64,000 nt of DNA, taken from Kordiimonas sp. Lineage in GTDB: Bacteria; Pseudomonadota; Alphaproteobacteria; Sphingomonadales; Emcibacteraceae. Of this stretch, positions 1 through 64,000 are shown one piece after another. The DNA is taken from positions 62,001 through 126,000 of the forward strand of contig PADB01000010.1 in the NCBI GenBank assembly GCA_002700365.1, given 5' to 3'. The first letter of the stretch is position 1. Every line of letters begins with the position of its first letter. A model generated the notes under the pieces. It saw nothing but the letters and a program-made list of their open reading frames with translations. It had not been told where the DNA came from and made no database searches. The position numbers were made by a program, and so were the translations under genes.

Positions 1-1
1 G

Positions 2-892
2 AAAATCACCGCCGAAGATGAAGAACATATGGATGCAGAAACATTGGAAATTGCCCGAAAAATGGGCCTTCCTGAATCAAATCTACTGTATTTTCTGGAA
101 AAACAAAGCCCCCGATTAGAAGGCTGGCAACGCGAAATACTCAGAATAGTACGCAATATCGCACAGTACTTTTATCCCCAAAAGCAAACAAAAGTCATGA
201 ATGAAGGCTGCGCCTGCTTTGTCCATTATTACATTATGAATAGGCTTTATGATAAAGGGTTGATCGATGACGGCATTATGCTGGAATTTATTGATTATCA
301 TACCCGCGTCGTCTCGCAGCCCGGATTTGACCAGCCGGGTTTCAGCGGCATAAACCCCTATGCCTTGGGCTTTGCCATAATGCAGGACATACAACGCATT
401 TGTGAAAATCCAACAGATGAAGACCGCGAATGGTTTCCTGACATTGCAGGATCAAACAAAGCCATGGATATATTGAAGGATGCCTGGGCCAATTACCGTG
501 ACGAAAGTTTTATTTTGCAGTTCCTCAGCCCCAAAGTCATGCGGGACTTCCGCCTGTTTGAAATTACCGACAATTCAAAGCATCCCTATCTGGAGGTCAA
601 TGCCATCCATAACAAACGAGGCTACAAAAATATTCGCACGGCGTTAGCAGGCCAATATGCAATCGGCAATATTGATTTAGATATTCAAGTCACCCATGTT
701 GATCTAAACGGTGACCGCACCCTGACATTAACCCACACCCGCCACAATAATATCCCCATTGCAAAGGGGGAAGCCTATATGGTTCTAGAACATATCAAGG
801 GGCTGTGGGGCTATGATGTCCGGCTCCTTAGCATTGACCCCACCGATGATGAAATAAAACAGGAACTCACCACCTTCGACGGTGATAGTTAA
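2..892 (+). CDS. SpoVR family protein, C-terminal part (5' end outside window)
   Basis: The reading frame is open from base 2, so the true start lies upstream and only about 296 residues are seen; full SpoVR/YcgB proteins are about 500 residues. The visible part matches the conserved core: a stretch with VMNEGCACFVHYYIMN, then LIDDGIMLEFIDYHTRVV, then a GINPYALGFAIMQDIQR block, and a C-terminal domain rich in beta strands. SpoVR proteins occur in spore formers and in many non-sporulating bacteria, where they usually accompany the kinase PrkA/YeaG and YeaH in a stress response. Those partners would be upstream and are not in the window. The biochemical role is not established. Family assignment is firm; function is not. 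Confidence 0.9.
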   Translation, partial: KITAEDEEHMDAETLEIARKMGLPESNLLYFLEKQSPRLEGWQREILRIVRNIAQYFYPQKQTKVMNEGCACFVHYYIMNRLYDKGLIDDGIMLEFIDYHTRVVSQPGFDQPGFSGINPYALGFAIMQDIQRICENPTDEDREWFPDIAGSNKAMDILKDAWANYRDESFILQFLSPKVMRDFRLFEITDNSKHPYLEVNAIHNKRGYKNIRTALAGQYAIGNIDLDIQVTHVDLNGDRTLTLTHTRHNNIPIAKGEAYMVLEHIKGLWGYDVRLLSIDPTDDEIKQELTTFDGDS

Positions 893-996
893 TCAAAACG
901 TTATTATCCATATATCGATGATGTTAGAGGCTGGAAAAAAATCCTCTCTCTCCTTACACTCTATCAAGTATTTTTATTGTTAGGATCAATGCACAT

Positions 997-2109
997 ATGT
1001 CATTTCAACCCCCACAGCGCGTCCTGATGGGCCCTGGCCCCGCCGATGTCCCCAATCGCATACTTCACGCCTTAGCCAAACCCACAATAGGCCATTTAGA
1101 CCCCGCTTTTGGCGTACTCATGGAGGAAATAAAACAACTGCTCCGCTATGGGTTCCAGACCAAAAATGACCTTACTATTCCTCTCTCCGCACCCGGTTCT
1201 GCGGGCATGGAATGCTGTTTTGTCAATTTGGTTGAACCCGGCGATACCGTCATCGTGTGCCAAAATGGCGCTTTTGGCGCCCGCATGCGCGAAAACGTTG
1301 AACGGTGCGGGGCGACGCCCGTCATGGTGATGGATGACTGGGGGGCGGCCATAAACCCTCAAAAACTGGAAGATGCCCTGAAATCTCACCCAGAAGCCAA
1401 AGCCGTCGCCCTCGTACAGGCAGAAACGTCCACAGGGGTTCTGAGTGACGTTGAAACATTATGTGCCTTGGCTCACGCACATGATTGCCTGACGATCGTT
1501 GATGCGGTGACATCACTGGGTGGCTCAGAACTCCGCGTTGATGACTGGAAAATTGATGCGGTCTACAGTGGCACACAGAAGTGCCTTTCCTGCCCGCCCG
1601 GCCTATCCCCCGTGAGCTTCAGCCCCCGTGCTGTCGATGTTATTTCACGACGAAAAACCAAAGTCCAAAGCTGGTTCCTCGACCTTAATCTGGTGATGGA
1701 CTATTGGACCAGTGACGGGCCGCGTACATATCACCATACCGCCCCGATAAATGCACTATATGGCCTTCATGAAGCCCTGTTAATCCTTCAGGAAGAGGGG
1801 CTTGAGAATGCATGGCAGCGACACCAGACAGGACATGAAAAACTATGTCAGGGGTTAAATGATATTGGCCTTGAGTTACTGGTTAAACCAGAAGATCGCC
1901 TGCCCCAATTAAACAGCGTGCTAGTTCCATCCCATATCACTGATGAAGCGGCCTTGCGCCGCCGTCTGTTAGACCAGTTTAATTTGGAAATAGGCGCCGG
2001 GTTAGGTGAACTGGCAGGTAAAGTCTGGCGTATTGGCCTGATGGGACATAGCTGCCGGAATGAGAATATCCAAACCTGCATTCAGGCACTGAAAACTGTG
2101 TTAAATTAG
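997..2109 (+). CDS. Class V aminotransferase, alanine/serine-glyoxylate type
   Basis: A 370-residue PLP enzyme of the AGXT/SPT group that transfers an amino group from alanine or serine to glyoxylate. The N-terminal MGPGPADVPNRI segment, the SAPGSAGMECC loop, the IVDAVTSLGGSEL strand holding the PLP-contacting Asp, and SGTQKCLSCPPG with the Schiff-base lysine (about K195) are all visible. The length is normal for the family. ATG 997 is preceded by a weak TAGGAT ribosome site. It stands alone between SpoVR and a methyltransferase, so context does not decide between alanine-glyoxylate, serine-glyoxylate and serine-pyruvate activity. Family is very likely; substrate is open. Confidence 0.88.
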   Translation: MSFQPPQRVLMGPGPADVPNRILHALAKPTIGHLDPAFGVLMEEIKQLLRYGFQTKNDLTIPLSAPGSAGMECCFVNLVEPGDTVIVCQNGAFGARMRENVERCGATPVMVMDDWGAAINPQKLEDALKSHPEAKAVALVQAETSTGVLSDVETLCALAHAHDCLTIVDAVTSLGGSELRVDDWKIDAVYSGTQKCLSCPPGLSPVSFSPRAVDVISRRKTKVQSWFLDLNLVMDYWTSDGPRTYHHTAPINALYGLHEALLILQEEGLENAWQRHQTGHEKLCQGLNDIGLELLVKPEDRLPQLNSVLVPSHITDEAALRRRLLDQFNLEIGAGLGELAGKVWRIGLMGHSCRNENIQTCIQALKTVLN

Positions 2110-2133
2110 AAATGTCAATAAAGGGGAGATAAC

Positions 2134-2646
2134 ATGAACGGTCAAAATCAGGGTGATAACCTGCAACGCGGCAAAACAAATAACGAAGGCCAGGACCATG
2201 CCAATGTCGTCGTGCTCCCTCCGCTATTATACCTCTTTTCATTTGGTGTGGGCATCGCAGCAGAATTTATCTGGCCGGTTCATTTATGGGACTGGTCTTA
2301 TAACAACCTTCTCGGCGGGGGCCTCATCGTTATCAGCCTAATGGTAATCTTCCTCGCCATGCGCCCCTTTCGTAAAGGTGGACAGGATCCAAACCCCAAT
2401 ACGGCTACGCCGGAACTATATACTGGTGGCATCTTTCGTATGAGCCGCAACCCTATTTATGTTAGCTTTACCGCTATTCTGCTGGGGCTGGCACTCATCA
2501 CCAACAGCCTTTGGGTGGCGATTATGCTGATCCCCACATTAATCATTATGCATTACGGTGTAATCCGCAGAGAAGAAGCCTACCTCACCCGTAAATTCGG
2601 ACAGGACTATCTGGATTACATGTCACGTGTTCGCCGCTGGCTTTAA
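2134..2646 (+). CDS. Isoprenylcysteine carboxyl methyltransferase-like membrane protein
   Basis: 170 residues with four or so hydrophobic segments and the C-terminal signature of the ICMT/PEMT-type membrane methyltransferases: RMSRNPIYVS, followed by a hydrophobic hairpin and RREEAYLTRKFGQDYLDYMSRVRRWL-type ending (RREE...FG..Y..Y...V.RWL). The RNP and REE...FG..Y elements form the SAM and substrate site in this superfamily. It begins 24 bases after the aminotransferase with a strong GGGGAGA ribosome site, so co-transcription is likely. Bacterial members methylate small molecules, lipids or quinone-like substrates; none can be chosen here. Confidence 0.85.
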   Translation: MNGQNQGDNLQRGKTNNEGQDHANVVVLPPLLYLFSFGVGIAAEFIWPVHLWDWSYNNLLGGGLIVISLMVIFLAMRPFRKGGQDPNPNTATPELYTGGIFRMSRNPIYVSFTAILLGLALITNSLWVAIMLIPTLIIMHYGVIRREEAYLTRKFGQDYLDYMSRVRRWL

Positions 2647-2649
2647 AGG

Positions 2650-2916
2650 TTAGTCTTTTTTTCGCTTTACCTTATCCATAAATTTAGACGCGTTCATAAT
2701 CACCCAGACAGGAATGACGATAAAGGCCCCCATCAGGATGTATTCGCCGCTCCATTCCACGAAACCACGCACAGCACTAATGGCCTGATCTAACGTCCGC
2801 GGAATTTGGTTCCAGATATCCGCCGGCGTAATATTAAAAAACGCCATCAGCATACCGACAAACAAAGACGCCAGCACTAATTTCAAAGCTGTAGAAACTT
2901 GTGGTTTCAAAGTCAC
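2650..2916 (-). CDS. Small membrane protein, DUF6460-like
   Basis: 88 residues with two hydrophobic stretches (about residues 10-28 and 58-75) and a basic tail ending KVKRKKD. It resembles the alphaproteobacterial DUF6460 family by the N-terminal LKLVLASLFVGMLMAFFNITP stretch and the TLDQAI..V.GFVEW segment. The start is GTG at 2916 with AAGG just upstream. It is the last of three small envelope genes read in the same direction (YqaE, lipoprotein, this gene) and ends 3 bases from the convergent methyltransferase gene. Function unknown; family assignment from memory. Confidence 0.65.
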   Translation of the reverse strand: MTLKPQVSTALKLVLASLFVGMLMAFFNITPADIWNQIPRTLDQAISAVRGFVEWSGEYILMGAFIVIPVWVIMNASKFMDKVKRKKD

Positions 2917-2938
2917 TTACCTTACTATTATGGTGCGA

Positions 2939-3298
2939 TTAATAAGAGGCAGAGCCTGCCGCTTTTTCCGCATCCAAACGCTCCATGCGTTCAATATCCT
3001 GCTTATCTATTTCATTGCGTAACTGTGCACTTAAGTCCGTCAGCGCATGATGTTGCGACGCCGTGAGCTTTTCTTCATATGTCAATATCGCAAGCTGGTT
3101 TAATGCTGTTTTAATATCACCGCTTTCCGCCAAACTTAAAATATTCTGCACACGGTCTTGTAATGCTTGCGGGGCATTGGCAAAGCTCTGTTCCAAAGTC
3201 AATGTTTGCACATTCACCTTTTCTTCCTCACAGGCCGCCGTCATCAACGCCAAGGCCCCGCAACTTATTATTATAAAAACGAAACGTCGTATTTTCAT
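2939..3298 (-). CDS. Small lipoprotein of unknown function
   Basis: 119 residues. A basic N-terminus and hydrophobic stretch run into LMTAAC, a clear lipobox, so the mature protein should start at Cys23 and be lipid-anchored. The rest is predicted helical and charged (repeated LQDRVQNILSLAESGD, LTDLSAQLRNEI), ending in a short low-complexity tail. A GGAGA ribosome site precedes ATG 3298. It lies between DUF6460 and YqaE genes on the same strand. I recognise no family beyond the lipoprotein signal. Confidence 0.75.
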   Translation of the reverse strand: MKIRRFVFIIISCGALALMTAACEEEKVNVQTLTLEQSFANAPQALQDRVQNILSLAESGDIKTALNQLAILTYEEKLTASQHHALTDLSAQLRNEIDKQDIERMERLDAEKAAGSASY

Positions 3299-3354
3299 TT
3301 TTTCTCCGGCATAAGGACCGAATACAGCAACGTCATGATGAAAAAAGAGGGAGC

Positions 3355-3543
3355 TTAATCCAGCTTCGCTGCCTCTATTTTCTTATCTGTATTATACTGA
3401 CTTAACGAATATACTGCCCAAATGGCCGCAACCGGCCAGCCGATCATTGTGACTTGTAGAATTAGACAAATCACGCCTGCAATCGGACGACTAATCGTAA
3501 AAAATAATAACCACGGCAGCAAAATTGCTATTAGTAATCTCAT
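3355..3543 (-). CDS. YqaE/Pmp3 family membrane protein
   Basis: 62 residues with the two-helix Pmp3/YqaE pattern: a first helix ending in a PIAG motif, then VICLILQVTMIGWPVAAIWAVY and a short charged tail. Members are small inner-membrane proteins often induced by salt, cold or starvation and thought to affect membrane potential. A perfect 16-bp palindrome lies about 60 bp upstream (3602-3617) and may be a regulator site. Confidence 0.85.
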   Translation of the reverse strand: MRLLIAILLPWLLFFTISRPIAGVICLILQVTMIGWPVAAIWAVYSLSQYNTDKKIEAAKLD

Positions 3544-3601
3544 TTCCTATCCCTTCCCACTTAAGGTCTTCATACCTGTACCAGAATGTTTTTCAGATGA
3601 C

Positions 3602-3617
3602 GTAATGACGTCATTAC
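3602..3617. promoter_or_regulatory. Perfect 16-bp palindrome, candidate operator
   Basis: GTAATGACGTCATTAC is an exact inverted repeat with core TGACGTCA. It sits in the 149-bp gap between the TetR gene and the YqaE gene, about 59 bp upstream of the YqaE start. Position and symmetry fit a homodimeric repressor or activator site, possibly for the adjacent TetR protein; this is inference. Confidence 0.45.
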
Positions 3618-3692
3618 AGTAGCTTACGTGTTTAAGGTCATAAACACAATTATCAAAAACCTCGCAGATAGACCTCTCAGTCCCCCTGCAAT

Positions 3693-4307
3693 TTACGACT
3701 GTGCCAATCCTGCCATAAACATCTTCAGAGCCTCCTGATAAATATCATCATGAGATAAGGCCCCTTCGTCACGATACCAATAGCTGATACCGTTTAATGT
3801 CCCAAATAACAATAACGTCACCACTGTCGGTGTACACGTTGACAGTGATCCGTCCGCAACGCCCCGCGCCACAACTTCACGGACACGCAATTCTATTGCC
3901 CGATGCATATTATTACTGCGTTTACGTAATTCCGGGCTATCCATGCGCCCACGAAACCGAATATGACAACGAATAACATCATCCGTCACCAATGGAATAT
4001 AACCGCGGATAAATTCTTTTAATATTTCCAGGCCCGTTTTCTCGGGCTTAACCACCTCATCCAGCAGACCATTAATCAGTTCACTCGCCTTGTCTTCGCA
4101 TTTTACAAGGATGTCTTCTTTATTACGAATGTAATAATAAAGGGTGGGCTTCGTTACATTTTGCGCCTTCGCAATATCATCCAGAGATGTCTTATGATAT
4201 CCGCGCGCATTAAACGCACGTGCGGCTTCCTGCAAGATAGAATCCAGTATGCGCTTCTTACGCTCCGCACGGTTCTCCGGGGTCTTGTCCCACTTATAAC
4301 GGGGCAC
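3693..4307 (-). CDS. TetR/AcrR family transcriptional regulator
   Basis: 204 residues. The N-terminal helix-turn-helix domain (about residues 14-60) has the TetR pattern: ILDSILQEAARAFNARGYHKTS, LDDIAKAQNVTKPTLYYYIRNKEDIL. The rest is the variable helical ligand-binding/dimerisation domain, so the inducer cannot be read. The start is GTG 4307 with a GGAGAG ribosome site. Likely targets are its own promoter, the divergent Na+ symporter at 4647, or the YqaE group downstream. TetR family is certain; regulon is inference. Confidence 0.9.
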   Translation of the reverse strand: MPRYKWDKTPENRAERKKRILDSILQEAARAFNARGYHKTSLDDIAKAQNVTKPTLYYYIRNKEDILVKCEDKASELINGLLDEVVKPEKTGLEILKEFIRGYIPLVTDDVIRCHIRFRGRMDSPELRKRSNNMHRAIELRVREVVARGVADGSLSTCTPTVVTLLLFGTLNGISYWYRDEGALSHDDIYQEALKMFMAGLAQS

Positions 4308-4646
4308 GATAGTCTCTCCACTGGTGATTAACAGTAAAATTCCGCGGCTTGTTCTTTTATCATTATGGGTATAGCGCCGCCGTCCCTATGCGCCACATGT
4401 TACTCATGGGTATACAAAATAGCAAGGGAGCAGTACAAACCCGCGCGCCAAAAACAGCTATCGTCACACTCCCTCTCTCCGCAATACTCACAGCCACCAT
4501 ATTTTTCAAAACCACCTCTCTATTAATCGTCCGCCCGGATACAGTCATCTTGTCTATCATATCTAAACCGTTAAAGGGCTTGGGTCTCAGCTTCTGCCAT
4601 GGCAATATCACCGGCATAAAAAATCTTTTTATTACGGGGCACGTAT
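4308..4646. other. 339-bp intergenic region between TetR and the Na+ symporter
   Basis: Divergent promoter region. I see no RNA gene and no convincing protein. A 9-base direct repeat ATGGGTATA occurs at 4365-4373 and 4406-4414, and a CCGCGG hexamer lies near 4342. These could be regulator contacts, but no clear inverted repeat of TetR-operator size stands out. Confidence 0.4.
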
Positions 4647-6020
4647 ATGCAACTTGCAACTGGACATGAACATTGGTCTTCCCGGCTTGCCTTTCTAATG
4701 GCAACAGTCGGATCGGCTGTCGGGCTGGGAAATATCTGGCGTTTCCCTTATTCCGCCGGCATGAATGGCGGCGGTGCTTATGTGCTAATTTATATCGCTG
4801 CGGTGTTGTTAGTGGCCACCCCTATACTCATCACAGAACTGATGTTAGGGCGGCGCGGGCAAATGTCACCGCCATCTTCAATGGGTAAATTGGCCACAGA
4901 AATTAAAGCCAGCCGCAAATGGAAGGGACTAGGCTATGCTGGTTTGTTTACAGCCCTGTGCATTCTCTCTTTTTATAGCGTCATTGGCGGCTGGGCCCTC
5001 GCATATATCCCGGCATTGGGTAGCGGTGTCTTGGCGGGCGCGCCTGCAGATAAAATTACCGGCGTTTTTACCGATCTGGTCTCAAACCCATGGACGTTAT
5101 TATTTTGGCATAGCCTGTTTATCCTCGTTACTGTCCTGATCTCTCTCAGAGGTATTCGGGGTGGCATAGAAAAGGCCGTTAATATACTGATGCCAATGTT
5201 ATTTCTAATGTTGGTTATTATGGTCGCCTATGCTGCTGCTGCCGGGAATTTTGCCGCGGCCGTAGATTTTCTTTTCACCCCTGATTTTTCAAAAATCACA
5301 GGTGCTGTCGTTCTCGATGCCTTAGGCCAGGCTTTCTTTTCGATCGGGGCAGGCATGGCCATTTTGATGGCTTATGGCTCTTACCTGAATAGAAATGTAC
5401 ATATTCCCCGGGCATCGCTTGTTGTTGCCGGTGCCGATACTCTGGTGGCATTATTAGCCGGATTTGCAATATTCCCGATTGTCTTTGCCAATGGGTTGGC
5501 CCCGAATTCCGGACCTGGCCTGGTCTTTCAAACCTTGCCTCTGGCCTTTGCGCAAATGCCCGGTGGCATTGTCTTTGGAACGTTGTTTTTTATTTTGCTC
5601 TCATCCGCCGCTATTACTTCATCTATTTCTTTATTAGAACCGATTGTACAATGGGTGGATGAAACATTCCCCATTCCCCGTAAAATCGCTGCCATTATCT
5701 CTGGTTTTCTGACCTGGGCCCTTGGGTTAATGACCATATTATCTTTTAATCTGCTTGCGGATTTTCATCCGCTGGGCATGTTTGATCGTTTTGCCAGCAA
5801 AACCTTCTTTGACCTGATAGACGCCTTTACGAATAACCTAATGCTGCCGTTCGGCGCGCTGTTAATGTCGATTTTTGCAGGATGGTTGATGAACAAAACA
5901 ATTACGTCCGAAGAATTAGGCCTGGCCACGAACCAATTATGGTTCAGGTCATGGCGGTTTTTAATTCGTTATGTCGCCCCATTCGTATTATCTATTATCT
6001 TTCTGACGAATATTTTTTAA
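4647..6020 (+). CDS. Sodium:neurotransmitter symporter (NSS/SNF) family transporter
   Basis: 457 residues, 11-12 transmembrane helices. Helix 1 carries the unwound-helix signature VGSAVGLGNIWRFPY followed by NGGGAYVLIY, which in LeuT-type carriers forms the Na+ and substrate site. It should import an amino acid or related amine with sodium; the substrate cannot be told. ATG 4647 follows a GGGGCAC ribosome-site-like sequence. It is transcribed away from the TetR gene, a common arrangement for a locally regulated transporter. Confidence 0.92.
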   Translation: MQLATGHEHWSSRLAFLMATVGSAVGLGNIWRFPYSAGMNGGGAYVLIYIAAVLLVATPILITELMLGRRGQMSPPSSMGKLATEIKASRKWKGLGYAGLFTALCILSFYSVIGGWALAYIPALGSGVLAGAPADKITGVFTDLVSNPWTLLFWHSLFILVTVLISLRGIRGGIEKAVNILMPMLFLMLVIMVAYAAAAGNFAAAVDFLFTPDFSKITGAVVLDALGQAFFSIGAGMAILMAYGSYLNRNVHIPRASLVVAGADTLVALLAGFAIFPIVFANGLAPNSGPGLVFQTLPLAFAQMPGGIVFGTLFFILLSSAAITSSISLLEPIVQWVDETFPIPRKIAAIISGFLTWALGLMTILSFNLLADFHPLGMFDRFASKTFFDLIDAFTNNLMLPFGALLMSIFAGWLMNKTITSEELGLATNQLWFRSWRFLIRYVAPFVLSIIFLTNIF

Positions 6021-6072
6021 CGCCGTCAATCGTAATGCTCACAAATGACGTTGTATAAAGGACAACTCCCTT

Positions 6073-7413
6073 ATGACGGTTAAAGCCGTAATCATCACTG
6101 GACAGGCATCAGAAACCGACAGCACCCAGGCCCGGAACTTATTAATGGCTGGGGGCATGACACTGTTTGCCCGGCAGTTGAAAACATTAAAAGCCATTGG
6201 CATTGAAGAAGTCCATGTCATTACCGATTGGTATATCCCCGATTTCGAAGCCGCAGCAACAACATGCACTGAAGCCCCCAAAGCGATCTTTATTCACCAC
6301 ACGCGCGAAGCGGCAAAAAATCTACAAGATGCGTGCGGCACACACGATCATCTTCTGGTGCTGGAAGAAGGAATGATTGTGGATCAACGCATACTGCACG
6401 CTGTTATGGCGGGACAACATGACACGCACAGGGCCCACCTTGCCTTCCTACCGCGAAATCGCCTGCCCGATCATATTACCGCTTTTGCCACACCATTTAC
6501 GGCACATAACAATCCCGGCTTCTTTGGGGGCATCGCCCTTATCCCTGCGACGATCTTACAAAATTCCTTTTCTGGCTTTGCAGATGCCACATTAATGCAA
6601 CAGATGCTCCAGAATCTGGCGCAACAACCGGAAAACCACATCATTGATATCAGTCAGATCCCGCTTTATGTAAACGAAGAGCATGCTGACATTCCCCTCA
6701 CATGGATGCCACTAACGCGGCGTGAAGACAGGGATAAGGCCACACGCTTACTCCTTGTGCCAACAGATATAATGCCCCGAAGCTGGCCGGAAAAATTGAT
6801 TTACACCCCCATTGAAAATTGGCTTTCTCTGAAATTCTGCCATTTGCCCAGCACACCATCCCTCACTTTCTGGCTGCGTATTATCTTCAGTCTCCTGATT
6901 GTCATCATGCTGGCAGCAGGCCCGGGTGTCATGACCTTGGCAGGAATATTCATAGCAATTATTGTCTCTCTGGGTATCGGGGTTGGGCCGAAGCTGGCGG
7001 CGCTAAAACGCCAATACCACGCCCCTCCCTTGTGGCAAGTTTGGATCGCCCGAATGTGTGAATATGGTTGGTTTCTTGCACTTGGCAGCACACTGGCTCT
7101 GGCTGAAAAACAACCCCTGTTATTTGCGCTGGCTCTTATTGTTGTACTGTTTCAGGCCGCAGATGACCAACAACGTCTGATGTTCCGCGTCCTGTCACAC
7201 CGCCCCCTGCGCCGCGTCAGCAAGACAGACCAACGGCTCCATTCCGTGCTCGCGGAACGGGACACGCTGCTATGGGCAATATTGCCTTTTCTGATTGTGG
7301 AAGAATGGCAAATTGGCCTTATTGTAACGGCGACGTATAGCGTCATATCATTTTTTATTCGGCAGACACGATTAAAGCGCGCCCTGCAGAACAAAAGTCC
7401 TCTCAATACCTAA
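6073..7413 (+). CDS. Degenerate nucleotidyltransferase / CDP-alcohol phosphotransferase fusion (probable pseudoenzyme)
   Basis: 446 residues. Residues 1-230 follow the layout of a MobA/IPCT-like sugar-phosphate nucleotidyltransferase (AVIITG, LMAGGMTLFARQLKTLKAIGI, LLVLEEGMIVDQRILHAVM), and residues 240-446 form a membrane domain with about six hydrophobic helices like the CDP-alcohol phosphotransferase half of bifunctional inositol-phosphate cytidylyltransferase/phosphotransferase enzymes. Both active sites look broken: the glycine/arginine NTP loop reads ITGQASETD, and the D-x2-D-G-x2-A-R motif reads IGVGPKLAA at 302-310, with the two later Asp positions apparently Ala326 and Glu330. AAGGAC precedes ATG 6073. 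Homology to the fused family is my inference from the pattern; the substrate, if any, is unknown. Neighbours give no inositol-lipid pathway. Confidence 0.6.
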   Translation: MTVKAVIITGQASETDSTQARNLLMAGGMTLFARQLKTLKAIGIEEVHVITDWYIPDFEAAATTCTEAPKAIFIHHTREAAKNLQDACGTHDHLLVLEEGMIVDQRILHAVMAGQHDTHRAHLAFLPRNRLPDHITAFATPFTAHNNPGFFGGIALIPATILQNSFSGFADATLMQQMLQNLAQQPENHIIDISQIPLYVNEEHADIPLTWMPLTRREDRDKATRLLLVPTDIMPRSWPEKLIYTPIENWLSLKFCHLPSTPSLTFWLRIIFSLLIVIMLAAGPGVMTLAGIFIAIIVSLGIGVGPKLAALKRQYHAPPLWQVWIARMCEYGWFLALGSTLALAEKQPLLFALALIVVLFQAADDQQRLMFRVLSHRPLRRVSKTDQRLHSVLAERDTLLWAILPFLIVEEWQIGLIVTATYSVISFFIRQTRLKRALQNKSPLNT

Positions 7414-7428
7414 AGACGGAAGACGTTG

Positions 7429-7893
7429 ATGAAATTCAGAAAATATTTATTGATCCTTTTCCTACCAATGCTTACAAGCTGTTCCGAAGATCCGCAAACA
7501 GCAAAGGATAACCTTATGGATGGCATCGCATATATGGAAGAAAACCTGAAACGTGACGGCGTGACACAGACAGAAAGCGGTCTGCAATACGAAGTCATCC
7601 GCGAAGGTGACGGCGCACAACCGGCAGCAACGAGTCAGGTGCGTGTTCATTATAAAGGCAGTCTGATCGACGGCACAGAATTTGACAGTTCCTATTCACG
7701 TGGCACGCCAATTAATTTCGGCCTAAATCAGGTTATTCCCGGCTGGACTGAAGGTTTACAGCTGATGAAAGAAGGGGCCCATTACAAATTTGTGTTACCT
7801 CCACATCTCGCCTACGGTGAACGCGGGGCTGGCGGTATCATTGGGCCGAATGCAACATTAGTTTTCGAGGTCGAACTTCTCGAAGTGAAATAA
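7429..7893 (+). CDS. FKBP-type peptidyl-prolyl isomerase, lipoprotein
   Basis: A prolyl isomerase acting outside the inner membrane. An N-terminal signal ends in MLTSC, a lipobox, and the rest is one FKBP domain: [19 protein letters not shown], then [32 protein letters not shown] and a closing [11 protein letters not shown] strand. ATG 7429 is chosen over the in-frame TTG three bases earlier. It starts 16 bases after the degenerate fused enzyme, so the two may share a transcript. The gene resembles FkpA/FklB-type folding helpers. Confidence 0.92.
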
Positions 7894-7953
7894 CACCACC
7901 CATCAATTGGCCCGTCATAAGGCGGGCTAACAGTAAATTATAAGGGGAAAGCG

Positions 7954-8334
7954 ATGCGCCTATGGATATGTAGCGGGGCAACAATGGCTTTGATGGCCAT
8001 TGTAATGGCCTCTCTCGGGGCGCATACACTTTACCCCTATCTGGATGAAAATGGCGAAAAACTGTTTAACCTCGCCATGTCATTCCAGCTTTGGCACGCA
8101 TTAGCCCTATTGGTATTGGGCCTTCTACATCATATCTGGCCGCAATTAAAATCAGCATTGCACCTTAGCGGAGCGATGTTTTTGCTGGGCATTTTCCTTT
8201 TTTGCGGCAATCTCTATTATACCGCTATTGCAGATTATTCCCCATTGCACAGTCTGCTCCCCGTGGGCGGTATGGCCTTTATATTGGGCTGGCTATCATT
8301 AATTTATGTCAGTATCAAAGCACCGTCTTCTTAA
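7954..8334 (+). CDS. DUF423 family membrane protein
   Basis: 126 residues with four transmembrane helices, N-terminal SGATMALMAIVMASLGAHTL and the central FNLAMSFQLWHALALLVLGL with the conserved Gln-x-x-His-Ala, as in E. coli YgdD. The role of the family is unknown. A GGGGAAAG ribosome site precedes ATG 7954. Confidence 0.88.
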   Translation: MRLWICSGATMALMAIVMASLGAHTLYPYLDENGEKLFNLAMSFQLWHALALLVLGLLHHIWPQLKSALHLSGAMFLLGIFLFCGNLYYTAIADYSPLHSLLPVGGMAFILGWLSLIYVSIKAPSS

Positions 8335-8359
8335 TTCCTAACCATAATGGGTCCGCACC

Positions 8360-8390
8360 AAAACAGCCCCCTTCGGCAAGAAGGGGGCTG
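8360..8390 (-). terminator. Intrinsic terminator, possibly bidirectional
   Basis: An 11-bp perfect stem (CAGCCCCCTTC / GAAGGGGGCTG) with a 5-base loop. On the minus strand it is followed by TTTT, so it should end the lipoprotein transcript at 8486-8959; on the plus strand the T run is poor but it may also stop the DUF423 transcript. Confidence 0.75.
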
Positions 8391-8485
8391 TAATGCGTTT
8401 TGACGATCCCGGGGTGCGTTATGCACAAGATGTGGGGAGGGGGTTATCTATATCCAAAACCGTCAAAACAAGGCGTTCTTATCCT

Positions 8486-8959
8486 TTAATTATTTGCAAT
8501 TTTCCACGTCCCGTCCGGTTGGCGGCAGGCACGACCATATCCCTGCTGCGTTTCACCACCAACTGTAATAGTCTGGGTATATTCGCGACAATATTGACCA
8601 TCGTCATTTGCAACAGCAGGCTCCGGCGTGAACGTACCGCCATTACCACTATCGGGGTTATGCCATGTCGACGTTTGCCCTGATGGGGATGATTCCAGTG
8701 CTGCCTGCTGTGCACGCTCCATCTCAAGACGGTCTGCCTTATCTAATGATTTACCGATACTGCGCCCCAAACTCGCGCCCATAATGGTACCCGCCGCCAC
8801 GGCAATATCCCGACTGGTTCCATCACCACCGATTTCAGCACCGATCACCGCACCACCGATAGCCCCAAGTAATGTGCCAAGGCCTTCTTTTTCGCCCATA
8901 TCTTCGCAGGCGGTCAGAAAAATACAGGTGCTTAAAATAACGGCAACTTTCTTAAACAT
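8486..8959 (-). CDS. Glycine-zipper lipoprotein, 17-kDa surface antigen-like
   Basis: About 157 residues. A signal peptide ends in FLTAC (lipobox). A Gly-zipper region follows (LGTLLGAIGGAVIGAEIGG ... GASLGRSIGKSLD), typical of Rickettsia 17-kDa antigen / RT0821-type envelope lipoproteins, then a C-terminal strand-rich part with YCREYTQTITVGG and GYGRACRQPDGTWKI, the family's conserved end with its two cysteines. ATG 8959 has AAGGA eight bases upstream; an in-frame TTG at 8965 is less likely. An outer-membrane or periplasmic location is expected. Single gene, ended by the hairpin at 8360-8390. Confidence 0.85.
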   Translation of the reverse strand: MFKKVAVILSTCIFLTACEDMGEKEGLGTLLGAIGGAVIGAEIGGDGTSRDIAVAAGTIMGASLGRSIGKSLDKADRLEMERAQQAALESSPSGQTSTWHNPDSGNGGTFTPEPAVANDDGQYCREYTQTITVGGETQQGYGRACRQPDGTWKIANN

Positions 8960-9068
8960 TCCCAAGTCCTTGTTTCTTTATAAAAGCAGATTACACCGCC
9001 CTAACTGAACGGCGGATGAACAATCCGTTAAGATTATATTTTTTGGAATTCTTTGTATTAATTCAAAA

Positions 9069-10424
9069 TCAATACGATGCGGGCAATGTCAAAACAGCCT
9101 GTAGACCGCCGCTTTCAGCTTTATTAAGGGCAATATCCCCGCCATAGAGCCTCACCAGATCCCGTACAATGCCAAGCCCCAAACCTGTACCCGGTACGGT
9201 ATCATCAAAGCGTTCCCCACGCGCAAACACGGCATCGACAACATCTGCATCAATACCTGGCCCATCATCCTCAATAATAATAAAACACTGTTCCTGCTCA
9301 CGCCTGGCACTGACCACCACTTTCTGCGTTGCCCACTTCGCCGCATTCTCAAGTAAATTACCGATCATCTCTTCCAAATCTTGCTTTTCACCACTAAAAA
9401 CCAGGCTGTCTTCATCGGATAATATTTTTACATCAAACGTCAATTTTCGACTTTTATAAATAACGGACATCGCCCGTTTTAAATCCATTATACAGGGCAT
9501 GATCCGCGTCGCATTGCCGATCACCTGTACCCGCGCTGCCATGCGGGCACGTTTCAAATAGTGGTCTATCTGACGACGCATGATATCTGCCTGTTGCTGC
9601 ACAGTTTTAAGTTCAGGCCCATCCCCTATTTGCGCTTCATTGCCGATAATAGCTAATGGTGTTTTTAAGGCATGGGCTAAATTACCCACCTGAATGCGTG
9701 CACGCTCCATCACCTCATGATTATGCGCTAAAAGAGCATTAAGCTCCGTTGCAAGCGGCTGCACCTCAGACGGAAAGTTATCCGGAAGCCGGGACACTTT
9801 ACCACTGCGCACATCAGCCAATGCAGAACGAACACGGCCTAAAGGTCGCAACCCATAAATCACTTGTAACGTTAAAAGACTGGCAAGCCCCGCTCCCAAC
9901 AGCCCTAGGGACCAAAACACGGTTCGATCAAATTGCCGAATTTGTGTTTGTAGTTCGGACCTGTCTACCGCAACGCTATAACGATATAGCTGCGCGGCAC
10001 CGGGCAACGCTATATCCTGTTCCAAAATACGAATAGCCTGACCTTCGGGCCCAGCCATGTTCATTACCCGCCCTGCTGGCAACGTCAAGCTCAGCTGTGG
10101 TGCCAAATCGTAATCCCATAAAGAACGTGACCGAAACGGCAATTCATCAACACTGGAAATTTGCCAATACCAACCCGAATAAGCCTGTTCAAAGCGCGGA
10201 TCCAGCATTGATCGTGTAAGGCTAATCACCCCCTGATCATCAACACTGCTAATGCTAATTAAATTCGTCATTAAGGCGTTGAGTTGGTCATCAAAGTTTT
10301 GTTCAACCGTTTGGCGGAATGAGCGTGAGAGTAAGTATCCCCCTGCCGCCAGGGCCAATAACATGAAGATTATCGACACCGATGTCAGACGCAGCCATAA
10401 AGAACGACGATCAAATAATTTCAT
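9069..10424 (-). CDS. Sensor histidine kinase, PhoQ-like
   Basis: 451 residues: helix 1 (about 11-33), a periplasmic sensor region to about 170, helix 2 (about 171-192), a HAMP-like linker, the dimerisation domain with phospho-accepting His251 in NLAHALKTPLAII, and the ATP domain with N box NLLENAAKWA, DDGPGID and GTGLGLGIVRDL. It is the last gene of an operon after the PepSY protein and the response regulator, starting 85 bases after the latter. The periplasmic part is strand-rich as in PhoQ-type sensors, but the ligand cannot be read. Confidence 0.93.
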   Translation of the reverse strand: MKLFDRRSLWLRLTSVSIIFMLLALAAGGYLLSRSFRQTVEQNFDDQLNALMTNLISISSVDDQGVISLTRSMLDPRFEQAYSGWYWQISSVDELPFRSRSLWDYDLAPQLSLTLPAGRVMNMAGPEGQAIRILEQDIALPGAAQLYRYSVAVDRSELQTQIRQFDRTVFWSLGLLGAGLASLLTLQVIYGLRPLGRVRSALADVRSGKVSRLPDNFPSEVQPLATELNALLAHNHEVMERARIQVGNLAHALKTPLAIIGNEAQIGDGPELKTVQQQADIMRRQIDHYLKRARMAARVQVIGNATRIMPCIMDLKRAMSVIYKSRKLTFDVKILSDEDSLVFSGEKQDLEEMIGNLLENAAKWATQKVVVSARREQEQCFIIIEDDGPGIDADVVDAVFARGERFDDTVPGTGLGLGIVRDLVRLYGGDIALNKAESGGLQAVLTLPASY

Positions 10425-10509
10425 GATTTAATCATCCCCCTGCGGTTTATGTCTGCTTGCCTAATGCGTGGTCTTATCACATCAAATCCTTCTGATGTTG
10501 CCAATAGAC

Positions 10510-11175
10510 CTATGACCGTTCACCATCCAACTGATATCCTAACCCCCTAACCGTGCGGATCAGATCATTGGATGTTTTTTTGCGGATTCTATTGATAAAG
10601 ACTTCAATGGTGTTTGAATCACGATCAAAATCCTGATCATAAATATGCTCGGTCAGTTCTGTTCGGGAAATGACCTTGTCCGGGTGATGCATCATATAAG
10701 ACAATAACTTGTACTCTTGTGCGGTTAACCGCACCGGGCGACCGTCAATCCGTACCTTGCCGCTGATCGTATCCAGAACTACGGGGCCACATTTTAATTC
10801 AGGGGATGCTTGCCCAACGGAACGGCGGATCAACGCCCGCACACGGGCCAGTACTTCTTCAACCTGAAAGGGCTTGGTGACATAATCATCCGCCCCGGCA
10901 TCTAACCCCGCGACCTTATCAGACCAATTATCCCGTGCGGTTAACACCAGAACGGGCATATCGCGATCTGCGTCACGCCATTTCTTTAAAACACTTACAC
11001 CGTCCATAACCGGCAGCCCCAGATCCAGTATGACAGCATCATAGTTTTCACTTTCTCCCAGAAAATGCCCATCCTCGCCATCAAAGGACACATCTACCGC
11101 ATAGCCGGCCTCTTCCAGCAAATCTTTTAATTGCCGCGATAAGTCCGGGTCATCTTCCACTAAAAGCAATCGCAT
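10510..11175 (-). CDS. OmpR/PhoB-family response regulator
   Basis: 221 residues. The receiver domain shows the acidic pair EDD near residue 7, phospho-accepting Asp51 in VILDLGLPVMDG, the Thr in LVLTARD and the Lys in VTKPF. A winged-helix DNA-binding domain follows (LTAQEYKLLSYMMHHPDKVISR ... IEVFINRIRKK ... IRTVRGLGYQL). It is the cognate regulator of the kinase encoded just downstream. An AAGGATAG ribosome site precedes ATG 11175. Confidence 0.95.
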   Translation of the reverse strand: MRLLLVEDDPDLSRQLKDLLEEAGYAVDVSFDGEDGHFLGESENYDAVILDLGLPVMDGVSVLKKWRDADRDMPVLVLTARDNWSDKVAGLDAGADDYVTKPFQVEEVLARVRALIRRSVGQASPELKCGPVVLDTISGKVRIDGRPVRLTAQEYKLLSYMMHHPDKVISRTELTEHIYDQDFDRDSNTIEVFINRIRKKTSNDLIRTVRGLGYQLDGERS

Positions 11176-11201
11176 ATTCTTCTATCCTTTTGAAAATACC
11201 T

Positions 11202-11681
11202 TCAGCGGCCATGAACAGTTAAAATTTGCCCTGTATGGGCGTTAACACGCACAGATAACACCCGTCCATTCCGTGTAAGCACACGCACATCATACAACAT
11301 GGGGCGTTGTGCATTTGCGGCCTCTAATAAACGCGCATCCAGAATACGCCCGGGGAAGCGGCCCCGGACCGACTGCCGAATAACAGAAAGGGATTTTATT
11401 TCCCCCCGGCGCACGGCTTCACGCACTTCATCATGTTTATAACTGTTTCTAAAAACAGGACGATATCCTTGCCCTGGCATTTGTGCGGGGCGAAAATGCG
11501 GGGCCTTTTCACGGGACAGGAAACGACCCTGCGGGACGCCGGGATGCAGCCCGCGGCGGACCTCGCGGGCATTCTCGCGCGGGGCTTTACGCTCATAGGC
11601 AAAGGCTTTCTCCCCCACGGCGGGGGAAAACAGCAAAACACAGCAAAACGCTGCCATATAGATGATAACCTTACGCATCAT
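11202..11681 (-). CDS. Secreted PepSY-domain protein
   Basis: About 159 residues from ATG 11681. This start gives a normal signal peptide (MMRKVIIYMAAFCCVLLFSP...AFA); the longer frame to 11753 adds an N-terminus with no clear ribosome site. The middle is rich in Arg and Pro; the last 70 residues match a PepSY domain (SVIRQSV...PGRILDARLLE, YDVRVLTRNGRVLSVRVNAHTGQIL). PepSY proteins are commonly periplasmic modulators and are often encoded with PhoPQ-like systems, as here, 26 bases before the response regulator. It may tune the kinase or be an envelope-stress effector; this is inference. Confidence 0.78.
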   Translation of the reverse strand: MMRKVIIYMAAFCCVLLFSPAVGEKAFAYERKAPRENAREVRRGLHPGVPQGRFLSREKAPHFRPAQMPGQGYRPVFRNSYKHDEVREAVRRGEIKSLSVIRQSVRGRFPGRILDARLLEAANAQRPMLYDVRVLTRNGRVLSVRVNAHTGQILTVHGR

Positions 11682-11775
11682 GGCCTTAGCATAAACCGTA
11701 TATGCTGAATAGAGAATGAATAACATGTCCTGTAAAATAGGCTTCACTGTCATATTGTGACGTCAAACGCCTCTT

Positions 11776-12807
11776 TTATTTCACGCCCAAACGACTTTGG
11801 AGCTCAGAACTGGTCGACGAATAACCGCTGGCTTTCTTTTCATTGGGAAAAATATAAGAAAAGGCGGTATGCGCCATCGTCGCCGCTTCATGAAACCCTG
11901 TCAGGATCAACTTGATTTTACCGGGATAGGTGCAAATATCCCCAATAGAATATAGTCCCTCTATACCAGTTTCATGGGTGGCCGCGTCAACGTGAATATG
12001 GTTGCGCTCCAGATTTAGCCCCCATTCTGCAATCGGCCCTAAAGACACCTTCAGGCCAAAAAACGGCATTAACACATCACAAGTATGCGTTATGTTGTCC
12101 CCTTCAGCGGTCTGGATTTGTAATTGGTCGATTATACCATCCTGCCCTTGAATTTCCTGTACTGTGCCTACGGTAAAATCGATCTTGCCTGCATTTAAAA
12201 GATCAAACATTTTATCGACACTGTCCGGGGCGGCCCTAAAATCAGGACGTCTATGGACCAACATGACGCGTTTGGCGATAGGGGTTAGGCTTAAGACCCA
12301 ATCCAATGCACTATCCCCACCGCCGACAATAACCACATTTTTATCTTTAAAATCAGCCATACGGTGAACCTCGTAAAACACGGATTTATCTTCGAAGTCT
12401 TCGATGTTTTTAATCGCCGGACGTTTAGGAACAAAACTCCCTGCCCCGGCAGCAATCACAACGGCCGCTGCCCGCACGACAACACCATGGCTCGTACTGA
12501 CCTGCCATCTGCCATCGTCCAATCTCAGCAGACTTTGCGCCTGTTGGTTAAAATGAAATTGTGGATCAAAGGGCCCAGCCTGTTCTAACAAATCATCGAT
12601 TAATTTCTGCCCTGTCACAGAGGGACGCGCCGGAATATCATAGATCGGCTTTTCGGGATATAACTGCGTGCATTGCCCCCCGGGACGATCCAGATTATCC
12701 AGCAGATGACACTTTATTCCCAATAGCCCCGCCTGAAATGAGGCAAAAATCCCCACTGGGCCAGCGCCGATGATAACCATGTCCGTCTCATAATGGCTTT
12801 CCTCCAT
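11776..12807 (-). CDS. Ferredoxin-NADP+ reductase, thioredoxin reductase-like type
   Basis: 343 residues. The FAD site DMVIIGAGPVGIFASFQAG is at the N-terminus, RPGGQCTQLYPEKPIYDIP follows, and an internal NADPH-binding domain has VVIVGGGDSALDW. There is no CxxC redox pair, which separates it from true thioredoxin reductases and places it with YumC-type FNRs. It should pass electrons between NADPH and ferredoxin or flavodoxin in the cytosol. AAGGAGAGG precedes ATG 12807. Its electron partner is not in the window. Confidence 0.9.
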   Translation of the reverse strand: MEESHYETDMVIIGAGPVGIFASFQAGLLGIKCHLLDNLDRPGGQCTQLYPEKPIYDIPARPSVTGQKLIDDLLEQAGPFDPQFHFNQQAQSLLRLDDGRWQVSTSHGVVVRAAAVVIAAGAGSFVPKRPAIKNIEDFEDKSVFYEVHRMADFKDKNVVIVGGGDSALDWVLSLTPIAKRVMLVHRRPDFRAAPDSVDKMFDLLNAGKIDFTVGTVQEIQGQDGIIDQLQIQTAEGDNITHTCDVLMPFFGLKVSLGPIAEWGLNLERNHIHVDAATHETGIEGLYSIGDICTYPGKIKLILTGFHEAATMAHTAFSYIFPNEKKASGYSSTSSELQSRLGVK

Positions 12808-12921
12808 ATGATGCCTCTCCTTACGCGCTTAACTGTTCCCTATATGATGATTCATTTCTTTTTTGTTGTGTTTCTCTGTCGTCAATGAAATCATGAGACG
12901 CCTTTAACATTCAATGGAAAA

Positions 12922-13923
12922 ATGCTAATCATGGGCAGGGAAAGGTTTTTTGCGGCTATTTATAGCGCCGCCTTTTTCGGGTTGATCTTTTGGTGTGTTC
13001 AAACTGTACCGTCCCAGGCCGATATATTGCATGTTGGTCCAAACCATCCCTTAAAATACCCAAGTCATGCGGCGCGCATCGCCAAAGATGGTGACCTGAT
13101 TCTTATCGATGCAGGGCATTATGACGGTGATATTGCCGTCTTTACCCAGAACAGATTAACCATCAAGGCCATAAACGGCATGGCCCATATCAAAGCACCG
13201 AAACGCATTTCGAATGGTAAGGCCATCTGGATTATTAAAGGAAGTGATGTCTGGATAAGCAATATACATTTTAGCGGGGCTCATGTACCCGACCGTAATG
13301 GAGCGGGTATTCGTCATGTAGGCGGAAAGCTGACAATTAGTAATTGTCACTTCACAGCGAACCAGATTGGCTTACTGAGTTATAATAATATGAAAGGTGA
13401 CATTCATATTCAATCTTCCCGGTTTGCCAATAACCGCCTGAAAGACGACACTCAGATTAACCCCGGCCATAATGTTTACATCGGTCGTATCGGCAATTTC
13501 GTTATTGAAGACAGCATTATCTTCGGAGCCCATATCGGCCATCAGGTCAAAAGCCGTGCGGCCCGGTCAATCATACGACGCAATCGCATTTTTGACGAAA
13601 AACCTCACGTCTCCAGCTATCTTATCGATCTTCCCAATGGTGGCGATGCTCTCATCGAAGACAATGACCTTTATCAAGGACCCGATGCGGTCAATTACAC
13701 CATGATAAGTTATGGTGCAGAACGACGTTTACATCATAAAAATGCATTAATAATACAGCAAAATAAGTTCAAGAATGACGCCTCTTTAGGGTTAGCCCTG
13801 CATAATCATACTGACGTCGTACCGCGAATGGATAATAACAGCCTGGATGGCGTAACTCTGCAAAAAACGGGCGAATTAATAAATAAGGTTGTGAAAACAT
13901 TGCGAACATGGACAGAACAGTAG
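12922..13923 (+). CDS. Exported right-handed beta-helix repeat protein
   Basis: 333 residues. An N-terminal hydrophobic signal (to about residue 38, ending near SQA) is followed by a beta-helix with repeated short strands: KAIWIIKGSDVWISNIHFSG, GKLTISNCHFTANQIGLLSY, GDIHIQSSRFANN, GNFVIEDSIIFGA, SIIRRNRIFDE, ALIEDNDLYQG, ALIIQQNKF. This PbH1 pattern is typical of polysaccharide lyases, epimerases and spike-like proteins. The location just ahead of a Wzy/ligase-like gene suggests a role in an exported polysaccharide. No catalytic residues can be assigned, so lyase activity is only a possibility. Confidence 0.78.
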   Translation: MLIMGRERFFAAIYSAAFFGLIFWCVQTVPSQADILHVGPNHPLKYPSHAARIAKDGDLILIDAGHYDGDIAVFTQNRLTIKAINGMAHIKAPKRISNGKAIWIIKGSDVWISNIHFSGAHVPDRNGAGIRHVGGKLTISNCHFTANQIGLLSYNNMKGDIHIQSSRFANNRLKDDTQINPGHNVYIGRIGNFVIEDSIIFGAHIGHQVKSRAARSIIRRNRIFDEKPHVSSYLIDLPNGGDALIEDNDLYQGPDAVNYTMISYGAERRLHHKNALIIQQNKFKNDASLGLALHNHTDVVPRMDNNSLDGVTLQKTGELINKVVKTLRTWTEQ

Positions 13924-14051
13924 AGGCACGGTAAAACCTATGACATGGGCTGATTTTATCACCCCCAATAGATGACAATAATACCCCCTCATCTAAAACA
14001 ATATCACCAGAACGACAGGGATCGTCGGCAATAACGGACGTACAGTTCAAA

Positions 14052-16343
14052 ATGACATGGTTACTCAAAGTTTTCGGCATTTTTCTATTATGCTGCGCTG
14101 CTTTTCTTATATGGGATTATCCCGTTGCGTCCGTGACAATGGGCATTCTGGCGGTTGGATATCTTTTGTTAATGCACGGCTTTCTGCGGGCATGGCTGGT
14201 CTGCCTCCCCTCCCTGTTAGCCGTCACAGACTTAACGTTATATTCTGGCCGCCTTTACATAGACGAATTTGATATTCTCGTTTTGCTAACCGCTGGGGCA
14301 CTTTTTCTTCATGTTAACGCGACAGAATACAAAGAAGCCCTGACAGCACGTTCCATGCTCCTCATGCATTTGATGGGAGGCGTCACTGTCATTAGCACAT
14401 TGATCTTTCTCTTTCCCTGGCCTGGCATTACCCCCAATAGTCTCGCAACTGCGGTCAGCCCCCTGAATGCCCTGCGTGAAGCCAAAGGCTTTTTCTGGGC
14501 TTGGCTATTATTCCCTTTCCTGAAAATACAATACGACCAAAACCCTACCCGTACCCGTGATTTCCTTATTGCCGGGATCATTGCCGGGGTAATCTTGCTT
14601 GGTATCGGAATTCTGTGGGAAAGAGGTGTTTTTCTCTCTCTGGTATCTGGTAAAGGGATCTATGGTTTCCTCGCCACTTTACTGGATTTCAGCAGCACCT
14701 ATCGGGTAACTGGCTTATTCTCCAGCATGCATACGGGTGGGACAGCAATTGACGCCTATATGGCACTGGTTCTGCCATTGACACTGGCGCCTTTGTTATT
14801 ATCCCGTTCCCCATGGGTTAAACTTTTCGCCGTAGGGTGCTTTTTATTCGGCACCTATGGCCTCATGGTCACTTTTTCACGTGCCTTATATTTAGGATTT
14901 TTTATTTCCTTGCTGATGGTCGGTATTTTCCTCGTTTATCAGAACCGCCGCAGTTTCAGTAACGTCACCGCCCGTCACCTGACGTCACCGCTTTTGGCTT
15001 TCTTTGTCTTCTCTGTGCTGTTCCTGCTGTTATTCCAAATGGGCGGGCTTATCTCGTTGGGCGGGGGGCTGTTTCTTATGGCCGCCTGCAGTATGGCAAC
15101 AGCCCTGTTTAAAGCAGACAGAAAAGTTATCTTAGGTATAGCCATCGCATTAATCGCCACAGCGGGAGGCTATATTATTTTCAAAGGTATCATCGGCAGC
15201 CGATGGTCCGAAGCAGGCCCCCTTGAAGCAGTCTTGGGCACCTTTGCCGCCGCCATCGTTCTCCCGGCCCTTACGGTATATGTTACCCCCCCACTGCGCC
15301 ACCGCGACCATCTCCTTAATTTAGGAATGGGGTTGATGATTTTAGTCGTTTTATGGGCGGGCACCATTCCGGCGACCTTTGGTTATCGCATGTTTGAACG
15401 TTTCAGTACTACAAGCGAAGATATGGATACACGCCAGCATCACTGGACCCGCACCTTAAAATATATGGATGACGGTATTGGCACGCATCTTTTTGGGATG
15501 GGGGTCGGTAGCTTCCCCTATCATTTCTTCATCAATAATATCGGGACCTTCCCCTTAGTACGATATAGTTTGGGGCAAGATCAAAATGATCATTACTTAA
15601 CCCTGAGTAGCGGTGGTTATGGCTTTAATCAGAAAATCTCCCTTGCCCCCGACAGTAAATATACGTTACGCATTCGCACCCGTAGCAACAGCGCTCATGC
15701 CCATGTAGGGGTAAAGTTGTGTCATAAGCATATCCTGTATAGCGAACGTTATATGCCCAGTTGTCCCCGCGTGATTATTCGCCACAAAACGGCTGGCGAA
15801 TGGCAACAACATGAACATGTCTTCGAAAGTCGCGGACTGGGTCGTTGGGGACTGTTCTATTGGCCCACAACAATGATAATGGGCTATGTTCACCCGGAAC
15901 GCCCTATTGACATCACTGATGTACAACTGATTGATGCCAAGGGACGTAATATTCTTAACAATGGCCGCTTTGTGCATGGCACGGACCGTTGGATTATGGT
16001 GACAAACTGGGAACACTTATCCTGGCACCCTAAAAATATGTTCCTGTATCTGTATTTTGAATATGGACTTATCGGGCTCGGTGTTTTTCTTATTCTCGTC
16101 AGTGCCGCCCTACTCCGGCAACTGCGCGAATTACGGCAGGGCAGTTCTATGGCCCCCTTCCTGATTGCGGCCATCAGCAGCTTTATGCTCGTGGGGCTTT
16201 TTGGAACCCTTCTGGATGTCCCACGCGTTGCAACACTTTTTTATCTGGTGGTCACCGCCGCCATGATAGACAAAGCTATGCTTCGAGCTCCTATCCATTC
16301 TTCTCTCACCACCGATGATCATGAGCCAACAACCTCTCAATGA
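14052..16343 (+). CDS. O-antigen ligase/Wzy-like membrane protein with inserted beta-rich domain
   Basis: 763 residues with about 12 transmembrane helices. A large extracytoplasmic loop begins with the family-like RQHHWTRTLKYMDDG...LFGMGVGSFP, is interrupted by about 150 residues of predicted beta-sandwich (from about 495 to 645, including LTLSSGGYGFNQKISL, YTLRIRTRS and NILNNGRFVHGTDRW), and resumes with the usual HLSWHPKNMFLYLYFEYGLIGLG end before the last helices. Proteins of this group join or polymerise sugar chains from a lipid carrier at the outer face of the inner membrane. The inserted domain looks like a carbohydrate-binding module. A link to the neighbouring beta-helix and FemAB-like genes is inferred. 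The ribosome site at ATG 14052 is weak. Confidence 0.75.
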   Translation: MTWLLKVFGIFLLCCAAFLIWDYPVASVTMGILAVGYLLLMHGFLRAWLVCLPSLLAVTDLTLYSGRLYIDEFDILVLLTAGALFLHVNATEYKEALTARSMLLMHLMGGVTVISTLIFLFPWPGITPNSLATAVSPLNALREAKGFFWAWLLFPFLKIQYDQNPTRTRDFLIAGIIAGVILLGIGILWERGVFLSLVSGKGIYGFLATLLDFSSTYRVTGLFSSMHTGGTAIDAYMALVLPLTLAPLLLSRSPWVKLFAVGCFLFGTYGLMVTFSRALYLGFFISLLMVGIFLVYQNRRSFSNVTARHLTSPLLAFFVFSVLFLLLFQMGGLISLGGGLFLMAACSMATALFKADRKVILGIAIALIATAGGYIIFKGIIGSRWSEAGPLEAVLGTFAAAIVLPALTVYVTPPLRHRDHLLNLGMGLMILVVLWAGTIPATFGYRMFERFSTTSEDMDTRQHHWTRTLKYMDDGIGTHLFGMGVGSFPYHFFINNIGTFPLVRYSLGQDQNDHYLTLSSGGYGFNQKISLAPDSKYTLRIRTRSNSAHAHVGVKLCHKHILYSERYMPSCPRVIIRHKTAGEWQQHEHVFESRGLGRWGLFYWPTTMIMGYVHPERPIDITDVQLIDAKGRNILNNGRFVHGTDRWIMVTNWEHLSWHPKNMFLYLYFEYGLIGLGVFLILVSAALLRQLRELRQGSSMAPFLIAAISSFMLVGLFGTLLDVPRVATLFYLVVTAAMIDKAMLRAPIHSSLTTDDHEPTTSQ

Positions 16344-16369
16344 CACGTATGTAAAGCAGCGTATGAAAA

Positions 16370-17578
16370 ATGAATAAGACAACCGCAGATAATTTTTTGG
16401 CCTTATTAAAAGACGTCTGGCAGGATAGCTTCTTTGGCATCGATGTCAGCCAGATTATAAGTGCGCTTGGCATATTATTGTTTTTTGTTTTGCTGCGCAG
16501 GCTTTTCAGCTTGTTTATTATTAACCGCCTGAAGGCTGTGGCACTACGAACCAAAAACGATATTGATGATGCGGTCATTGATGCATTAGAAGCCCCCATA
16601 AGCTTTATCCCCATTGTCATTGGCGTTTTTGTTGCTACAGAAATGATGATGCTGGAAGACGATACGGCTGTTATCGCCGCTCAGAATCTCAACCGGTCTT
16701 TGATCTCATTTAATATTTTCTGGGCTTTGTATCAGGTGGTCAATCCGCTCAGCTTCTCTATTGGAAAAGCCAAAGACATTTTTACCCCGAATATGGTTGA
16801 TTGGATGGTTAAAGCCGGGCGGGCATTGTTTATCTTTCTGGGGGCCGCAACCATTCTGGAAATATGGGGTGTTAAAGTCGCCCCCTTAATTGCCGGTCTT
16901 GGACTTTTTGGTGTCGCCGTGGCCTTAGGGGCTCAGGACTTGTTTAAAAACCTGATTGCCGGAATTTTTATTATTGGTGAACGACGCTTTACTAGCGGAG
17001 ACTGGATCTTAGTTGACGGGCTTGTCGAAGGTACCGTTGACAGCATCGGCTTTAGAACCACTACTGTACGGCGCTTTGATAAAGCCCCGGTTTATGTGCC
17101 TAATGCCAAATTAGCGGATAGTGCGGTGACAAACTTTTCACGTATGACACATAGACGCATTTATTGGAAAATTGGGGTAACCTACGACACTTCCGTCGAT
17201 CAGCTACGCGCTATTCGTGAACAAATCGAAGCGTATGTTCTGGGCAATGACGACTTTGCACATCCGCCAGAAGTCTCAACTTTTGTACATATTGACTCCT
17301 TTAATGATAGTTCTATTGACCTAATGCTCTATTGTTTTACCCGCAGCATAAAATGGGGGGAATGGTTGCAAATTAAGGAAGAGCTCGCACTTGCTATTAA
17401 AGATATCGTTACCAATGCCGGGTCTTCATTCGCTTTCCCCAGCACATCTGTTTATTTGGAAACACTGCCCGAAGGGGCAGAAGTCTTTCCGCTGAATAAA
17501 CCTGCTGAAACGGGCGCAAAAAACACCATCGCCGCGGGGCTCAGCGGTGCTGAATTTTCTGGGCGGGAAGACGGATAG
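16370..17578 (+). CDS. MscS-family mechanosensitive ion channel
   Basis: 402 residues: several N-terminal helices, the pore helix with GLFGVAVALGAQDLFKNLIAGIFIIGERRF (Gly/Ala-rich TM3), then the beta domain with GDWILVDGLVEGTVDSIGFRTTTVRRFDKAPVYVPN and the alpha/beta carboxy-terminal domain. Such channels open on hypo-osmotic shock to release solutes. Residues after about 385 are low complexity. It follows the Wzy-like gene by 26 bases and its stop codon TAG overlaps the GTG start of the next gene, so it is co-translated with the DUF938 methyltransferase. Confidence 0.93.
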   Translation: MNKTTADNFLALLKDVWQDSFFGIDVSQIISALGILLFFVLLRRLFSLFIINRLKAVALRTKNDIDDAVIDALEAPISFIPIVIGVFVATEMMMLEDDTAVIAAQNLNRSLISFNIFWALYQVVNPLSFSIGKAKDIFTPNMVDWMVKAGRALFIFLGAATILEIWGVKVAPLIAGLGLFGVAVALGAQDLFKNLIAGIFIIGERRFTSGDWILVDGLVEGTVDSIGFRTTTVRRFDKAPVYVPNAKLADSAVTNFSRMTHRRIYWKIGVTYDTSVDQLRAIREQIEAYVLGNDDFAHPPEVSTFVHIDSFNDSSIDLMLYCFTRSIKWGEWLQIKEELALAIKDIVTNAGSSFAFPSTSVYLETLPEGAEVFPLNKPAETGAKNTIAAGLSGAEFSGREDG

Positions 17579-18231
17579 TGCCCCCAACGTCGCCCATACA
17601 GGCTGGAAGACAGTTCGCTCCCGCCACGGCCCGCAATCGCGATGCGATCCTTGGTGTATTACAAGATTACCTAACGCATAAGGACGGCGGTCACATTCTG
17701 GAAATTGCAAGTGGAACAGGTGAACATGCCGCCTATTTTGCCCCACATTTTCCCCAATACACCTGGCAACCATCTGATATAAACACCACGGCTCTTCAAA
17801 GTATTAATGCATGGCGAACAGATATTAACTGCTCCACTTTATCACCCGCCATGACGCTAGATGTCAGCCAACCGCACTGGTATCACTCCCTTTTAGATCG
17901 TAAAAAACAAACGCCTTTCTCTCTAAAAGCCATTGTCTGTATCAATATGGTTCACATTTCGCCATGGGCCGCAACCGAAGGCCTGTTAAATGGGGCAGGA
18001 CAACTTCTTTCACCAGGCGGCCTACTGTATCTCTACGGCCCCTATTATCAGCAAGGTGTTGAAACGGCCCCGTCAAATATTGCCTTTGACCACCAGTTAC
18101 AGCAACAAAACCCCATGTGGGGTTTGCGGCACTTAACAGATGTTATTGAAACCGCAAAACGCGCAGGCCTCACTCATCTGGACACCCGCAAAATGCCTGC
18201 TAATAATCTCTCTGTCATTTTTCGGTGTTAA
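17578..18231 (+). CDS. DUF938 family SAM-dependent methyltransferase
   Basis: 217 residues beginning at a GTG that overlaps the MscS stop (TAGTG). Features of the family are RQFAPATARNRDAILGVL at the N-terminus, the SAM-binding loop ILEIASGTGEHAAYFA (motif I), WQPSDIN (motif II) and INMVHISPW. The target of these methyltransferases is not known. Translational coupling to a mechanosensitive channel is unusual enough to note, but may just reflect tight packing. Confidence 0.85.
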   Translation: MPPTSPIQAGRQFAPATARNRDAILGVLQDYLTHKDGGHILEIASGTGEHAAYFAPHFPQYTWQPSDINTTALQSINAWRTDINCSTLSPAMTLDVSQPHWYHSLLDRKKQTPFSLKAIVCINMVHISPWAATEGLLNGAGQLLSPGGLLYLYGPYYQQGVETAPSNIAFDHQLQQQNPMWGLRHLTDVIETAKRAGLTHLDTRKMPANNLSVIFRC

Positions 18232-18334
18232 CGTTGCACGAACGAAAGGCAAAGAAATGCTGCCTTACTCTGCTGCTTTACCATAATTCCAATTTGTCTT
18301 AGCGTTTTTTTTACGCCTATGCGTTATAACCACC

Positions 18335-18352
18335 GACATAATTGATTATGTC
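18335..18352. promoter_or_regulatory. 18-bp inverted repeat next to the FemAB-like start
   Basis: GACATAATTGATTATGTC has two exact 8-bp arms around TG and ends 9 bases before ATG 18362, next to the AGGA ribosome site. It could be an operator, or in RNA a hairpin limiting access to the ribosome site. No gene nearby is an obvious cognate regulator. Confidence 0.4.
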
Positions 18353-18361
18353 AGGACTCCC

Positions 18362-19438
18362 ATGTTTACATGCACCATACGCCATGACTTTCAGTCTTTC
18401 AGCACCGCGGAAAAGGCGCACTTGCGCCCCAAAGGTCATAGCATATTTCTCGATCTGGACTGGTTCGCGCTCTTGGCCGAACATGTCCTGACACCGGATC
18501 AGGAACTGAGAATTTATGTTGTGACCAAACATGGGGAAGAGCTACCCTGCCTTGTGCTGCCCTGTATCGCCCAGAAGCAACGAAAAGGCCCCCTGCACTG
18601 GTCAAAGCTCTGCAGCTTATCAAATTTCTATAGTATGGATTATGGCCCCATTGTTAGCGATCAGGTCGAAGATCAAGCCTATGATGCGCTTTTTGATTAT
18701 ATCGCGGACGAAAGACCGGGATGGGCCGAAATAGACTTTCGTATGTTACCCACTGACCAGGAACATATTCGCCGCTTTATCGGGGCGTGCGAACGCCATT
18801 TCGGCCATAGCCAGTTATTCTTCCAATTCGATAATTGGGTTATTTCCGTCAAGGATCAAACAGCGGAAGAATATATGGCTGCACGCCCGTCGCGCTTAAA
18901 AAACACCTATAAAAGACGCCGGAAAAAGCTGGAAAAAGAAAAAGGCTTTACCATACGTACTTACCAAGACCCGGACGAACTCGACCAGGCAATCGCTGAT
19001 TATTTTGAAATTTATGACGCCAGCTGGAAAGAGAGCGAATGGTCGCGCCCCTGTATGGAAGCATTCATCCGGCTGCTGGCAGAACGTCAGATGTTACATC
19101 TTGGCATTCTCTATATCGAAAATGAACCGGTAGCGTCTTTCTTCCTTTTTATCCATGCCGATAGAGAGGCTCTGATTTATAAACTGGCCTACAAAGAAGG
19201 GTTTAACAATTATTCCCCCGGCACTATCCTGACAACCCATATGATAGAACAGGCCATCAATGACCATAACATCACACTCATTGATTATGGTGTCGGCAAT
19301 GAAAAATACAAACTGGACTGGATGGACACTAATCTGAAACGGCAGGGGCTGAATGCCTATAATCACCGCCTGTTCAGTGGTAAAATTCTGATCTTGCTGC
19401 AAAAAATAAAGAACATGGTCAAAAAGCGCAATCCATAG
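18362..19438 (+). CDS. FemAB/CelD-like GNAT-fold acyltransferase
   Basis: 358 residues. The N-terminal half contains a DLDWFALLAEHV segment and the second half the GNAT-like core: MAARPSRLKNTYKRRRKKLEKEKG, IYDASWKESEWSRPCMEAFIRLLAERQ, LGILYIENEPVASFFLF, and YKEGFNNYSPGTILTTHMIEQAI...IDYGVGNEKYKLDW. This pattern belongs to the cellulose/exopolysaccharide CelD- and FemAB-type acyltransferases, which add an acyl or aminoacyl group to a sugar or peptide. Together with the Wzy-like and beta-helix genes it suggests a polysaccharide cluster. Donor and acceptor are unknown. Confidence 0.82.
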   Translation: MFTCTIRHDFQSFSTAEKAHLRPKGHSIFLDLDWFALLAEHVLTPDQELRIYVVTKHGEELPCLVLPCIAQKQRKGPLHWSKLCSLSNFYSMDYGPIVSDQVEDQAYDALFDYIADERPGWAEIDFRMLPTDQEHIRRFIGACERHFGHSQLFFQFDNWVISVKDQTAEEYMAARPSRLKNTYKRRRKKLEKEKGFTIRTYQDPDELDQAIADYFEIYDASWKESEWSRPCMEAFIRLLAERQMLHLGILYIENEPVASFFLFIHADREALIYKLAYKEGFNNYSPGTILTTHMIEQAINDHNITLIDYGVGNEKYKLDWMDTNLKRQGLNAYNHRLFSGKILILLQKIKNMVKKRNP

Positions 19439-19469
19439 ACTGCGCTTTCCCCTGCTTTAACAATTTACT

Positions 19470-20810
19470 TTATTGTTCTGGCTGCAAAGTTTCCTGAAAA
19501 TGAACGGGTTGGCCGTGCGCTGTTCCCTGCAGCTCATCTTCCCACATGACCTTGCGCCCGCGAATAATCGTCCCTACAGCTTTACCCGTGATCTGTTGAC
19601 CGGTAAAGGGGCTCCATCCGCAGCGGCTTTGCAACCAGTCCTCCCCAATAACCCATTTCTTCTTCAGATCCACGACTGTAAAATCAGCATCATAGCCCAC
19701 AGCCATACGCCCTTTCGCCGCAATGTTAAACACGCGCGCAGGACCAGCACTGGTCAGATCAACCAAACGCGGCAAAGATAAAAAGCCGTTATTCACGTGA
19801 TCTAACATCAATGGCAGCATCGTCTGCACCCCTGGCATACCTGAAGGGCTTTGCGGATACGGCAATTCTTTCTTCTCAATTTCATGTGGGGCGTGGTCGG
19901 ACCCCAATACATCAACAATACCAGCAGCCAATGCCTGCCATAAGGCCATACGATGCCGGCCATCACGAATAGGCGGGTTCATCTGCGCATATGTCCCTAA
20001 TCGGTCATAACAATCTGGCGCTTCCAGCGTTAAATGCTGTGGTGTGACCTCTACTGTTGCCAAATCTTTATGCGCGGCCAGTAGGGCCATTTCCTCGGCT
20101 GTCGTGACGTGTAAGACATGCACGCGCCGCCCTGTCGCCCGTGCTAACTTTAACAAACGCTTTGTTGAATTCAGGGCCACCTCTTCATTACGCCAAACCG
20201 GATGATTATGGACCCCACCGTCTTTTTCCGAAAGTGGCTGACGCTCTATCAACAACTGTTCGTCTTCAGAATGAATAGCAACCCGCCGCGAACCACTACG
20301 TAACACCCTTAGTAGCGTCTCATCATCCCAAACTAGCAAATTCCCTGTGGACGATCCCATAAAGACCTTCACACCCGAACAGCCGGGAACACGTTCCAAT
20401 TCACCTAATTTATCGGCATTTTCCGCTGTTGCGCCCACATAAAAGGCAAAATCACACCACATGCGATTTGTTGCCCGGTCGATTTTATCCTGCAATGCGG
20501 CCGCTGTTGTAGTGGACGGCTTCGTATTCGGCATTTCAAATACCGCCGTCACCCCGCCCATAACTGCGGCACGGCTGCCTGTCTCCAGATCTTCTTTTGT
20601 TTCTGCCCCTGGCTCACGAAAATGTACCTGACTATCAATCACCCCCGGCAACAGATGCAGACCGCTCGCATCAATGACCTCTTCTGCCGCTGTGTCTTTC
20701 AGATTACCGATCGCCACAATCTGTCCGGCACGTACGGCCACATCAGCCTGCTCAGTACCGTTATGTGAAACACAAACTGCGTTCTTAATAAGAAGATCTA
20801 AAGTCACCAT
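19470..20810 (-). CDS. pyrC: Dihydroorotase
   Basis: A cyclic amidohydrolase closing carbamoyl-aspartate to dihydroorotate in pyrimidine synthesis. Visible metal-site motifs are GVIDSQVHFREPG (HxH-type site with R for substrate), MPNTKPST, HSEDE, HVLHVTT and the catalytic LGSDHAPH. About 446 residues from ATG 20810, which has AAGGA six bases upstream; the frame continues to 20852 without a ribosome site. Length and the DHAPH motif fit the class I dihydroorotase group (allantoinase-like relatives are the main alternative). No carB or pyrB nearby. Confidence 0.9.
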   Translation of the reverse strand: MVTLDLLIKNAVCVSHNGTEQADVAVRAGQIVAIGNLKDTAAEEVIDASGLHLLPGVIDSQVHFREPGAETKEDLETGSRAAVMGGVTAVFEMPNTKPSTTTAAALQDKIDRATNRMWCDFAFYVGATAENADKLGELERVPGCSGVKVFMGSSTGNLLVWDDETLLRVLRSGSRRVAIHSEDEQLLIERQPLSEKDGGVHNHPVWRNEEVALNSTKRLLKLARATGRRVHVLHVTTAEEMALLAAHKDLATVEVTPQHLTLEAPDCYDRLGTYAQMNPPIRDGRHRMALWQALAAGIVDVLGSDHAPHEIEKKELPYPQSPSGMPGVQTMLPLMLDHVNNGFLSLPRLVDLTSAGPARVFNIAAKGRMAVGYDADFTVVDLKKKWVIGEDWLQSRCGWSPFTGQQITGKAVGTIIRGRKVMWEDELQGTAHGQPVHFQETLQPEQ

Positions 20811-21019
20811 TTTTTCCTTACTGTCTGCCTTTACCAGCTGCCTTAGTGTCAAGCTCAGGATGATTAAAGTAATACAGCCTCCCCCATACTGTCACAAGGG
20901 GTTTCGGTTATTTTAACATAATCCTTACAGCTTTCCTTGCGGGCAATGACCAGTCATTTATACTCATGGCATGGGCTATTTTCTCCTTCTGAAAAAAGAA
21001 AACATCAGGGTTACAAGAT

Positions 21020-21886
21020 ATGACATCTGCACCGATACATCTGTCCCAAAGGGCCATACTGCGTCTGTCCGGACCAGACAGCCGCTCATTCCTGCAGGGC
21101 TTAATCACCAATGACATAACCCTGTTAACAGATGATAACCTGCTTTATGCGGCCTTGCTAACGCCCCAGGGAAAATACTTGTTTGATTTCATTCTCAGCC
21201 AGGACGGGGAGTATATATATCTGGATTGTGAAAAAGAGCGGGCATCCGATTTAGCCCGCCGGTTAGTGATGTATCGGCTGCGCGCCGATGTAGATATCAC
21301 CGATATGAGTGAAGATCTGGCTGTCTTTGCCCTTATGGATAAAGAGGCCCTTTCACCTGAAATCATAAAGACAGCCCTGACCTGCGGCGATGACCCGCGG
21401 CATCCGGGCCTTGGCCTGCGTTTTATTATGCCCAAAGATGGCCTTTCATCGTTTTCTGTAGCCCCTTTGGAAGAATACGAACAACGCCGTCTATCGCTTG
21501 GCATACCGGATGCCAGCCGCGATTTTCAGATAGACAAAACCTTAATTCTGGAAGGGAATATAGATGAGTTGCACGGCGTTAGTTTTACAAAAGGGTGCTA
21601 TGTCGGTCAGGAACTCACAGCCAGAACAAAACACCGCGGTAAAGTCCGCAAACGTCTTTTGCCTGTAAAATTAAATGGCCCCTGCCCCCCCGCGGGCACA
21701 GAAATTACAGATGGTACGCATAGTCTTGGAGAATTACGCTCCGGTAGTGGTGATATTGCCCTGGCCTATCTGCGCATGGAAGATATCCATTTTGGAGGGA
21801 CTTATGACTGTGCGGGCACACAATTGACCGTTTTACAACCTGACTGGTGGCCATCGTCCGCGCCCCAAGGCAATACCCATGACTGA
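21020..21886 (+). CDS. ygfZ: Folate-binding protein YgfZ (GcvT-like)
   Basis: 288 residues. The N-terminus (LSQRAILRLSGPDSRSFLQGLITNDI) matches the GcvT/YgfZ fold, and the hallmark KGCYVGQELTARTKHRGKVRKRL is at about 191-213 with the conserved Cys193. YgfZ binds tetrahydrofolate and helps maintain or repair iron-sulfur enzymes. The last 8 bases overlap the 3-methyladenine glycosylase gene, so both are co-translated; the third gene, an MFS carrier, follows 9 bases later. Confidence 0.93.
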   Translation: MTSAPIHLSQRAILRLSGPDSRSFLQGLITNDITLLTDDNLLYAALLTPQGKYLFDFILSQDGEYIYLDCEKERASDLARRLVMYRLRADVDITDMSEDLAVFALMDKEALSPEIIKTALTCGDDPRHPGLGLRFIMPKDGLSSFSVAPLEEYEQRRLSLGIPDASRDFQIDKTLILEGNIDELHGVSFTKGCYVGQELTARTKHRGKVRKRLLPVKLNGPCPPAGTEITDGTHSLGELRSGSGDIALAYLRMEDIHFGGTYDCAGTQLTVLQPDWWPSSAPQGNTHD

Positions 21887-22454
21887 TGACCTCACCCGTT
21901 GTAGCTGGCCCGGCAATGACCCGCTTTACATTGCCTATCACGATACAGAATGGGGCGTGCCAGACTATGACAGCCAACGACTATTCGAAAAGCTTATCCT
22001 TGACGGTTTTCAGGCCGGCCTCTCATGGATCACGATTTTGCGCAAACGCGAAGGATTTCGTGCCGCCTTCGACCAATTCGACCCGGAAAAAATAGCACGA
22101 TATGACAATGATAAAATCGCTGAATTAATGGCAAATTCCGGGATTATTCGCAACCGTCTAAAGATAAATAATACTGTACGGTCCGCGCAGCTCTATTTAG
22201 ATATTGAAAAAAATAAACCCGGCGGCTTTTCCGAATTTATTTGGCAATTCACCGACGGGAAAGTCATTCAGAACAATTGGGCCAGCCTATCGGAAACACC
22301 AACAGAAAGCGCTGAATCCCGTGCCATGAGCAAAGCATTAATGAAACGTGGGTTTCGTTTTTGTGGGCCGACGATTTGTTATGCCTTTATGCAGGCTGTT
22401 GGCATGGTCAACGACCACAGCATAGATTGTTTTCGTCACCAACAATTACAATAG
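21879..22454 (+). CDS. tag: DNA-3-methyladenine glycosylase I
   Basis: 191 residues that excise 3-methyladenine from alkylated DNA. The start RCSWPGNDPLYIAYHDTEWGVP holds the zinc-site Cys and His, LILDGFQAGLSWITILRKREGFR follows, and the C-terminus RGFRFCGPTICYAFMQAVGMVNDH...CFRH holds the remaining zinc ligands. AAGG lies eight bases before ATG 21879. Normal length for Tag. Confidence 0.96.
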   Translation: MTDDLTRCSWPGNDPLYIAYHDTEWGVPDYDSQRLFEKLILDGFQAGLSWITILRKREGFRAAFDQFDPEKIARYDNDKIAELMANSGIIRNRLKINNTVRSAQLYLDIEKNKPGGFSEFIWQFTDGKVIQNNWASLSETPTESAESRAMSKALMKRGFRFCGPTICYAFMQAVGMVNDHSIDCFRHQQLQ

Positions 22455-22463
22455 AGGCTGTGG

Positions 22464-23750
22464 ATGAAGAACCAATACCATCTGTTAGCAACAAAAAGGT
22501 TCTTACCGCTTTTTCTGACACAGTTTCTCGGGGCATTTAACGATAATATTTTCAAAAATGCCCTTGTTATCATGATTACTATTCGGCTTGGCGGCCTCAC
22601 AAATAGTCCCGCACCACTTCTGATTACACTGGCTGCGGGGCTTTTTATTCTGCCCTTTTTCCTGTTCTCATCTACCGCAGGGCAATGGGCCGATAAATAT
22701 GACAAGTCCATGTTGATACGCCATATCAAAACGGCGGAAATCATCATAATGGCCATCGGGATGGTCGGTTTTATAACCATCAATATTCCATTGCTAATGG
22801 GCGTTCTTTTTCTGATGGGCAGTCAGTCCGCATTTTTCGGCCCCCTCAAATATGCCATATTGCCCGATCACCTCTCACAGGATGAGTTATTGGCTGGAAA
22901 TGCTCTGGTAGAAACAGCAACTTTTATTGCCATTTTATGCGGGACCATTACCGGCGGTATTTTCATTATGGGGGCGAACGGTCCTGCGAAGGTTGCAATG
23001 TTCACCCTGGGCTTGGCTGTTCTTGGCCGCCTTATCAGTAGCACAATCCCCTCTGCCCCCGCGGTACAGCCAGAATTAAAGATAAATTACCGCCTTTTTT
23101 CGCAAACATGGTCATCTATGGTCTATTTTGCTCATGACCGTTACCTTTTCCGCACGATGATCGCCGTATCGTGGTTTTGGTTTATCGGCGCGAGCATCCT
23201 GTCTCAACTCCCCACCTATGGACAGCGTGTGTTGCTTGGTGATGAACTCGTCATCACCTTCTTACTAACGGCTTTTTCCGTAGGCATCGGTTGCGGCTCA
23301 CTTTTATGTAACACCGTTCTTAAAGGGCGAATCTCACTACGCATGCTAAGTATTGCAGCTCTGGGCATGTCGCTATTTTTGCTTGATCTCTATTGGCTAA
23401 ACAATACCCCCGCGCCCACTAACCAGCACGCAATAGACTATAGTTTTTCCACATTTCTTACCCAATGGGCACATATTAGGGTTCTGTTTGACCTCACAGC
23501 CCTCGCCATATGTGGGGGAGTATATATCGTTCCACTCTATGCCGTAATACAGCAACGTGCACCCGCAGATCACCGCGCCCGCGCAATCGCAAACCTGAAT
23601 GTACTGAACGCTTTGTTTATGGTGATATCGGCTCTGTTAATGATGGGACTATTATCCCTGAAACTGACGATCCCTGAAATATTCCTGACACTTGCCATCA
23701 TGAATATTATGTTACTGCCATGGTTCCACAAGCTCAGCAAAAACGCCTGA
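22464..23750 (+). CDS. MFS carrier, lysophospholipid transporter (LplT)-like
   Basis: 428 residues, 12 predicted helices. The start FLPLFLTQFLGAFNDNIFKNALV and QWADKYDKSMLIRHIK belong to the MFS group that includes LplT and the transport half of Aas-type acyltransferase fusions; GPLKYAILPDHL is also characteristic. Only the transporter domain is present. LplT flips lysophospholipids inward for re-acylation; no acyltransferase gene is adjacent, so function is inferred from family. Confidence 0.85.
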   Translation: MKNQYHLLATKRFLPLFLTQFLGAFNDNIFKNALVIMITIRLGGLTNSPAPLLITLAAGLFILPFFLFSSTAGQWADKYDKSMLIRHIKTAEIIIMAIGMVGFITINIPLLMGVLFLMGSQSAFFGPLKYAILPDHLSQDELLAGNALVETATFIAILCGTITGGIFIMGANGPAKVAMFTLGLAVLGRLISSTIPSAPAVQPELKINYRLFSQTWSSMVYFAHDRYLFRTMIAVSWFWFIGASILSQLPTYGQRVLLGDELVITFLLTAFSVGIGCGSLLCNTVLKGRISLRMLSIAALGMSLFLLDLYWLNNTPAPTNQHAIDYSFSTFLTQWAHIRVLFDLTALAICGGVYIVPLYAVIQQRAPADHRARAIANLNVLNALFMVISALLMMGLLSLKLTIPEIFLTLAIMNIMLLPWFHKLSKNA

Positions 23751-23764
23751 AGCCAACATCGCAC

Positions 23765-24913
23765 TCAGGCAAAGGCGCCGCCACGGGGAATGCGAATATC
23801 ACGATGCAAGGCCACAGATAAAATCAGCCCCATTCCGACCATAAAGGTCATCATGGCTGATCCCCCGTATGACATCAATGGTAACGGTACACCGACAACA
23901 GGCAACAGGCCCATCACCATTGCCGTATTGATAAACACATACAGGAAAAGTGTTGTTGTCACGCCAAGCGATAACAATCGCCCAAACTGGCTCCTGACAC
24001 TAAAGGACATTAACACGCCATAACTCAGGACAACCATATACAAACCCAATAGCGTCAATGCCCCAATAAGACCGAATTCTTCCGCTAGCATCGTAAAAAT
24101 AAAATCCGTTTGTTTCTCCGGCAGGAAATTTAATTGGCTTTGTGTCCCCTGCATAAAACCTTTGCCAAAAACACCGCCAGAACCCAAAGCGATTTTTGAC
24201 TGCATAATATGATACCCGGCCCCTAACGGATCGCGTTCCGGGTCAAGAAACGTTAACACTCGACTTTTTTGATAGGGACGCAATAATTGCCACACCACAG
24301 GCACAGCCGCCAGCACGGCGGCAAGACCCGCACCGAATATCCACATACGCACACCCGCAGCAAACATCACCGCAAGGCCGCCAAAAATAATCAATAATGT
24401 CGTACCCAGGTCAGGTTGTCGCAATACAAAATAGCTGGGTATCGCTAGTAGAAGCAGCGGCATAAAAAGATTCTTTAAAAGCCGGGCCTCAATAAGTGTT
24501 GATGTGTGATAGTAACGCGCCAACGCCAGCACAACAGCAATTTTCATCACCTCTGACGGCTGCAATTGCATGACTCCCAAATCAATCCAACGCTGCGCGC
24601 CCATCCCACTTACCCCGGTAAATTCAACCGCGATCAACAATGCCAGGGCCAGAGCATAAATGGGATAAGCCAGAAACAACCATACACGCACATCTATAAG
24701 GGCGATCACTAACATCAGACCTAGGGCTGGCAAAAACCGGATCATCTGCCGTTTGGCCCATGGATCAACGCTGCCCCCTGCGACAGAATACAACATGACA
24801 AACCCGCCCGCGGCAATGGCACAAAGCACAATAACCAAAGCCCAATTCATATCCTGAATTTTGCTCATCAAACTCTTTTGCGTCCGTGCTGTACGGCTCA
24901 GACTACGTCTCAT
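23765..24913 (-). CDS. rodA: Rod-shape glycosyltransferase RodA (SEDS)
   Basis: 382 residues, ten transmembrane helices, of the FtsW/RodA/SpoVE family that polymerises peptidoglycan strands with PBP2. Conserved pieces: GAQRWIDLGVMQLQPSE, RQPDLGTTLL, the long extracytoplasmic loop with GFMQGTQSQLNFLPEKQTDFIF, and MGLLPVVGVPLPLMSYGGSAM. Last gene of mreBCD-mrdA-rodA; its start overlaps the mrdA stop by 4 bases. Confidence 0.97.
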   Translation of the reverse strand: MRRSLSRTARTQKSLMSKIQDMNWALVIVLCAIAAGGFVMLYSVAGGSVDPWAKRQMIRFLPALGLMLVIALIDVRVWLFLAYPIYALALALLIAVEFTGVSGMGAQRWIDLGVMQLQPSEVMKIAVVLALARYYHTSTLIEARLLKNLFMPLLLLAIPSYFVLRQPDLGTTLLIIFGGLAVMFAAGVRMWIFGAGLAAVLAAVPVVWQLLRPYQKSRVLTFLDPERDPLGAGYHIMQSKIALGSGGVFGKGFMQGTQSQLNFLPEKQTDFIFTMLAEEFGLIGALTLLGLYMVVLSYGVLMSFSVRSQFGRLLSLGVTTTLFLYVFINTAMVMGLLPVVGVPLPLMSYGGSAMMTFMVGMGLILSVALHRDIRIPRGGAFA

Positions 24914-26838
24914 GTTTTCTGCCCCTCATCAGCCTCGCGTTGGGCATCGCGTCGTTTATCATTTTCCAACGCATGGCGCAGTATATCACGGGCCACAGGG
25001 GCCGCGGCACTGGATCCACTGCCGCCGTGTTCTACAACAACAGCAATAGCATAACGCGGTTTATCAACGGGGGCATAGCCGACAAAAAGCGCATGATCCC
25101 TGCTCAACCATGGGATATCTTCGTTTTTCAAGACGCCGGATTCCCGTTCCTGCTTTGTAATCCGACGGACTTGCGCCGTGCCTGTCTTGCCCGCCATCCC
25201 CATTCCTGCCACGTCAAGACGGGAAGCATAGGCCGTTCCTTCTGTGTCCGAAGTCACTGATGTCATCGCCGACATAATCTGGCGCATATAACGTGGAGAA
25301 ACCCCGACATCGTCCCCTGTGCTATCTTGCGGCTTTTCAGGGAATGCGCCTAATTGTTCAGCCCACCCCCCTACGGTTGTCGGACTATCGCCTTCTTGGA
25401 CTTCGTGCTGTGATCTGCGCCGCAAAACCGGCTCAACCTTCACACCACCATTCGCAATTCGTGCCGTCATCACCGCTAATTGTAACGGTGTCGTTAACAC
25501 ATATCCCTGTCCAATACCCACATTGACCGTATCCCCTTGTTGCCAGCGTTTTCCTTCTGTCGCTAATTTCCACCCTCGGCCGGGGATTAACCCCCGGGCC
25601 TCTGCCGGTATTTCAAGATCATATTTTTCGCCTAAACCAAAACGACGGGCCATATCTGAAATTTTGTCGATACCCACCCGCCTGGCAATTTCAAAGAAAT
25701 ACACATCACATGACTGGGCAATTGCCTGATCTAGATCCATATTCCCATGGCCATGCTTTTTCCAGCAATGAAATGTATGGTCCCCTAATTCATATTCACC
25801 ATTACAAAATATCTGCTCTGTCGGCGTCACAACCCCGGCTTCCAATGCCGCCAGGGCCACAATCATTTTGAACGTTGAACCCGGTGGGTACTGGCCAGAA
25901 ACAGCTTTGTTAATCAACGGCTTGCGAATATCCCCGATTAATTGGTCCCATTTTTTTTGGCTAATACCGGTATTAAAGTCATTGGGATCGTAAGAGGGAG
26001 TAGAGGCCAGGGCCAAAACATCACCATTCTGCACATCCATCACGACTGCAGACGCACTTTCAGTTGATAAGCGTTGCGCAGCAAACTGTTGTAGGTCCAG
26101 GTCCAATGTCAGATGCATATCTTCCCCGGAAATACTGTCCACACGTGATACTTCCCGGATCACGCGCCCAACAGCATTAACTTCCACCTTACTATTACCT
26201 GCAAGCCCCCTGAGACGCCGGTCCAACACCCGCTCCATACCATTCTTGCCAACACGGAAGCCGGGCAGTTCCAGAACCGGGTCATCCCCCACCTCGTCCT
26301 GATTTGGGGCCCCAACATATCCCAAAATATGGGCCCCTAAATGTTTATATGGATAGTCACGGGTAACACCGACTTCTGGCTGTACGCCCGGCAAATCCGG
26401 CAGGCTCAAATTCACCTTTGCGAAAGCAGACCAGCTTAAATTATCTGCAATCGTGACCGGAATAAAAGCGCGTTGCCGACGAATGGCGCGGCGAATACGT
26501 CTGAGGTCCCGTGGCGTTAAAGAAACTATCCCACTTAATGCCGCCAGCGTGCCTTCAACATCCTGACTTTGTTCGGGAATCAATGTCACTCTGAAGTCTC
26601 GCCGGTTTGTTGCTAATTCACGGCCATAGCGATCCAATATTTTTCCCCGTTCCGGGGCCAGGATGCGCAGGCTGATACGGTTTTCTTCGGCTAAGACCTC
26701 ATACTGGTCACGCTGCAGAACCTGAAGGTAATACAAACGCCCCACCAAGCCGGACACCAACAGTAACTTGCCACCCGCAAGCATAGCCGCACGGCGGCTA
26801 TACATATGATATCGGCTATCGTCATCTTTTAGCGCCAT
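24910..26838 (-). CDS. mrdA: Penicillin-binding protein 2, transpeptidase
   Basis: 642 residues. An N-terminal membrane anchor (about 19-38) is followed by the pedestal domain (starting with RISLRILAPERGKILDRYG) and the transpeptidase domain with active-site Ser321 in PPGSTFKM, SCD in the SxN position (IAQSCDVYFFE) and GKTGTAQV. This is the monofunctional cross-linking enzyme of the elongasome, partner of RodA. The C-terminal tail is charged (EADEGQKT). It starts 2 bases after the mreD stop. Confidence 0.97.
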   Translation of the reverse strand: MALKDDDSRYHMYSRRAAMLAGGKLLLVSGLVGRLYYLQVLQRDQYEVLAEENRISLRILAPERGKILDRYGRELATNRRDFRVTLIPEQSQDVEGTLAALSGIVSLTPRDLRRIRRAIRRQRAFIPVTIADNLSWSAFAKVNLSLPDLPGVQPEVGVTRDYPYKHLGAHILGYVGAPNQDEVGDDPVLELPGFRVGKNGMERVLDRRLRGLAGNSKVEVNAVGRVIREVSRVDSISGEDMHLTLDLDLQQFAAQRLSTESASAVVMDVQNGDVLALASTPSYDPNDFNTGISQKKWDQLIGDIRKPLINKAVSGQYPPGSTFKMIVALAALEAGVVTPTEQIFCNGEYELGDHTFHCWKKHGHGNMDLDQAIAQSCDVYFFEIARRVGIDKISDMARRFGLGEKYDLEIPAEARGLIPGRGWKLATEGKRWQQGDTVNVGIGQGYVLTTPLQLAVMTARIANGGVKVEPVLRRRSQHEVQEGDSPTTVGGWAEQLGAFPEKPQDSTGDDVGVSPRYMRQIMSAMTSVTSDTEGTAYASRLDVAGMGMAGKTGTAQVRRITKQERESGVLKNEDIPWLSRDHALFVGYAPVDKPRYAIAVVVEHGGSGSSAAAPVARDILRHALENDKRRDAQREADEGQKT

Positions 26839-26840
26839 GA

Positions 26841-27353
26841 TTAATCCTGTAACGCCGTATTTAAATAACGAAACAGGCCGTCAAAGACCGGATAGAGAAA
26901 GGCTGTCATCGCCGCCCGTCCCATCACCGCGCCAAAAGAAAGCCATTGTCCCAAATAGATACTGCTGATGAGCCAGAATACGGCGGCGAACAAAAAACAC
27001 AGCACCATAAAAATAATCCAGCTAAATTGACGGTTGGCTTCGATCAAAAAACGACGTTGCGCAGCCGCAAATTGTCGTAAGATAATCAACAACAATGCGG
27101 ATAAACCCAATGGGCCGCCAGTTAAGGCATCCTCAACAACCCCAATAGAAAATACAGCAACCAGTGGCAATAAATCGGGCTGTTCCACAGACCAGAAATA
27201 AACCCCCATTAATGTCAGATAGGGCAAATAATACTCAATCATGGGAAAAGGATAAGGCAGTATTGTCACAAGCGATAATAACGCCACCACCGAAAACGGG
27301 ATCAAGCCCATAAATCCTAATGATGATGTCTTTGTGCTGCCTTGCTTCAACAT
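26841..27353 (-). CDS. mreD: Rod-shape determining protein MreD
   Basis: 170 residues, five to six transmembrane segments with PDLLPLVAVFSIGVVEDALTGGPLGLSAL, the family's most conserved stretch. MreD links the Mre cytoskeleton to RodA/PBP2. It lies 4 bases after mreC. Confidence 0.93.
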   Translation of the reverse strand: MLKQGSTKTSSLGFMGLIPFSVVALLSLVTILPYPFPMIEYYLPYLTLMGVYFWSVEQPDLLPLVAVFSIGVVEDALTGGPLGLSALLLIILRQFAAAQRRFLIEANRQFSWIIFMVLCFLFAAVFWLISSIYLGQWLSFGAVMGRAAMTAFLYPVFDGLFRYLNTALQD

Positions 27354-27357
27354 AATT

Positions 27358-28266
27358 TTAATCCCCGGCGACCACGTCCGGTCTTTTCGGCGAACCTACT
27401 TCTTGTGAAGACTGGTTTTGTTCCGGTAACAGGGCACTGTCATAAGATACGACACTCACATAATTCAGCCCATAGAGCCGCGCATTCAATTTGACGTAAA
27501 TATGTCCCTCTGCATCGATCTCTTCTACTTCCCCTACCTGCAAATTTGGCGGAAATACCCCCCCTTGGCCTGATGTTATCACCTTTTCCCCGGCAACGAC
27601 CCGCCGTTCCAGTGGCAGATATAACAATTTAGGCCGGGACGAATTGTCACCCGCCAAAATCACGTTTTCGCCTGTGGAGGCCAATTTGACAGGTATATGG
27701 CTGTTCAGGTCAGTCAGCAGTAAGACACGGGCTGATGTTCGCCCCACATTAATAACATGCCCGACTACGCCCATTTCATTAATTACCGCATGACCTTTTT
27801 CAACGCCCTTATTTCTTCCCGCAGCAATCAATACACTCCTCACAAAACTACCCCCACTATCTGCCACAACGGAAGACGTTGCAACGAGACGGTGATCGCT
27901 TTCGTGCACTTTCAGAAGCTGTTTTAAACGCTGGTTATCAATCCGATACTGCGAGGCTTCGGCAACCTCCGCCCGCAGTTTCTGATTTTCTTCCCGTAAC
28001 GTAATGTTCTGATTAAAGGCCACAGATAGATCTTCACCCCATTGAAGTGCTGTATTCACGGCAACAACGGGCTGCGACAAAATATTCAGGATCGGCGCAA
28101 AAAAGTCCCCCAGCCTTGCTCTGGCGGATTCAACGACTGAAAACTGGCTTTTACCGATCAACAATAAAAATAAAGCCAAGACAATAAAGAGAAAGGCCGT
28201 GACTTTACGGCCCACCTTAAACGGGTGTTTATGTGCCCCGAACGTCTTGCCTTTTGGCAATTTCAA
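27358..28266 (-). CDS. mreC: Rod-shape determining protein MreC
   Basis: 302 residues: one transmembrane helix (about 23-41), a coiled coil (about 78-112, LREENQKLRAEVAEASQYRIDNQ) and a beta-barrel domain with GVVGHVINVGRTSARVLLLTD and GEKVITSGQGGVFPP. The start is TTG 28266 with AGGAAG upstream; the only good alternative is much farther in. MreC organises the elongasome at the periplasmic face. Confidence 0.95.
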   Translation of the reverse strand: MKLPKGKTFGAHKHPFKVGRKVTAFLFIVLALFLLLIGKSQFSVVESARARLGDFFAPILNILSQPVVAVNTALQWGEDLSVAFNQNITLREENQKLRAEVAEASQYRIDNQRLKQLLKVHESDHRLVATSSVVADSGGSFVRSVLIAAGRNKGVEKGHAVINEMGVVGHVINVGRTSARVLLLTDLNSHIPVKLASTGENVILAGDNSSRPKLLYLPLERRVVAGEKVITSGQGGVFPPNLQVGEVEEIDAEGHIYVKLNARLYGLNYVSVVSYDSALLPEQNQSSQEVGSPKRPDVVAGD

Positions 28267-28330
28267 GCCAGCTTCCTATCTTCCAGTCTTTATCCCATAC
28301 TACGCGCACCGACCGCCACAGTCATCAGGG

Positions 28331-29392
<1,062 letters not shown>

Positions 29393-29498
29393 CTAAGCAG
29401 CATATCTGTATACCGGTCACCATAAAATACCCTGTTAACTATGTATGCAGATAATAGACTGATTGCAATTTCTTTGTGACCTTTCACACGTTTTCCCT

Positions 29499-29526
29499 AA
29501 AAAAAGGAACCCGAAGGTTCCTTTTT
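29499..29526 (-). terminator. Intrinsic terminator after leuA
   Basis: GGAACC / GGTTCC with the stable tetraloop TTCG on the minus strand, flanked by A5 upstream and T7 downstream. It lies 52 bases beyond the leuA stop and before mreB. By symmetry it might also act in the plus direction. Confidence 0.88.
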
Positions 29527-29577
29527 CATCTCATTAATGATTGAAAGGCACTGTTTTCAACAATGCTGCACCCAAGG

Positions 29578-31125
29578 CTATGCTGATAATTCCGCAGGCG
29601 CTGTTTTTTCCCTTTTGGTCACCAACTTGTTTACTGCATTGATATAGGCTTTGGCAGAGGCAACCATAGTATCCAGATGCGCTGCCATACCGTTGACAGT
29701 CTTGCCATCTTCCTCCAACCGCACTGTCACTTCAGCCTGCGCATCCGTCCCTCCGGTTACCGCATGCACCTGGTACAATTGCAAATGTGCATTCGGCGCG
29801 CAATTAGACTTGATCGCCTTGAAAATTGCATCGACAGGGCCGTCACCATCTGCTGAAACTGTCACCACATCTCCGTCTATCTCCAATTCCAACGTTGCGG
29901 CATTATGCGCTTCATTCGAATTACAGCTGATATCCCAGCTTAATAAACGGATATGTTCATTGACACGGAAACCATCATCAACCAATGCAATGATATCTTC
30001 ATCAAAGACATCTTTCTTCTTATCCGCCAAATCTTTAAAGCGGTTGAAAGCATCTAGGAATTGATTATCACCCACTTCGTAACCTAAATCTTTCAGCTTT
30101 TCGCGGAAAGCATGGCGTCCGGAATGTTTACCCATGACCAATGTGGACTTCTTCAATCCTACGGATTCCGGCGTCATAATTTCATAGGTTTGGGCATTTT
30201 TCAGCATGCCGTCCTGATGGATGCCACTTTCGTGGGCAAAGGCATTCGCCCCGACAATCGCCTTATTATTCTGTACTGTTAAACCCGTCACCGCAGAAAC
30301 CAACCGTGACGCTGGTGTGATATGTTCACTTACCACACCAGTGGTATAGGGTAATTCGTCCTGGCGTGTTTTAAACGCCATGACAACCTCTTCCAAGGCC
30401 GCATTCCCGGCCCGTTCCCCAATACCATTAATCGTGCATTCGATCTGACGGGCCCCGGCCTTAACACCGGCAATAGAATTCGCAACCCCCAAGCCTAAAT
30501 CATTGTGACAATGCGTTGAAATAACCGCCTTATCAATGTTCGGCACCCGGTCATGGATCATTTTTATCAGACTAAAATACTCTTCCGGCACCGTATAGCC
30601 CACCGTATCTGGCACATTAATGGTGGTCGCACCAGCATTGATCGCCACTTCGATAGACTGACATAAGAAATCGTGTTCCGTGCGCGTCCCGTCTTCGCAT
30701 GACCATTCTACGTCCGGACACACACTTCGGGCATGTGATACGCTATCTGCTATTGCTTCCAATACCTGTTCGGGTTCCATCTGCAATTTGTATTTCATAT
30801 GCAACGGACTTGTGGAAATAAAGGTATGGATGCGTGGGCGCTTGGCATCCCGTAATGCTTCCCATGCGCGGTCGATATCTTTACGACTGGCCCGCGCCAA
30901 AGAGCACACAGAGGTTTTTTCCATCAAACGCGCTACTTCGCGTACAGCTTCAAAATCACCGTTAGAAGCAATTGCAAAACCCGCCTCGATAACATCAACG
31001 CCCAGATTTTCCAGCATCTCTGCAACACGCAACTTCTCTGTCAATGTCATAGATGCGCCAGGGGACTGTTCACCATCCCGCAAGGTGGTGTCGAAAATAA
31101 TTACTCGATTGTTTTCTTGGTTCAT
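29578..31125 (-). CDS. leuA: 2-Isopropylmalate synthase
   Basis: 515 residues. First committed enzyme of leucine synthesis, condensing acetyl-CoA with 2-oxoisovalerate. The TIM barrel has FDTTLRDGEQSPGASM, HCHNDLGLGVANS and the regulatory/catalytic GIGERAGN; the C-terminal half is the leucine-sensing LeuA regulatory domain. N-terminus follows the family start. The Shine-Dalgarno sequence is weak (AGCGGA), and a 10-codon mini-ORF ends 4 bases upstream, so translation may depend on the leader described at 31126-31404. Confidence 0.97.
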   Translation of the reverse strand: MNQENNRVIIFDTTLRDGEQSPGASMTLTEKLRVAEMLENLGVDVIEAGFAIASNGDFEAVREVARLMEKTSVCSLARASRKDIDRAWEALRDAKRPRIHTFISTSPLHMKYKLQMEPEQVLEAIADSVSHARSVCPDVEWSCEDGTRTEHDFLCQSIEVAINAGATTINVPDTVGYTVPEEYFSLIKMIHDRVPNIDKAVISTHCHNDLGLGVANSIAGVKAGARQIECTINGIGERAGNAALEEVVMAFKTRQDELPYTTGVVSEHITPASRLVSAVTGLTVQNNKAIVGANAFAHESGIHQDGMLKNAQTYEIMTPESVGLKKSTLVMGKHSGRHAFREKLKDLGYEVGDNQFLDAFNRFKDLADKKKDVFDEDIIALVDDGFRVNEHIRLLSWDISCNSNEAHNAATLELEIDGDVVTVSADGDGPVDAIFKAIKSNCAPNAHLQLYQVHAVTGGTDAQAEVTVRLEEDGKTVNGMAAHLDTMVASAKAYINAVNKLVTKREKTAPAELSA

Positions 31126-31404
31126 TTACTTAATTCCGCTCTTCATTTTCTTTTTTAGCCATTTCTCCGTGGAAATAGCCCTACTGGTTCCGCTTTACCC
31201 CTAAATGCCCGCTGCATCGCAGCCTCTATGATGTAAGCATCCAGGGGTCCGTTAGTCGGCAACCCAGTAGTGCGGAAAGATGTGTCAGATGGGAAATGCG
31301 GACAGGGGGAAACATCGTTGCTGCCGCAACGTTCTGTCTTACCTGATCTGAAATAATCTTAACCGTCATTTTCGCTGTCCACATTCCAAAAAAACTGTCT
31401 GGAA
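31126..31404 (-). promoter_or_regulatory. leuA 5' leader, candidate leucine attenuator
   Basis: About 280 nt between the predicted transcription start and leuA. On the minus strand it contains a 47-codon ORF (31226-31369), a segment CTACTGGGTT (31261-31270) inside that ORF and its near complement GAACCAGTAG (31181-31190), then a hairpin with arms GCTATTTC/GAAATGGC (about 31159-31179) and a 10-codon mini-ORF MAKKENEERN (31130-31162). The pairing segment in the ORF contains adjacent leucine codons CTA CTG, as expected when ribosome stalling controls the fold. No terminal U run is visible, so control of translation seems likelier than transcription termination. Mechanism is inference. Confidence 0.55.
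31226..31369 (-). CDS. Candidate leuA leader peptide, 47 residues
   Basis: ATG 31369 to TAG 31228-31226 on the minus strand, with GGA 11 bases upstream. An inner in-frame ATG at about 31315 would give a 29-residue form starting MFPPVRIS. Six leucines fall in the second half (HLTHLSALLGCRL), including one adjacent pair. It ends about 100 bases before leuA. Below the usual gene-size limit and unsupported by homology I can recall; reported because of its position in a long leader with matching RNA pairing. Confidence 0.45.
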   Translation of the reverse strand: MTVKIISDQVRQNVAAATMFPPVRISHLTHLSALLGCRLTDPWMLTS

Positions 31405-31410
31405 TACGAC

Positions 31411-31440
31411 ATTATATAACATGACAATTTAACATTGCAA
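31411..31440 (-). promoter_or_regulatory. leuA: leuA promoter, sigma70-type
   Basis: Read on the minus strand: TTGCAA (31440-31435), an 18-base spacer, TATAAT (31416-31411), predicting a start near 31404. The -10 box is a perfect consensus. It abuts the 3' end of the MmcQ/YjbR gene. Confidence 0.7.
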
Positions 31441-31442
31441 CA

Positions 31443-31808
31443 TCACAACAAATTCAGCTCTTTGCGCTTAGCCTTCGTCAACTTACTGACCACAAGTCCA
31501 TAAGCCTTGTGTATATAATCTGTTATATCCTGGTCACTCAATACATCCGGTACATCCGGTTGCGTTAATTGCACCCATTTCGCACGCGCCAGATAAGGAG
31601 CGGGGATAACCCCTTCCAATTCACACAACACAGCATAGCTATGATCATCACATTTAAAACTGATCTTTTCGTGCTGCCCTTCCCCCCAGACAGAACAAAG
31701 TGCAAAAATTTTACCGCCTATTTTCCATACTGAACTATCCCCCCACTGAATAACATTAGTCGTCTGCGGCAAGGCTGCACAAATCTGGTCAAATTCATAT
31801 CGTTTCAT
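31443..31808 (-). CDS. MmcQ/YjbR family protein
   Basis: 121 residues with the CyaY-like alpha/beta pattern of the family: TTNVIQWGDSSVWKIGGKIFALCSVW near the N-terminus, ISFKCDD and a C-terminal helix with YIHKAYGLVVSKLTKAKRKEL. Described as DNA-binding by fold similarity; biological role uncertain. Its start is 58 bases from the ilvC terminator. Confidence 0.87.
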   Translation of the reverse strand: MKRYEFDQICAALPQTTNVIQWGDSSVWKIGGKIFALCSVWGEGQHEKISFKCDDHSYAVLCELEGVIPAPYLARAKWVQLTQPDVPDVLSDQDITDYIHKAYGLVVSKLTKAKRKELNLL

Positions 31809-31866
31809 TCATTCGCCCCCTCAATTTTTCCCGTTGATTTTACCCCCTCAGGACAAAAGCATGAAC

Positions 31867-31897
31867 AAAAAAAGCCGGGTAAAGGTACCCGGCTTTT
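31867..31897 (-). terminator. Intrinsic terminator after ilvC
   Basis: A perfect 12-bp stem AAAAGCCGGGTA / TACCCGGCTTTT with an AAGG/CCTT loop, followed on the minus strand by a T7 run, 21 bases past the ilvC stop. Confidence 0.9.
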
Positions 31898-31917
31898 CCG
31901 TCATAATAACTTAAAAA

Positions 31918-32994
<1,077 letters not shown>

Positions 32995-33540
32995 CTATAG
33001 CTTATCTTGACCCCGGGCCAATGCTGCAACCCCGGTACGTACGACTTCCACCAATCCCAACTCCTGCATCAACGTTGCAAAAGCTGTTATTTTTTCCGTT
33101 TTACCCGTGACTTCAAAAATGAAAGAGCCCTTCGTGCTATCCACCGTTTTAGCACGGAAAGCTTCGGCAATCCGTCTTGCCTCTTCGCGGTCTTCCGGAT
33201 TTGGGGCCACTTTAATTAACGCCAACTCCCGTTCCACTGACGGACCGTCTAATGTCAAATCACCCACGCGAATTACTGGCACCAAGCGGTCTAGTTGGGC
33301 CTTAATTTGTTCAATCACCATCGGCGTACCCGTAGTGACGATCGTAATCCGTGATGTCTGCCCCTCCATATCATCGGGGGCCACCGTCAGGCTTTCAATA
33401 TTGTAACCCCGACCGGAAAACAATCCGATCACCCGGGCCAACACCCCGACCTCGTTGTCCACAATGACAGAAATCGTATGACTTGCGGTATTTTCCAATG
33501 CTGTTGCGTTCAATTTAGTCCCTATAATCTTTTGGTTCAT
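32995..33540 (-). CDS. ilvH: Acetolactate synthase, small regulatory subunit
   Basis: About 181 residues. The ACT domain SHTISVIVDNEVGVLARVIGLFSGRGYNIESLTVAP binds valine for feedback control; a second ALS small-subunit domain follows (IAEAFRAKTVDSTKGSFIFEVTG). The start is uncertain: ATGs at 33540 and 33546 fit homologue length, while the frame runs to 33588; none has a clear Shine-Dalgarno sequence. Pairs with the large subunit encoded upstream. Confidence 0.94.
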   Translation of the reverse strand: MNQKIIGTKLNATALENTASHTISVIVDNEVGVLARVIGLFSGRGYNIESLTVAPDDMEGQTSRITIVTTGTPMVIEQIKAQLDRLVPVIRVGDLTLDGPSVERELALIKVAPNPEDREEARRIAEAFRAKTVDSTKGSFIFEVTGKTEKITAFATLMQELGLVEVVRTGVAALARGQDKL

Positions 33541-33642
33541 AGTCATGGACAAACGCCCACAAAATACTGGCTTATCGCAATTTTGCAATCACATATTGCC
33601 AACAACTGGAAACGTTCCTTTTGCCGTGGCAAAACTCATATT

Positions 33643-35397
33643 CTAAACAAGTGCCGCCCCACCTGAAAATTCCTCATGGTCTTCGGCATCAGCCAAAATC
33701 ATTTCATGGTGTCCCGCACCTGAAGGCACCATGGGGTAACAATTTTCCAGTTTAGCCACACGGCAATCGAAAATAACCGGTTTGTCAGACGCAATCATCT
33801 CCATAATTGCGCCATCCAGTTCATCCGGCATTTCCGCACGTATCCCAACGGCCCCGAAAGATTCAGCCAGCTTGACGAAATCGGGAAGTGCTTCTGTATA
33901 ACTATTTGAATAACGCCCCTCGTGGTTCAGATCCTGCCATTGCCGGACCATTCCCATGTACTCATTATTCAATATAAAGACTTTTACCGGCAGTCCATAC
34001 TGCATCGCCGTACTCATTTCCTGAATATTCATCAGGATTGAGGCTTCCCCGGCTATATCAATCACCAGTTTATCCGGATGCGCCACTTGCGCACCGATAG
34101 CTGCAGGCAATCCATAGCCCATTGTCCCTAACCCGCCTGATGTCAGCCAATGGTTAGGCTCTTCAAACATATAGAACTGAGCCGCCCACATCTGATGCTG
34201 GCCAACCTCTGTTGAAATATAAGGTTTACGGTCTTTGGTCAGCTCATAAAGACGCTGCACGGCATACTGTGGCATGATGACATCGTCACGTTGCGTATAA
34301 TTTAGACATTTGCGATCACGCCACGTCTCAATCTGTGTCCACCAATCCGCAAGAGCCTCTTTGTCCGCAGAATGCACCCCGGATTTCCACACCTTAATCA
34401 TATCTTCCAGAACATGCGCCGCATCTCCGACAATCGGCAAATCAACATGAACCGTCTTATTAATAGAGGACCGGTCAATATCTACATGTATCTTTTTGGA
34501 ATGAGGTGAAAAAGCATCAAGTCGACCGGTCACCCGGTCATCAAAACGGGCCCCCAAACACAACATGACATCACACTTATGCATCGCATTGTTGGCTTCA
34601 TAGGTACCATGCATGCCTAACATGCCAAGAAAATGTTTATCCGTACCGGAAACAGCCCCGAGACCCATAAGCGTACTGGTAATCGGAAAGCCTGTCATTT
34701 TAACAAATTCGCGCAATAACTGTGCAGCCGCGGGGCCAGAATTAATCACCCCGCCACCGGAATAGATTATGGGTTTCTTCGCTGATGCCAACAATTCAAC
34801 TGCTTCACGGATATTTTCAATATCCCCTTTTAATTGCGGCTTATAACTACGATGGGAAATTCGGCCGGAATGCAGAACATCGCTGGTCTGGATTTGGACA
34901 TCTTTTGGAATATCAATCACAACAGGTCCCGGGCGACCATTTGTCGCAACATAAAAGGCCTCATGAACGATGCTGGAGAGCTTATCTACATCCTTCACCA
35001 GATAATTATGCTTTGTACAATGACGCGAAATGCCAACTGTATCAGCCTCCTGAAACGCGTCTGACCCAATCAAATGTGTTGGCACCTGCCCCGTCAGACA
35101 AACAACGGGTATAGAATCCAGCATGGCGTCCGTCAGGCCAGTAATAGCATTCGTCGCACCAGGACCAGACGTCACCAAAACAACACCAGGCTTTCCTGTA
35201 GAACGTGCATAACCTTCGGCCGCATGAACAGCGGCTTGCTCATGACGAACGAGGATATGACGAATTTTCGTTTGCTGGAAAATTTCATCATAAATTGGCA
35301 AGACCGCCCCGCCGGGATAGCCAAAAATCACATCAACCCCAAGGTCCTCAAGGGATTTAATGAGAATTGCGGCACCACTTAAAGGCTTTGTCGTCAT
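33643..35397 (-). CDS. ilvB: Acetolactate synthase, large catalytic subunit
   Basis: 584 residues. A thiamine-diphosphate enzyme making acetolactate/acetohydroxybutyrate. N-terminal VDVIFGYPGGAVLPIYDE with the catalytic Glu in RHEQAAVHAAEGYAR, the FAD region, and the TPP/Mg domain with DIAGEASILMN...NNEYMGMVRQWQ. ATG 35397 has AAAGG upstream; the frame also contains GTG 35424. First gene of ilvB-ilvH-ilvC. The 200-bp leader has several tiny ORFs and a TATAAT at about 35592-35597. Confidence 0.97.
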   Translation of the reverse strand: MTTKPLSGAAILIKSLEDLGVDVIFGYPGGAVLPIYDEIFQQTKIRHILVRHEQAAVHAAEGYARSTGKPGVVLVTSGPGATNAITGLTDAMLDSIPVVCLTGQVPTHLIGSDAFQEADTVGISRHCTKHNYLVKDVDKLSSIVHEAFYVATNGRPGPVVIDIPKDVQIQTSDVLHSGRISHRSYKPQLKGDIENIREAVELLASAKKPIIYSGGGVINSGPAAAQLLREFVKMTGFPITSTLMGLGAVSGTDKHFLGMLGMHGTYEANNAMHKCDVMLCLGARFDDRVTGRLDAFSPHSKKIHVDIDRSSINKTVHVDLPIVGDAAHVLEDMIKVWKSGVHSADKEALADWWTQIETWRDRKCLNYTQRDDVIMPQYAVQRLYELTKDRKPYISTEVGQHQMWAAQFYMFEEPNHWLTSGGLGTMGYGLPAAIGAQVAHPDKLVIDIAGEASILMNIQEMSTAMQYGLPVKVFILNNEYMGMVRQWQDLNHEGRYSNSYTEALPDFVKLAESFGAVGIRAEMPDELDGAIMEMIASDKPVIFDCRVAKLENCYPMVPSGAGHHEMILADAEDHEEFSGGAALV

Positions 35398-35630
35398 ATC
35401 CAGACCTTTCATCAACTTTAACACTTAACTTACGCACCTATTATAATGACTTGCGACTATCTGCAGTGCGTAGCATTCCCATCACGCTTACCATGGCGCA
35501 GAACGCATTCAGGCAGCCCTTATATCGGCAAAAAAGTCATTGTGCAATTGAAAGACTTAATTACCAATAAGGCCGCATTTTTCGGGAAGTTATTATAATA
35601 ATATTACAAAGTCAACATCATATTTGTAAT

Positions 35631-36554
35631 TTATAAAAAGATTTTGTCCGGTATAATTTCATCTTCTTTCGATGAGATAAAGACCCAATCACTAAATTGA
35701 TTACGAAACCATGTCATTTGTCGTTTCGCATACTGACGGGTTAACATCTTGGCAGTAACAACAGCTTCTTCCAGGGAAACCTCCCCGTTTAGATAGGCCG
35801 CCAACTGCACCGCCCCTAAAGATTTCATGACAGGTGTATCCACAGTATAACCTTCGGCAATTGCGTGCTTCACTTCTTCCAAGGCACCATTTTGCACCAT
35901 CAAGTCAAAACGGTGGTTGCAGTTATCATAAACCGTTTCGCGGGGAGGATAGAGTATGATACGCGCAATATTCAAATCAGGCTCATTTTTCAATCCCCCG
36001 CGTGGAGGCTGTGATTGCCATTCCGACAATGATCGTCCTGTTGACCGGATCACCTCCAATGCCCGTGTAATACGTTGTCGGTCAGCAGAATTTAACTGCG
36101 CCGCCATCATAGGGTCTTCACGTTCCAGTAAAGGATAAAGCTTCTCAGGCTCCTCTACCATCATCTGCCTTAATGAATGCCGCACTTCAACATCAATATC
36201 CGGCACAAAAACCAACCCTTCGTAAAGGGCCTTAAAATATAATCCAGTACCTCCGGTAACAATGGGTATGCGCCCGCGAGACCATATCCCGTCCAGAACA
36301 GGTCCAGCCATTTCCCGCCAGCGCATGACGGAGCAACCATCATTCCCTGACAACAGACCGTATAAATGATGCGGGCATTGCGCTTCTTCCTCAGCATCCG
36401 GGCGCGCTGTCAGACAACGTAGTTCACGGTAAATCTGCATACTATCCGCATTGACAATTTCACCATCAAAATGCGTCGCCAATGCCAGCGCCAATGACGA
36501 CTTGCCGCTGGCCGTTGCCCCCCCCAGTAAAATTAATTTGCGATGGTTTATCAT
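35631..36554 (-). CDS. miaA: tRNA dimethylallyltransferase
   Basis: 307 residues. Adds a dimethylallyl group to A37 of tRNAs reading UNN codons. P-loop LGGATASGKSSLALALA, then GEIVNADSMQIYREL, GGTGLYFKALYEGL, RAL-EV region and ML-TRQYAKRQMTWFRNQ near the C-terminus. Normal length. Divergent from serB. Confidence 0.97.
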   Translation of the reverse strand: MINHRKLILLGGATASGKSSLALALATHFDGEIVNADSMQIYRELRCLTARPDAEEEAQCPHHLYGLLSGNDGCSVMRWREMAGPVLDGIWSRGRIPIVTGGTGLYFKALYEGLVFVPDIDVEVRHSLRQMMVEEPEKLYPLLEREDPMMAAQLNSADRQRITRALEVIRSTGRSLSEWQSQPPRGGLKNEPDLNIARIILYPPRETVYDNCNHRFDLMVQNGALEEVKHAIAEGYTVDTPVMKSLGAVQLAAYLNGEVSLEEAVVTAKMLTRQYAKRQMTWFRNQFSDWVFISSKEDEIIPDKIFL

Positions 36555-36759
36555 TGTGCTTGGTAATCAACTGGCCTTAAATTATGTCGTCCGTGACGTC
36601 TTCTTTCCCTTGCTAACATAAAAATGCCCTTTCACATAAAACTGACACCAAAAAAATATGGCATCTGGGCTGTGGTCTGTGTACCTATAGTCGGCAAAGA
36701 CCTATGGCAATGATGGAAGTTTCTGTCATCATCGCCCACATAATACCTTGAAAGTGAAT

Positions 36760-37668
36760 ATGACCATGGCAAATGTTCTGACCTTAATCGCATCGCCGGA
36801 AACCGCCGACCTTACCGATCAATTGGTAAAGCGCGCCTGTGACAGCCTCCGACAGGCCGGGGCAATTGTACAGGATATACGCTGGCTCGCCCCCAAAATC
36901 GCCGTGGATATTCCTTTTAACGGCATAGCCCCGAATATCGCACAACAACAAGCGGGGATAGCTTTGGGCAACGCCCCTATCGATTTTTTTGCACAACCCG
37001 TCGCCGACAGACAAAAAAAGTTGTTGGTCGCTGATATGGATAGCACCATCATTCAAGTAGAATGTATTGACGAGCTGGCTGATTTCGCTGGCCTAAAGGA
37101 AAAAGTCGCAAAAATCACGGAAGCCGCCATGCGCGGGGAGCTTGACTTCGCCGAAGCTCTGCAAGAGCGGGTTGCCCTTCTGGCGGGCATGGATGTGTCC
37201 GTTTTGGAAAAGGCCTTTACTGAACGGGTTGTCCTGATGCCAGGTGCCATTGAAATGGTTAAAACCATGAACAAAATGGGCGCCAAGACCGTATTGGTTT
37301 CCGGTGGTTTCACATTTTTCACCAACCGGGTAGCCCGGCAAACCGGCTTTCACATTAACCGTGCCAATACCCTTAACATAGAAAACGATCAATTAACCGG
37401 AACCGTTGGCCATCCCATTGTTGACGCGAACACAAAACTGCACTCTTTAGAAGAGTTTCGCCAGGCACAAGGACTACAAATAAATCAAACATTGGCCGTG
37501 GGTGATGGCGCCAATGATATCCCTATGATAAAGGCCGCCGGACTAGGCGTTGCTTATCACGCGAAACCAGCGGCGGCGGAAGCGGCAGATGCACAAATCA
37601 ATCACGGCGATTTAACCGCATTGCTTTATCTTCAGGGCTACCACCAGGATGACTTTGCAATTGCATAG
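36760..37668 (+). CDS. serB: Phosphoserine phosphatase
   Basis: About 302 residues. Last step of serine synthesis. The N-terminal ~85 residues form an ACT-like domain; the HAD domain begins at ADMDSTIIQVECIDELADFAG (nucleophile Asp92, acid Asp94), continues with VLVSGGFTFFTNRVA and ends with AVGDGANDIPMIKAAGLGVAY. The frame opens at TTG 36748; ATG 36760 follows GAAAGTGA and gives the usual start. Conserved neighbour of miaA and the Do protease in alphaproteobacteria. Confidence 0.96.
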   Translation: MTMANVLTLIASPETADLTDQLVKRACDSLRQAGAIVQDIRWLAPKIAVDIPFNGIAPNIAQQQAGIALGNAPIDFFAQPVADRQKKLLVADMDSTIIQVECIDELADFAGLKEKVAKITEAAMRGELDFAEALQERVALLAGMDVSVLEKAFTERVVLMPGAIEMVKTMNKMGAKTVLVSGGFTFFTNRVARQTGFHINRANTLNIENDQLTGTVGHPIVDANTKLHSLEEFRQAQGLQINQTLAVGDGANDIPMIKAAGLGVAYHAKPAAAEAADAQINHGDLTALLYLQGYHQDDFAIA

Positions 37669-37801
37669 CTCCATATACGCATAGCCCTTATCAGTACCGC
37701 ACCACGACAACGCATGGGATTTCTGTACAAAACCCACATATGCAATGGTCCTAAAGCGATCGACGAAGGCAATGTGTTATTGATATTTTTGGACACAATA
37801 A

Positions 37802-37826
37802 AGAAGACCGGGGAAAACCCGGCCTT
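37802..37826 (-). terminator. Probable terminator of the hflK-degP operon
   Basis: Minus strand AAGGCCGGG / CCCGGTCTT, a 9-bp stem with one G-U pair and a TTTTC loop, followed by CTTTATT. The T run is interrupted, so strength is uncertain. Placed between convergent degP and serB. Confidence 0.5.
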
Positions 37827-37868
37827 CCTAACTCCATCGTCCAAACGATCTATAACAAAGATGTAGGA

Positions 37869-39437
37869 TTATTTTTCTTCATCAATTTTCAGTGCCAGAT
37901 GCCGGTAATCACCACGACTGTATATCCGCAACAGAACACTATTCCGGCCTGCCGCACGAAGACTTTCAATACGTGACTTCGCCGCATCCAGGCTATTAAC
38001 CGTTTCCTGCGTAATTTCCACGATAACATCACCACGACGCACGCCCTTCTCCGCCGCGGCTGAACCACGCGTTACGCCGGCAACAACTACGCCTTCCAAA
38101 TCATCTGGCAATTTTAGTGCCTTGCGGGTTTGAGATGTAATATCTTCCAGCTCCATCCCCAACATCGTTTCCTGCACTAAATTATCAGTAGATTCCTCAT
38201 CCTCAACGGCCGCGACAGCCGCATCTTCAACTAACTCTTCAATGGTCACCCGCAACGGTCTTTCTTTGCCCTTACGCAAGACAATAACCTTCACGCTCCG
38301 TCCAATTTCTGTGTCAGCTACAATGCGGGGTAATTCACGCATTTCTTTAATGCTCTTACCATCAAATTTAATCAGGATATCTCCGGCACGCATACCAGCC
38401 TTATCCGCCGGGCTGTCAGGGCTCACACTGGCCACCAAGGCGCCCTCGGCCTTATCCAGCCCCAAGCTTTCCGCCATATCGTCGGTCACGGATTGAATTT
38501 TAACCCCTAACCAACCACGGCGGGTTTTCCCAAATTCCAAAAGCTGAGAGACAACCCGCTCCGCCTGTATTGACGGAATAGCAAAACCGATACCGATATT
38601 ACCGCCAGATGGTGAGAAAATTGCTGTATTAATGCCGATAACTTCCCCCTTCATGTTGAACATCGGGCCTCCAGAATTTCCGCGGTTAATAGAGGCATCT
38701 GTCTGAATAAAGTCGTCATATGGTCCGGAGTTAATATCACGATTACGTGCCGAAATAATCCCCGCTGTCACCGAACCGCCCAAGCCATAGGGGTTACCAA
38801 TCGCCAACACCCAGTCACCAACGCGGGCTTTACGTGAATCCCCCCACTTTACGGCGGTCAACCGTTTATCCGTTTCCACTTTCAGCACCGCAAGATCCGT
38901 CTTCTTATCACGGCCTAGAATTTTTGCCTCCAGCTCCGTACCATCTGTCAATTTGACAGATACTTCATCTGCCCCTTCAATCACATGATTATTGGTGACA
39001 ATAAAACCAGTGCTATCAATAATAAAACCTGAACCTAATGAAGTACGATGACGGGGTTTCGCTGGTACACCATTGCCTTCACCATTGCCGCCCCGTCGTT
39101 CAAAGAAATCCTTAAAAAAATCTTCGAACGGGGAGCCGGGTGGGAATTGCGGCATTTGCTGTGACCGCTGCGTTTTGACCGTCTGTTTCGTGTAAACGTT
39201 GACTACTGCGGGCAACAATTCTTCACTTAATTCCGCAAAACCGTCTGGCGTACCGCGTGCCATAACCGTATTCACGGGCATCATGCCCAATAACATAACC
39301 GCCAAAAGGCCGATTTTTAGGAACCCCTTTGCCCCACATGATGCAAAGGCAAATTTGGCCCACAGAGCCGAGACGTTATTCAATACCAGCCCCTGCGGAC
39401 CAGCTAAATTTGTATGAGACAGGACTTTTTCAGTCAC
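37869..39437 (-). CDS. degP: Periplasmic Do/DegP-type serine protease
   Basis: 522 residues. A long N-region precedes the signal helix (about 39-60, ending VMARG). The trypsin-like domain has the triad His151 (TNNHVIEG), Asp181 (DLAVLKV) and Ser255 (NRGNSGGP); two PDZ domains follow (about 287-380 and 415-510). It degrades or refolds damaged envelope proteins. The start is GTG 39437 with AAGGAG nine bases upstream. In the same direction as hflK-hflC-DUF2065, whose products also police membrane proteins; MucD or DegQ would be equally good names. Confidence 0.95.
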   Translation of the reverse strand: MTEKVLSHTNLAGPQGLVLNNVSALWAKFAFASCGAKGFLKIGLLAVMLLGMMPVNTVMARGTPDGFAELSEELLPAVVNVYTKQTVKTQRSQQMPQFPPGSPFEDFFKDFFERRGGNGEGNGVPAKPRHRTSLGSGFIIDSTGFIVTNNHVIEGADEVSVKLTDGTELEAKILGRDKKTDLAVLKVETDKRLTAVKWGDSRKARVGDWVLAIGNPYGLGGSVTAGIISARNRDINSGPYDDFIQTDASINRGNSGGPMFNMKGEVIGINTAIFSPSGGNIGIGFAIPSIQAERVVSQLLEFGKTRRGWLGVKIQSVTDDMAESLGLDKAEGALVASVSPDSPADKAGMRAGDILIKFDGKSIKEMRELPRIVADTEIGRSVKVIVLRKGKERPLRVTIEELVEDAAVAAVEDEESTDNLVQETMLGMELEDITSQTRKALKLPDDLEGVVVAGVTRGSAAAEKGVRRGDVIVEITQETVNSLDAAKSRIESLRAAGRNSVLLRIYSRGDYRHLALKIDEEK

Positions 39438-39560
39438 AGGTCATTTCTCCTTACTTCACCCCTCAGGCCTTGTATTCCCACATCTTAATGACTTCTTATT
39501 TCCCACAGGTTACGGATAAAATATGTCGGAAATGTGCTGAATTTTATATCAGGATCATAT

Positions 39561-39746
39561 TCAAATTTTTACCAGCCATACCACCAGCACGCCGATAGCA
39601 ATAGCCACAACCCCCATCGTTATTATTGTCGTTTCAGGCTGCGCCAAAGCCGCGGCCATAGTCCGCTTCATCCCCCCAGGAAAGAGGGCATAAAGCAGAC
39701 CTTCCAAGACCAAAACCAACCCAAACGCTACTAGTAGTTCCGTCAT
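39561..39746 (-). CDS. DUF2065 small membrane protein
   Basis: 61 residues: an N-terminal helix with FGLVLVLEGLLYALFPG, a short loop MKRTMAAALAQPE and a second helix. This matches DUF2065, a two-helix family usually found between hflC and the Do protease, as here. Role unknown. Confidence 0.9.
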   Translation of the reverse strand: MTELLVAFGLVLVLEGLLYALFPGGMKRTMAAALAQPETTIITMGVVAIAIGVLVVWLVKI

Positions 39747-39770
39747 AGAGCTATTCCTTACCCTATAGCA

Positions 39771-40646
39771 TTAGCGTTTTTTGGTAACATCCCCGCCAAA
39801 GAATTTGAAAAACTCGCTATCCGGTGACAGGACCAATGTCGTATCGTCTTTGCTAAGGGCCGCACTGTAGGCTTGCATGCTCCGATAAAAGGAAAAGAAC
39901 TCAGGATCTTGGCTAAACGCATCCGCAAATAATTTCACTGCAATCGCATCACCTTCACCGCGGATAATTTCAGCATCGCGCTTGGCTTCAGCAAGTAGAA
40001 CCGTCTTCTCACGGTCGGCCTTACTACGAATACGCAGGGCTTCTTCATCGCCTTTGGCACGTGCTTCACTGGCTTCACGTTCACGTTCTGTCTGCATTCG
40101 CCGGAAAATAGCCTGACTGTTGGCTTCCGGAAGATCAGCACGACGAATACGCACATCGACAACTTCAATACCAAATTGGGCCGCTTCTTCACGCACAGAA
40201 TCCTTAATGTTCTGACGCAAATCTGCACGTTCACCGGACAGAACGGAACTCAATCCTTCCCGGCCCAGCACGCGTCGTGAGTTCGAATTAATCGTTGTCG
40301 CCAATCGCATTTGCGCCCCGCGAACATTCCGCACACTCTGGTATACTTTCAACGGATTTTCAATACGAAATTCCGTAATCGTATCCACCAAAAGCCGCTT
40401 TTGATCCGATGTGATAACCTCTTGCGTTGGAGCGTCCAAAAACAGAACACGCTTATCCATATAGGTTACGGTTTCCGCAATCGGTAATTTGAAGTAAAGC
40501 CCCGGGTCGCTTTCAGTCCGCACAGGATTACCAAATCGGAGAACCAATGCATGCTCTGTCTCTTTTACCGTAAAGAAGGTTGCATTTGCTGCCACCAGAC
40601 CGATAAAGGCCAAGATCAATAAGACGATAAGACTATTTTTTGCCAT
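39771..40646 (-). CDS. hflC: HflC, membrane protease modulator
   Basis: 291 residues of the SPFH/prohibitin family: one N-terminal membrane helix (about 5-24), the SPFH domain (VLRFGNPVRTESDPGLYFKLP) and a long coiled coil (EREREASEARAKGDEEALRIRSKADREK). With HflK it encloses and restrains the FtsH protease. It begins 18 bases after hflK. Confidence 0.97.
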   Translation of the reverse strand: MAKNSLIVLLILAFIGLVAANATFFTVKETEHALVLRFGNPVRTESDPGLYFKLPIAETVTYMDKRVLFLDAPTQEVITSDQKRLLVDTITEFRIENPLKVYQSVRNVRGAQMRLATTINSNSRRVLGREGLSSVLSGERADLRQNIKDSVREEAAQFGIEVVDVRIRRADLPEANSQAIFRRMQTEREREASEARAKGDEEALRIRSKADREKTVLLAEAKRDAEIIRGEGDAIAVKLFADAFSQDPEFFSFYRSMQAYSAALSKDDTTLVLSPDSEFFKFFGGDVTKKR

Positions 40647-40664
40647 TTTTAATGTCCCCTGATC

Positions 40665-41735
40665 CTAATTCGTTTTCTTCTGAATTTCTGGTAGTGGCAG
40701 GTAAGGAACAACACCTGACCCGGCCTCGCCATCAATAATCACTTTATTCATACCACTCATGATTTTTTCCATGGTCTCTAGATAGATACGCTCTCGCGTA
40801 ACGTCTTTAGCCTGTTTATATTCATTATACACAGCCAGAAAACGCGAAGCTTCACCTTTTGCTTTTGCGATAATTTCTTCCCGATAGGCCTGGGCTTCCT
40901 GGAACATCCGCTCTGCTTCACCGCGGGCACGAGGGACAATATCATTTTGATAAGCCTCGGCTTCATTTCGCTTACGCTCACGGTCTGCCTGCGCCTTCTG
41001 TACATCACGGAAAGAATCAATCACCGCTGCGGGGGGATCTACTCGCGTCAGTTTCACCTGTTCGATCGACACGCCCGCCCCATAACCATCAAGTACAGTT
41101 TGCAATTTATTCTGGGCTTCTATCTCAATACGCTGACGCCCCTCAGTCAGGGCATCCTGAATAGGGGTTTTTCCGATAATCTCACGCATGACACTTTCAG
41201 CAACGGCCTTTATCGTTTGTGGCGGTTGCTCAACATTAAACAAAAACATCCCTGCATCAGCGATACGCCAGAACACTGAAAACTCAATCTCAATAATATT
41301 TTCGTCACCGGTCAGCATCTGCCGTTCGTTCTGTACGCTGACATTACGACGCAAAGATTGATTATTATTACCCTGAAAGCCGATATCAATCTGATTAATC
41401 ACCGTGACTTTGGGCAGCAACACCGTTTCAATCGGTGATGGCAAATGGTAATTCAAACCCGGTGTCGTGGTATTTACCCACTTACCAAACCGTAGAACGA
41501 CCCCCTGTTCATCGGCATTCACGCGGTAAAATCCTGTCGCCAGCCAGCCGCCAATCAATACCAGTAAAATAAGCAGTATCCCCATACTCCCCAGACCGCC
41601 GGGCATCGCTTCTTTCAACTGATTTTGCCCCTTGCGGATCAAATCCTCAATATTGGGGGGCTCCTGTCCGCCGCCGCTGGGGCCTTTGCCCCATGGTCCA
41701 CGATCATCACCACCGTTATTGTTTTGCCACGGCAT
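40665..41735 (-). CDS. hflK: HflK, membrane protease modulator
   Basis: About 356 residues. A Gly/Asn-rich N-terminus (MPWQNNNGGDDRGPWGKGP) precedes one membrane helix (about 48-68), the SPFH domain (DEQGVVLRFGKWVNTTTPGLNYHLP) and a coiled coil. ATG 41735 has AAGGAG and AAGG upstream; the frame runs on to 41771. First gene of hflK-hflC-DUF2065-degP. Confidence 0.97.
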   Translation of the reverse strand: MPWQNNNGGDDRGPWGKGPSGGGQEPPNIEDLIRKGQNQLKEAMPGGLGSMGILLILLVLIGGWLATGFYRVNADEQGVVLRFGKWVNTTTPGLNYHLPSPIETVLLPKVTVINQIDIGFQGNNNQSLRRNVSVQNERQMLTGDENIIEIEFSVFWRIADAGMFLFNVEQPPQTIKAVAESVMREIIGKTPIQDALTEGRQRIEIEAQNKLQTVLDGYGAGVSIEQVKLTRVDPPAAVIDSFRDVQKAQADRERKRNEAEAYQNDIVPRARGEAERMFQEAQAYREEIIAKAKGEASRFLAVYNEYKQAKDVTRERIYLETMEKIMSGMNKVIIDGEAGSGVVPYLPLPEIQKKTN

Positions 41736-41930
41736 GGAAACCTTACTCCTTGAAATTAGCTCGATAAACAATCATGTAATCACGTAAGCGGTAAAAACAA
41801 TAGCCGCATTGGTCATAAGTATTACATTATTGAACATTGTATCGCCGGATATAATCGTCATACAAACATGAAATAAAAGACACAAATGAAACGCTTACTA
41901 CAATTATTTAAATTCAAGGGTAATAGGGAT

Positions 41931-43076
41931 ATGTCAGAGGTCAACCGTGAACAGGTGTTTGAGGCTTTAAAAACAGTTTTCCATCCGGAAAAAGGCAAAA
42001 ATGTTGTCGATTTAGGACTTGTCACAAGTGTCGTGGTCGCTAATGGCAATGTGAGTTTCGGGATTCAAATTGATCCGAGCGAGGCACAGCAGATGGAACC
42101 AGTCCGTCTGGCTTGTGAACAGGCTATACAGAAGCTTGCCGGCGTTAATAAAGTAATGGCGGTCCTGACCGCAGACCGTCCATCTGACGCCCCAGCCCCT
42201 CAGCAATCCCCATCTACAGAAAAACCACAATCTCCCCCACCGCAACCACAACCACGTACTGGCGGTGGCATTGACGTGCCCGGAGTAAAAAAAATCATTG
42301 CGGTCGCCAGCGGCAAAGGTGGCGTTGGCAAATCCACAACGACCGTCAATCTGGCGTTGGCACTGCGGGCTCAGGGGCTGAATGTCGGAATCCTTGATGC
42401 GGACATTTATGGCCCGTCCCTACCTAAAATGATGGGACTTTCTGGCCAACCCGAAAGCGTTGATGATACGTACATGATTCCCAAACGACGTTACGATTTG
42501 TCATGTATGTCGATCGGCTTCTTTTTGGACGAAGATCAGGCAACAATCTGGCGTGGCCCGATGATTCAAACCGCACTAACCCAAATGCTGACCGATGTGA
42601 ACTGGAAAGAATTTGGGGAATTGGATGTCATGCTTGTGGATATGCCCCCGGGAACCGGTGATGTGCAATTAACCATGGCGCAACAGGTCCCGCTCGCCGG
42701 GGCGGTTATTGTCTCTACGCCACAGGATGTAGCCCTGATCGATGCCCGCAAAGGTATTAATATGTTTAAAAAAGTCAATGTCCCTATTTTGGGTATCATT
42801 GAGAATATGAGTTATTTCCTTTGCCCAAGCTGTGGCGAACGCGCGGAAATTTTTGGTCATGGCGGTGCCCGTGAAACAGCAGAAAAACTTGACACCAATT
42901 TCTTGGGCGAAGTCCCCCTTCATATGACTATTCGTGAAAAATCTGATGCCGGGGAGCCGGTTGTCGCCACCGAGCCCGACAGCCCCTTTGCAAAACCTTA
43001 CATGGACATTGCCAAGGCACTCCGCGATGCCATTGCCGGTGAGGCAGAAGACGGTCCAAGCATCGTTTTTGAATAA
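41931..43076 (+). CDS. mrp: Mrp/NBP35 iron-sulfur carrier ATPase
   Basis: About 381 residues from ATG 41931 (AGGG upstream; frame open from 41886). An N-terminal DUF59/MIP18-like domain (ALKTVFHPEKGKNVVDLGLV), a Pro/Gln-rich linker, then the P-loop domain with the deviant Walker A VASGKGGVGKSTTTVNLA, DADIYGPSLPKMMG, DMPPGTGDVQLT and the Fe-S-binding CPSC pair in FLCPSCGERAEIFG. Mrp proteins deliver iron-sulfur clusters. Divergent from hflK. Confidence 0.96.
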   Translation: MSEVNREQVFEALKTVFHPEKGKNVVDLGLVTSVVVANGNVSFGIQIDPSEAQQMEPVRLACEQAIQKLAGVNKVMAVLTADRPSDAPAPQQSPSTEKPQSPPPQPQPRTGGGIDVPGVKKIIAVASGKGGVGKSTTTVNLALALRAQGLNVGILDADIYGPSLPKMMGLSGQPESVDDTYMIPKRRYDLSCMSIGFFLDEDQATIWRGPMIQTALTQMLTDVNWKEFGELDVMLVDMPPGTGDVQLTMAQQVPLAGAVIVSTPQDVALIDARKGINMFKKVNVPILGIIENMSYFLCPSCGERAEIFGHGGARETAEKLDTNFLGEVPLHMTIREKSDAGEPVVATEPDSPFAKPYMDIAKALRDAIAGEAEDGPSIVFE

Positions 43077-43112
43077 TCTTTTGCGATGTTGCACCTTAAT
43101 TAAGGCACACAA

Positions 43113-43532
43113 ATGTACACGGCCCCGACAGATGATATGTTGAAAGATATTCTGCAAAACAGCGAAACAATCGCTGTGGTCGGGGCCAGTGACAAACCAG
43201 ACCGGGCCAGCTACAGAGTCATGAACTTTCTTATCGCGAAAGGCTATGACATTTACCCGGTCAATCCACATTTAGCGGGCCAGTCTATACAGGGACGAAA
43301 AGTCTATGCCTCCCTAAAAGACATCCCCCAGTCTATTGATATCGTTGATATCTTCAGACGTCCCGAAGAAACGCCTACCATTGTGGATGAGGCCCTCTCC
43401 ATAAGTGCAAAAACCATCTGGATGCAATTGGGTGTTACGAATGAGGCCGCGGCACAAACGGCCCTCAAGGAAGGGTTAAACGTGGTGATGGACCGGTGCC
43501 CCGCGATTGAAATGCCAAGATTAGGGCTGTAA
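43113..43532 (+). CDS. CoA-binding domain protein (YccU-like)
   Basis: 139 residues with the Rossmann CoA-binding pattern: IAVVGASDKPDRASYRVMNFLIAKGYDIYPVNP, SLKDIPQSIDIVDIFRRPE, TIWMQLGVTNEAAAQTALKEG and MDRCPAIEMPRL. It starts 36 bases after mrp with AAGG upstream. Substrate unknown. Confidence 0.92.
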   Translation: MYTAPTDDMLKDILQNSETIAVVGASDKPDRASYRVMNFLIAKGYDIYPVNPHLAGQSIQGRKVYASLKDIPQSIDIVDIFRRPEETPTIVDEALSISAKTIWMQLGVTNEAAAQTALKEGLNVVMDRCPAIEMPRLGL

Positions 43533-43582
43533 AGTCGATTATATTAAGATAATAAGGGCTAAAATCGAAAACGAAGGCTAAC

Positions 43583-44269
43583 TTAAAACACTACCTTCAT
43601 GCCCAGAGAAACAACGGGGAATAGTCGGTGCTGTCGCCCTAACTGTGCGGACCGCGCTTGTTGTAAATTATCATGAAAATACCAGCCCTGAACGACCTGC
43701 GGGCCCTGGGTAATAAACGGTAGGTGATTACGCTTTTGATACACCAGCCCCATATGTAAACTTACATCTACAGATTTTGGCAATGTGCCTAATTCGCGCC
43801 AACCTATCCCCACATAGGGTAAAATATCGTTCTGACTGTTTTGCCCCGTGATATGGACGATATCCTCCCGTACACTACGGATACTATATAATCCTGTTTC
43901 ACTGCCGGTATTCACTACAAATTCCTGAAGCCCGTTGTCTTTCAACATTCCCCATGTGATATGAAAGCTATCTCGGAAGGGGCGCCAGTCCAGAAAACTG
44001 CGCAGTGCCTTCATCAGCGGGTCGTGACCACCCTCTCCCTGATGATCTTCAACAGGATATACCGCTGATAAAATGTTTTTTTGCATACGGAAGGGCCAAT
44101 AATTCATACTCACGCCCCGTCGTTGCGTGCTGACGTCCACACGATCATAACGCAGATCAATGCGGCTCTGGGCATTTTCTTCCATCAATTCGGGTAACGT
44201 GACCGCGCGGGCCGGGTAACATATGGTCACAACAAATGCAGCAATAACAAAAGCAAGACGGCGTTTCAT
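43583..44269 (-). CDS. Predicted outer-membrane beta-barrel protein, unknown family
   Basis: 228 residues with a signal peptide (cleavage near ARA-VTL), alternating hydrophobic strands (SMNYWPFRMQKNILSAVYP, SFHITWGM, LPYVGIGWRELG, VDVSLHMGLVY) and a C-terminal phenylalanine (LGMKVVF), as in barrel proteins inserted by BamA. GGGAGGA gives a strong ribosome site. It resembles small porin-like barrels of about 8-10 strands but I do not recognise a family. Confidence 0.7.
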   Translation of the reverse strand: MKRRLAFVIAAFVVTICYPARAVTLPELMEENAQSRIDLRYDRVDVSTQRRGVSMNYWPFRMQKNILSAVYPVEDHQGEGGHDPLMKALRSFLDWRPFRDSFHITWGMLKDNGLQEFVVNTGSETGLYSIRSVREDIVHITGQNSQNDILPYVGIGWRELGTLPKSVDVSLHMGLVYQKRNHLPFITQGPQVVQGWYFHDNLQQARSAQLGRQHRLFPVVSLGMKVVF

Positions 44270-44404
44270 GGGGTCCTCCCTATCTTGCTTTTGATTCTAC
44301 GCGATAGGCTTTAACCCTTTTTTAAGTATTCACCGCCTTTAAACAAAGCCTTAATCAATTTTTAATAAAGATGCCAACCTCAGCCCGCAGCCTCCTTCAA
44401 GACC

Positions 44405-44998
44405 TTAGTTAAGGTCTTGGGAAAGCTCGTCTCTTACCTCATCAGATAATATTGCAAGGTGGCCATAGTGTGGGTGTTCAATGCCCAATAATACCTTATA
44501 GGCACCAGACTTAAAATGAGCCGCCTGCTCTTCTGTTAACGGAAAATGAAAGAAATGCACAGAAGACGCCTTACCATCTTCGCGGCTGCGTTCCACATCA
44601 TCTTCAGCGCGGGCCATTATACGTGTTCCCCCGATATCCAGATAAACACAATCTTCCACCCCGCCCATGCGGCCCAGGAAAACCGCACGGCGTGCTGCAT
44701 CCTCTATTTCAAACATCATGGTGGCCACCAATTCCCGCCCCCTGGGGATCAGCGGATTATAGGCTTCCAGTTCATCGCGCAGCTGTTCGTCACCGCCTTT
44801 CTCAATATATAACATTTCATGTATCTGCATCCACATGGTGTCATAATTTTCGAAATAGAATGTGGCATCCGGCCCTACGCCTATACGGCGGCGGCGTTTG
44901 CGCGCGATATTTTCCTGTCTTAAAGATTTACGTTGCGCCGCATAGACATCCAGCGGAAGGATATCTGCGGGCGTTAAGACCTTTTCTTCCCGCGACAT
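44405..44998 (-). CDS. DUF3501 family protein
   Basis: 197 residues starting MSREEKVLTPADILPLDVYAA, with KRRRRIGVGPDATFYFENYDTMWMQI-type core (R.RRIGVGP...FEN..TMW.Q) and FHFFHFPLTEEQAAHF and a final GIEHPHYGHLAILSDEVR. Its ATG overlaps the stop of the iron-sulfur gene by one base (TAATG). DUF3501 usually travels with exactly these two partners, rubrerythrin and the CCG protein. Function unknown. Confidence 0.9.
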   Translation of the reverse strand: MSREEKVLTPADILPLDVYAAQRKSLRQENIARKRRRRIGVGPDATFYFENYDTMWMQIHEMLYIEKGGDEQLRDELEAYNPLIPRGRELVATMMFEIEDAARRAVFLGRMGGVEDCVYLDIGGTRIMARAEDDVERSREDGKASSVHFFHFPLTEEQAAHFKSGAYKVLLGIEHPHYGHLAILSDEVRDELSQDLN

Positions 44999-46347
44999 TA
45001 AACACTCTCCGTCTTATGGCCATAAGCACTGGCAATCAGCTGTATAGGATTGGGCGCATGCTCTGGACGCAAATCCACTTCTTGGTCTTCCATAGTCTGC
45101 AATAAATGCTCCCCGGCCAACGGGCATTCCGAAACGACATAGGCATGGCCATGCCGTCCAATCTGACGAGCCGCATTTTTACCAACATCCAAAGCAGTAT
45201 CAAAATGGGCCTTCATCATACCCCATTTACCGCCATGCCCGGAACAACGCTCCACCACACTTACTTCTGTGTCTGGAATATAGCGCAGCATTTCAGCCGC
45301 TTTGGCCCCCATATTCTGGGCCCGGGAATGACACGACAAATGCACTGTGATCCCTCCCTCTAATGGTGACATGCCGTCTGCCAGCCCCTCTTTCTTTGCG
45401 ATATCAACAACATATTCTGACAGGTCGTATGTTGCCGCTGCCAAGGCCTTCACCTGTGGTTTGTCTGGTAATAAAAGTGGCCATTCAAATTTCAGCATTA
45501 ATGCACAGGATGGGGTTAACGCGACAACATCATAGCCTTTTTCTATCCATGTCCCCATGGCCGCCGAAACTTTTTCTGCAGATGCCGCCACGGCCTTAAG
45601 GTCACCATTCTCAAGTTTAGGCATGCCACAACACGACGGGTACACAAATTCGCAATCCACACCGTTGCGCGCCAAAACGGCCTGTGCGGCCAGGCCGATA
45701 TCCGGATTATTATAATTTGCAAAACATGTGGCATATAGAACGACTTTACGGCCATGGGCTGGTGCCGAAACCTCTACTGGTTGCGACAATTTACGTAATT
45801 TCTTTTCCAAACTTCGGAATTTAAATTCCGGGACAGCGGCCCTTTTATCAATCCCGGTAATTGCTTCAATCAGCGGACGCGTCAGGCTATTGCCAACGCG
45901 TGAAGCCCAATTCACCAACGGGGCTATTGGCGCCACAAGTTTGCCGTTACGGTCTGTGTGTGCCAATTGTTTGTCTATAAAACCACGTTCACCACGTTTA
46001 AATTCAGCCGCACGATAACGTAACATCAAATGAGGAAAATCCAGATTGAACTCATGCGGCGGCACATAAGGACATTTGGTCATAAAACACATATCACATA
46101 ATGTGCAGTCATCTATCACCGCTTTGAAATCATTGCTATCAACACTGTCCAATTCACCGCTATCAGACTCGTCAATGAGGTCAAAAAGACGCGGAAATGA
46201 ATTGCACAGATTAAAACAGCGCCGACAACCATGACAGATATCAAAAACGCGCCTTAATTCTGTATCAATGCTTTCAGGGTCATAAAAATCATCGGATTGC
46301 CAATCCAACGGATGACGGGTTGGGGCCTCTAGACTTCCTTCACGCAT
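44998..46347 (-). CDS. CCG-domain iron-sulfur oxidoreductase (GlpC/HdrB-like)
   Basis: About 449 residues. Two [4Fe-4S] ferredoxin-type motifs near the N-terminus (CHGCRRCFNLCNSFP; CTLCDMCFMTKCPYVPP) and two cysteine-rich CCG domains (YATCFANYNNPDI...VYPSCCGMPK; LSCHSRAQN...VVERCSGHGGKWG). It should carry electrons between a donor and the rubrerythrin encoded upstream or a quinone. ATG 46347 has a GGAAGGCGGAAG site; the frame is open to 46392. Confidence 0.88.
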   Translation of the reverse strand: MREGSLEAPTRHPLDWQSDDFYDPESIDTELRRVFDICHGCRRCFNLCNSFPRLFDLIDESDSGELDSVDSNDFKAVIDDCTLCDMCFMTKCPYVPPHEFNLDFPHLMLRYRAAEFKRGERGFIDKQLAHTDRNGKLVAPIAPLVNWASRVGNSLTRPLIEAITGIDKRAAVPEFKFRSLEKKLRKLSQPVEVSAPAHGRKVVLYATCFANYNNPDIGLAAQAVLARNGVDCEFVYPSCCGMPKLENGDLKAVAASAEKVSAAMGTWIEKGYDVVALTPSCALMLKFEWPLLLPDKPQVKALAAATYDLSEYVVDIAKKEGLADGMSPLEGGITVHLSCHSRAQNMGAKAAEMLRYIPDTEVSVVERCSGHGGKWGMMKAHFDTALDVGKNAARQIGRHGHAYVVSECPLAGEHLLQTMEDQEVDLRPEHAPNPIQLIASAYGHKTESV

Positions 46348-46481
46348 GCTTCCGCCTTCCCCGGTCTGCTGACCGGCTGCAACTATCAACAACTGTGGTG
46401 CATATCCGCCAGTATAGTCGCGCTGTGGTGACTACACTGGCTATGTTTATGCGGGCCAAGCTTAGTCTGGACTAACCGTGA

Positions 46482-46901
46482 CTAACCGTCCAAATTGTCC
46501 AACGCTTTTTGGAAACGCCCTGCATGGGACTTTTCGGCCTTCGCCAGCGTTTCGAACCAATCAGCAATTTCGTCAAAGCCCTCGTCACGCGCTGTACGGG
46601 CCATTCCCGGATACATATCCGTATATTCATGGGTCTCCCCGGCAATCGCCGCTTTGAGATTATCCGAAGTACCTCCAATTGGCTCTCCCGTCGCCGGGTC
46701 GCCTACTTCTTCTAAAAACTCAAGGTGACCGTGGGCATGGCCCGTTTCACCTTCTGCAGTGGAACGGAATACCGTTGCCACATCATTGTAACCTTCAATA
46801 TCCGCCTTTTGCGCAAAATATAAATAGCGGCGGTTCGCCTGGCTCTCACCGGCAAAAGCATCTTTTAGATTTTCTTCTGTTTTTGAACCTTTTAAGGACA
46901 T
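46482..46901 (-). CDS. Rubrerythrin, di-iron domain only
   Basis: 139 residues. A four-helix ferritin-like domain with the metal ligands in [48 protein letters not shown] and AEKSHAGRF. No C-terminal rubredoxin domain is present, so it needs an outside electron source, likely the iron-sulfur protein encoded next. Reduces hydrogen peroxide. AGGAGGC before ATG 46901 is the best ribosome site in the window. Confidence 0.95.
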
Positions 46902-46949
46902 AAAAGCCTCCTATAATCTGTATGGGCCATAATCTGTTTCGGGTTTCGT

Positions 46950-46981
46950 AAAACGCCTGTAACGCAGATAACAACAACAAC
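46950..46981. promoter_or_regulatory. Imperfect inverted repeat upstream of rubrerythrin
   Basis: On the plus strand GTAAC (N19) GTTAC, within CTGTAACG...CTGTTACGG, about 60-80 bases upstream of the rubrerythrin start. A direct repeat CAGATTAT also occurs closer to the start on the minus strand. Could be an oxidative-stress regulator site; weak. Confidence 0.25.
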
Positions 46982-47109
46982 TGTTACGGAGCTTTCGGGG
47001 ACTTATTGTTCTTATTCACCCGGAAAGGTTGAATAATTGTAGGACATTAGCAAGGAAAGTCAAATTTCTAGAATAACTATAAAAAAGAACTTCTCTATTA
47101 CGCAGATGC

Positions 47110-47136
47110 AAAAAAGGCCGCGTACACGGCGGCCTT
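47110..47136 (-). terminator. Intrinsic terminator after the GST gene
   Basis: Minus strand AAGGCCGC / GCGGCCTT with a 7-base loop and a T6 run, 33 bases past the GST stop. It insulates the rubrerythrin promoter region. Confidence 0.85.
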
Positions 47137-47169
47137 CTCATTTTGTGTTATATTCCAGTTGATTATCTC

Positions 47170-47859
47170 TTAAATGTCCAACGTTGATTTTTTGTCCAAC
47201 GCACCAGCAATATATCCACCCATTTTTTCAAGCCGTGCCAGATAAAGCTCATCAAAGTCCTCTACTGTCGAGTCTTTCACCGCAGGACGTGATAACATCG
47301 CCGCCGACCATTTTTCCATTTTCGGTAGCCCCGCAATTAAATCCAGCCCCAGATGACGCTTAAATACATCCATGCGCCGTAACGTCCCTGCATAGGCAGC
47401 ATCGGCCAACGAAAACGCCTCACCGTTGAACAATGGTCCGTCTCCTAACTGCCCTTCCAATCGCTCCAATTTCTCACGGGCAGCATTTTTCTTTTCAAAA
47501 TAAGTCTCTTTATCCTTTGCATGCATTAACTGAAACAAGTCGCCGGATATTTGATTACCGAATTCAATCCAGGCACGGTTTTTTGCTTTCAGCAGCGGAT
47601 CCGACGGGTGCAGTGCAGGGGGAATAATCTCATCCAGAAATTCATTAATCACGGCAGATTCAAAAAGGATTTCACCATCAACTTTCAGGACAGGGACCTT
47701 GCCCAAAGGTGAAATCTCCAAAAACCAATCTGGCTTATTTGCCAAATCAATATACGTGATATCAAAATCCACCCCTTTTTCCAGCAACGTCACAACGGAA
47801 CGCTGCACAAAAGGGCATGTTTTAAAACTTATTAATTCAAGCTTGGGGGAAATGGACAT
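47170..47859 (-). CDS. Glutathione S-transferase family protein
   Basis: About 229 residues. An N-terminal thioredoxin-like domain starts LELISFKTCPFVQRSVVTLLEKG with a CPFVQ motif (omega/DHAR-like cysteine type), ISPLGKVPVLKVDGEILFESAVINEFLDE has the glutathione-binding SAV; the C-terminal half is all-helical. ATG 47859 has AGGAAGAG upstream. Cys-type GSTs often reduce or deglutathionylate substrates; substrate unknown. Confidence 0.9.
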   Translation of the reverse strand: MSISPKLELISFKTCPFVQRSVVTLLEKGVDFDITYIDLANKPDWFLEISPLGKVPVLKVDGEILFESAVINEFLDEIIPPALHPSDPLLKAKNRAWIEFGNQISGDLFQLMHAKDKETYFEKKNAAREKLERLEGQLGDGPLFNGEAFSLADAAYAGTLRRMDVFKRHLGLDLIAGLPKMEKWSAAMLSRPAVKDSTVEDFDELYLARLEKMGGYIAGALDKKSTLDI

Positions 47860-47950
47860 AGTTCTCTTCCTGATGAGATTACACATTCTTCTCAAGCATA
47901 AAATAATTGCCAGAGGATAAAAGCCGTAATTTTACAGGAATCATCGGAGA

Positions 47951-49141
47951 TTATCCCAATTCATGGGTAAGGAGGTCCGCATCAACATCCGGGATAATGC
48001 GTTCTTTCGGCAGGGTAATAATCGCACGTGTCCCTTTACCATATTCGCTTTCCAAATTGAAAACAGCCCCATGTAAATCCAAATAGGCCCGCACAATGGA
48101 TAGTCCCAGGCCGCTGCCTTCGTTCACTCGATTTAACTCACTATCGACTTGGAAAAAGGGCTGCGTCACGGAGCTAAGCTGTTCTTTGCGTATGCCGATA
48201 CCCTGATCTATCACCTCGATTGATAACCCGCCATCACGGTTTTGATAGGCAACTAATGTGACCGTACTACCTTCTGGTGAAAACTTCACCGCATTGGACA
48301 ACAAATTCAATAAAACCTGACGCAGAAGCAAAACATCGCCTTTCACTTCCGGTAGACGCGCCATCGTCTGCGGCTGTATTAGAATGTTCTTCTTCGTTGC
48401 GGTTGCCGACATAATTTTTGTCGTTTTCTGGATCAACTCTTCTAGGTCGAAAATTTCATCATTGAGTTCCAGTTTCCCGGCCTCAATCTTAGACATATCC
48501 AAAATCGCATTGATAACGCTGAGTAAATGCTGACCACTACCATGAACAATATCAACATATTCACGATATTCTTCCTGGGCAATCGCACCATAAGTTTCAT
48601 TTTTAATTATTTCAGTAAAACCGATAATGGCGTTTAACGGTGTCCGTAATTCATGATTCATATTGGACAAAAACATCGTTTTACTACGATTGGCATCTTC
48701 CGCTTCCCGCTGTGCGACCATCGCCTGCTCTGCCCGAATTTTCATCTTTTCTGACGTTGCCTGAAGAAGCGACAATGCGGTTCCCACCCCCAAATAATCC
48801 TGACCGCGACAAATAATAAATCCTGTCATCAGGGCATTAGGTTCATCTTTAACAAGAATTTCCGTCAAAAAGTCGATAGAATTAGAACTATCAACAATAA
48901 GAGGCGTCGCGTGCATCAACGAAGAAATAGGCCGCTTTTCGTATAAGGCCCGACCAAAACGGTCTGCCAGACGTAAAATCATTTCCGTTCTGTTTACCAA
49001 ACCCACAGGACGGTCATCGTCAATAACAGCAATCACCAATAACGATACATCGGATTGAAAAATTTCAAACACATCTTCACAGGGCGTCTGAGGTGAGACA
49101 ATAGGCACCTCTGTCACCAGTATTTCAACCGTATTTTCCAC
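47951..49141 (-). CDS. CBS-domain sensor histidine kinase, soluble
   Basis: About 396 residues from GTG 49141 (AGG eight bases upstream; the frame opens at TTG 49165). No membrane helix. Residues about 1-125 look like a CBS pair (VSPQTPCEDVFEIFQSD...VGLVNRTEMI; IVDSSNSIDFLTEIL...YLGVGTALSLLQ), a coiled coil follows, then HisKA with His163 (NMNHELRTPLNAIIGF), and HATPase with LLSNAVKFSPEGS, DQGIGIRKEQL and GSGLGLSIVRAYLDLHG. No response regulator is adjacent. The CBS part may sense an adenine nucleotide. Confidence 0.85.
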   Translation of the reverse strand: MENTVEILVTEVPIVSPQTPCEDVFEIFQSDVSLLVIAVIDDDRPVGLVNRTEMILRLADRFGRALYEKRPISSLMHATPLIVDSSNSIDFLTEILVKDEPNALMTGFIICRGQDYLGVGTALSLLQATSEKMKIRAEQAMVAQREAEDANRSKTMFLSNMNHELRTPLNAIIGFTEIIKNETYGAIAQEEYREYVDIVHGSGQHLLSVINAILDMSKIEAGKLELNDEIFDLEELIQKTTKIMSATATKKNILIQPQTMARLPEVKGDVLLLRQVLLNLLSNAVKFSPEGSTVTLVAYQNRDGGLSIEVIDQGIGIRKEQLSSVTQPFFQVDSELNRVNEGSGLGLSIVRAYLDLHGAVFNLESEYGKGTRAIITLPKERIIPDVDADLLTHELG

Positions 49142-49285
49142 GCTGCTACGCCTGCTTCCATACAAAGTATAAATAAATGTATATACTTACACGCTAGGAT
49201 GGCGGGCATTTATTAAGGCAATCTTACTGTAGCAAAAACTTCATATTTCATATGTATTTGCTACCATAAAATATGATCGTCACTG

Positions 49286-49801
49286 TCACAGTGATGACAC
49301 GCGGTCCAGAACAACAAAGCTATAGTCGTGGCTATCCTTATCTCCGGCAGAATGGTCTTCGGAATGGCGTATCACCCAATCATTGGTGCTCCATTCCGGG
49401 AAGTAGGCATCTCCTTCCACCTCACCTTTCACTTTGGTCAGGTATAGGCGGTCTGCAATGGGTAAGGCTAACTTAAATATCTCCCCACCGCCAATGACCA
49501 TGACTTCCGGTTCCCCCTTTGCCGCAGCAATCCCCATTCCAATTTCCAGTGCTGTCTCCAGACTATGGGCAGTAATCACACCTTCATGGCTATATGACGT
49601 ATCGCGGGTGATAACGATATTCGTTCGCCCCGGTAAAGGCTTACCAATGCTATCATAGGTTTTACGCCCCATGACAATGGGCTTTCCCATGGTAATTTTT
49701 TTAAAATATTTCAGATCAGACGATAACCTCCACGGCAGGTCGTTATCACGACCGATAACGCGGTTATCCGTCATTGCTACCACCAGAGCTACACAAGGCA
49801 T
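49286..49801 (-). CDS. folA: Dihydrofolate reductase
   Basis: 171 residues. VALVVAMTDNRVIGRDNDLPWRLSSDLKYFKKITMG with the catalytic acid Asp in DLPW, PIVMGRKTYDSIGKPLPGR for NADPH and VIGGGEIFKLALP. It regenerates tetrahydrofolate after thymidylate synthase. Its ATG overlaps the thyA stop (TAATG). Confidence 0.97.
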   Translation of the reverse strand: MPCVALVVAMTDNRVIGRDNDLPWRLSSDLKYFKKITMGKPIVMGRKTYDSIGKPLPGRTNIVITRDTSYSHEGVITAHSLETALEIGMGIAAAKGEPEVMVIGGGEIFKLALPIADRLYLTKVKGEVEGDAYFPEWSTNDWVIRHSEDHSAGDKDSHDYSFVVLDRVSSL

Positions 49802-50595
49802 TATACAGCAACCTCTGCTTTTATATGTGGATGGGACTGGTATCCCTCAAGCGTGAAGTCATCATAAGTAAAAGCAAACAGATCCTTTACTTCTGGATTT
49901 AATTTCATTACCGGCAATGGCAACGGCTCCCGGCTAAGCTGCAATTCAGCCTGCTCTATGTGGTTCAGATATAGATGGGCATCACCAAAACTATGGATAA
50001 AATCCCCCGGTTTAAGATCACAGACCTGTGCCAGCATCAATGTGAGCAATGCATATGATGCAATATTAAAGGGCACCCCTAGGAAAATATCCGCACTACG
50101 CTGGTACAATTGACACGAAAGTCTTCCTTCAGCCACATAAAACTGGAACAAACAGTGACATGGCGGCAACGCCATATTTTCAACATCAGCAACGTTCCAT
50201 GCGCTGACAATATGGCGACGTGAGTCCGGGTTATTCTTTATCTGCATGACCAAATTACGGATTTGATCTATCTGTCCCCCATCTGCTGTGGGCCATGACC
50301 GCCACTGGTGGCCATAGACCGGCCCAAGATCGCCATTTTCATCTGCCCACTCATCCCAGATAGACACCTTATTGTCTTTCAGATAGCGAATATTTGTCTC
50401 CCCCATGAGGAACCACAACAATTCATGAACGATAGACCGCAAATGTAGTTTCTTGGTCGTCACCACGGGAAAACCCTCTGCCAGATTAAAACGCATCTGG
50501 TAACCGAAAACACTTTTCGTGCCTACGCCCGTTCGGTCTTCTTTAACAACGCCATTATCCAAAACGTGGCGCATGAGATCATGATACTGTTTCAT
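49801..50595 (-). CDS. thyA: Thymidylate synthase
   Basis: 264 residues. dUMP methylation with methylene-tetrahydrofolate. Catalytic Cys in [33 protein letters not shown] for folate, and [17 protein letters not shown]. Forms a two-gene operon with folA. Confidence 0.98.
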
Positions 50596-50759
50596 AAGTC
50601 ATCCAACCTAAACGATGGGAATTACCAACAAAGGCCGCACATTGTACCCATCCAAAGAATTTAAGACTGCATATTGCACAAATCCCCCGCCAATGGCAAT
50701 TAACCTGTCCACCATCACCGTCACAATATTTTTCTTCGCACCTCTTTACATAACTAATC

Positions 50760-50788
50760 TTGGAATATTAATAATTACGCCTTATATT
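50760..50788 (+). promoter_or_regulatory. ssrA: tmRNA promoter, sigma70-type
   Basis: TTGGAA (50760-50765), 17-base spacer, TATATT (50783-50788). The predicted start near 50795 falls exactly at a perfect hairpin AGTTGG-GCAA-CCAACT (50794-50809) that should cap the tmRNA precursor. Confidence 0.65.
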
Positions 50789-50793
50789 AAAGA

Positions 50794-51090
50794 AGTTGGG
50801 CAACCAACTATGGCGATAAACAGTCGTGTGGAATAGACGTTGCGGACCCGGGGGCGGTACCCGGCGCCTCCACCAAAAAAAGTCAAAACCTTAAATTTAA
50901 GAGAACGACTTTTTCTGAGGGGGGCGAAATTAGGATCGACGTGCGTAGTAAAGGCATATCTTTCGCTCAGCGTGACACCGCTGCAAAACAGGTCAAAATT
51001 CACAAATGCAAACGATAATGAAGCATTTGCCGTAGCCGCTTAAGGCTACACGGGGTTCGGAGGGCACCTGGCAACAGAAGCCCTTCACTT
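50794..51090 (+). ncRNA. ssrA: Transfer-messenger RNA, circularly permuted two-piece type
   Basis: The acceptor half comes first: a T arm with stem CCGGG/CCCGG and strand CGCCTCC, then ACCA ending at 50875. The mRNA half starts at about 50920 with GGGGGCG, which pairs with CGCCTCC and puts the alanine identity pair G3-U70 in the acceptor stem. The removed spacer (50876-50919) folds on itself (AAAAAGTC with GACTTTTT). The tag ORF is 51008-51043: GCA start, coding ANDNEAFAVAA then TAA, so the full tag with charged Ala is AANDNEAFAVAA (12 residues). It ends in a pairing AGGGC/GCCCT near 51061-51084. The exact 3' end is uncertain by about ten bases. Rescues stalled ribosomes; sspB is the next gene. 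Confidence 0.92.
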
Positions 51091-51278
51091 TCATCTCTTT
51101 GCCGTTGCTATAGATTATGGTTAGCTTATTTTAAGGCTAAAATCAGAATTTCAGACTCGCAGAGCGTTGCGCAACAGGTTATAACCAATCTACAACATTG
51201 TCCGTCATCGTAACGATTGGGTCACGATGCTTTCCGTTCATGACGGCTTAAAAGACACGAAAAATAGGGTTTACATTG

Positions 51279-51782
51279 ATGTCAGAGATTGTAATCGAGT
51301 ATGACAGAATGGTGCAGGATGCGCTGCTGGGTGTTGTCAAAAACATTCTTTCAGATGCTTCCAAACAAGGTCTGCCGGGCGATCACCATTTCTACATTGC
51401 TTTTGACACCACTCATGAAGAAGTAAGCATTCCTCCCTACCTTCGTGAACGTTACCCCGAAGAAATGACAATTGTGCTCCAAAATCAATTCTGGAATCTC
51501 ACCATTCAGCAGGATTATTTTGAAGTAGATTTAAGCTTTAATCAAAAACGTGAAACCCTGCATATTCCTTTCGCGGCACTGACCGGTTTTCTTGATCCTT
51601 CTGTAGAATTTGGTTTGCATTTCCAACACAATCCCGGTGACGCGGACTTTATGGATGACGACTTTTCTGATGCCCATCCTGATAGCACTTCGGACACGCC
51701 CCCCTCAGGTGCACAAGAAGAGGCGGCTAAAGACGACAGCACAAAAGTTGTAACGCTCGACGCATTCCGAAAAAAGAAATAA
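51279..51782 (+). CDS. sspB: ClpXP adaptor SspB, alphaproteobacterial type
   Basis: 167 residues. EIVIEYDRMVQDALLGVVKNILSDASKQGLPGDHHFYIAFDT, VSIPPYLRERYPEEMTIVLQNQFWNL, FNQKRETLHIPFAALTGFLDPSVEFGL make up the tag-binding domain; a long acidic linker follows and the end DSTKVVTLDAFRKKK is the ClpX-binding tail. It tethers ssrA-tagged proteins to ClpXP. ATG 51279 is preferred over TTG 51276. Located 190 bases downstream of the tmRNA gene. Confidence 0.95.
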   Translation: MSEIVIEYDRMVQDALLGVVKNILSDASKQGLPGDHHFYIAFDTTHEEVSIPPYLRERYPEEMTIVLQNQFWNLTIQQDYFEVDLSFNQKRETLHIPFAALTGFLDPSVEFGLHFQHNPGDADFMDDDFSDAHPDSTSDTPPSGAQEEAAKDDSTKVVTLDAFRKKK

Positions 51783-52002
51783 CGGGATATTGGACTCTTG
51801 ATAATTCAGGCTCAGCGTAATCTGTTGGGCCACCAGATTTTCTCATCACATACTGGCCATATTTGATCTTTGCAGATACTCATAACATCGCGTTGCGTCC
51901 CGTAGCTACGCGCCAAAAAGCTTGGCCTGCATCTATAAAAACGCTAAAACTAAGCTAAATATTATTAATAGCCTAATGTCCGCCAGCCTTCAGGGATAAC
52001 TC

Positions 52003-53616
52003 ATGACAGACTTCACTTATAAAGACCTTCTTGCCCCCGCCCATAAGGATGAAACACCTTACCGCAAAATCACCTCAGACCACGTCTCTACAATAGAAGT
52101 AGACGGGCGGAAAATTCTAAAAGTCGAAGATGCTGGGCTGGAACTGATCGCCAAAGAAGCGATGCGTGATATAGCCCATTTATTACGGCCAGGGCATCTT
52201 GAGCAACTCACCAAAATTTTGGATGATCCAGAAGCTTCTGACAATGACCGTTTCGTTGCCACACAGCTTTTGAAAAACGCTAATATTGCCGCCGGCATGA
52301 TACTCCCAAGTTGTCAGGATACCGGCACAGCCATCATTGTGGGAAAGAAAGGCCAGTATGTCTGGACAGAAGAAGATGACGGCGCCCCTCTCACCCACGG
52401 AGTCATGAGAACCTATACAGAGACAAATTTACGCTATTCGCAAATGGCCCCTCTTAGTATGTATGAGGAAGCCAACACGCGTAATAACACCCCCGCGCAG
52501 ATTGATCTCTATAGCACGACGGGTAACGAATACCATTTCCTGTTTATGGCAAAAGGCGGCGGTTCCGCGAACAAGACCTTCCTGTTTCAGCAAACCCCCG
52601 CCATGTTACGTGAAGATAAAATGTTGCCGTTCCTTGATGAAAAAATTAAGACCCTGGGAACATCAGCCTGCCCGCCATACCATCTGGCTATCGTCATTGG
52701 TGGCCTATCCGCAGAATTAAATTTGAAAGTCGTAAAACTGGCGAGTGCCCGTTACCTTGATAATCTTCCCACAACCGGTGATAAGAATGGCCGCGCTTTC
52801 CGCGATGTGGATATGGAAAAGAAAATCCATCAAATGACAGAAAAAGCCGGCATTGGTGCCCAGTTCGGCGGTAAATACTTCTGTCATGACGTCCGTGTTA
52901 TTCGTCTCCCTCGTCATGGGGCGTCGCTGCCTGTCGGAATTGGGGTTTCCTGCTCAGCCGATCGTCAGGCCAAAGGCAAAATCACGGAAGAAGGTATTTT
53001 TCTGGAAGAACTGGAACGTGATCCTGCAAAATACCTCCCCGAAATCAAAAGCGACGACCTGGCGGGTCAAGTCGTGGATGTAGATCTCAATAAGCCTATG
53101 GGCGAAATACGCGCATTGCTCAGTCAATATCCCATCAAAACGCGGCTCAGCCTCACAGGGACAATCATTGTCGCCCGCGATATGGCTCATGCGGCTATTC
53201 TCAAGAATATTGAGGCAGGGCAACCCATGCCCCAATACATGAAAGACCATATCGTCTATTATGCTGGTCCTGCAAAAAAACCCGATGGTTTCGCCAGCGG
53301 ATCCTTTGGCCCGACAACGGCGGGGCGTATGGATAGCTATGTTGCGAAGTTTCAGGAATTGGGTGGTAGCATGATCATGTTGGCCAAAGGCAATCGATCT
53401 AAACAGGTCGTAGATGCGTGCAACACACACGGTGGCTTCTACCTGGGTTCTATCGGTGGGCCCGCAGCTATTCTGGCACAAGATAACATCAAAAATGTTG
53501 AAGTGCTTGATTTTGAAGATTTCGGCATGGAGGCTGTCTGGAAAATCGACGTTGAAAACTTCCCGGCCTTTATTGTCGTTGATGATAAAGGTAACGATTT
53601 CTTCGCAGACATTTAA
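52003..53616 (+). CDS. fumA: Class I fumarate hydratase
   Basis: 537 residues, iron-sulfur type (FumA/FumB). The N-terminal half has [23 protein letters not shown] (first cluster Cys), [14 protein letters not shown] with the second Cys, and [15 protein letters not shown] with the third; the C-terminal half has [32 protein letters not shown]. Converts fumarate to malate in the TCA cycle; the cluster is oxygen sensitive. AGGGATAA precedes ATG 52003. Confidence 0.96.
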
Positions 53617-53630
53617 AAGGCTAAAGAAGG

Positions 53631-53876
53631 ATGACCGGTAAGGACGCGGAAATACTGCAAAAACATTCCGTTGTGATTGCCGGTCATCAAACATCTATCA
53701 CATTGGAAAATATATTCTGGTGGGAGCTCAAGGCCAGTGCCAAAAGCCAGAAGATATCCATATCGACACTTATCACTGATATCGATAACAAACGCCGGCC
53801 GGAAACCAACCTCTCCAGTGCCTGTCGTATCTATATTCTAAGAAAACTTCAGAACCGCTGTACAACATCAGCATAA
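53631..53876 (+). CDS. Ribbon-helix-helix domain protein
   Basis: 81 residues with the conserved SVVIAGHQTSITLENIFWWEL and LSSACRIYILRKLQ elements of the RHH_4-type family found in alphaproteobacteria. The strand-helix-helix fold suggests a small dimeric DNA-binding protein, target unknown. It is 14 bases after fumA and probably co-transcribed; AGAAGG is its ribosome site. Confidence 0.82.
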   Translation: MTGKDAEILQKHSVVIAGHQTSITLENIFWWELKASAKSQKISISTLITDIDNKRRPETNLSSACRIYILRKLQNRCTTSA

Positions 53877-53899
53877 TTCTGGAGGCCAGATACGTTACA

Positions 53900-56800
53900 T
53901 TATTTTGCCGGAACCACGTTATCCTGCTGTTTCGGGGTCAAGATATTCCTAAAGAGCAACTTACCAGCATCTTCTATAATCTTTTCACCATTCTTTTGCG
54001 ATGACGGCGTGTCCTTTTCTGGTGAAGAGGCTGGTGGTTGTTCATCCGGCAATGGAGCTGCAGGCCCATTCACTGGCCCCTCCTCCTCTTTCGCTCGCGG
54101 GCGTGCGATAGTACCAAAAAGATCTTGTAATCCCCCTCCGGGATTATCCTTTCTCAGGGACTGTTGTAATAAGTTGGCCGCAATTAACCCCCCCACATAT
54201 TTTTGCAATTTATCGGTTTGATAGGTAACAATGGGTTTATCCACACGCCCCGAAATGTTCACGCCGATAGGCGGGGCATCCTGATGTGCGCTTAAGGCGA
54301 TCTGCCCGGCGGCCTTTAACCGCCAATTCGGGACATCTATAATGCCACCCATCTTACCAATCGCACCATCCATGTGGATATCTGCCCCCTTGAGGCTGAT
54401 TTGTCCATTTTCTGCGACAACGTCTGCCGTCAACTCCTTAAACGGCGTCTGACCACGCGCCAGCACAGTCGACAATAGCCCCTTGAACCCTTTCATTTCT
54501 TTCATGTCATTTAGTTGGCGGCTTAACATCGGAATATCAATGCCGTTAATAACCCCTGATGACGTTGTCATTGTTCCCTTCCCGGAAAGTGATGACATCA
54601 ATGCATATTGACTTAGACCACTTGCATTATACTTCCCTGAGAAATTGACATTTGACGTCACAGGATTAATACCCGCCATCGTTTTTGCTGCCTTTGCTAA
54701 GGACGCATTTGTTAGCCGAACATCCAAATTCAACGACGGCAGCGGGGCACCAGAAGCCTTTTGGGATGTGTTACCAGAGCGGGCAAAATGTCCCGTCATC
54801 TCCACATCCCCACCAAACAAACGGCTTGTCAGACCTGTCAACGACAACACCTGATCTTTCAATGTCAACGTGAACCTTGGCTGTTCAAAAATATAATCCT
54901 GATAAATGAGACGGCTGGCATTCACACTCAAAAGACCGTCTACGCCTTCCATCCAATCCAACACCATCGGTTGTCGTGACCACTGCCCGAATTCATTATT
55001 TTTTTGTGATGTCGTCGGCAGCAGATGATCCGCTTTAATTTCTCCTGTCGTCAATTGTAGCTGTACATGGCGTTGCTGCCCTACCGATGAAAAGTCCCCC
55101 TCTCCTGAAAACTTCATCTGTCCAATTTGCCCTGTTATCTCTAGCAGGTTGTATTTATTGTTGCGCTGACGCAGGATCCCTTTCATATCCAACTTGCCCA
55201 GAGACGCGGCAGATGGTTGATAATCAATACCTAAGCCACGGACAAACTTGATCGTTTCTGGATGATGTAAAGTTATCAGAAGATCATAATCATATTCTTC
55301 AAAAAGTGCCTTTACACTCCCCTTCCCGGCCGCCTCATCGTGGGTGGGGCGATGTTGCTTTAAAGCCCCTTTTGCCGTTAAGTCTCCACCGGCTATCGTC
55401 ATCTTACCATCGACATCCAGTTGTGAGGGACTACCCGTGAGGTGTAATAGCGCGGCAATGGGACGGTCATCGGTCGCGCGCGGCGGGGTCAAACCACCGC
55501 CAAATTGTTGTATCATACTGACAAGGCTACTATTTTTAGCGCCAATATTTACATCAACACTCCCCAAATGCGGGAATTTTTTCAGCGTTGCGCTACGCAT
55601 ATTCCCCGTTGCTTTCAGGTTGGTGCCGCCCAGCGCACCTGATACATCAAAAACCATTTTCTCCGGCGAAATGCCCAATTTTCCTGAAAAAGCTCCCTTC
55701 CCCAGATTGCGCGCATCGACGGGTAAGTCGACATTGAGCTGCCGGACAAGAGGCAGCAAACTATCACCGCTGATTGAAAAATTCAGGTCGAGTTCCGGTT
55801 GCGATGTCAGTCCCTTGCCGTGACCTGTCATGGCGACATTCAGCCCGGCTGCATTAGCGAAGTTTAAGTGGCGTAAATGTAACGTCTGGTTTTGCAGACG
55901 TCCGGCAAAATGGGCCCCGCGCGTTTTTATCCCAGCATAATTGAGGCGAGCGACCCGCACATCATACTCCACATCCATTGCATCTAAAACAGGGGGCAAC
56001 ACCCATTGAAATTCTGTGCTGTCTGTATTCTCTACCCCAACATCAGGAATAGAAAATAGGTATGAATCCACATTGAACCGGTCAGCCTCTAATGCCACGG
56101 CCCATCGGGGAGAAGGCATCAGTCCATAAGACACATGTCCTGTAAATCGTGTTGAATCAATCAGACCCGACACATTACCAATAACCAATTGTTCCGGCTT
56201 TAGCTGATAATCGCTTCGAAACTGAAAACCAGTGAGCTGCCCCTGCGGCAGTGACGACACATCAAACTTTAACCACTCCGCGAAACCCCGCAAATTACTG
56301 GCATTAAACTGAATAGTGCCTGACAGCGATTTCTGGTCTATCCTGTCTGTTGTATTTTCTTGACCTGATTTATCTGCCCGCACAGACGCGGGCGTGATAA
56401 CATTCGTTTGCGCCGTAATTTTTACGTCCGCACCACCTGGTAAAATTGCATTTGCTTTTTCTATAGTGAGCATACCGTGTTGCATGGACGCCACGACCTC
56501 TAGCTGTCGGGCAATTTTGCCATTGTATAACATGGCCCCAATGGCCAATGTCGCCTCACCATTCACATTATCCGGCAACGCGATAAGCCAATTCCATGGT
56601 GCATCTTCTGCCTCTGGTAATGATGGGGTGCCACTATTATCTCCCGTCCTTTCGTGATCCATTAGCCACTTTATCCACGGCTGCCAGTTTTCCACATCTA
56701 CGCTATTCACTTTTAACGTGGCCGCGATGATTGGTACGGTTTTCAAATCAACAGATAACTGCCCAGCCCCTTTGGACTTTCCCAAATCAAAATCCAGCTC

Positions 56801-57757
56801 CGTCAGCAAAATCTGCTGCGGGTCTATCACAACTTTTGTCTGCATTGAAAATTGCTGGCCTGACGCTGGCAAGGTCGGCTGCACAACAGCCTCTCCTGCT
56901 AATGCCGTCACACTTTGCACCAGATCAGAAAGGTCACCCGCTTGTAAATTCAGTTTTCCTGAAAAGCCATTTTGTAGCTTCGTCCCACCTGCCTTATTTT
57001 GTCCTAAAACAAGTGTCCCGCGCAGATCCCCGCGTACGCGGTCCTGTTTTGTCATCACCATAAAATCAAGTGGCAAATGAAGACCGTCACGAGATTTGCC
57101 TATAGTGCCTGAAAACTTAAAGTCCTGCCCTGCGTGCCGGGCCCGTCCCGACAATGTAAATGGCCCCCGTAAGTTCTGCGCACTAATTTCTGTATTGATC
57201 CCATCTATACGCTTGTCCAGACCACGTTGTGCATCGTGATAAGTGAGGATACCCTGGCGCACTGTGAATTTATCCATACGGAAATCTTGTTGGCGCCCAA
57301 CACCATCCTGCGGGTCGGGGTCTTCGCTCCCCGCACCTAATACCCAATTCGGCTGGCCTTGTTGATTAATTTCCAATGCCAATACAGGCTCAACCAAAAC
57401 AATTTTTTCAATACTCACATTCCCGCGCAATAAGGCGAATAGCCCCAAATGACCTTCTACGCTTTTTAAACGTAATAGGTGGTCAGCCTGCCCACCGCTA
57501 TGGTTTGCTACAGTTACGTCTTCTGCTGATAAAGATAATGTAGGAAGTGTTGATAAGGTAATGTGCCCTGCAATGCGAACGTCACGCCCGGTCAATGAAG
57601 ATACAACGTCTTCAACCTGAGTACGGTATTCATTCCAGTTTAAAAAGCTCGGCACGATTAAAGCCGCCACTATGATAATAGCAACCCCGGCTCCCAGCCC
57701 CCAAAGTGCCTTCTTCAATACTTTCTCCGCCACATTCTTACCCAATGACCTTGTCAT
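53900..57757 (-). CDS. AsmA-family protein, giant
   Basis: 1285 residues. One N-terminal membrane helix (about 15-37) followed by AsmA-type repeats: LNWNEYRTQVEDVVSSLTGRDVRIAGHITLSTLPTLSLSAEDV at the start and, near the end, LSGKGTMTTSSGVINGIDIPMLSRQL...FKELTADVVAENGQISLKGADI. Long beta-strand-rich periplasmic body. Members of the AsmA-like clan bridge the two membranes and probably move phospholipids; this role is from family knowledge. The C-terminal 60 residues are Pro/Glu rich. Monocistronic, convergent with the RHH gene. Confidence 0.92.
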   Translation of the reverse strand: MTRSLGKNVAEKVLKKALWGLGAGVAIIIVAALIVPSFLNWNEYRTQVEDVVSSLTGRDVRIAGHITLSTLPTLSLSAEDVTVANHSGGQADHLLRLKSVEGHLGLFALLRGNVSIEKIVLVEPVLALEINQQGQPNWVLGAGSEDPDPQDGVGRQQDFRMDKFTVRQGILTYHDAQRGLDKRIDGINTEISAQNLRGPFTLSGRARHAGQDFKFSGTIGKSRDGLHLPLDFMVMTKQDRVRGDLRGTLVLGQNKAGGTKLQNGFSGKLNLQAGDLSDLVQSVTALAGEAVVQPTLPASGQQFSMQTKVVIDPQQILLTELDFDLGKSKGAGQLSVDLKTVPIIAATLKVNSVDVENWQPWIKWLMDHERTGDNSGTPSLPEAEDAPWNWLIALPDNVNGEATLAIGAMLYNGKIARQLEVVASMQHGMLTIEKANAILPGGADVKITAQTNVITPASVRADKSGQENTTDRIDQKSLSGTIQFNASNLRGFAEWLKFDVSSLPQGQLTGFQFRSDYQLKPEQLVIGNVSGLIDSTRFTGHVSYGLMPSPRWAVALEADRFNVDSYLFSIPDVGVENTDSTEFQWVLPPVLDAMDVEYDVRVARLNYAGIKTRGAHFAGRLQNQTLHLRHLNFANAAGLNVAMTGHGKGLTSQPELDLNFSISGDSLLPLVRQLNVDLPVDARNLGKGAFSGKLGISPEKMVFDVSGALGGTNLKATGNMRSATLKKFPHLGSVDVNIGAKNSSLVSMIQQFGGGLTPPRATDDRPIAALLHLTGSPSQLDVDGKMTIAGGDLTAKGALKQHRPTHDEAAGKGSVKALFEEYDYDLLITLHHPETIKFVRGLGIDYQPSAASLGKLDMKGILRQRNNKYNLLEITGQIGQMKFSGEGDFSSVGQQRHVQLQLTTGEIKADHLLPTTSQKNNEFGQWSRQPMVLDWMEGVDGLLSVNASRLIYQDYIFEQPRFTLTLKDQVLSLTGLTSRLFGGDVEMTGHFARSGNTSQKASGAPLPSLNLDVRLTNASLAKAAKTMAGINPVTSNVNFSGKYNASGLSQYALMSSLSGKGTMTTSSGVINGIDIPMLSRQLNDMKEMKGFKGLLSTVLARGQTPFKELTADVVAENGQISLKGADIHMDGAIGKMGGIIDVPNWRLKAAGQIALSAHQDAPPIGVNISGRVDKPIVTYQTDKLQKYVGGLIAANLLQQSLRKDNPGGGLQDLFGTIARPRAKEEEGPVNGPAAPLPDEQPPASSPEKDTPSSQKNGEKIIEDAGKLLFRNILTPKQQDNVVPAK

Positions 57758-57873
57758 ACTGCTGTATCAATACCACTTATGCAATGTATCATCATTGATA
57801 AAATCTAGGCGATATAAAGGCAACTGGAGTCCACGTCGCTCTTTGCCCTCATTTTATCAAAAAGACTGTATTA

Positions 57874-57890
57874 AGAGGATAATATCCTCT
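57874..57890. promoter_or_regulatory. 17-bp palindrome upstream of a thioesterase
   Basis: AGAGGATAATATCCTCT: exact 8-bp arms around one base, 30 bp before ATG 57921. Looks like an operator or a promoter-overlapping regulator site. No regulator gene is adjacent. Confidence 0.42.
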
Positions 57891-57920
57891 ACGATGTTGA
57901 TCGTTACCTATTGAAACATA

Positions 57921-58445
57921 ATGAATAATTTAAAGCAGCCGCTTATGACGCCAGACCAAAGTCCCCCTGTTCTGTTAGAAACACAAGTAAGGGCAGAATG
58001 GATCGACTATAACGGCCATATGAATGTCGCCTATTACGCACTTTTGTTCGATCAGGCGTTAGAAGCATTTTTAGATTCAGCCGGTCTTGGTCTGGATTAT
58101 GTACAGTCTGCTAAAAAATCTATGTTTGCACTGGAAAGCCACATTACTTATCAACATGAATTAACGCTGAATAATAAGGTTCATATCACCTTTCAACTAT
58201 TGGATATGGATAATAAGTTCATTCATTATTTCATGCGGCTTTATAACAGTGCCGACAACACTCTCTCTGCGACTATGGAACAAATTTCCATGCATGTAGA
58301 TATGGCAGATCGCCGGTCTGTGAGATTCGCGTCCCCGCAACTGGATTCCTTACGCAACGTGTATGAAGACCACACCGGTCGCTATGAGAATCCCTGGGAA
58401 ATGGGCAAATCTATAGGCATCCGCCGCAGCCAAAAGGATAATTAA
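57921..58445 (+). CDS. 4HBT-type thioesterase
   Basis: 174 residues, hotdog fold. VRAEWIDYNGHMNVAYYALLFDQALEAFL carries the conserved WxDxNGHMN...Y catalytic segment, and ESHITYQHELTLNNKVHITFQLLDMD the second strand set. This subgroup includes betainyl/carnityl-CoA thioesterases and long-chain acyl-CoA thioesterases; none can be picked. It precedes the pentapeptide-repeat gene by 18 bases. Confidence 0.87.
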   Translation: MNNLKQPLMTPDQSPPVLLETQVRAEWIDYNGHMNVAYYALLFDQALEAFLDSAGLGLDYVQSAKKSMFALESHITYQHELTLNNKVHITFQLLDMDNKFIHYFMRLYNSADNTLSATMEQISMHVDMADRRSVRFASPQLDSLRNVYEDHTGRYENPWEMGKSIGIRRSQKDN

Positions 58446-58468
58446 TCGGTCAGGTCAGCACAGTGAAA

Positions 58469-59080
58469 ATGCTATACAACAATATCATTGGCACAATTAA
58501 ATCTTTTCCCCTTCTCTCACAGTTATTACCTGCGGGGGCCAGCACCTCTCAGCAAAAAACCAATCCTGCCTCTACCAGGCAGAATATATGCTTTTTCTAT
58601 CTATATGCTTTTGCGTTTTTTTTGCTCAGCCATAGTGCAGCGATAGCCGCTTGCAGTGACCCCGCCACACCAGGCGTAGATTGGCAACGCTGTCTACGTG
58701 ACGGGCGCCCCTTTGTTGACGTCAACCTCAGCAGTGCAAAATTACGTAGTGCCATTTTCTCTAGAGCTGATCTTTCAAACAGCAATCTCAGTGAAGTAGA
58801 CGGCCGTCGTGTAAAATTTTTATCCGCCCAATTAACAAATACCAAACTGGATGGGGCAGATTTGCGTGAAGCTGATTTCACCAAAGCCATACTGGAAGGG
58901 GCAAGCCTCAAAAATGCCCGACTGGACCGCGCGCGCTTTTATCAAGCAAATCTGCGGGGAGCAGACCTGACGGCTGCGCGTCTTGACGATGCCGATCTTA
59001 CCCGTGCAGACCTGTCTGGTGCTCTTTGGACTGATGGCCAGAAACGTTGCGGCCCACAATCCATAGGGCAATGCAAATGA
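58469..59080 (+). CDS. Exported pentapeptide-repeat protein
   Basis: About 203 residues from ATG 58469 (GTG 58463 also possible). The region DVNLSSAKLRSAIFSRADLSN...ADLREADFTKAILEGASLKNARLDRARF...ANLRGADLTAARLDDADLTRADLSG holds about 17 A(D/N)LXX repeats, which fold as a right-handed quadrilateral helix. A hydrophobic stretch about 35-58 ending AIAACS looks like a signal or lipobox-like site but sits after 35-40 residues, so the true start may be later. Ends CGPQ...C. Function unknown. Stop overlaps the start of the Clc gene (ATGA). Confidence 0.82.
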   Translation: MLYNNIIGTIKSFPLLSQLLPAGASTSQQKTNPASTRQNICFFYLYAFAFFLLSHSAAIAACSDPATPGVDWQRCLRDGRPFVDVNLSSAKLRSAIFSRADLSNSNLSEVDGRRVKFLSAQLTNTKLDGADLREADFTKAILEGASLKNARLDRARFYQANLRGADLTAARLDDADLTRADLSGALWTDGQKRCGPQSIGQCK

Positions 59081-60864
59081 ACAGACACAATGCTTTCATT
59101 GCGCCGATAAGAAATATTTTTGCCCAAATTCATGACTACATGCAAAACAGCGATAAGCTGGTTACCACCTTGCTTGCCGTCTTCATCGGCGTGGGCATAG
59201 CCTATGCCGCGATCGGTTTTCGCCTGCTAGTCTTGGAAGTTCAGGACATCTTCTTACATAGCGACCAGGAAAATATTCTTCTGCACGCCACCACACTGGC
59301 ATGGTGGCAAATATTACTGGCTACCGTATCCGGCGGGCTGATTATCAGTGTACTTATCCGTTGGGCCCTCCCTGATGGACGGCTACTAAGTATCGCAGAG
59401 GTCATCGAAGCCAATGCTTTGCGTGACACACGCATTTCATTACGTCAGGGACTTGCCAGCGCATTGGCCGCCGCCACTGCACTCGGCGCAGGTTCTGCCG
59501 GCGGGCGCGAAGGCCCCGTTGTACATCTAGGGGCCACCCTTTCCGCACAAATTTCCCGCTATCTACACCTATCGCCGCACATGGCGCGTACCATTTTGGG
59601 CTGTGGTGTTGCCGCCGCGGTCTCGGCGAGCTTTAACGCTCCCATCGCTGGGGTCTTTTTTGCATTAGAAGTGATCCTTGGCCATTACGCCCTTCATGCT
59701 TTTGCTCCAATTGTTATTTCTTCAGTTGCCGCGACAATTGTCACACGCATCCATTTGGGGGATTTTCCTGCCTTTATACTGCCTGACTATCAGTCCCCTT
59801 CTCCCTTTGAATTTCCCGCATTTGTTATGTTGGGAGTCGTCTGTGCGCTCACGGCAATTATCTTTATTAAAAGTCTGCTTTATACAGAAAATTTCACCAA
59901 CAAATTACCTGTTCCCCGCTGGGCGCTTCCCCCGATCGGCGGACTGGGCGTTGGCCTCATCGCCATTATTTTTCCGGCGATCCTGGGTGTTGGCTATGGT
60001 GCAACAGATGCTGCACTTAAAGAAATGCTCAGCTTCGAGCTCATGTTAATGTTGATTGTTGCCAAAACCGCGGCCACCGCCATTTCATTGGCTTTTCGTT
60101 TCGGTGTCGGCGTCTTTAGCCCTTCGCTCTTTCTCGGGGCAATGGTCGGGGGAGCATTTGGTTTTCTTGCCACAGCAGCTTTCCCCGACTATTCCTCAGG
60201 TCAGGGGCTTTATGCCATTGTCGGCATGGCGGCTGTCGCATCAGCCACTTTAGGGGCCCCCATTTCCACATTATTGATGATTTTTGAATTGACCGGTGAC
60301 TATCAGATTACGCTGGCCTTAATGGCGGCAGTTGTGGTCGCCAACCTCATTACCAATCATTATCTAAAAACAAAGTCTTTATTCTTCATTCAACTTGCCG
60401 GGCGCGGCATCTACCTTGAAGGGGGACGTGTACGCCACCTGCTGCGCACTACATTCATGCGTGAACTAATGAAAGACGACTATGTTACTGTCGGACAAAC
60501 AGCGTCACAGGAGCGGATACGGGAACTATTTCGCGAACATCGTCATGGACAAATTTTCGTTTTAGATGAGATGGGACGTCTCAGTGGTATGATTACTTTC
60601 GCCGATGTCCGCAAAACAATACTGGATGAAAACCCAGAGGAAGAGAAAACTGTCACCGCGGCCGATATGCTACGTCCCTTAAATCATGTGTTAGTACCAT
60701 CAGATAACCTTGAAACGGCTTTCAAAACTATGGAACGTGCCGGTGAAGACGTACTCCCTGTGGTCACATCAGATGCCCAGTCAGAAGTCGTTGGTATTAT
60801 CCACCATAAAGATGTGCTTATGGCTTACAACAGAGCCCTCACAGATGAACAAAGCAATGCTTAA
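59077..60864 (+). CDS. CLC chloride channel/transporter with CBS pair
   Basis: 595 residues from ATG 59077 (AGGG upstream; overlapping the previous stop as ATGA). The gating-glutamate motif GAGSAGGREGPVVHLG and GVGVFSPSLFLGAMVGG are clear CLC signatures. The first motif, normally GSGIPE, reads LLSIAEVIEA, losing the Pro and the usual Ser position. A C-terminal CBS pair (about 460-590) may bind nucleotides. Could be a chloride/proton antiporter or a passive channel. Confidence 0.9.
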   Translation: MNRHNAFIAPIRNIFAQIHDYMQNSDKLVTTLLAVFIGVGIAYAAIGFRLLVLEVQDIFLHSDQENILLHATTLAWWQILLATVSGGLIISVLIRWALPDGRLLSIAEVIEANALRDTRISLRQGLASALAAATALGAGSAGGREGPVVHLGATLSAQISRYLHLSPHMARTILGCGVAAAVSASFNAPIAGVFFALEVILGHYALHAFAPIVISSVAATIVTRIHLGDFPAFILPDYQSPSPFEFPAFVMLGVVCALTAIIFIKSLLYTENFTNKLPVPRWALPPIGGLGVGLIAIIFPAILGVGYGATDAALKEMLSFELMLMLIVAKTAATAISLAFRFGVGVFSPSLFLGAMVGGAFGFLATAAFPDYSSGQGLYAIVGMAAVASATLGAPISTLLMIFELTGDYQITLALMAAVVVANLITNHYLKTKSLFFIQLAGRGIYLEGGRVRHLLRTTFMRELMKDDYVTVGQTASQERIRELFREHRHGQIFVLDEMGRLSGMITFADVRKTILDENPEEEKTVTAADMLRPLNHVLVPSDNLETAFKTMERAGEDVLPVVTSDAQSEVVGIIHHKDVLMAYNRALTDEQSNA

Positions 60865-61010
60865 TTGCCCGCCGCCATATCATGTCGCCCTGAAATTATC
60901 TCTGTGATTACCCTCTGCCGGCATAACGGCTCCCGTGATAATTCACAGCCCCTGCTCTTCTAATGATATTTCCCTACACAATATCTCAATATAGGGTATA
61001 CAAAAACACT

Positions 61011-63344
61011 ATGTCTGATCCATTTGACCTTGATACTCTTTCTGATCCCTCTGCAGTGCCAGAACAAGCGTCAGCGGCGACTTCAGCGCCGCCGCCACCC
61101 AACACGCACGCCACCTATTTAGAAGGATTAAACCCACCACAACGCGAAGCCATAGAGCAGTTAGACGGCCCTGTTCTTGTGCTCGCCGGGGCCGGGACCG
61201 GTAAAACACGTGTCTTAACATCGCGTCTTGTCCATTTGTTGGCCACTGGTAACGCCTGGCCGGGACAAATACTGGCTGTGACTTTTACGAACAAAGCTGC
61301 CCGCGAAATGCGCGAACGTGTCGAACAAATGGTGGGAGACCATATTGATGGCATGCCGTGGCTGGGAACGTTTCATGCCATTGCCGCCCGCATTTTGCGC
61401 CGCCATGCAGCAATACTGGGGCTAGATAGTAACTTTACAATTCTCGATACTGACGATCAGGTCAGGCTGCTCAAACAAATCATTGAAGCAGAAGGTCTCG
61501 ATGAAAAACGGTGGCCTGCAAAATTATTAGCCGCTCAGATTGACAGCTGGAAGAACCGTGCACTGACCCCCGACAAAGTGCCAGAAGGCGAAGCCGCCGC
61601 CTTTGCCAACGGTCTTGGGCGTCGTCTGTATCAGGCTTATCAAGACCGTCTTAAGGTTGTAAACGCTACTGATTTTGGCGATTTATTATTGCATTGTCTC
61701 ACGCTGTTTCTAAAACACAAAGACATATTGGAAGATTACCAGCGTCGCTTCCGCTACATTCTGGTAGATGAATATCAGGATACGAATGTCGCACAATATT
61801 TATGGTTACGGCTTCTGGCCCAACAAAGCAGAAACATCTGTTGTGTAGGGGATGACGATCAATCCATCTATGGTTGGCGCGGGGCAGAAGTTGGTAACAT
61901 TCTCCGCTTCGAAGAAGACTTTCCTGATGCCAAAGTCATTCGACTGGAACAAAACTATCGCTCCACCTCTCATATCCTTGGAGCCGCCAGTGGGTTGATT
62001 GCCGCTAATCAGAGCAGACTGGGCAAAACATTATGGACCGCGGCAGATGGTGGGGAAAAAGTCACTATCAAAGGCGTATGGGATGGCCGCGAAGAGGCCC
62101 GACAAATAGGCGAAGAAATTGAACAATTACAACGAAAACAAAAACGTCTAAGCGACATTGCAATTTTAGTCCGCGCAGGTTTTCAGACCCGTGAGTTTGA
62201 GGAACGTTTTTTCACCTTAGGCCTGCCCTATCGCATTATCGGCGGATTAAGATTCTACGAACGCCAGGAAATCCGTGATGCTATTGCTTATTTACGCGTC
62301 ATTGCCCAACCCAATGATAGCCTGGCCTTTGAACGCATACTTAATGTGCCCAAAAGGGGCCTTGGCCCTGCAACTCTACAACGCCTGCATCAACTTTCAC
62401 GCGCCCAAGCCATAAGTCTGCCCACAGCCGCAGGACAGTTAATCGAAACCGATGAATTACGTCCGCAGGCCCGTAAAAAATTGCAAAAATTACTGGATGA
62501 TTTTGATCGCTGGCGGGCCTTACAAATCACAACAGACCATATGGATCTCACGGATACGGTGTTAGAAGAGTCCGGCTATACAGACATGTGGCAAGCAGAC
62601 AAATCACCAGAGGCTCCCGGACGTCTTGATAACTTGTCCGAATTGGTGCGCGGCATGGAACAATTCGCAGATCTCGGAGAATTCCTGGAACACATCAGCC
62701 TCGTCATGGATAATGAAGCCAACGACAGTCAGGATAAAGTCACAATCATGACCCTCCACGGGGCAAAGGGACTGGAATTTGATACCGTGTTCTTGCCGGG
62801 CTGGGAAGAAGAACTATTCCCACATCAACGTTCTCTGGACGAAGCAGGACAACGAGGACTAGAAGAAGAGCGACGTCTGGCCTATGTCGGGATTACCCGC
62901 GCCCGTAAAAATGCCCATATATACTATGCCGCCCAAAGATACATGTATGGACAATATAAAAGCTGTATCCCCTCACGCTTTATTAATGAATTACCCGCAG
63001 ATCATATAGAACATCAGGGACAAGCGGGCATGTTCGCGGGAGATACAAATCAAAACCCGCTTTCATCCTCTGCCTGGGCAAACGAAGGCATCCATGAATA
63101 TCAAATGAACCGTCGACGGGCGGCTTTCTCGCAGTCCGCCACAAACATTGAGGCCCAGAAAAGAAAAATACGTGAAGCCAGCGAAGCCCGTCATCAGGAC
63201 AGCGGTTACGCTATCGGCACCCGCGTATTCCATGACAAATTTGGCTATGGTGTCATCACGGCACTGGATGGCAATAAACTGGAAATAGATTTTGAACATG
63301 GCTCTACGCGTAAATTAATGGAAAGCTTTGTCAAACCCGCATAG
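61011..63344 (+). CDS. uvrD: UvrD/PcrA-type DNA helicase
   Basis: 777 residues from ATG 61011 (frame open from 60963). Superfamily 1A motifs in order: LNPPQREAIEQL (Q), AGAGTGKTRVL (Walker A), FTNKAAREMRERV (Ia), VDEYQDTN (II), VGDDDQSIYGWRGA (III), LEQNYRST (IV), TMTLHGAKGLEFDTVFLPG (V) and AYVGITRARKNAHI (VI). The C-terminal Tudor-like GTRVFHDKFGYGVITALDGNKLEIDFEHG is a PcrA/UvrD trait. Unwinds DNA in repair and removes RecA. Confidence 0.96.
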   Translation: MSDPFDLDTLSDPSAVPEQASAATSAPPPPNTHATYLEGLNPPQREAIEQLDGPVLVLAGAGTGKTRVLTSRLVHLLATGNAWPGQILAVTFTNKAAREMRERVEQMVGDHIDGMPWLGTFHAIAARILRRHAAILGLDSNFTILDTDDQVRLLKQIIEAEGLDEKRWPAKLLAAQIDSWKNRALTPDKVPEGEAAAFANGLGRRLYQAYQDRLKVVNATDFGDLLLHCLTLFLKHKDILEDYQRRFRYILVDEYQDTNVAQYLWLRLLAQQSRNICCVGDDDQSIYGWRGAEVGNILRFEEDFPDAKVIRLEQNYRSTSHILGAASGLIAANQSRLGKTLWTAADGGEKVTIKGVWDGREEARQIGEEIEQLQRKQKRLSDIAILVRAGFQTREFEERFFTLGLPYRIIGGLRFYERQEIRDAIAYLRVIAQPNDSLAFERILNVPKRGLGPATLQRLHQLSRAQAISLPTAAGQLIETDELRPQARKKLQKLLDDFDRWRALQITTDHMDLTDTVLEESGYTDMWQADKSPEAPGRLDNLSELVRGMEQFADLGEFLEHISLVMDNEANDSQDKVTIMTLHGAKGLEFDTVFLPGWEEELFPHQRSLDEAGQRGLEEERRLAYVGITRARKNAHIYYAAQRYMYGQYKSCIPSRFINELPADHIEHQGQAGMFAGDTNQNPLSSSAWANEGIHEYQMNRRRAAFSQSATNIEAQKRKIREASEARHQDSGYAIGTRVFHDKFGYGVITALDGNKLEIDFEHGSTRKLMESFVKPA

Positions 63345-63367
63345 CCTACTCATAGACAGGATAATGA

Positions 63368-64000
63368 ATGACCACTGGTTGGAAACTTTCTTTGCGTGTC
63401 CCTGACACACTCGCTGCATCGTTATGTGATGAGCTATTGAATAGTGCTGACTATGAAAATTCACCCAGTCTTAGTGATTTTGAAATTGAAGACCAACCGG
63501 GTTATCGCCTGATCGAAGCCTATTATACCCACGCACCTGTCGAAGCGCATATCGCGAAAATCATCACCGATACGGCGCGTGCAATTGACACAAAGTCTCC
63601 CGATTACGAACTTGCGCCGCTTCCTGATTTAAATTGGGTTACGGAATCACAGAAACAGTTACAACCTGTTCATACCGCCGGTTTCTACGTTCACGGTAGC
63701 CATGACAGCCATAGCATTCCCGCCACATCCATCCCGTTGCTCATTGAAGCGGGCATGGCATTCGGCACCGGTCAGCACGAAACAACCCGCGGCTGCCTCA
63801 TGGCTATTACAGATTTAAAACGCCGTATTCTGCCCCGCCGTTGTTTGGATGTGGGAACGGGCACTGCTGTTCTCGCCATGGCGATGGCTAAACTATGGAA
63901 ATGTCCCGTTCTTGCGACAGATATTGACCCCGTTGCCACCCGGACCGCAGCACAAAATATTCGCGTCAATAAACTACCTCATCGCGCGCCTTATACAGAT
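63368..64000 (+). CDS. prmA: Ribosomal protein L11 methyltransferase, 5' part
   Basis: Open from ATG 63368 to the window end, 211 residues seen of about 290. PrmA layout: an N-terminal substrate-recognition domain, then GMAFGTGQHETTRGCL (about 130-145), SAM motif I CLDVGTGTAVLA (about 160-170) and ATDIDPVATRTAAQNIRVN. Trimethylates L11. It follows uvrD by 23 bases. Confidence 0.95.
   Translation, partial: MTTGWKLSLRVPDTLAASLCDELLNSADYENSPSLSDFEIEDQPGYRLIEAYYTHAPVEAHIAKIITDTARAIDTKSPDYELAPLPDLNWVTESQKQLQPVHTAGFYVHGSHDSHSIPATSIPLLIEAGMAFGTGQHETTRGCLMAITDLKRRILPRRCLDVGTGTAVLAMAMAKLWKCPVLATDIDPVATRTAAQNIRVNKLPHRAPYTD

Follow-up and report, generated by a model that had tools for sequence, protein, structure and literature searches.

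A widespread hairpin leader ahead of alphaproteobacterial leuA, met in a diverged Kordiimonas copy: a likely leucine-responsive translational attenuator

Does the DNA ahead of leuA in this Kordiimonas genome carry a leader that responds to leucine and, if so, at which step would it act on the gene? The sequence-only reading of the window (the whole 64,000-nucleotide stretch analyzed here) had proposed that a leader rich in leucine codons controls leuA, and this proposal is supported by both a homologous leader frame and an enrichment of leucine codons. The controlled gene, leuA (2-isopropylmalate synthase; 29578..31125; LeuA homologues in relatives are 65-77% identical), and all of the leader elements before it lie on the minus strand. 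A promoter-like site at 31411..31440 combines TTGCAA (31435-31440), an 18-nt spacer and the TATAAT reported previously, which is present on the minus strand at 31411-31416. The site has 10 of 12 matches in a consensus scan, in which sites of this kind, taken alone, are no more numerous than chance predicts for the region. A leader of about 280 nt from this site to leuA, as described before, is borne out.

Within this leader lies an ORF of 47 codons plus TAG (31226..31369; MTVKIISDQVRQNVAAATMFPPVRISHLTHLSALLGCRLTDPWMLTS), in the frame homologous to the leader of relatives, and its second half holds the six leucine codons that had been counted there (CTG, CTT, CTA, CTG, CTA, CTT). An in-frame upstream ATG at 31384 offers an alternative start, giving 52 codons. 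The leucine run of the window leader is short, consisting of CTA CTG with CTT and CTA nearby. Folding of the whole leader yields -98.9 kcal/mol, compared with -74.1 ± 5.1 kcal/mol for dinucleotide shuffles (z -4.8). In the predicted fold an 11-base pairing links the start region of the ORF, AATGTGGACAG, to CTGTCCGCATT later in the ORF (31294-31384, minus strand), and this pairing might tune translation of the leader.

Relatives from the same family and order were picked by LeuA protein alone, the leader playing no role in their choice. The element was present in each of the 28 whose sequence upstream of leuA is complete, and in a 29th, where a contig end cuts this sequence, the hairpin is still visible. 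It lies about 100-150 nt before leuA. Its core reads GGTCGACTTAGTCGCCCCTGA in most family members and CTTCGACTTAnnnGCCCCTGA on a wider scale, and after the core comes a hairpin whose end is CGTTYAGGGG. Under strict filters, 75 of 385 class genomes were carriers by a covariance model built from the relatives' sequences and 116 by a broader model, the latter a share of about 30% of the sampled alphaproteobacterial genomes that these filters make a lower bound. Culturable carriers include Gluconobacter and Sphingomonas. A pattern scan of GTDB genomes returned at least 119 stretches, and those listed are alphaproteobacterial bar a few with generic or odd bin labels. On comparison of the sequences, the window leader belongs to a regulatory element that is widespread before alphaproteobacterial leuA genes, of which it is a diverged copy.

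The attachment of this element to leuA is close. The gene lies directly downstream in 165 of 169 element loci, the remaining four being cut by contig ends, and also in 37 of the 40 mostly weak model matches that served as an independent check, where the three matches lacking leuA downstream all have E-values of 7e-4 or worse. In sphingomonad-type genomes, one of them a named Sphingomonas, the element precedes a different, non-orthologous LeuA that is about 28% identical to that of the window, which indicates that the element tracks function and not one gene lineage. The window genome has one copy; a candidate second copy was a weak match (E 0.08) without leuA and was rejected. Outside the Alphaproteobacteria, a phylum sample gave one weak match among 18 (E 0.005), which we took as chance. 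Despite preceding leuA in about 30% of the sampled alphaproteobacterial genomes, the element is absent from Rfam, where neither the window nor any of eight relatives had a match even when E-values were relaxed, and Pfam/NCBIfam profiles gave none up to E 1 for four leader peptides. Our literature search found no description of the alphaproteobacterial element, a statement that does not extend to the survey by Vitreschak et al. (2004), which reportedly treats proteobacterial attenuators, lay outside the search and may mention cases.

The earlier reading had suggested looking among relatives for the frame of the ORF. Homologous frames are found there, and their leucine enrichment is frame-specific: of the last 15 codons across 165 loci, 33% encode leucine when read in the leader frame, as opposed to 4% and 9% in the other two frames. 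The leader peptides of relatives end in LLLGRLSRP-stop and variants of it, the conserved end being Leu-Leu-[Arg/Leu]-Leu-x-x-Pro-stop. Loci from the pattern scan fix CGACTTA and UGA by construction, and statements about invariance therefore use only loci found through the LeuA protein or through the models. In such loci the stop codons are mostly UGA, with some UAA and UAG and a few that are displaced, and CGACUUA varies less than base pairing by itself would demand. Our first impression that CGA-Leu is absolutely invariant was refuted, CGA often being a leucine codon in more distant members; many class members have LLLLSRP, LLLLIRP or LLLLSCP at this point, so that the leucine codons themselves are the constant theme.

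Aligned with these peptides, the window copy is an outlier. Its ORF, ending LSALLG-C-RLTDP-W-MLTS-stop, is the homologous frame of the relatives' LLG-RLSRP-stop with one codon inserted and with the stop, usually a UGA inside the central hairpin (P1), turned into UGG; CGACTAA also replaces the relatives' CGACTTA. Four independent members (L047, L270, L277 and L286) show the same change of the P1 stop from UGA to UGG, with the stop displaced downstream.

P1 is the most conserved structure of the element. It was absent from the earlier reading, although it is enclosed by the CTACTGG/CCAGTAG pairing reported there. In the window its 5' strand is CCCCTGGATGCT (31236..31247; CCCCTGAnCG in relatives, where it usually contains the leader stop codon) and its 3' strand is GGGCATTTAGGGG (31198..31210; CGTTYAGGGG in relatives), with a predicted apical hairpin, GGCTGCGATGCAGC, at 31211..31224. 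Among the 29 relatives, 8 of 16 pairs have changed on both sides and no shuffle equals the covariation score; in 113 class-wide sequences this holds for 6 of 11 pairs, and 0 of 500 shuffles equal the score. UGA, UAA and UAG stops are all kept with P1 compensated, as in the sphingomonads, whose UAG stops come with compensating bases (GCCCUUAGGCG with CGCCUAAGGGC), and in the window P1 is preserved through a C-G to U-A change. The apical hairpin is general in the family, the inner fold having an energy of -8.0 compared with -5.0 ± 0.2 for shuffled sequences. A weaker hairpin, PA, formed by the leucine region with NNNGCCCC, competes with P1 (0/200 swaps) and may add a further switch. Members of one genus (L011, L016, L022 and L024-L029) have in common a GGAAATATGATA[GA]AATATTTT between P1 and leuA, which looks like the -10 element of a promoter or else like a small AU hairpin.

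P1 is enclosed by an outer stem, P0, formed by the final codons of the leader with a partner located after P1 and before the leuA start. The CTACTGG/CCAGTAG pairing proposed earlier is real and constitutes the P0 of the window, with CCAGTAG at 31181-31187 and not, as had been given, at 31182-31188. It extends to GCACTACTGGGTTGCCGACT (31254..31273, holding the adjacent leucine codons CTA CTG, with CTACTGG at 31264-31270) paired with AGCGGAACCAGTAGGGC (31178..31194). The hairpin noted before leuA is also seen, as GCTATTTCCACGGAGAAATGGC in the predicted fold (31158..31179, between P0 and leuA), and no conserved counterpart of it was established in relatives. What changes is the arrangement, the pairing being an outer stem round the conserved P1 rather than a lone switch beside a start-codon hairpin. 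The 7-base match alone is unremarkable, and P0 is credible in the window because of its longer context and the relatives: taken from -15 to +6 around CGACTAA, the leader forms a stronger duplex with the P1-leuA interval than with 99.6% of shuffled segments.

The end of the leader in relatives (CUUCGACUUA with its neighbors) is complementary to a stretch after P1 that is often the leuA Shine-Dalgarno sequence itself, for example UCCCUUC with GAAGGGA in L033 and GUCCUUC with GAAGGAC in L042. Each leader was paired with its own linker, with the linkers of other genomes (permuted) and with shuffled linkers. Over 165 loci the true pairs have a mean energy of -15.9 kcal/mol, compared with -13.1 ± 0.14 kcal/mol for permuted and -12.5 ± 0.22 kcal/mol for shuffled ones, and 104 nonredundant loci give -19.8 versus -16.1 ± 0.32. 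When the leader is scanned segment by segment, -9..+12 around CGA gives the strongest signal (z -10.5 versus permuted linkers and -17 versus shuffled ones); farther upstream it weakens to z about -2 versus permuted linkers, with nothing beyond shuffles, and in a control pairing of the leader with leuA codons 2-20 there was no gain over shuffles. Complementarity of the last leader codons to the 25 nt before the leuA start is likewise genome-specific (z from -7 to -8 relative to permuted pairs). The leuA ribosome-binding region contains or borders the 3' strand of P0, which sits at a median of about 25 nt before the start, and in some loci the partner is further upstream, as in L037, where it is at least 30 nt before the Shine-Dalgarno sequence. 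At the leucine codon preceding CGA, the third base tends to be the one that fits its partner (CUG/UCGC, p 0.008; CUU/UCGA, p 0.05; CUA, not significant). Pairing between leader codons and the leuA start region has strong comparative support from the more than 100 diverged members in Alphaproteobacteria. Conservation of the pairing among relatives, which the sequence-only reading had proposed as a test, is thus found in kind, as an enclosing stem whose complementarity is specific to each genome.

On these comparative grounds we consider it likely that the element acts as a leucine-responsive translational attenuator of leuA, and it would probably switch the gene on when leucine is short. In this model the leader peptide would be translated and, with ample leucine, the ribosome would pass the leucine codons and leave, allowing P0 to form and close the leuA ribosome-binding region. 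When charged Leu-tRNA is short, the ribosome would stall on the leucine codons just before P1 and occupy the 5' strand of P0, and with P0 blocked in this way the leuA start would be free and leuA could be translated. The leucine pair does lie, as the sequence-only reading had it, within a pairing that a stalled ribosome would break. To judge from footprint size, a ribosome with its front edge at P1 would be decoding the leucine codons just before CGA. The predicted accessibility of the leuA start rises from a mean of 0.34 to 0.44 with a footprint on the leucine codons, compared with 0.38 for a footprint on the stop and 0.36 with P1 blocked, a modest gain that exceeds 0.1 in only 51% of loci. 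In the window, TTCCGC within the leader stretch CTTTCCGC (31272..31279) pairs with GCGGAA (31134..31139), the probable weak Shine-Dalgarno region of leuA, in a minimum-energy fold that belongs to the window genome only. The predicted accessibility of this GCGGAA region rises from 0.54 to 0.82 with a footprint over the leucine pair, and a similar effect is seen with a single sliding mask, that over -41..-10.

The 10-codon ORF MAKKENEERN (31130..31162) does end 4 bases before leuA, as had been described, but the coupling suggested for it is not upheld, ORFs ending near the leuA start occurring in 15% of loci versus 17.5% of shuffled linkers. This ORF lacks conservation among relatives, and we judge it to lie outside the device.

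No intrinsic terminator (a GC-rich stem plus U-run) was found before leuA in the window, which favors translational attenuation, and terminator-like sites occur in only 6 of 165 relatives, in keeping with the earlier proposal of initiation control rather than termination. Leader-peptide control of amino-acid operons nevertheless usually acts on transcription. The same leader and the same stalling could be read out in that way if Rho or another non-canonical terminator halted the closed, untranslated leader before leuA; the linker is indeed untranslated, and the rate of terminator-like hairpins, which a few relatives such as L012 possess, compares with 0.8% in shuffled sequences. We regard this version as unlikely, given that neither the window nor most relatives have a U-run and that the position of the P0 3' strand, in or beside the leuA ribosome-binding region, points to initiation. 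A classical 3:4 stem, in which the linker would pair with the P1 3' strand, was also considered and had no support (z -1.3).

A separate doubt concerns the window copy, which carries CGACUAA for CGACUUA and UGG for the in-hairpin UGA and has fewer clustered leucine codons than most relatives. Decay of this copy into a non-functional form of the element is distinctly unlikely, however: P1 is kept by its compensatory change, P0 is significant by itself, the frame is open, and displaced stops are found in other loci too.

The nascent chain itself might instead be the sensor of leucine or another ligand, with [L/R]-L-x-x-Pro-stop arresting the ribosome in the manner of TnaC or SpeFL and the arrested ribosome reshaping P1. 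Such a device would suit the conserved C-terminal leucine and Pro-stop, the invariance of CGACUUA in loci not chosen by pattern, and the location of the stop codon inside P1. It is very unlikely all the same, as the arginine has become leucine in many class members (LLLLSRP, LLLLIRP), the two residues before the proline are variable, and the stop is displaced in the window and several other loci. Runs of leucine codons better suit stalling by starvation, and a footprint on the leucine codons is predicted to open the leuA start more than a footprint on the stop does. Finally, although P1 and CGACUUA are conserved in sequence beyond what pairing needs, it is highly improbable that the structure is a site for a regulatory protein with the ORF secondary, as was proposed for the actinobacterial LEU element (PMC1262725), for this would give no reason for the frame-specific leucine enrichment and the preserved stops, and no candidate protein is known.

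As a putative translational attenuator, the element resembles the classical leu/ilv transcription attenuators (E. coli leuL type) in its end-product-rich leader peptide, its alternative pairings and its presumed control of a leucine gene. It differs from them in having no U-run terminator and in that the target's start region has the leader codons as its pairing partner. In ermC-type translational attenuators a stalled leader ribosome opens the downstream ribosome-binding site, the signal being an antibiotic together with a stalling peptide. Stalling would have the same effect here, with a shortage of Leu-tRNA as the signal instead.

The closest known system is the LEU element of actinobacterial leuA genes, which has a leader ORF with a leucine run, a pseudoknot, and a base stem between leucine codons and the Shine-Dalgarno sequence (Seliverstov et al. 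2005, PMC1262725). Its authors doubted attenuation and proposed a binding protein, and codon changes in actinobacterial leuA leaders were reported as not fitting classical attenuation (PMC1262725). The alphaproteobacterial form shares with it a leader ORF with leucine codons, a hairpin right after this, the lack of a terminator, the attachment to leuA, and a base stem between the leucine codons and the leuA Shine-Dalgarno region. Unlike the LEU element, it has no pseudoknot joining the hairpin to the linker, the P1 loop pairing with its own linker no better than with permuted mates (z -0.2) or with shuffles. Its P1 also has a different sequence, usually with the stop inside and with an apical hairpin instead, and its leader is about 36-52 codons long as opposed to about 13-15.

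The S. lividans leader LeuL1, MRFGLLLLSCRGEGL, contains LLLLSC (PMC8079986), and the core CTTCTTAGCTGCC occurs in the Microbacterium and Nonomuraea leuA leaders of plasmid-collection records. Shuffle tests on four single actinobacterial leaders were mostly not significant, the pseudoknot there being taken from PMC1262725, and the alphaproteobacterial model matches one of these four, that of Microbacterium, in the right place and weakly (E 0.026). Common ancestry of the two elements is suggested by such sequence resemblance, and not proven. We put forward only tentatively the possibility that Alphaproteobacteria and Actinobacteria have in common a single class of leucine-sensing translational attenuator, in which leucine codons would close the start of leuA and the stop would usually lie in the central hairpin, before leuA genes that are not orthologous. 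If true, this shared class would account for the LEU element of Actinobacteria, the mechanism of which has been undecided since 2005. Replicons of Sinorhizobium meliloti, Shinella and Tistrella (L216, L217 and L219) carry a second, actinobacterial-type leuA whose leaders are leucine-rich and have other hairpins; those of Shinella and Tistrella keep CGACTTA and look intermediate between the two forms.

Some further features of the window were observed around and beyond this locus. Between ilvC and leuA lies a gene of the YjbR family (PF04237; 31443-31808, minus strand), and ilvC is followed by a hairpin with a T-run at about 31870-31900, which implies that leuA is probably transcribed apart from ilvIHC. 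At 50756-51089, on the plus strand, the window holds a two-piece (permuted) tmRNA gene of the alphaproteobacterial kind.
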